The position numbers and the translations under genes were made by a program. Shown piece by piece: positions 1 to 21,190 of a stretch of DNA of 21,190 nt. The notes under the pieces are model-generated. The model was not told where the DNA came from and did not search any database. It was given only the letters and a program-made list of their open reading frames with translations. Source of the DNA: Arthrobacter sp. (GTDB lineage: Bacteria > Actinomycetota > Actinomycetes > Actinomycetales > Micrococcaceae); NCBI GenBank assembly GCA_025464925.1, contig JAODMS010000062.1:1-21190 (forward strand). The letters are read 5' to 3'. Position 1 is the stretch's first letter. Each line of letters begins with the position of its first letter.

Positions 1-742
1 CCTCATCCGAGGCTTCGTCGAACTCGAAATCCTCCGGATACAGGACGATGTCCACGTCCTTGGCGTGGCTGAGTTCGCGCAGCTCCAGCGGCGTGAACTT
101 CACCTGGGCCGGGCCGCGGCGGCCGAAGACATGTACGTCGGTGACCGGGGAATTCCTGAGCGCCTGGTAGACGTTGTCCGGGATCTCCGTGACCAGCAGT
201 TCGTCGGGATGCTTGACCAGCATGCGGGCCACGTCCAGGGCCACGTTGCCGTTGCCGATCACGGCGATTTCCTTGGCCTCCAGCGGCCACTCGCGCGGAA
301 CGTCCGGGTGGCCGTCGTACCAGGAAACGAAGTCCGCCCCGCCGAAGGAGCCCTCAAGCCCGATGCCCGGGATGTCCAGCTCCGCGTCCCTGATGGCACC
401 GGTGGAGAAGATCACGGCGTCGTAGAAGGCGCGGAAATCACGCAGGCTCAGGTCCCGGCCGTAGGTGACGTTTCCGAGGAACCGGATGTCGCCGCGGTCC
501 AGGACCTTGTGCAGGGCGTTCACGATGCCCTTGATCCGGGGGTGGTCCGGGGCCACGCCGTAGCGGATCAGGCCGTAGGGCGCCGGGTACGCCTCGAAGA
601 GGTCGATGCTGACCTCGAAATCGCCGTCCTTGACCTCGTTGGACTTCGTCAGGATGTCCGCGGCGTAGACACCGGCCGGTCCGGCACCGACAATCGCAAC
701 GCGGAGCGGACGTTTGGACGTGGATTCGGCCGAGTTGGACAC
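1..742 (-). CDS. fprA: FprA-type ferredoxin/adrenodoxin-NADP reductase, 5' part (cut by window edge)
   Basis: FAD- and NADPH-binding reductase expected to pass electrons from NADPH to ferredoxin in the cytoplasm. About 247 codons are visible and the C-terminal half lies outside the window. I see the FAD dinucleotide motif GAGPAG near the N terminus, PYGLIRYGVAPDH, the NADP motif GNGNVALD and FGRRGPAQVKFTP, all hallmarks of the FprA/adrenodoxin reductase family. The start is a GTG at 740-742 with an upstream GAAGGG. It is a close paralogue of the complete gene at 13360-14805: a hand alignment from RPLRV onward gives about 82% identity over 237 positions. Unlike that copy it has no sulfur genes beside it here. 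It is divergent from the rarD-like gene. The family is secure; the physiological partner is not visible. Confidence 0.9.
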   Translation of the reverse strand, partial: MSNSAESTSKRPLRVAIVGAGPAGVYAADILTKSNEVKDGDFEVSIDLFEAYPAPYGLIRYGVAPDHPRIKGIVNALHKVLDRGDIRFLGNVTYGRDLSLRDFRAFYDAVIFSTGAIRDAELDIPGIGLEGSFGGADFVSWYDGHPDVPREWPLEAKEIAVIGNGNVALDVARMLVKHPDELLVTEIPDNVYQALRNSPVTDVHVFGRRGPAQVKFTPLELRELSHAKDVDIVLYPEDFEFDEASDE

Positions 743-765
743 CGGAAGCCCTTCTGAGTCTTAGG

Positions 766-803
766 GACTGCGCCGTTTCTGCAGTGCACAGTCTCCCATT
801 CTA
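766..803 (-). promoter_or_regulatory. Candidate promoter and 5' hairpin of the first fprA-like gene
   Basis: Reading the minus strand, TAGAAT at 803-798 is a good -10 element, but I see no convincing -35. About 5 nt downstream begins an imperfect inverted repeat (766-773 with 786-793, one G-T mismatch, 12-nt loop), which would fold at the very 5' end of the transcript. The leader would be about 50 nt. Prediction from pattern only. Confidence 0.35.
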
Positions 804-924
804 AATGTCCGCCGGAAGGCGTGGTGCCCGCCGTGGCCCGGATCGCAAGGATCAGCGCCGGCTGTGTCCACCAGCCCGCCCGAAGAGCAGGAATAGGGGC
901 ATCCCGGGTGGTGTTATTGATCTT

Positions 925-1950
925 GTGCCTAAACCTGACGGATCCCTCTCCTCCGCCCCGCTGACCGCCCGGGGTGCCGCGGCGTCTGCCGGAAGCCCCC
1001 AGCAGCGGCCCCCCGCGGCCCTCAGGGCCGTGGACAAGGAAACGACGGCGGGGATCCTGTTCGGCATCGGCGCCTACGGACTGTGGGGGCTGCTTCCCCT
1101 GTACTTCTTCGCCTTGCAGCCAGCCGGCGCCGTCGAGATTGTGGCCAACCGGGTGGTCTGGTCCCTGCTGTTCTGCGTCCTGCTGGTCACCGTCACCCGC
1201 TCCTGGCGCACGCTGGCGGCCTCGTTCCGGAACCGCACCGTGATCGGCCCGCTCTCCATCGCCGCCGGCCTTATTGCGGTGAACTGGCTGACCTACACCT
1301 ACGGCGTGACCACCGGCCAGGCCGTCGAAGCCTCGCTGGGCTATTTCATCAACCCGCTGGTCTCCGTATTGCTGGGCGTCTTTGTCCTGAAGGAGAAGCT
1401 GAGGCCGCTGCAGTGGGCCGCCGTCGGAATCGGCCTCGTTGCGGTGGGCGTGCTGACGTACTCCTACGGCAAACTCCCCTGGATCGCCCTGACGCTCGCG
1501 CTGAGCTTCGGGCTGTACGGCTTCGTCAAGAAACGCGTCGGCCCGCGGGCGGACGCGATCACCAGCCTCACGGTGGAGACCATCGTGCTCACGCCGCTTG
1601 CTGCCGCCACCATGGTCTTCCTTGCCGTCAGCGGAGCCGCCACGCTGGGCTCCAACGGGGCCGGGCACTTCTGGCTGCTGGCGGCGTCGGGCGTCATCAC
1701 CGCGGTGCCCCTGCTGTTCTTCGGCGCCTCCGCCCGCCGCCTGCCGATGACAACGATCGGCCTGCTGCAGTACTTCGCTCCCGTGCTGCAGTTCATCGTG
1801 GCACTGGCCGTGTTCAAGGAAGCCATGACAACGGACCGCTGGATCGGCTTCGGTGTCGTATGGCTGGCGCTCCTGGTGCTGACCGTCGACATGCTCCTGG
1901 CCGCGCGCAGGAACTCCGTGACCCGCAAGCGGGCCCGCGCCGCCGCGTGA
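925..1950 (+). CDS. rarD: RarD-type EamA-family transporter
   Basis: Integral membrane permease of the drug/metabolite transporter (EamA) superfamily, RarD branch. The substrate is not established for this branch. The sequence shows about ten hydrophobic segments in two repeated halves. RarD-like stretches include GAYGLWGLLPLYFF at the first segment, GYFINPLVSVLLGVFVLKE in the first half and TIGLLQYFAPVLQF in the second. The start is uncertain. An in-frame ATG exists at 805, but the 805-924 stretch has unusual codon use. GTG at 925 follows a GGGTGGTG ribosome-binding-like run and gives 341 residues. GTG at 1030 would give 306 residues, nearest the usual RarD length of about 300, but its SD is weak. 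The gene stands alone, divergent from the fprA-like gene. Confidence 0.85.
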   Translation: MPKPDGSLSSAPLTARGAAASAGSPQQRPPAALRAVDKETTAGILFGIGAYGLWGLLPLYFFALQPAGAVEIVANRVVWSLLFCVLLVTVTRSWRTLAASFRNRTVIGPLSIAAGLIAVNWLTYTYGVTTGQAVEASLGYFINPLVSVLLGVFVLKEKLRPLQWAAVGIGLVAVGVLTYSYGKLPWIALTLALSFGLYGFVKKRVGPRADAITSLTVETIVLTPLAAATMVFLAVSGAATLGSNGAGHFWLLAASGVITAVPLLFFGASARRLPMTTIGLLQYFAPVLQFIVALAVFKEAMTTDRWIGFGVVWLALLVLTVDMLLAARRNSVTRKRARAAA

Positions 1951-1990
1951 GCCGGGCGCCACGGCACCCTGCAGGCGGATGTGCGCCCAG

Positions 1991-2015
1991 GCGCAGGAAC
2001 GCGCGTCGCCTGCGC
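1991..2015 (+). terminator. Possible weak terminator after rarD
   Basis: A 7-bp perfect inverted repeat (GCGCAGG with CCTGCGC, 11-nt loop) lies 41 nt after the rarD stop. There is no T-run after it, so it may be only a structured spacer ahead of the next operon. Confidence 0.25.
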
Positions 2016-2077
2016 GGTGGACTAGTCTCGTGGTGTGGACCCTGTGAGTCGGATACTGAGGAGCGCTGGAGACAGCT

Positions 2078-2467
2078 ATGGATTTTGAGACTCCGGATGC
2101 GTCGGGAGTCGCTTTCCTGGGCTTCGAAGGCAACGGCATCCTCCGCCTTGCATGGGCCAGGGGCGTCGTCATCGATGCGCCGAACGCCCAACTGGCCATG
2201 GACCGGGTCAACGAGATGTGCCGGGGCCGGCCGACGCCGCTGCTGATCGACATGGCGACAACGGAGTCGGTGAGCCGGGCTGCCCGCACCGTGTTCTCCC
2301 AGCGCTGTGACGCCTCGGCAATCGCGCTGCTGGGAGCGTCGCCGGTCGACCGTGTCCTGGCCAACTTCTTCCTGGGCGTCAATTCCGCCCCCGTGCCCAC
2401 CAGATTTTTCACCAGCCGCGACCAGGCGGTCAGCTGGCTGACCTCCCAGGGCCATGCCGGGCAGTGA
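2078..2467 (+). CDS. STAS-like (SpoIIAA/DUF7793-type) small protein
   Basis: A 129-residue soluble protein with no signal peptide or membrane segment. The pattern of alternating strands and helices, LLIDMATTESVSRAARTVF and ASPVDRVLANFFLGVN followed by PTRFFTSRDQAVSWL, matches the small STAS/SEC14-like proteins common in Arthrobacter. I recall these under DUF7793, but that label is from memory. Its biochemical role is unknown; STAS folds usually act in protein-protein signalling. The start is ATG with GGAGA 5 nt upstream. It is the first gene of a three-gene operon and overlaps the next gene by 14 nt, suggesting translational coupling and a functional link to the cyclic-di-GMP protein that follows. 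Confidence 0.75.
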   Translation: MDFETPDASGVAFLGFEGNGILRLAWARGVVIDAPNAQLAMDRVNEMCRGRPTPLLIDMATTESVSRAARTVFSQRCDASAIALLGASPVDRVLANFFLGVNSAPVPTRFFTSRDQAVSWLTSQGHAGQ

Positions 2468-3986
2468 CGACGACCGCCGCCTGGAGGAACTCGTGGACGG
2501 CATCGTCGCACTCTCCTCGGGCGATCTCTCGAACCGCCTGCAGGTTTCTCCGACCAGGGACGGCATTGACGCTGTAGCCACCGGAGTCAACCTGCTCGCC
2601 GAAGAGCTCCAGAGCATGTACCAGAGCCTGGAAGCCCGGGTGGCTGAACGCACGGCGCTGCTGGAAGCGGCCCAGGCGGAACTCCGCCGGGTCATCAATA
2701 CCGACGAGCTGACCGGCCTGGCCAGCCGTTCACTGTTGCGGGAAAAGGCGGCGGAAGCCGTGGCGGCCGCCGAAGCGGGCAGGGAGCCTGCGCTGATCCT
2801 CCTGGGCCTGGATTCCTTCCGGCTGATCAACGACAGCCTGGGTCCTGCGGCGGGCGACGCTGTCCTGAGGGAGGCTGCCCTGCGGCTGGGCGGGGCAGCC
2901 GGGCCGCCACATGTCATCGCCCGGCTCAGCAGCAATGAGTTTGCCGTGCTCGTTGTGGGCCGGAAGCCGGACAGCGTGCTGCAGATCGCGTCCCGGCTCA
3001 ACGAGGCGCTGAAGGACCGGATGGCTGCCGGTGGCATCGCCGTTGTCGTGACGGCGGGAACAGGTGTGCGGTTCGGGGAACCCGGACTGAGCGGTGAAGA
3101 ACTCATCCGTGACGCCACCATCGCCTTGCACGAGGCACAAAAACGGGGCAGGGGCAACACCCTGGTGTTTTCTTCCGCCATGCACGAAGCGGCCAAAAAG
3201 CAGGTCCATCTGGCAGCGGACCTCAGGACGGCGCTGGCCTCGGACCAGCTCGAATTGGAATATCAGCCGATCGTAGACCTGCGCACCAGCCGGATCGCGG
3301 GCGCTGAGGCCTTGATTCGCTGGCGGCATCCGACGCTGGGACTGCTGGCACCGGATGCGTTCCTGGAGGTTGCCGACGACGCCGGACTCGCCGTGGACAT
3401 CGGTCACTGGGTCCTCCGGAGCGCCATCGCGCAAACGGGGCGGTGGAAGACCGCCCCGGGTCTTCCGCGGAACTTCAGCACGCACGTCAATCTCGCTCCG
3501 GCCGAGCTGCACCATGTGGATCTTGCCCCCTATGTCCGGGGCCTCCTTGCGCAGTATCAGGTGGACCCGCACCAGTTATCCATTGAGATCACCGAGACGG
3601 CGATCATGAGGGGCGGCCCCGAAGTCGCGGCCACCATGCAATCGCTCAATGAGCTGGGAGTTCCGATCGAGATCGACGACTTCGGCACCGGCTACTCGTC
3701 CATCAGCTACCTGCGCACGCTGCCCGCCACCCAAGCCAAAATCGACAAGTCACTCATCGATGACCTGGCTACCGACGGCCAGCAGGAACAGTTTGTCGCG
3801 GCGATTCTGCAATTGATCCATTCAGCCGGGCTGGGCGCCGTGGCAGAGGGTATTGAACAACGCGAACAGGCGGAAAAATTGCAACAGCTGAACTGTGAAT
3901 TTGGCCAAGGGTATTACTTCAGCCGGCCCTTGCCCGTAGCGGACATGACGGCTCTGTTGACCGCCACGGACGGGGCTGCGGCGTGA
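2454..3986 (+). CDS. Soluble GGDEF-EAL cyclic-di-GMP protein with degenerate GGDEF motif
   Basis: A 510-residue cytoplasmic protein. Residues 1-80 form a HAMP-like region running into a coiled coil and contain no transmembrane segment. Residues 80-245 are a GGDEF domain whose signature reads SSNEF (159-163) instead of GGDEF, so diguanylate cyclase activity is unlikely. Residues 250-505 are an EAL domain with the expected catalytic features: EAL at 285-287, VNLAPAEL near 345, EITET near 378, DDFGTGYSS at 408-416, K429 in the AKIDKS motif and the AEGIE motif near 464. I infer a cyclic-di-GMP phosphodiesterase, with the GGDEF part perhaps binding GTP or acting as scaffold. The start at ATG 2454 lies inside the preceding STAS-like gene, and the end overlaps the methyltransferase gene by GTGA. 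No input domain such as PAS or GAF is fused, so the STAS-like partner may supply the input. Confidence 0.9.
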   Translation: MPGSDDDRRLEELVDGIVALSSGDLSNRLQVSPTRDGIDAVATGVNLLAEELQSMYQSLEARVAERTALLEAAQAELRRVINTDELTGLASRSLLREKAAEAVAAAEAGREPALILLGLDSFRLINDSLGPAAGDAVLREAALRLGGAAGPPHVIARLSSNEFAVLVVGRKPDSVLQIASRLNEALKDRMAAGGIAVVVTAGTGVRFGEPGLSGEELIRDATIALHEAQKRGRGNTLVFSSAMHEAAKKQVHLAADLRTALASDQLELEYQPIVDLRTSRIAGAEALIRWRHPTLGLLAPDAFLEVADDAGLAVDIGHWVLRSAIAQTGRWKTAPGLPRNFSTHVNLAPAELHHVDLAPYVRGLLAQYQVDPHQLSIEITETAIMRGGPEVAATMQSLNELGVPIEIDDFGTGYSSISYLRTLPATQAKIDKSLIDDLATDGQQEQFVAAILQLIHSAGLGAVAEGIEQREQAEKLQQLNCEFGQGYYFSRPLPVADMTALLTATDGAAA

Positions 3987-4810
3987 ACGGGCCAGCCGGC
4001 CTGCGGAAAACCGCGGATACGTTCCAGCTGATCGTCCGGGTGGCAGCGTTGTCATTCCGTCTCCCCCGGCGCCCGGACAGGCTCTGGAAGGACTTCTGGC
4101 GGGGGATTTCGGAAGGTTCCCTCCGGGAACCCGTCATCTGGGATGCGGCTCGGGGCCAGGAGATGGAACAACTCCTTGAGCGGGCCACCGGAGCGCTGAA
4201 CACCGGCCTTCCCGTGGTTGACATCGGTTGCGGCACCGGGCCCGTGTCGCGCAGGCTCGCCGAGGTCTTCCCTTCAGTGCTGGGGATCGATGTCTCCCCT
4301 GAGGCAGTGGCGGCCGCCAAGGCTGCAAGCGTGGGGATCGAGGGCCTGGCGTTCCGGTCCCTGGATGCCACCCGGCAGGCATCAGTGACTGGCCTCGCCC
4401 GGGAGCTGGGAGACGTGAACGTTTTTGTCCGCGGCGTGTTCCACGTCCTCAGCCGACGCCGGCAACTGCGCCTCGTACGCGCGATCGAGCTCTTGCTGGG
4501 CAGCCAAGGCCGCGTCTACCTGGTCGAAACCAACGTCCCGGGCGGCAGCCTTAACTATCTGCGCGGCCTGGGGGCCACCGGGACCCGGATCCCCGGACCC
4601 CTCCGCCAGGCCATAGCCACCCTTCCCAAGCCGGGACATTTCGGGGCCCTGCAAAGATCCCGGGTGTTCCCGGCACATCGCTGGACGCTGATTGCCGACG
4701 GCCCTGCCACCGTGGAAACCGTGCCGATGGAAACGGGCGGTCCCCCCGGCCGGATCCCCGGGTACTGGGCCGTGCTGGGCCGCAGGGAACCGCAGCCTCA
4801 GTCCTCCTGA
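3983..4810 (+). CDS. Class I SAM-dependent methyltransferase
   Basis: A 275-residue protein with the Rossmann SAM-binding motif VVDIGCGTG (residues 78-86), the acidic strand-2 motif LGIDVS (100-105) and no membrane segment. The substrate cannot be told from sequence; the resemblance is to small-molecule (UbiE-like) methyltransferases rather than to CheR-type or RNA enzymes, and this is only an impression. The GTG start overlaps the stop of the GGDEF-EAL gene in a GTGA, so the two are almost certainly co-translated. The 3' end runs 13 nt into the convergent universal stress gene. The LPRRPDRLWKDFWRGISEG stretch near residues 27-45 looks like a family-specific lid ahead of the core. Confidence 0.8.
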   Translation: MNGPAGLRKTADTFQLIVRVAALSFRLPRRPDRLWKDFWRGISEGSLREPVIWDAARGQEMEQLLERATGALNTGLPVVDIGCGTGPVSRRLAEVFPSVLGIDVSPEAVAAAKAASVGIEGLAFRSLDATRQASVTGLARELGDVNVFVRGVFHVLSRRRQLRLVRAIELLLGSQGRVYLVETNVPGGSLNYLRGLGATGTRIPGPLRQAIATLPKPGHFGALQRSRVFPAHRWTLIADGPATVETVPMETGGPPGRIPGYWAVLGRREPQPQSS

Positions 4811-5670
4811 AAAGTGTCCACTCGCTCGTAGTCGCGCGGGACCACCACCATCGGGACGGGCAGGGCGCGCAGCACCTTGTTGGCGGTGCTGCCGAGGAAG
4901 AGCTTGTTCTTCTCCGCCAGGCGGGAGGAACCCACGATCAGGATTTCGCCGTCCTCCCATTCGAGGTCGTCGATCGCTTCCTCGATCGTGCGGCCATGCG
5001 CAACGACGACGCTGACATCATGTCCGGCCGGGAGCCTGCGCGCGGCGTCGGAGAGCACCGTGTTGGCGTGGACGTGGGCGGCGTTGACCGCTTCTCCGCT
5101 CTCCCCCTCGGCATCCAGCTCAACGAGGGAAACGAGCCGCAGCGGCACGCCGCGACGCCCGGCGGAATCGATCGCGACCTCAATGGCGGCCTCCGCGCCG
5201 GCCCGCTGCCCCACGGCCAGGGTCAGCCGGGTCACCGGGTCCGTCCGCCGGTACCCCCGGGGGGCAAGCGCAACGGGAACCGGGGCGGCGTGCAGCAGGG
5301 CATTCGCCACGCTGCCCACGCTGTACCGCTTGAAGAGGCCGTTGTTGGCGGCACCGACCACGATCAGGCCGGCCTGGTATTCCAGGGCTGCAGCGATGAG
5401 GCCGGCCGCCAGGGAATCCGCCTGGCGGACGTGGAACGTGGCCCGGAGTTCCTTGGGTACCAGGGCAAGCGCGTGCCGTTCCGCTGTGAGCACCGCCTGT
5501 TCCGCGGCGCTCACATTGTTTCCTTCCGGGTTCAACGCAACGTAGGGCGCATGGCGGTCCACGACGTTGACGAGGTCCAGGTGGGCATCCTGCGCGCGGC
5601 TCATCGCCGACGCCAGTGCAACGGCATCGGCGCCGCGGTCGTTGGGTGTGTAGCCAACTACGTATCGCAT
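4798..5670 (-). CDS. Tandem-domain universal stress protein (UspA family)
   Basis: A 290-residue cytoplasmic protein with two UspA domains (about 1-140 and 150-285). Each ends in the nucleotide-binding pattern: VGAANNG followed by GSVAN in the first domain, and VGSSRLA followed by GSTANKVL in the second, consistent with an ATP-binding Usp. Such two-domain Usps in actinobacteria are typically induced by hypoxia or stationary phase; the direct target is unknown. The start is ATG 5670 with AAGGGG about 9 nt upstream; a longer in-frame extension to 5754 lacks a better site and was not used. It converges on the methyltransferase gene with a 13-nt overlap of the two stop regions. Confidence 0.9.
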   Translation of the reverse strand: MRYVVGYTPNDRGADAVALASAMSRAQDAHLDLVNVVDRHAPYVALNPEGNNVSAAEQAVLTAERHALALVPKELRATFHVRQADSLAAGLIAAALEYQAGLIVVGAANNGLFKRYSVGSVANALLHAAPVPVALAPRGYRRTDPVTRLTLAVGQRAGAEAAIEVAIDSAGRRGVPLRLVSLVELDAEGESGEAVNAAHVHANTVLSDAARRLPAGHDVSVVVAHGRTIEEAIDDLEWEDGEILIVGSSRLAEKNKLFLGSTANKVLRALPVPMVVVPRDYERVDTFQED

Positions 5671-5881
5671 GTCAGAACCCCTTATGGGTATGGAGCGGAA
5701 GCCGGCCTTGATCCGGGCGACGCCGGCCGGCCTGCGTTCCTGCAGTGGTAGCAAGAACTCTATTCAGCCGGACCTGGAACGAGAGCGACTGACACGCACG
5801 GTCCGGGAGCAATTTACCCGGTTGGCGGTGCCGGCCGCGACGACCCCTGGCCCCGTCCCGGAATGCCGCCCGGGCGGTTCG
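5671..5881. other. Intergenic region between the usp and gabT genes
   Basis: It should hold the gabT 3' end and the usp promoter. A 12-bp perfect palindrome CCGCCCGGGCGG (5866-5877) lies a few bases after the gabT stop but has no loop and no T-run, so I do not call it a terminator. On the minus strand TAGAGT and TAAATT are possible -10 elements for usp, without a clear -35. No gene is seen here. Confidence 0.3.
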
Positions 5882-7237
5882 CTAGGCGCGGGCCCGAAGG
5901 GCGGAGGCCAGGACCTCCAGGCCGTCCAGCAGGAGCTCGTCGCTGATGACCAGCGGCGGCAGGAGCCGGATGACGTTGCCGTAGGTGCCGCAGGTGAGGA
6001 TGAGGACACCCTCCTTGAGGCAGGCGGCGGCGACGGCCTTCGTCAGCTCCGGGTTCGGTTCCTTCGAGCCGGGCTGGACCAGTTCGATGGCCAGCATGGC
6101 ACCGCGGCCGCGGATGTCCCCGATCGCCGGGACTTCGGAGGCGAGCTCGCGCAGCTTGCCGACGGCGATGTCCTCGATGTGCCGGGCACGGGCGTTGAGG
6201 TCGTACTGTTCCATCGAGCCGATGGTCGCGAGTGCCGCGGCGCAGGCCACCGGGTTGCCGCCGTAGGTGCCCCCCAGGCCGCCCGGGTGGACGGCGTCGA
6301 GAAGTTCGGCGCGGCCGGTGATGGCGGACAGGGGCATGCCGCCGGCGATGCCCTTGGCCATGGCGATGATGTCCGGGATGACGCCTTCGTGGTTTACCGC
6401 GAACCATTCACCCGTACGGCAGAAGCCGGACTGGACCTCGTCGGCGATGAAGACGATCCCCTGGTCCTTGGCCCAGGCCGCGAGGGCCGGCAGGAAGCCC
6501 TCGGCCGGGACAATGAAGCCGCCCTCGCCCTGGATGGGTTCGATGATGATGGCAGCGACCTGGTCGCCGCCGATCTGCTTTTCGATCATGGTGATGGCGC
6601 GCCGGGCGGCCTCGGCACCGGTGGTCCCCGGGTTTTCCTCGCGGAACGGATAGCTCATCGGCATGCGGTAGATCTCGGGCGCGAACGGGCCGAAGTTGGT
6701 TTTGTAGGGCATCGCCTTGGCGGTGAGGGCCATGGTCAGGTTGGTGCGGCCGTGGTAGGCGTGGTCAAAGGCGACGACGGCGTTCCGGCCGGTGGCCAGG
6801 CGGGCCACCTTGACGGCGTTCTCCACGGCCTCGGCGCCGGAGTTGAACAGGACCGTCCGCTTCTCGTGGTCGCCCGGGGTGAGGCGGTTGAGCTGCTCGG
6901 CGACGGCGACATAGCCTTCGTACGGGGTGACCATGAAGCAGGTGTGGGTAAAGTGCTCCACGGCTTCCTTGATGGCGCCGACCACTGCCGGGTCCGAGGC
7001 GCCGACGCTCGTCACGGCGATGCCGGAGCCGAGGTCGATGAAGGAGTTGCCGTCGACGTCGTGGATGATGGCGCCGTCGGCGTCGGCGACGAACACGGGA
7101 ACACTGGACGCGACGCCGGAAGCGACCACGGCCTTGCGGCGTTCGGCCAGGGCGAGGGACTTGGGGCCCGGGAAGTCAGCCTGGATGCGGCGCTTCTGCT
7201 CGAGACGGTAGGTGATGCCATCTGCGGTAGTTGTCAT
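5882..7237 (-). CDS. gabT: 4-aminobutyrate (GABA) aminotransferase
   Basis: PLP-dependent class III aminotransferase converting GABA and 2-oxoglutarate to succinate semialdehyde and glutamate. The 451 residues match the family length. Visible features are the phosphate-binding SGAEAVENA (133-141), DHAYHGRT (158-165), EPIQGEGG (233-240), the cofactor aspartate in IADEVQSG (D266) and the Schiff-base lysine in AMAKGIAGG (K295). The start ATG has AAAGG about 8 nt upstream. It lies 39 nt downstream of the aldehyde dehydrogenase gene in the same direction, so the two form an operon that takes 4-aminobutanal to succinate semialdehyde. No separate succinate-semialdehyde dehydrogenase gene is beside it. 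Confidence 0.95.
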   Translation of the reverse strand: MTTTADGITYRLEQKRRIQADFPGPKSLALAERRKAVVASGVASSVPVFVADADGAIIHDVDGNSFIDLGSGIAVTSVGASDPAVVGAIKEAVEHFTHTCFMVTPYEGYVAVAEQLNRLTPGDHEKRTVLFNSGAEAVENAVKVARLATGRNAVVAFDHAYHGRTNLTMALTAKAMPYKTNFGPFAPEIYRMPMSYPFREENPGTTGAEAARRAITMIEKQIGGDQVAAIIIEPIQGEGGFIVPAEGFLPALAAWAKDQGIVFIADEVQSGFCRTGEWFAVNHEGVIPDIIAMAKGIAGGMPLSAITGRAELLDAVHPGGLGGTYGGNPVACAAALATIGSMEQYDLNARARHIEDIAVGKLRELASEVPAIGDIRGRGAMLAIELVQPGSKEPNPELTKAVAAACLKEGVLILTCGTYGNVIRLLPPLVISDELLLDGLEVLASALRARA

Positions 7238-7276
7238 GGGGAAGCCTTTTCTGTGCGGGCGGGGTAGGCGACTGGG

Positions 7277-8707
7277 TCAGGCATCAAGCGCGGACATGAC
7301 GTGCTTGATGCGGGTGTAGTCCTCGACGCCGTACATGGACAGGTCCTTGCCGTAGCCGGACTGCTTGAAACCTCCGTGCGGCATTTCGGCGGTGAGAAGG
7401 ATATGGGTGTTGATCCAGACGGCCCCGAAGTCGAGGTCGCGGCTCAGGCGCATCGCGGTGCCGTGGTTGCTGGTCCAGACGCTGGAGGCGAGGGCGTAGT
7501 CGACGTCGTTGGCCAGCTCCACGGCCTCCGCCTCGGTGCTGAACTTCTGCACGGTGATGACCGGCCCGAACGTTTCCTTCTGGACGATGTCGTCGCTCTG
7601 CTTGGCCCCGGTGACGATGGTCGGCTCGAAGAAGAAGCCCTTCTCCCCTGCGCGGTGGCCGCCGGTCTCGATGCGGCAGTTCTCCGGCAGGGACTCCACG
7701 ACGGCGTGAACGGCGTTGAAGTGGTTCACATTGTTCAGCGGACCGAAGTAGTTGTCCTCATCATTCTGCGACCCGGTGTGCAGCGTCTTGGTGTGTTCCA
7801 CCAGAGCCGCCACGACGTCGTCGTGCACCGAATCCTGGACCAGCACGCGGGTGATGGCGGTGCAGTCCTGGCCGGCGTTGAAGAAGGAGAACTCGGCGAT
7901 GGCCGCGGCGCTCTTCTTGATGTCGGCGTCCGCGAAAACAATCGCCGGGGCCTTGCCGCCGAGTTCCAGGTGGGCCCGTTTGAGGCCCTTCGCAGCGCCC
8001 GAGGCGACGGCGATGCCGGCCCGGACGGAGCCGGTGATGGAGACGAGTCCGGGGACCTTGTGCTCTACCATCAGGGCGCCGGTCTCGCCGGTGCCGAGCA
8101 CCACGTTGAGCACGCCGGCGGGCAGGATGTCCACGGCGATCCTGGCCAGGACCAGCGTGGATTCCGGGGTGGTGTCCGAGGGCTTGAGGACCACGGTGTT
8201 GCCGGCCGCCAGCGCGGGGCCGATCTTCCAGATGGCCATGAGGAAGGGGTAGTTCCACGGCGCGACCTGCGCGACGACGCCGATGGGCTCGCGGCGCACG
8301 TACGAGGTGTGCCCCGCGAAGTATTCTCCGGCGGACTTGCCTTCCAGAATGCGGGCAGCACCGGCAAAGAAGCGGAGCTGGTCGGCCCCGACGGCGACTT
8401 CCTCCGCTGCGATCAGGGAGCGGACTTGGCCGGTGTTGCGGTGCTGGGCCTCGACGATTTCCTCGCTGTGCGCCTCGACGGCGTCGGCGAGCTTGAGCAG
8501 CATAAGCTGGCGCTCGCCCGGCGTCGTGCGCTTCCAGCCCTTGAACGCTTCCTTGGCGGCGGCCATGGCGGCGTCGACGTCGGCCTGGCCGGAAACCGGT
8601 GCCTTCGCCACCACTTCCCCGTTCGTGGGATTGACGATGTCCAGCAGCGCGGTGCCGGCGGGGGTAACGAACTCGCCGTTGATGAAGTTCTGCAAGGTTT
8701 GAACCAC
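7277..8707 (-). CDS. patD: Gamma-aminobutyraldehyde dehydrogenase (PatD-like)
   Basis: NAD-dependent aldehyde dehydrogenase of 476 residues, likely oxidising 4-aminobutanal (from putrescine) to GABA. ALDH features are APWNYPF with N152, LKPSD with K175, the general base E248 in LELGGKAP and the nucleophile C282 in NAGQDC. The C-terminal EMPHGGFKQSGYGKDLS and GVEDYTRIKHVM resemble E. coli PatD/YdcW far more than GabD. Start choice: a TTG at 8716 directly abuts the SD AAAGAGG, whereas GTG at 8707 sits 9 nt after it, so GTG 8707 is preferred. It is the first gene of the patD-gabT operon and divergent from a PucR-type regulator, its probable controller. Succinate-semialdehyde dehydrogenase activity cannot be fully excluded. 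Confidence 0.85.
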   Translation of the reverse strand: MVQTLQNFINGEFVTPAGTALLDIVNPTNGEVVAKAPVSGQADVDAAMAAAKEAFKGWKRTTPGERQLMLLKLADAVEAHSEEIVEAQHRNTGQVRSLIAAEEVAVGADQLRFFAGAARILEGKSAGEYFAGHTSYVRREPIGVVAQVAPWNYPFLMAIWKIGPALAAGNTVVLKPSDTTPESTLVLARIAVDILPAGVLNVVLGTGETGALMVEHKVPGLVSITGSVRAGIAVASGAAKGLKRAHLELGGKAPAIVFADADIKKSAAAIAEFSFFNAGQDCTAITRVLVQDSVHDDVVAALVEHTKTLHTGSQNDEDNYFGPLNNVNHFNAVHAVVESLPENCRIETGGHRAGEKGFFFEPTIVTGAKQSDDIVQKETFGPVITVQKFSTEAEAVELANDVDYALASSVWTSNHGTAMRLSRDLDFGAVWINTHILLTAEMPHGGFKQSGYGKDLSMYGVEDYTRIKHVMSALDA

Positions 8708-8764
8708 GGTGTACAACCTCTTTCGTACTCTTAATGCAAAGGGCGGGACGGGCGACTGCTTCCG

Positions 8765-8860
8765 AGCCTATGCCAGGCGCCCGAGTGAGGGAATAGTCAC
8801 CTGCACACCAGCGCCGCAGACCTTTAGTGCGCTTGCCCAGCGCCCGGTTATCCTGAATCC
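8765..8860. promoter_or_regulatory. Divergent patD / pucR control region
   Basis: The 153-bp gap holds an octamer CCAGCGCC repeated directly at 8808-8815 and 8837-8844 (29 bp start to start), with a near copy CCAGGCGCC around 8773. These are candidate operator half-sites for the adjacent regulator. For pucR, TATCCT (8849-8854) stands 6 nt before the ATG, a leaderless arrangement. For patD, minus-strand TAGGCT (8770-8765) is a possible -10 with a poor -35. All are pattern-based. Confidence 0.4.
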
Positions 8861-10303
8861 ATGGCCATTTCACTCGCCGCGCTGCTGGGCGTTCCGTCCC
8901 TTCATCTCACCAAGGCCGGCCTTGCCGAGACCACCTGGCACCAGGACATCCTCTGGGTCGCCGTCACCGAGCAGGAGGACCCGCAGCGGTTCCTCAACGG
9001 AGGCGAGCTGGTCCTCACCACCGGCATGCGGCTCCGGAGCGCTCCGGAGCAGCGCCGCTTTGTGCGCCAGGTCCAGCGCGCCGGGGCCGTCGGGATCGGC
9101 TTCGGCATCGGGCTGACGCACGACGCCGTGCCGCCGGCGCTGGTTGCCGAGGCCAACCGCTGGGGCCTGCCGGTCGTCGAGGTCCCGTATGAGACGCCCT
9201 TCATCGCCATCGGCAAGCTCGTGGCGGATGCCCAGGCGGCGGACCACTTCGCCAAACTCGAACGCCTCATCGCCGGGCACCAGATCCTGGCCCGGGCACT
9301 GCTCACCGGTGGCGGGCTCGCGGAGCTCTTGAAGCATCTGGGCGCCATGCTGCGCACCGAGATCGTGCTGACCCAGTTCACCGCCCAGCTCTACAACAGC
9401 GTGGCCGGGCACCCCGCGCCCAAGGCGGAGGGCTGGGCCTCCTACCCCATCCCCACCGGGCGCCGCGATGCGTGCACGCTGTGGGTGATGCAGCCGTTCG
9501 AGGACACGGGGATCGTGGGTTACGCCCAGAACCTGATCAGCGTTGAGCTCAACAACATGGTCAAGCAGCGCCAGTCCCAGCGCGCCCTGGCCGGGCAGGT
9601 CCTGGAGGACGTGATCCACGGGACGCTGGAGCCCAGCGAAGCCACCCGGCGGCTGGCGGGAGTCGGCATCAACAGCACCCGCAAGAATGTCGTCCTGCTG
9701 GCCGAGTCCGCGGCACACTCCAAGCAGCTGGAGGCTTCCGCGCTGCCGCAGCCGCTGGAGCAGGCCGTGAGCGCCGTCGTCGGCAAGTACCTGATCGCGG
9801 TGATCCCCGACGACGGCAGCGGCGCCAGTGCCCTCGCCCGGGGCCTCGGCGATCACCTGGCGGAAGCCGGAATCCACGCCACCATCGGCATCGGCGGGGC
9901 CTACACGAAGCCGAACGGGCTGCGGTGGAGCTATTTCGAGGCCCGCGATGCGGCCAGCCACGGCCTGCCGGTCAACGAACCCGAACGGCTGAGCCTGACC
10001 TCGCTGCTGCTGGCCAGCGAGGATGTCCCGCTCGCGGACATGGCCAATGAGTCGCTGAATCCGCTCCGCAGCTTCGACGCCGCCCACGGGGCCGAACTGA
10101 TGGCCACGCTGGAGAGCTATCTCACCCACAACGGCTCGGTGGCCGCCGTCGCCGAGGACCTTACGCTGCACCGCAACACCGTCCGCTACCGGCTGGCGCA
10201 GATCACCGAGCTCACCGGCTACGACCCGGCCCAGACCTCGGACCGCGTTCAGCTCTGGCTCGCGCTGGCCGTGCAGCGCCTGGGCGCCCGGCAGCCCGGG
10301 TAG
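8861..10303 (+). CDS. PucR-family transcriptional regulator
   Basis: A 480-residue cytoplasmic regulator. The N terminus (about 5-130) is a PucR-type ligand-sensing domain with the typical GGELVLTTGMRL at 48-59. The C terminus (about 415-475) is the PucR helix-turn-helix domain with NGSVAAVAEDLTLHRNTVRY followed by RLAQITELTG. It is divergent from patD-gabT, so it most likely controls GABA/putrescine use. In Corynebacterium glutamicum a PucR-type regulator, GabR, activates gabTDP, which supports this by analogy; the effector here is unproven. No SD precedes the ATG, but TATCCT stands 6 nt upstream of it, so the mRNA may be leaderless. The gene ends just before a strong bidirectional terminator. 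Confidence 0.88.
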   Translation: MAISLAALLGVPSLHLTKAGLAETTWHQDILWVAVTEQEDPQRFLNGGELVLTTGMRLRSAPEQRRFVRQVQRAGAVGIGFGIGLTHDAVPPALVAEANRWGLPVVEVPYETPFIAIGKLVADAQAADHFAKLERLIAGHQILARALLTGGGLAELLKHLGAMLRTEIVLTQFTAQLYNSVAGHPAPKAEGWASYPIPTGRRDACTLWVMQPFEDTGIVGYAQNLISVELNNMVKQRQSQRALAGQVLEDVIHGTLEPSEATRRLAGVGINSTRKNVVLLAESAAHSKQLEASALPQPLEQAVSAVVGKYLIAVIPDDGSGASALARGLGDHLAEAGIHATIGIGGAYTKPNGLRWSYFEARDAASHGLPVNEPERLSLTSLLLASEDVPLADMANESLNPLRSFDAAHGAELMATLESYLTHNGSVAAVAEDLTLHRNTVRYRLAQITELTGYDPAQTSDRVQLWLALAVQRLGARQPG

Positions 10304-10331
10304 GGCCCGCCGCCCCTGGCGCGCCGCAACG

Positions 10332-10380
10332 CAAAGGCCCCCGGGCCGGAACCGTGTGCGTTCCGGCCCGGAAGCCTTTG
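10332..10380. terminator. Bidirectional intrinsic terminator
   Basis: Long hairpin between two convergent genes: CGGGCCGGAAC pairs with GTTCCGGCCCG around a 7-nt loop, and the stem extends outward through CAAAGGC paired with GCCTTTG after a small internal mismatch. It lies 28 nt after the pucR stop and 11 nt after the stop of the minus-strand gene, so it serves both. Confidence 0.85.
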
Positions 10381-10391
10381 TCTAGATCCGG

Positions 10392-10931
10392 TTACTGGCG
10401 AGCGAGGCCCGCGAAGACATTCTTGGGACGCTGCATTTCGCCGTGCTTGGCACCGAGTACGATCACCGAGCCGGCGAAGACCGGGATGGCCCACTGAAGG
10501 ACCTTCAGCTGCTGCTGAGCGGCCTGGAGTTCATCAGAGGCGCCCGGCTTGGGCTCGGTGGCGCCTTCGGCACCTTCCCCGGCCAGCTTTTCCACCTTGG
10601 CACCCTGCAGGCCCGCGTACAGGGTCACCGCCGCGCCGGCGAGGGTGACAACGGTCTTGTAGATGCTCAGCCGGGTGACGCCTTCCTGCTTCGCCATCCG
10701 ATCCTTGTTCTCCCAGATCATGGCGAGCCCGGCAACGATGTGTGCGGCGAACGCTGCCGTCTGGACCGGAGACCACTTCTTCCAGCCGAGGCTGGACAAG
10801 CGGGTACGTTCCGCCGGATCCTTCGCCTCTGCCGTTGCACCATTGAGCCCGATAGCGCCCATCAGCGAACCGCCGAACCACGCAGCCGCGGTCAGGTCGT
10901 GGATGGATCGGGCAACAAGATTACCTGCCAT
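10392..10931 (-). CDS. Unrecognised four-helix membrane protein
   Basis: A 179-residue protein of no family I recognise. Hydrophobic segments lie at about 13-31, 55-73, 90-110 and 145-161. A hydrophilic, Gly/Glu/Pro-rich stretch (112-143) with an amphipathic DELQAAQQQLK precedes the last segment. A conserved-looking N terminus (SIHDLTAAAWFGGSLMG) contains a His in the first helix. Start ATG with AGGAAG about 6 nt upstream. It converges on pucR with a shared terminator and is divergent from the small gene at 11120. The clear reading frame and RBS make it a real gene; its function is unknown. Confidence 0.8.
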   Translation of the reverse strand: MAGNLVARSIHDLTAAAWFGGSLMGAIGLNGATAEAKDPAERTRLSSLGWKKWSPVQTAAFAAHIVAGLAMIWENKDRMAKQEGVTRLSIYKTVVTLAGAAVTLYAGLQGAKVEKLAGEGAEGATEPKPGASDELQAAQQQLKVLQWAIPVFAGSVIVLGAKHGEMQRPKNVFAGLARQ

Positions 10932-11030
10932 GTTGAGCTTCCTATCGTCTGTTACGTTCCGGATAGCGCGGCGGCGGCGTGCTTGGCTGCCGCGGCCGTT
11001 GATGTCCCCCAGGGGGCTGTTACTGGCCTA

Positions 11031-11048
11031 TGGTAAGCACACTTACCA
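11031..11048. promoter_or_regulatory. 18-bp perfect interrupted palindrome, candidate operator
   Basis: TGGTAAG-CACA-CTTACCA, seven perfect bases per arm, in the divergent region between the membrane protein gene (minus) and the leaderless gene at 11120 (plus). A TATGGT (11029-11034) that could be a -10 overlaps its left arm. It has the size and symmetry of a dimeric repressor site (TetR- or GntR-like), but no regulator gene is adjacent. Confidence 0.45.
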
Positions 11049-11083
11049 ACAACTGGATAGCCCTTGCTTCCCACCGCCCCGGG

Positions 11084-11112
11084 GTGAAGGAGACGCGCCG
11101 TGCGCGTAGTAT
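11084..11112 (+). promoter_or_regulatory. Leaderless promoter of the 96-residue protein gene
   Basis: GTGAAG (11084-11089), 17-bp spacer, TAGTAT (11107-11112), then 7 nt to the A of the ATG. No SD lies before that ATG, so transcription probably begins at the start codon. Confidence 0.6.
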
Positions 11113-11119
11113 CGTCGCC

Positions 11120-11410
11120 ATGACAGAGACTGGACAGCTTTTCGGTTGGGCCTTTGGCGACACCTCCAAGGTGGACGAGCCGGGGTATCTCGACGCCCTG
11201 CGCGGCTCCGCCCTGGAAAACGCGAAGCAGGTCGCTGCCTCGCGCGGGTTTGAAGTGGAGCCCGGTACTGAAGACTACGCCGTGGTCGAACGGGGCGAGA
11301 CGCTGGTCGACATCGGCACGGCCCCGGGTGACCTCGTGGTCCGTTGCACGGTGACCATCCTGGGCGACGGCGCGGGAGCCATCCACGCCGAGGGCCCCAT
11401 GAACGGTTGA
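11120..11410 (+). CDS. Unrecognised 96-residue soluble protein
   Basis: A short acidic protein of no family I can name, starting MTETGQLFGWAFGDTSKVDE and ending with a strand-rich region (GDLVVRCTVTILGDGAG). No signal peptide or membrane segment is seen. The start is ATG 11120, chosen because a TAGTAT -10 element sits 7 nt upstream and no SD is present; the in-frame ATG at 11030 would add 30 atypical residues across a palindrome. Its stop lies a few bases before the DUF1206 gene, and an alternative TTG start of that gene would overlap this stop by TTGA, so the two are probably co-transcribed. Codon use matches the surroundings. Confidence 0.7.
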   Translation: MTETGQLFGWAFGDTSKVDEPGYLDALRGSALENAKQVAASRGFEVEPGTEDYAVVERGETLVDIGTAPGDLVVRCTVTILGDGAGAIHAEGPMNG

Positions 11411-11424
11411 GCGGGGCAACAGGA

Positions 11425-12252
11425 GTGTCCGACCACCAGACTGCCATCAGCGGCGCTGCCGACGCTGCCGAGGCGGCATCGGACAGCACAGTGCTCGACG
11501 TCCTCGCGCGTGCAGGTTTCGCGGTCATGGCGCTGCTGCACATCGTGATCGGCGCCATCGCCGTGGCCCTGGTCCTTGGCGCCCCCGGCCAGGCGGAGCC
11601 CACCGGGGCCATCGAACAGCTCGCAGCCAACCCCTGGGGCCCGGCCGTGATGTGGGCCGGATTCATCGGCTGCGCCGGGCTCTCGCTGTGGCAGCTGAGC
11701 GAGGCGACGCTGCGGGCGCGGCATCTGCCCCGCGGCGAACGGCTCAGCAAGCTCGTCTCCTCCGGCTTCCTCAGCATCGCGTACGGCAGCGTCGGGCTGA
11801 GCTTCGCCGCCTTCGCGCTGGGGAACCGCGGCGATTCCGGCGACTCCACGAGGGACTTCAGCACCGCCCTGGTGCAGAGTCCATTCGGGGTGCCGTTGCT
11901 GATCGGCCTGGGCCTGACGATCATCGGGATCGGGGTGTACTTCATCATCAAGGGCATCGGAAAGAAGTTCAAGGACGAACTGCACTACTTCGAGGGGACA
12001 CACCGCGGCCACCTGGTCAGCGTCCTCGGCGTGGCCGGCCACATCGCCAAGGGGGTGGCACTGATCCTGACCGGGCTGCTGTTCGTCATCGCCGCCGCCA
12101 CCAACGATCCAGGCTCGTCCACGGGGCTGGACGGCAGCCTCAAGGCCCTGCAGGACCACCCCTTCGGCCCGGTCCTGCTCCTCGCGATCGGGGCAGGGTT
12201 CATCGCCTACGGGGCGTTTGCGCTGGTCAGGGCCCGTTTCGGCAGGATGTAG
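11425..12252 (+). CDS. DUF1206-family membrane protein
   Basis: A 275-residue membrane protein with six hydrophobic segments arranged as three repeated two-helix units, the DUF1206 architecture. Unit starts are recognisable as ARAGFAVMALLHIVIG, SSGFLSIAYGSVGLS and GVAGHIAKGVALILTG. A charged cytoplasmic-type loop (KKFKDELHYFEG) sits between the second and third units. The function of DUF1206 is unknown. The start is uncertain: GTG 11425 keeps the conserved part and has GCGGGG upstream, while TTG 11407 would overlap the upstream stop and add six residues. The stop directly abuts the stop of the convergent topoisomerase gene with no spacer. Confidence 0.8.
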   Translation: MSDHQTAISGAADAAEAASDSTVLDVLARAGFAVMALLHIVIGAIAVALVLGAPGQAEPTGAIEQLAANPWGPAVMWAGFIGCAGLSLWQLSEATLRARHLPRGERLSKLVSSGFLSIAYGSVGLSFAAFALGNRGDSGDSTRDFSTALVQSPFGVPLLIGLGLTIIGIGVYFIIKGIGKKFKDELHYFEGTHRGHLVSVLGVAGHIAKGVALILTGLLFVIAAATNDPGSSTGLDGSLKALQDHPFGPVLLLAIGAGFIAYGAFALVRARFGRM

Positions 12253-13254
12253 CTAGCCCGCGGCCTTCCGCAGCGGAACCACGTCCCCTTCCTGGTACAG
12301 CAGTGCCCGCACCTCGGATTCGGCGGACGCCAGCCGCTTCGGGTCGATCGTCTCGCCGGCCGCGAAATGGTCCAGCAGGCGGGGATCGACATAGCTCTTC
12401 CGGGCGATCGAGGGCGTGTTGCCCAGGACCGCGGCCGCGTCCTGCATCGCACGGCTCACCGCGCTCTTGCGGGCCGCGACCTTGGGTTGCGGCCCGCTCT
12501 TGGCCAGGCTGACGGCCGCGGCGACCGTCCCGCGCAGGGTGCGGAAGTCCTTCGCCGTGAAATCCTCGCCGGTCCGCTCCTTCACGTAGGCGTTGATGTC
12601 GGCGCTCGCTACCGGCTGCCAGCTCCGGCCGTTCCGGTAGGCCAGCAGCCGGGCGTTGCCGCCGCGCCGCTTGAGCTGGCGCACCACGGCGGCGAGGTCG
12701 GCGTCGTCGATCTGCGACTCCCAGTTTTTCCCGCTCTTGGCGGGGAAACTGAGCCTGAGCTGATCCTTGCGCACCGCAACGTGGGCGCAGAGCAGGGTGG
12801 CGAGGCCGTGGCTGCCGTTCTCGTTGGTGTACCTTTCGGAGCCGACCCGCAGCGAACCGCTGTCCAGCATCCGGAAGGCGGCCGCGAGCACGCGTTCGCG
12901 CGTCAGCCCCTCGGAGCGCAGGTCAAGGGTGACGAGGCGGCGCGCGGCCGGCAGGGTTTCCGCGAGCTGGAGTGAGCGGTCGAACTTGAGCCGGTCTTTC
13001 CGCTCCCGCCAGCTTGGATGGTAGATGTATTGGCGCCGGCCCACGGCGTCCACCCCGGTGGCCTGGATGTGGCCGTTGTCGTAGGGCGCGATCCAGACGT
13101 CCGTCCACGCCGGCGGAATGCCGATGCCTTCCAGCCGCTCCCGCACCGGCCCGGCGGGCAGCGTGGAGCCGTCCAGGTCCTTGTAGCTGAAGCCGGTCCC
13201 GGACGGCACCCGGCGGTATCCGCGGCCGGACGCGTTGCTGTGGCGGAGCCTCAT
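12253..13254 (-). CDS. DNA topoisomerase IB (bacterial, poxvirus-like)
   Basis: A 333-residue type IB topoisomerase that would relax supercoils by a 3'-phosphotyrosine intermediate. The N-terminal domain (about 15-95) carries the TDVWIAPYDNGHIQATGVDA stretch typical of the family. The catalytic domain shows an Arg in VGSERYTNENGSHGLATL (R141), a Lys in the hairpin FPAKSGK, the Arg in KDFRTLRGT (R238) and the nucleophile Tyr in SIARKSYVDP (Y288). Length is normal for bacterial TopIB. The ATG at 13254 has a poor SD and overlaps the stop of a 16-codon upstream ORF (ATGA), which may couple its translation. It lies downstream of the fprA-like gene in the same direction after a 105-nt gap. Such enzymes are accessory to TopA and gyrase. 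Confidence 0.9.
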   Translation of the reverse strand: MRLRHSNASGRGYRRVPSGTGFSYKDLDGSTLPAGPVRERLEGIGIPPAWTDVWIAPYDNGHIQATGVDAVGRRQYIYHPSWRERKDRLKFDRSLQLAETLPAARRLVTLDLRSEGLTRERVLAAAFRMLDSGSLRVGSERYTNENGSHGLATLLCAHVAVRKDQLRLSFPAKSGKNWESQIDDADLAAVVRQLKRRGGNARLLAYRNGRSWQPVASADINAYVKERTGEDFTAKDFRTLRGTVAAAVSLAKSGPQPKVAARKSAVSRAMQDAAAVLGNTPSIARKSYVDPRLLDHFAAGETIDPKRLASAESEVRALLYQEGDVVPLRKAAG

Positions 13255-13301
13255 CGGCGCAGCCCCGGCCGGCAGGTTTTCGGCAGGCAGTGCTCATCCA
13301 T
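13251..13301 (-). CDS. Possible 16-codon upstream ORF coupled to the topoisomerase gene
   Basis: Encodes 16 residues beginning MDEHCLPKTCR, with two cysteines. Its TGA overlaps the topoisomerase ATG (ATGA). Upstream, TAGGCT (13314-13309, minus strand) stands 7 nt before the ATG, consistent with a leaderless transcript, but no -35 is recognisable. It would explain how the topoisomerase is translated despite its weak SD. Speculative. Confidence 0.35.
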   Translation of the reverse strand: MDEHCLPKTCRPGLRR

Positions 13302-13359
13302 GACGGTAAGCCTACTGACTACCGGCCGGAATTGGGGCTCTAAATCGTTCCGGACGCCC

Positions 13360-14805
13360 TTAGACCTCGATCGCGGCCCCGCGGGAGATCGCCACCATGT
13401 CCTCGCGCGGCACCACCTTGACGCGCTCGCGCGGCACGCCGGCGCCCGTGGCCTTCTCACCGATCGCCCGCTCATGCGCGTCCAGCGCCAGCCAGCCTTC
13501 CCAGCTGGTGTACTGCACGCCGCGGCTCTCCAGAAGCTCGACGACGGCCTCCGGTGCGGGCACCACGGCCAGGGGAAGGTTCACGCGGTCCTCGAGCAGG
13601 TACGTCACGGTTTCGAGGGCATCGCCCTTGGTGTGGCCGATCAGGCCCACCGGGCCGCGCTTGATCCAGCCGGTGGCGTAGATACCCGGCACGTGCGCAC
13701 CGGAGGCGTCCAGGACGCGGCCGCCGTCGTTCGGGACAACTCCCCTGCTGTGGTCGAACTCGACCTCGGGCAGCGCGGAACCGAAGTAGCCGATGGCACG
13801 GTAGACGGCCTGGACGGGGTAGTCGACCAGCTCGCCGGTGCCCCGGGCCCTGCCGGTGCCGTCCAGCTCGGTGCGCTCGAACTTGATCCCGGCGACGCGG
13901 CCTGGGGTTTCGGCGTCGTCGTACACCTCGACCGGGCTGTGCAGGAAGTGCAGGTGCAGGCGGCGGGAGGCCTTGAGCTCGGAGAGGTCCTCGGGCTGCT
14001 CGGCGATCCAGTTGGTGAGGGTTCCCACCATGGTCTTGGTCTGGTTGTTGCTCTGGATCTGGCGGTCCGATTCCTCATCGAACTCGAAGTCCTCGGCGTA
14101 CAGGACGATGTCCACGTCCTTGGAGTGGGACAGCTCGCGCAGTTCCAGCGGGGTGAACTTCACCTGCGCGGGGCCGCGGCGGCCAAAGACGTGCACGTCC
14201 GTGACGGGCGAGTTCTTCAGGCCGGCGTAGACGTTGTCCGGGATTTCGGAGACGAGCAGGTCGTCGGCGTGCTTGGACAGAACGCGGGCCACGTCCAGGG
14301 CCACGTTGCCGTTGCCGATGACGGCGATTTCTTTGGCGTCCAGCGGCCATTCGCGGGAAACGTCCGGGTGGCCGTCGTACCAGGAGACGAAGTCCGCGCC
14401 CCCGTAGGAGCCGTCCAGCTCGACGCCCGGGATGTTCAGGTCTGCGTCCTTGATGGCGCCGGTGGCGAAGATGACGGCGTCGTAGTGGGTGCGGAGGTCC
14501 TCGATGGAGAGGTCGGTGCCGTAGTCCACGTTGCCGAAGAAGCGGATGTCGCCGCGGTCCAGGAATTTGTGCAGGGCGTTGACGATGCCCTTGAGGCGCG
14601 GGTGGTCGGGGGCCACGCCGTAGCGGATCAGGCCGTAGGGCGCCGGGTAGCGGTCGAAGAGGTCGATGCTGACGGTGAGCTCGCCGCTCTTCACGGCCTC
14701 ACTCTTGGTCAGGAGGTCCGCGGCGTAGACACCGGCGGGGCCGGAGCCGACGACGGCGACGCGCAGCGGGCGGGCAGCGATTCCTGCGGGGGTGCTGATT
14801 GACAC
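13360..14805 (-). CDS. fprA: FprA-type ferredoxin/adrenodoxin-NADP reductase, complete
   Basis: A 481-residue flavoprotein of the FprA/adrenodoxin reductase family, transferring electrons from NADPH to ferredoxin. It shows the FAD motif GSGPAG (20-25), PYGLIRYGVAPDH (56-68), the NADP motif GNGNVA (164-169), FGRRGPAQVKFTP (207-219) and the C-terminal FAD loop GWIKRGPVGLIGHTKGDA. The GTG start has AAGGAA about 8 nt upstream. It lies 74 nt after the siroheme synthase gene, same direction, at the end of the sulfur block. The most likely role is feeding a ferredoxin-dependent sulfite reductase, as proposed for fpr2 in the C. glutamicum cys cluster. The window holds a second copy (1-742), about 82% identical. 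Length is in the normal family range. Confidence 0.93.
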   Translation of the reverse strand: MSISTPAGIAARPLRVAVVGSGPAGVYAADLLTKSEAVKSGELTVSIDLFDRYPAPYGLIRYGVAPDHPRLKGIVNALHKFLDRGDIRFFGNVDYGTDLSIEDLRTHYDAVIFATGAIKDADLNIPGVELDGSYGGADFVSWYDGHPDVSREWPLDAKEIAVIGNGNVALDVARVLSKHADDLLVSEIPDNVYAGLKNSPVTDVHVFGRRGPAQVKFTPLELRELSHSKDVDIVLYAEDFEFDEESDRQIQSNNQTKTMVGTLTNWIAEQPEDLSELKASRRLHLHFLHSPVEVYDDAETPGRVAGIKFERTELDGTGRARGTGELVDYPVQAVYRAIGYFGSALPEVEFDHSRGVVPNDGGRVLDASGAHVPGIYATGWIKRGPVGLIGHTKGDALETVTYLLEDRVNLPLAVVPAPEAVVELLESRGVQYTSWEGWLALDAHERAIGEKATGAGVPRERVKVVPREDMVAISRGAAIEV

Positions 14806-14879
14806 GGCTGTGTTCCTTTTTCGTCTGCATCGGTTGCTCCGCCACTGCCCTTTTGAAGCGTGTGGAGCAGCCGATGGTT

Positions 14880-16157
14880 TCAGGGGGTGAAGACGCGGGA
14901 GGTGGTGCGGGGGCTGTTCGGGGTGGTGGTGCTGTAGTCGGCGGTCTTGAAGTGCGGCGGCGCGAACGGGCTGACGCGGACCACGTCACCGATCACGATC
15001 ACGGCGGGATTCGCGACACCGACGGCATCCGCCTGGTCCGCGATCGTCCCGAGCGTTCCGATGGTCACCCGCTGGTTCGGCAGGTAACCATTCTCTACGA
15101 TGCCAACAGGCGTCCCCGCTGGCAAACCGGCGCGGGCCAGGGAGGCCGCGGAATCGCGGAGCTGGCCCACCCCCATGAGCAGGATCACCGTATGGTCGGC
15201 GCGGGCCGGGACCTCGGACAGCTCCTCGTGGCCGGTGACTACGCTGAATCCCTTGGCGAGCCCGCGGTGCGTGACGGGGATGCCCGCGGCGGCGGGAACC
15301 GAGATCGCCGAGGTCACGCCCGGAACCACTTCCACCTCGACGCCGTGCTGGCGGCAGTATTCGGCTTCCTCGCCGCCGCGGCCCAGGACGTACGGGTCCC
15401 CGCCCTTGAGCCGGACCACACGCAGGCCACCCTGGGCTTCCGCGACAAGGAGGCGGTTGATCTCGGACTGCGGCACGGGATGGTGGCCGGGGGTCTTGCC
15501 GACCTCGATCACGCGGACATCCGGGGCGAGTTCACCCAGCAGCTTGCGCGGTCCGAGGCGGTCCGCCACCACGACATCGGCCTGGCCCAGGAGCCGCCGG
15601 CCGCGGACCGTGATGAGTCCCGTGTCGCCGGGGCCGCCGCCTACCAGGGCGACGCTGCCGCTGGTCGAACCGGTCGCACGATGCCGCCGTAGCGGCAGGT
15701 CTCCGGTTTCGAGGGCGGTGGCGACGGCGTCGCGCAGGGCCATGGCGCGGCGGGGGTCTCCCCCGGCGTTCACCGCGATCTTGACGTCGTCCACCACCGC
15801 TACGGCAGGAGTCCAGGCGGCCGAGGCCTCGTGGTCGGAGGCGTTGACGCACCAGATGCGCTGCGCCTCGGCGTCGGCCGAGACCCGGGCGTCCACGGCG
15901 GAATCTCCGGTGGCCGTCTGGACGAACCAGGCGCCGTCGACGTCGGCAGCACGGTAGGGGCGCGGCTCCCAGGTGAGGAGGCCGGCGTCGGCAAGGTCCT
16001 GGAGCGCCGGGGAGGCAGCCGGGGCAACCACGGTGACGCGGGCGCCGGCGTCGAGCAGGCCCTTGGCGCGGCGGGCGGCGACCGGGCCGCCGCCCACGAC
16101 CAGCACGGGGCGGCCGAGCAGGCGCAGCGCCGTGGGGTAAATGTCCGAAATTGCCAT
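14880..16157 (-). CDS. cysG: Siroheme synthase: precorrin-2 dehydrogenase fused to uroporphyrinogen-III methyltransferase
   Basis: A 425-residue fusion that makes the siroheme cofactor of sulfite (or nitrite) reductase. Residues 1-155 are a CysG_N/Met8-type dehydrogenase with the NAD motif VVGGGPVAARRA (20-31) and the catalytic-region Asp in NASDHE (D108). Residues 165-405 are an SUMT domain with LVGGGPGD (171-178), VRLKGGDPYVLGRGGEE (248-264) and VPGVTSAISVPAAAGIP (278-294). The C-terminal tail is Ser/Thr/Pro-rich. Start: ATG 16157 is used because a promoter lies just before it and the conserved sequence begins there; a 21-residue extension to 16220 is unlikely. It lies between the sulfonate transporter and the FprA-type reductase, so it serves sulfite reduction. 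Whether the N-terminal domain also chelates iron cannot be read here. Confidence 0.92.
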   Translation of the reverse strand: MAISDIYPTALRLLGRPVLVVGGGPVAARRAKGLLDAGARVTVVAPAASPALQDLADAGLLTWEPRPYRAADVDGAWFVQTATGDSAVDARVSADAEAQRIWCVNASDHEASAAWTPAVAVVDDVKIAVNAGGDPRRAMALRDAVATALETGDLPLRRHRATGSTSGSVALVGGGPGDTGLITVRGRRLLGQADVVVADRLGPRKLLGELAPDVRVIEVGKTPGHHPVPQSEINRLLVAEAQGGLRVVRLKGGDPYVLGRGGEEAEYCRQHGVEVEVVPGVTSAISVPAAAGIPVTHRGLAKGFSVVTGHEELSEVPARADHTVILLMGVGQLRDSAASLARAGLPAGTPVGIVENGYLPNQRVTIGTLGTIADQADAVGVANPAVIVIGDVVRVSPFAPPHFKTADYSTTTPNSPRTTSRVFTP

Positions 16158-16163
16158 GTACCG

Positions 16164-16193
16164 ACGATAGGCGGGGCCCCGCAGCACCATCAA
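16164..16193 (-). promoter_or_regulatory. Leaderless promoter of siroheme synthase gene
   Basis: Minus strand: TTGATG (16193-16188), 18-bp spacer, TATCGT (16169-16164), then 6 nt to the ATG at 16157. There is no SD before the ATG, so the mRNA likely starts at or next to the start codon. Confidence 0.7.
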
Positions 16194-16254
16194 CGGCGGC
16201 GGAAACACCAGTTCACGCAAGGTAATGCCACGTCACATTGCGTCTGGGGCTGCC

Positions 16255-16358
16255 CGGGGGCATTTTCAATGGCCTTGTGCGCCGTCCGGGGGCACTTTGA
16301 CGGCCGGAACGGCGTTCCCGGGCCCATTCACCGGCGTGTCCGTGTCAAAGTGCCCCCG
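16255..16358. repeat. GGGGGCAYTTT repeat cluster: direct pair plus perfect inverted copy
   Basis: Three related units lie in the gap between ssuC and the siroheme synthase gene: CGGGGGCATTTTCAATGG (16255-16272), CGGGGGCACTTTGACGG (16287-16303) and an inverted copy GTCAAAGTGCCCCCG (16344-16358). The last two form a perfect 15-bp inverted repeat with a 42-nt loop, 25 nt after the ssuC stop. It may act as the ssuC terminator or mRNA stabiliser, or be a dispersed REP-like element; no T-run follows. Confidence 0.6.
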
Positions 16359-16383
16359 TTGGGCGCGGGGAAGGGCCGGGCGG

Positions 16384-17349
16384 CTAGCGGGTGCTGCCGG
16401 CCAGGAGGCCGCGGCGCCGGAGCAGGCGCTTTTCGATGGGTGCGAAAACAAGCAGCTCGATGAGGATGCCGACGGCGAGGATCAGCAGGATGGCGGCCAT
16501 CACGGTGCTCATGTCCGACAGGACCCGGCCCTGGTCCAGCAGCGAGCCGAGGCCGAAGCCGATGGATCCACCGACCGCGATGATCTCCGCGGCCATCAGC
16601 GAGCGCCAGGAGAACGCCCAGCCCTGTTTGAGGCCGCCCAGATAGCCCGGGAGGGCCGCCGGGAGGATGATCTGCAACGCCAGCTGCAGCCGGGACGCGC
16701 CCAGGACCTTGCCGACGCTGCGGTACTGCGGCGGGATCTGGTCCACGCCGGAGATGAGTCCGTTGATGATGGAGGGAATGGCCCCCATGAACACGACGAA
16801 ATACACCGTGGCGTCGGTCAGGCCGAACCAGATGATCGCGGCCGGCACCCAGGCCACGGACGGCAGCACCTGCAGCCCCGAGATCAGCGGCCCGAAGGCA
16901 CGGCGCAGCGGCGCCACCTGGGCCAGCAGCAGTCCGATGGGAGTGGCGATCGCGACGCTGATCAGGAAGCCCACCACGCCGCGCTGCAGCGAAGTCCAGA
17001 TGGCCTCCTGGGTTTTCCCCTCGCCCCACAGGGTTCCCAGCTGGCCGAGCACGTCCAGCGGGCCGGGCACCAGGTCGCGCCGCTTGATCCCCAGGGACAC
17101 GTACAGCTGCCAGCCGATCAGCAGGACGGCCAGGGCGGCGACCGGAAGCAGGATCCGGCTCCAGTCGATGCGGGCCGCCCGGACGGCGTCGGACTGCAGG
17201 GAGTCGAGCCCGGACTCGAGCTCGCGCAGGTCCGCGGTGCCGGTGGAGGACCGGGTCAGGGCCGCGGTGACCTTCCGGATTTCGCCAGGCATGGCGGTTT
17301 GCTCGGTCGGGACCGCGGTGTCGACCGCCGTTGTGGACTTATGTGGCAT
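16384..17349 (-). CDS. ssuC: Sulfonate ABC transporter permease
   Basis: A 321-residue inner-membrane permease of the BPD transport family, expected to form the channel for aliphatic sulfonates with SsuA and SsuB. About six membrane segments follow a hydrophilic 65-residue N-terminal extension that is longer than in E. coli SsuC (263 residues in total). The EAA loop that contacts the ATPase is visible as YRSVGKVLGASRLQL (209-223) with ILPAALPGYLGGL. The ATG lies inside the end of ssuB (11-nt overlap), so the two are translationally coupled. Taurine or nitrate permeases are close relatives; the sulfonate assignment rests on family resemblance and the cys context. Confidence 0.88.
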   Translation of the reverse strand: MPHKSTTAVDTAVPTEQTAMPGEIRKVTAALTRSSTGTADLRELESGLDSLQSDAVRAARIDWSRILLPVAALAVLLIGWQLYVSLGIKRRDLVPGPLDVLGQLGTLWGEGKTQEAIWTSLQRGVVGFLISVAIATPIGLLLAQVAPLRRAFGPLISGLQVLPSVAWVPAAIIWFGLTDATVYFVVFMGAIPSIINGLISGVDQIPPQYRSVGKVLGASRLQLALQIILPAALPGYLGGLKQGWAFSWRSLMAAEIIAVGGSIGFGLGSLLDQGRVLSDMSTVMAAILLILAVGILIELLVFAPIEKRLLRRRGLLAGSTR

Positions 17350-18064
17350 GGCGGCGAATCTCCTCGCGTAGCCGGGCGGTGATGACGCCGGTCAGCTGTC
17401 CGGCGAGCCCGGCGTCGGTGCGGTGTTCCTCGCTGACATTCCACTCCTCCACCACACGGCCGGGCCTGGAGGAAAGCAGCAGCACGCGCTGGCCCAGCCG
17501 GACGGCTTCGCGGACGTTGTGGGTGACGAACACGATGGTGCGGCCGGTTTCCTTCCAGATCCGTTCCAGCTCGTCATGGAGCAGATCGCGGGTGATGGCG
17601 TCCAGGGCCGCGAAGGGCTCGTCCATGAGGAGCAGCTGCCGGTCCTGGGCCAGGGAGCGGGCCAGCGACACTCGCTGGCGCATGCCGCCGGAGAGCTCAT
17701 GCGGGCGCTTGTCCCCCGCGCCGCCGAGGTGCACCAGATCGAGGAGCTCATTGGCCTTGGCCCGGCGCTCGCTCTTCCGGACGCCGCGCAGCTTCAGGGC
17801 CAGCTCCACGTTCTCCCGGGCCGTCAGCCAGGGGAAGAGGGCCGCGTCCTGGAACATGAAGGCGGCGCCGTCGCTGGGCACTTCCAGGGCGCCCGACGTC
17901 GGGGCCTCCAGTCCCGCCATGATGTTGAGCAGGGTGGACTTGCCGCAGCCGGACGCACCGAGCAGGGCGACGAACTCGCCCCGGCCGATGGTGGCATTGA
18001 CGTCGTCCAGTACCGGGGCGCCGTCGCCGAAGCGCTTGCCCAGGTTTTCCAGTACGACTGGCAT
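17339..18064 (-). CDS. ssuB: Sulfonate ABC transporter ATP-binding protein
   Basis: A 241-residue ABC ATPase energising sulfonate import at the inner face of the membrane. Walker A GASGCGKST (36-44), Q-loop Q72, signature LSGGMRQRV beginning at 124 and Walker B LLLMDE (145-149) are all intact, and FVTHNVREA carries the switch His. The start is taken as ATG 18064, 7 nt after AAGGA; a GTG at 18070 almost abuts that SD and is less likely. It is 40 nt after ssuA and overlaps ssuC by 11 nt. NrtD/TauB relatives share the same motifs. Confidence 0.9.
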   Translation of the reverse strand: MPVVLENLGKRFGDGAPVLDDVNATIGRGEFVALLGASGCGKSTLLNIMAGLEAPTSGALEVPSDGAAFMFQDAALFPWLTARENVELALKLRGVRKSERRAKANELLDLVHLGGAGDKRPHELSGGMRQRVSLARSLAQDRQLLLMDEPFAALDAITRDLLHDELERIWKETGRTIVFVTHNVREAVRLGQRVLLLSSRPGRVVEEWNVSEEHRTDAGLAGQLTGVITARLREEIRRHAT

Positions 18065-18104
18065 GGTCACGTCCTTAGCTTGGTGTGGGGAACCGGTCGC
18101 GGAA

Positions 18105-19247
18105 CTAGTCCTTGCCCAGCCCTTCCGCGGAGATGTTCTTGCCGGTGACGGCGTTCAGGTCCGTGAGGTCGAAGATGCCGTTGATGTCGGCCTGCTTGGT
18201 GGTGCCTGCATCGACGCCGTCCTGGAGCAGTTTCTTGTACGTTCCGGCGAGCGGGTCAACGGTGAAGACGATGTTCTTCAGGGACCGGTCGATGACGTCC
18301 GGCTGGAGTTCGGCCCCGGCGGATTCCTTGAGCGCGGCGTTGAGGACGCTGGCTTTCTCCGCGGCGGGTGCCGCATTGAGCCAGTCCACGGATTCGGCGT
18401 TGCCCTTCAGCAATGCCTTCACGGCGGCCGGGTGCTCGGCCGCGAACTTCTTGTTCACGATCAGGACGGTGGTGATGAACTCGCCCTTCTCCCACAGGTC
18501 CTTTTCGTCGACGAGGACCTTGGCGCCGGCCTGGAGCACCAGGCGGGAGGCCCAGGGCTCCGGCAGCCACGCGCCGTCGAGCTTTCCGTCCTGGAACAGC
18601 TTCAGGGTCTGGGCGTTCTCGCTGGGGTTGATGGCGACGTCTCCGCTGCCGTCCGTGGCGGTCTGGTAGCCCTGATGGCCCAGCCAGGCCCGCAGGGCCA
18701 CGTCCTGGGTGCCGCCGAGCTGCGGCGTCGCCAGCGTCCTGCCCTTCAGGTCCGCCGCCGAGCTGATTTCAGGCTTCACGACCAGCTGCGCGCCGCCGGC
18801 CGCGGCGCCGGCGATGATGCTGATCGATTCGCCGTTGCTCTTGACGTAGGAGTTGATCGCGGGGTTGGGGCCGATGTAGGTGGCGTCGATGGCGCCGGCG
18901 TTGAGGGCTTCGATGGCGGCGGGGCCGGCGTTGAAGGCCTGCGTGCTGAGCTTGGTTTCGCCCAGGTTCTTGGTGAGAAGGCCCTTGCTGAGCCCGACGA
19001 GGGCCGGGGCGTGGGTGATGTTGCCGAAGTAGCCGAGCCTGAGTTCGGCGGCCGGACGGGGGTCCGATGCGGGCGCGGGTTCGGAGCCCCGGGACACGGT
19101 GGATGCCACGGCGGCACCGGCACCGATCAGCAGGGCGAGGCCTGCCGCGAGGCTGATCTCAAGGGTGCGCTTGCGTTTCGGCTTGCCGGTCTCGCCGGCG
19201 ACGATCCGGGTGGTGCCGGGTGTGCGATTTTCTTGCGTGGATGACAT
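18105..19247 (-). CDS. ssuA: Sulfonate ABC transporter substrate-binding protein
   Basis: A 380-residue periplasmic-type binding protein for aliphatic sulfonates. A long basic N terminus (1-29, PKRKR) precedes a hydrophobic segment (30-52), followed by an Ala/Pro-rich linker. There is no lipobox Cys, so it is either cleaved by signal peptidase I or membrane-anchored. The mature part begins LRLGYFGNITHAPALVGLS (69-87), typical of the SsuA/NMT1-like fold, with YIGPNPAIN and GAWLPEPWAS further on. Start ATG with AAAAGGA 8 nt upstream. It is the first gene of ssuABC, preceded by a strong promoter and a small leader ORF. Close relatives bind taurine, nitrate or thiamine precursors; the cys context favours sulfonates. 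Confidence 0.9.
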   Translation of the reverse strand: MSSTQENRTPGTTRIVAGETGKPKRKRTLEISLAAGLALLIGAGAAVASTVSRGSEPAPASDPRPAAELRLGYFGNITHAPALVGLSKGLLTKNLGETKLSTQAFNAGPAAIEALNAGAIDATYIGPNPAINSYVKSNGESISIIAGAAAGGAQLVVKPEISSAADLKGRTLATPQLGGTQDVALRAWLGHQGYQTATDGSGDVAINPSENAQTLKLFQDGKLDGAWLPEPWASRLVLQAGAKVLVDEKDLWEKGEFITTVLIVNKKFAAEHPAAVKALLKGNAESVDWLNAAPAAEKASVLNAALKESAGAELQPDVIDRSLKNIVFTVDPLAGTYKKLLQDGVDAGTTKQADINGIFDLTDLNAVTGKNISAEGLGKD

Positions 19248-19290
19248 GGCGGGGATCCTTTTCTGGAATGTGCATGGGCCGGGCGGGTGG

Positions 19291-19359
19291 TCAGCGCCGG
19301 CGACATCGCCCCTGGGTTTCCCGGCCGGGGCGGCCGGGGAACGGTTCCGTTGTTGTCAT
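19291..19359 (-). CDS. Predicted leaderless leader peptide of ssuA (22 codons, one Cys near the end)
   Basis: ATG at 19359 begins exactly 6 nt after a TATGGT -10 element, so translation would start at the mRNA 5' end. The ORF encodes 22 residues, beginning MTTTEPFPGR and ending GRCRRR, with a single Cys codon (TGT, codon 19) four codons before the TGA. Its stop is 43 nt upstream of ssuA. A GC-rich hairpin (19318-19341) lies inside it, and the Cys codon falls in a second small stem (GGCGA/TCGCC). Actinobacteria are known to place short Cys-containing leader peptides ahead of sulfur genes, which supports a regulatory role. It is too short to be certain from sequence alone. Confidence 0.5.
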   Translation of the reverse strand: MTTTEPFPGRPGRETQGRCRRR

Positions 19360-19365
19360 GGTTTC

Positions 19366-19395
19366 ACCATAGGGAGTGTCATAAACGCGGTTCAA
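19366..19395 (-). promoter_or_regulatory. ssuA operon promoter with flanking small palindromes
   Basis: Minus strand: TTGAAC (19395-19390), 18-bp spacer, TATGGT (19371-19366); transcription would begin near 19359. A perfect palindrome ATGGT-TTC-ACCAT (19358-19370) covers the -10 and start site, and GTTC-CATT-GAAC overlaps the -35. These are candidate sites for a sulfur regulator (CysR/McbR type by analogy, not identified). Confidence 0.65.
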
Positions 19396-19445
19396 TGGAA
19401 CGGAAACCCGGGGTCACGCGCGTTCACGGAGCGTCACATTCGGGG

Positions 19446-19501
19446 CAAAAAACAGCAGCGTGTTTCCCGGACCGGCGCGGGGCGGTCCGGGAAACACGCT
19501 G
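19446..19501 (-). terminator. Strong intrinsic terminator of cysDN
   Basis: A perfect 19-bp stem (19456-19474 with 19483-19501) and 8-nt loop, 8 nt after the cysN stop. It is followed on the minus strand by CTG and a run of six T. It separates cysDN transcription from the ssu operon. Confidence 0.92.
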
Positions 19502-19509
19502 CGGGACCC

Positions 19510-21003
19510 TCAGATCGAGTAGCGCTCGTCCTCGTGGTCGCCCGGATGGCCGGTGACCAGGCCGGCGGCCAGGGTGTTTCCGTCCAGCGGGTCGATCACC
19601 AGGAACGCCCCGGTGCGGCGGTGGTGCAGGTAGTTCTCCACCGGCAGCGCAGCCGCCAGCCGGAGCTGGGCCTGGCCGATGTCGTTGAGTTCCAGCGTGG
19701 AGGTGGGCTCCAGCTGGAAGCTGGCGAGGTCCAGTTTCCCGGTCACGTTCCGGACCATGGCCTGGACCGTGCGGGTGCCGTGCTTGACCAGCACCTTGGC
19801 GCCTTCGCGGAGCGGTTTGGGCGAGAGCCAGCACAGCGCCGCATACAGGTCGGCCGAGGCCTCCCGGATCGTTCCGGCCGCCGCGATCGTGTCGCCGCGG
19901 GCGATATCGAATTCGTCGGCCAGGCGCAACGCCACGGACTGCGGGGCTGCGGCCTCGGTGAGTTCGGCCCCCGCGAAGTCGATGCCGGCCACCGTGGTGG
20001 TGCGCGGCGCCTGGCCGGGGGTCAGGACACTGACCTGGTCCCCCAGCTTCACCGAGCCCTCGGTGATCTGGCCCGCGTAGGCCCGGTAATCCCGGTAGGC
20101 TTCCACGTCGAGTCCGCCGGCGACGGCGTCGGGAGCCAGCGCCCCCTGCGGCCGGATAATAAGCTGCACCGGGAAGCGGAAGCTCTCCAGCTCGCTCTCG
20201 AGTTCGTCGGCGGCCGGCAGCGTCTCCAGGACTTCCAGCAGGGCCGGGCCGTCATACCAGGGCGTCCGCTCCGAGCGGTCCACGACGTTGTCGCCGTCGA
20301 GCGCGGAGACGGGAACCACCAGCAGGTCGGCGATCCCGGCATCGCCGTCCGCGCCGGCTTCGGCGGAGCGCAGCCCGAGTTCGCCGGCGACCTTCCGGAC
20401 GTCCGTTTCGATCTCCCGGAACACCGCCTCGCTGAAGTCCACGAGGTCGATCTTGTTCACGGCCACAATCACGTGCGCCACCCGCAGCAGCTGCAGCACG
20501 GACAGGTGGCGGCGGGTCTGCTCCAGGACACCCTTGCGGGCGTCGATGAGCACGACGACGGCGTCCGCGGTGGACGCCCCGGTCACCGTGTTCTTGGTGT
20601 ACTGCACGTGGCCGGGGCAGTCGGCGAGGATAAAGCTGCGCCGGTCCGTGGCGAAGTAGCGGTAGGCGACGTCGATGGTGATGCCCTGTTCCCGCTCGGC
20701 GCGCAGCCCGTCGGTCAGCAGCGCCAGGTCGATCGCCTGCGTGCCGGTGGCGCCTGCGCCGCCGAAGCCGCGGTCCGCCGAGGTCCGGGCGACGGCGGCG
20801 AGCTGGTCGGCGAGGATCGCCTTGGAGTCGTGCAGGAGCCGGCCCACCAGGGTGGACTTGCCGTCGTCGACCGAGCCGGCGGTGGCGAAGCGGAACAGCG
20901 TCCCCACCGGCTCCCTCACCTCGCTCCGCTCGGCCAGGGAACCCTGCCGGCGTGGGCCCACATTGGTTGCGGTGATTGAGCCTGTCGAAATCGACGAAGT
21001 CAT
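19510..21003 (-). CDS. cysN: Sulfate adenylyltransferase subunit 1 (GTPase subunit)
   Basis: A 497-residue GTPase subunit that drives ATP sulfurylase: with CysD it makes APS from sulfate and ATP. EF-Tu-like G domain: P-loop GSVDDGKST (43-51), DCPGH (128-132), NKID (183-186) and SALDGDN near 233, followed by the two beta-barrel domains. The protein ends after these, so no APS kinase (CysC) is fused. The ATG shares one base with the cysD stop (TAATG), so translation is coupled. The N terminus is odd: residues 4-34 are encoded by repeat-like sequence (see the repeat at 20906-20995) and push the conserved FRFATAGS start to residue 37, later than in typical CysN. A strong terminator follows the gene. 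Confidence 0.95.
   Translation of the reverse strand: MTSSISTGSITATNVGPRRQGSLAERSEVREPVGTLFRFATAGSVDDGKSTLVGRLLHDSKAILADQLAAVARTSADRGFGGAGATGTQAIDLALLTDGLRAEREQGITIDVAYRYFATDRRSFILADCPGHVQYTKNTVTGASTADAVVVLIDARKGVLEQTRRHLSVLQLLRVAHVIVAVNKIDLVDFSEAVFREIETDVRKVAGELGLRSAEAGADGDAGIADLLVVPVSALDGDNVVDRSERTPWYDGPALLEVLETLPAADELESELESFRFPVQLIIRPQGALAPDAVAGGLDVEAYRDYRAYAGQITEGSVKLGDQVSVLTPGQAPRTTTVAGIDFAGAELTEAAAPQSVALRLADEFDIARGDTIAAAGTIREASADLYAALCWLSPKPLREGAKVLVKHGTRTVQAMVRNVTGKLDLASFQLEPTSTLELNDIGQAQLRLAAALPVENYLHHRRTGAFLVIDPLDGNTLAAGLVTGHPGDHEDERYSI
20906..20995. repeat. Repeat-like element translated within the cysN N terminus
   Basis: Two parts: an imperfect palindrome whose ends are GGCTCCCT and AGGGAACC (20909-20943) around a CTCGCTCCGCTCGG core, and GATTGAGCCTGTCGAAATCG (20974-20993). 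Both resemble short palindromic elements (GAGCCTGTCGAAA type) that I recall as scattered in Micrococcales genomes. Here they are in frame and coding. No second copy lies in the window, so the repeat claim rests on recollection. Confidence 0.45.
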
Positions 21004-21190
21004 TAGAAATAGCCGTCTTTCTTGCGGTCTTCCATGGCGGCCTCGGAACTCCGGTCATCGGCCCGGGTGGCGCCACGTTCGGTGATGGTGGAGGCGGCAA
21101 CTTCAAGAACGACGTCGCGCACGGTGGCGGCATCCGATTCAACGGCGCCGGTGCAGGACATGTCGCCGACGGTCCGGTAGCGGACGGTCT
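21003..21190 (-). CDS. cysD: Sulfate adenylyltransferase subunit 2, C-terminal part (cut by window edge)
   Basis: About 61 C-terminal residues are visible and the rest lies beyond the right edge. The sequence VRYRTVGDMSCTGAVESDA and the C-terminal EDRKKDGYF match the end of CysD, the PAPS-reductase-like subunit that forms APS with CysN. Its TAA stop overlaps the cysN ATG by one base. It is the first visible gene of the minus-strand sulfate activation operon; cysH and sulfite reductase genes would be expected further upstream (to the right). Confidence 0.9.
   Translation of the reverse strand, partial: TVRYRTVGDMSCTGAVESDAATVRDVVLEVAASTITERGATRADDRSSEAAMEDRKKDGYF

Follow-up and report, generated by a model that had tools for sequence, protein, structure and literature searches.

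The question raised by this locus is whether a 22-codon open reading frame with a single Cys codon, which stands ahead of ssuABC in Arthrobacter sp., serves as a cysteine-responsive attenuator of these genes. In the window, i.e. the whole stretch of 21,190 nucleotides that was analysed, cysN lies upstream of the unit formed by the upstream ORF (uORF) and ssu, and cysG lies downstream. The features around the leader are, in the order of transcription:

19455 to 19502, minus strand: terminator-like stem of 20 pairs with a T run, after cysN and before the ssu promoter
19413 to 19436, minus strand: upstream site TGACG-N5-TGAAC-N3-CGTGAC, conserved and possibly bound by a sulfur regulator
19366 to 19395, minus strand: promoter TTGAAC-N18-TATGGT with the uORF ATG 6 nt on (spacing kept in 65/65 loci)
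19291 to 19359, minus strand: uORF, probably leaderless, encoding MTTTEPFPGRPGRETQGRCRRR (same promoter position in 41/81 loci)
19303 to 19308, minus strand: CGA-TGT dicodon (Arg18-Cys19), invariant, the proposed ribosome pause site (35/35 distinct uORFs)
19278 to 19301, minus strand: H1, a stem-loop immediately behind the Cys codon, with the uORF stop inside (stop-enclosing stem in 73/74 loci)
19256 to 19261, minus strand: Shine-Dalgarno (SD) sequence AAAGGA of ssuA, 8 nt before the ATG
18105 to 19247, minus strand: ssuA, substrate-binding protein (NCBIfam TIGR01728, 175 bits against a cut-off of 163.5)
17339 to 18070, minus strand: ssuB-like ABC ATPase (profile match; subunit named by position)
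16384 to 17349, minus strand: ssuC-like permease (profile match; subunit named by position)

The anatomy that an earlier note had described for this leader is confirmed by the sequence in every part. TTGAAC (19395-19390) is followed by 18 nt, TATGGT (19371-19366), GAAACC and the ATG at 19359, from which 22 codons with Cys at position 19 are read on the minus strand to a TGA ending at 19291, and the stop lies 43 nt before the ssuA ATG (19247). A generic sigma-70 scan called 0 promoters, with TTGAAC-N18-TATGGT scoring below its threshold, and the 22-residue peptide, a very short query, matched 0 families in NCBIfam and Pfam. Elsewhere in the window, two similar flavoprotein oxidoreductases are encoded about 13 kb apart (2-742 and 13360-14805, minus strand); both share GPAGVYAAD near the N-terminus and the one at 2-742 matches Pyr_redox_2. 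A gene for a bacterial topoisomerase IB lies near the sulfur genes (12253-13254, minus strand).

Relatives were taken from an SsuA scan of the GTDB contig collection, the best 80 of 292 being kept, which together with the window gave 81 loci; these are related to one another and their counts overstate independence. The uORF is found in 41 loci, 24 have a directly leaderless ssuA, in which the ATG 6 nt downstream of the same promoter is the ssuA start itself, 15 are without the promoter near ssuA (including L003, whose contig starts 83 nt upstream), and one, L057, has a leader but no Cys uORF. The promoter of L057 is of the same type, and the ORF from its ATG is devoid of the Cys motif and runs into ssuA in another frame. 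The uORF is present in 41 of the 42 loci that have both promoter and leader, the window included. The first selection of these 41 uORFs required an ATG ORF ending in G/R-R-C plus 0-3 residues, which built Cys and frame into the selection. When these 81 loci were searched for the promoter, an ATG and CGATGT without regard to frame, 41 matches were returned, all of them uORF loci and all in frame. The alignment of ssuA upstream regions proposed in the earlier note bears out its expectation that ATG, frame and Cys codon are kept, with 41/41 of the first loci and 33/34 of the further distinct leaders in frame; the gene behind the leader matches SsuA in 33/33 tested further leaders. The exception is L141, which keeps the RNA element but, one base shorter than its kin, has lost the uORF frame and Cys; this is either a test case provided by nature or an error of sequencing. 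L141 was excluded from the codon, stem, anti-SD, pair-probability and stalled-ribosome folding counts.

The pattern of promoter, ATG and CGATGT is found once per positive genome, in 79/206 genomes of the genus and in 7/295 genomes spread over the family, and a reversed control pattern had 0 matches in the same genome searches. The short CGATGT pattern alone is too weak for far searches, as it gave extra matches elsewhere in 2/5 genomes. Across the order, SsuA was sought in 248 genomes, 34 matched, and 25 loci were without a leaderless Cys uORF within 330 nt before the match, a weak negative given that several SsuA matches begin inside the protein and 3 of the 25 are close relatives. Two types of uORF are distinguished among the first 41 loci. 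Clade A, the type of the window, has 22-23 codons ending in ...QGRCRRR (18 loci), and its sister clade B has 15-18 codons, encoding MTSPEWSLLALDGRCHGA and the like (23 loci). This comparison establishes the uORF as a genuine, conserved feature with a single Cys codon in an invariant context as its core. A chance ORF without function, lying in a conserved promoter region, would fit the 24 loci that have the same promoter and no uORF, but it is very improbable, as the frame, the Cys, the codons and the stem-loop are kept across divergent leaders.

The spacing between the -10 box and the ATG is 6 nt in 65/65 loci with the promoter (41 uORF and 24 direct), a figure that is partly built in for the 24 direct loci, which were selected with a spacing-limiting regular expression, and that uses the upstream one of two in-frame ATGs in the uORF loci L050 and L063. 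Because of this spacing, and because ssuA itself starts at that place in the 24 direct loci, transcription probably starts at the uORF ATG, i.e. the uORF is probably leaderless.

The Cys codon TGT is preceded by CGA in 35/35 distinct uORFs of the first 41 loci, and GGG precedes CGA in 32/35; codon invariance was counted only on these loci because the 34 further leaders were drawn with a pattern that requires CGATGT. Both codons are nearly absent elsewhere: in nine coding sequences of the window CGA accounts for 1/242 Arg codons and TGT for 0/13 Cys codons, and in the ssuA genes of the 81 loci CGA accounts for 11/745. The uORF holds one Cys in 39/41 loci and two in 2/41. The tail after Cys varies; it is RRR in 12/41 and otherwise HGA, RRA, RGA, YGA, CGT and others, and in 4/74 loci the stop follows Cys immediately, with the RNA sequence behind the stop nonetheless kept. 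The frame as far as the Cys codon, and the RNA past it, thus seem to be what selection maintains, an argument against the Arg run having a role. Arg-run stalling, which the earlier note had offered, was rejected because the tail is not conserved and is absent in 4/74 loci; of the single-Cys design with a terminal Arg cluster in that note, the single Cys holds for 39/41 loci and the Arg cluster is not conserved.

Conservation that crosses the stop codon also raises an alternative, in which the conserved entity is an RNA element, formed by the stem-loops around GGGCGATGT, that is bound by a protein or small molecule, with the ORF and its Cys codon as by-products. The near-invariant block of clade A, which covers about 36 nt of coding and non-coding sequence around H1, would be expected of such an element, as would the invariance of CGA-TGT and the conservation of GGG (32/35) at synonymous positions and the retention of sequence after Cys even where the frame stops. 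It is nevertheless unlikely, since the ATG is always at the promoter-defined place and its distance to CGATGT in 74 loci is 39, 45, 51 or 54 nt, all multiples of 3, in agreement with the in-frame counts given above. Rfam covariance models likewise had 0 matches in the window above the gathering score.

The preferred reading is that the ribosome reads the Cys codon as a sensor, and the tRNA set suggests how the invariant pair could matter. In G416, a uORF-bearing clade B genome and the one genome typed, 55 tRNA matches include tRNA-Arg with anticodons ACG, CCG, CCT and TCT, and tRNA-Cys with GCA only. A passage of PMC3711424 gives tRNA position A34 as inosine in most bacteria. From the tRNA-Arg and tRNA-Cys anticodon set of G416, CGA is predicted to be read by the A34 tRNA through wobble and UGU through G-U wobble, so that both codons are wobble-read. 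The CGA-UGU pair would then be slow to translate here.

Right behind the Cys codon, the RNA of 73/74 loci is predicted to fold a stem around the uORF stop. The z score of this stem has a mean of -1.28 and a median of -1.02, with 38/74 loci below -1 and the window at -0.9. The arms of H1 vary by type (GCCGG.GC/GC.CCGGC; GCAGGGC/GCCCTGC; CGGGGC/GCCCCG), and the predicted stem differs and is weaker in L118, L133, L146 and L147. One base pair of H1 has both sides changed, and the RNAalifold covariation terms are small (+0.19 and -0.3). The whole 112-nt leader of the window is no more stable than its shuffles (z of -0.17, with 91/200 shuffles as good). The GC-rich hairpin that the earlier note placed inside the uORF does fold, at 19320-19338; as a switch it was rejected, as it lies in a variable region and the whole-leader z is that of shuffled sequence.

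A step from a paused ribosome to ssuA is predicted in clade B. Nucleotides 17-23 of the clade B uORF (GGTCCTT, codons 6-8) pair with the ssuA SD with at least 6/7 pairs in 47/48 loci, and six shifted registers used as a control gave 0/48 loci each. The SD core in the free leader has a mean unpaired probability of 0.05 (48 loci); in the first 23 clade B loci it is 0.10 in the native leader vs. 0.45 after shuffling of the uORF. When a ribosome is placed at Cys, the unpaired value depends on the footprint, being 0.08 with the edge at P-15, 0.34 at P-18 and 0.37 beyond, and at P-18 a rise of at least 0.2 is seen in 42/48 loci. A ribosome at the uORF stop leaves the SD at 0.06, and stalled plus queued ribosomes give 0.39. 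The near-loss of the effect at P-15 also appears in the accessibility calculation on the first 41 loci. These foldings predict that clade B has a translational attenuator in which a ribosome at Cys, and not one at the stop, frees the SD, on the condition that its footprint extends 18 nt back from the P site or that a second ribosome is queued. RNAalifold additionally finds that the anti-SD segment can instead pair with the 3' end of the uORF, with 11 pairs in all and none changed on both sides, which could represent an alternative state in clade B.

The leader of the window behaves differently in the same calculations. In clade A the SD is not sequestered, its unpaired value being 0.39 free and 0.39 with a stalled ribosome (26 loci). 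The fold of the window leader with and without a ribosome, suggested in the earlier note, gave 0.32 free vs. 0.30 stalled, and its proposal that a stall changes leader folding is upheld as a prediction for clade B and gains no support at the SD of the clade to which the window belongs. The energy for opening the ribosome-binding site (RBS), calculated like the accessibility on the first 41 loci only, is in the window 8.2 kcal/mol free, 6.5 kcal/mol with a ribosome at Cys, 5.1 kcal/mol with one on the uORF start and 8.3 kcal/mol with one at the stop, and the clade A mean (18 loci) changes from 7.1 free to 6.6 kcal/mol with a ribosome at Cys. None of the three measures applied, namely accessibility, the energy of RBS opening and pair probabilities, showed SD sequestration as a feature of clade A, and it was rejected for this clade.

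A possible long-range pairing between the 5' AUGACA and UGUCAU at the ssuA start, with a mean probability of up to 0.29 in clade A, accounts for part of the drop in the window. On this pairing rests another explanation, translation coupling only, in which the pairing is opened by a ribosome that initiates at the 5' AUG and no cysteine is sensed. The lower opening energy of the window when a ribosome occupies the uORF start (5.1 against 8.2 kcal/mol) is in line with such coupling, but the pairing is weak on the clade average and the invariant CGA-TGT is left unexplained, which makes this explanation quite improbable.

Between the uORF stop and the first part of ssuA the RNA is rich in C and poor in G, and Rho-dependent transcription attenuation is for this reason a serious rival for clade A. 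Here Rho would load on this RNA between the uORF stop and the ssuA start after fast translation of the uORF and terminate transcription, and ribosomes paused at Cys, or queued, would prevent this. The region from the uORF stop to ssuA +45 averages 0.47 C and 0.17 G (41 loci), and the C minus G value around the window ssuA start is reached by 6/283 windows along ssuABC. There is no intrinsic terminator on the transcribed strand between uORF and ssuA, and the sole minus-strand terminator-like site in 19000-19700 is that at 19455-19502, before the promoter. A passage of Seliverstov 2005 (PMC1262725) proposes Rho for mycobacterial cys leaders. The C-rich starts may, however, reflect Pro-rich SsuA N-termini, and as an account of the leader Rho attenuation is somewhat unlikely.

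We favor, with moderate confidence, a reading in which one Cys codon of a leaderless leader ORF acts as the sensor of cysteine supply. The uORF, its frame, its Cys codon, the dicodon, the stem-loop and the clade B pairing are results of sequence comparison, from which we infer the transcription start, the pausing, the cysteine response and the direction of control. Transcription would begin at the uORF ATG, and ribosomes would load on the 5' end and translate to the invariant CGA-UGU pair, both codons of which would be wobble-read. With Cys-tRNA plentiful, the ribosome would go on to the stop and leave; with Cys-tRNA short, it would pause just ahead of H1, which encloses the uORF stop. The pause would block the default leader fold and raise ssuABC expression. 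In clade B the predicted output is that uORF codons 6-8, which sequester the ssuA SD, are covered by the paused ribosome. Judged by its precedents, which use runs, a single Cys codon makes a weak sensor, and this counts against the favored reading, as do the unsequestered SD of clade A, the whole-leader z, the near-loss of the clade B effect at P-15, the loci L057 and L141, and the number of changes between leader types described below. A more specific proposal, held tentatively and at less than even confidence, is that the single codon is made sensitive by its slow context, with CGA (I-A wobble) in the P site and UGU (G-U wobble) in the A site before the stem-loop. Under this proposal the sensor arose inside Arthrobacter-type bacteria, separately from the polycysteine leaders of mycobacteria, when a uORF came to stand between a leaderless promoter and the gene it drives, and the clades were wired to different outputs, SD release in one and another, perhaps Rho, in that of the window.

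The distribution of leader types has a bearing on this history. In a quick SsuA tree, which is unrooted, leaves out L057 and does not distinguish gain from loss, the uORF and direct leaderless states need at least 6 changes. The closest ssuA relative of the window, L016 (SH-aLRT 98), is of the direct type without uORF, which likewise counts against the favored reading. A second, close ssuA copy without promoter or uORF accompanies five loci (L018/L024, L023/L027, L030/L042, L032/L037 and L055/L053), and ssuA copies within one genome seem to be under different control. In L005 and L017 the ssuA N-termini resemble a clade A uORF start joined directly to ssuA, as would be expected if the remainder of the leader had been deleted.

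Upstream of the promoter, the starts of the ssu unit, cysG and sir, which are presumed leaderless, are each preceded at about 77 nt by a similar site (TGACG...CGTGA). The related site of cysG is 77-78 nt before the start with 3 mismatches in 36/41 cysG starts, and a similar site with 4 mismatches precedes 16/16 sir starts; in a random control 15/2000 intervals reach at most 3 mismatches. The window holds copies at 19413-19436 and 16212-16235 (minus strand). TGACG...CGTGA is possibly a common sulfur regulator site, and because ssu, cysG and sir share it at a similar distance from their presumed starts, the uORF looks like an extra layer over a common sulfur promoter. The palindrome ATGGTGAAACCATGA was considered as a conserved operator and rejected, since it was present in 1 of the 182 loci fetched at that stage.

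Canestrari et al. 2020 (Mol Microbiol) reportedly described leaderless polycysteine short-ORF attenuators of mycobacteria. For such ORFs, passages of PMC9031893 and PMC13236596 propose that pausing at Cys codons opens a downstream ribosome-binding site. Compared with what these passages describe, the ssu leader is alike in being a short ORF, probably leaderless, ahead of sulfur or cysteine genes and, in clade B only, in its SD pairing in silico. It differs in having one Cys codon (39/41) where the mycobacterial leaders have a run, in the invariant CGA before UGU, in its place at ssu in Arthrobacter-type genomes and, for the clade of the window, in the lack of predicted SD sequestration. The ssu uORF is best read as a variant that would work like the mycobacterial polycysteine leaders, and it was not filed as a member because two features are missing, the Cys run and, in the clade of the window, the predicted SD sequestration. 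Excerpts of Shell 2015 (PMC4633059) describe conserved leaderless uORFs with Cys clusters in mycobacteria, ahead of cysA2, Rv0485 and nirA. Like the probably leaderless ssu uORF, they are small ORFs placed first in a sulfur-related mRNA, and they differ in their Cys-codon clusters and their genes. The LEU element upstream of actinobacterial leuA, in the part of Seliverstov 2005 (PMC1262725) that treats it, has a uORF segment that pairs with the downstream SD, as in clade B, but it uses a leucine-codon run and a pseudoknot and belongs to a different pathway. In other known leaders of sulfur genes, which have a short ORF with Cys codons close to its stop, no intrinsic terminator was seen either; they carry runs of Cys codons, unlike the one codon here, and their genes and families differ. 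Classical trp-type attenuators have an intrinsic terminator between leader ORF and first gene, which is absent here. Among the matches listed from open-licence PMC, there was no report of such an element.

If the favored reading is true, cysteine-responsive leaderless attenuation would reach beyond the groups named in the papers cited here, and one codon would suffice as a sensor when it stands in a slow context. The natural variants, namely a stop right after Cys, a broken frame, sister loci without the uORF and two output wirings, make the mechanism testable.
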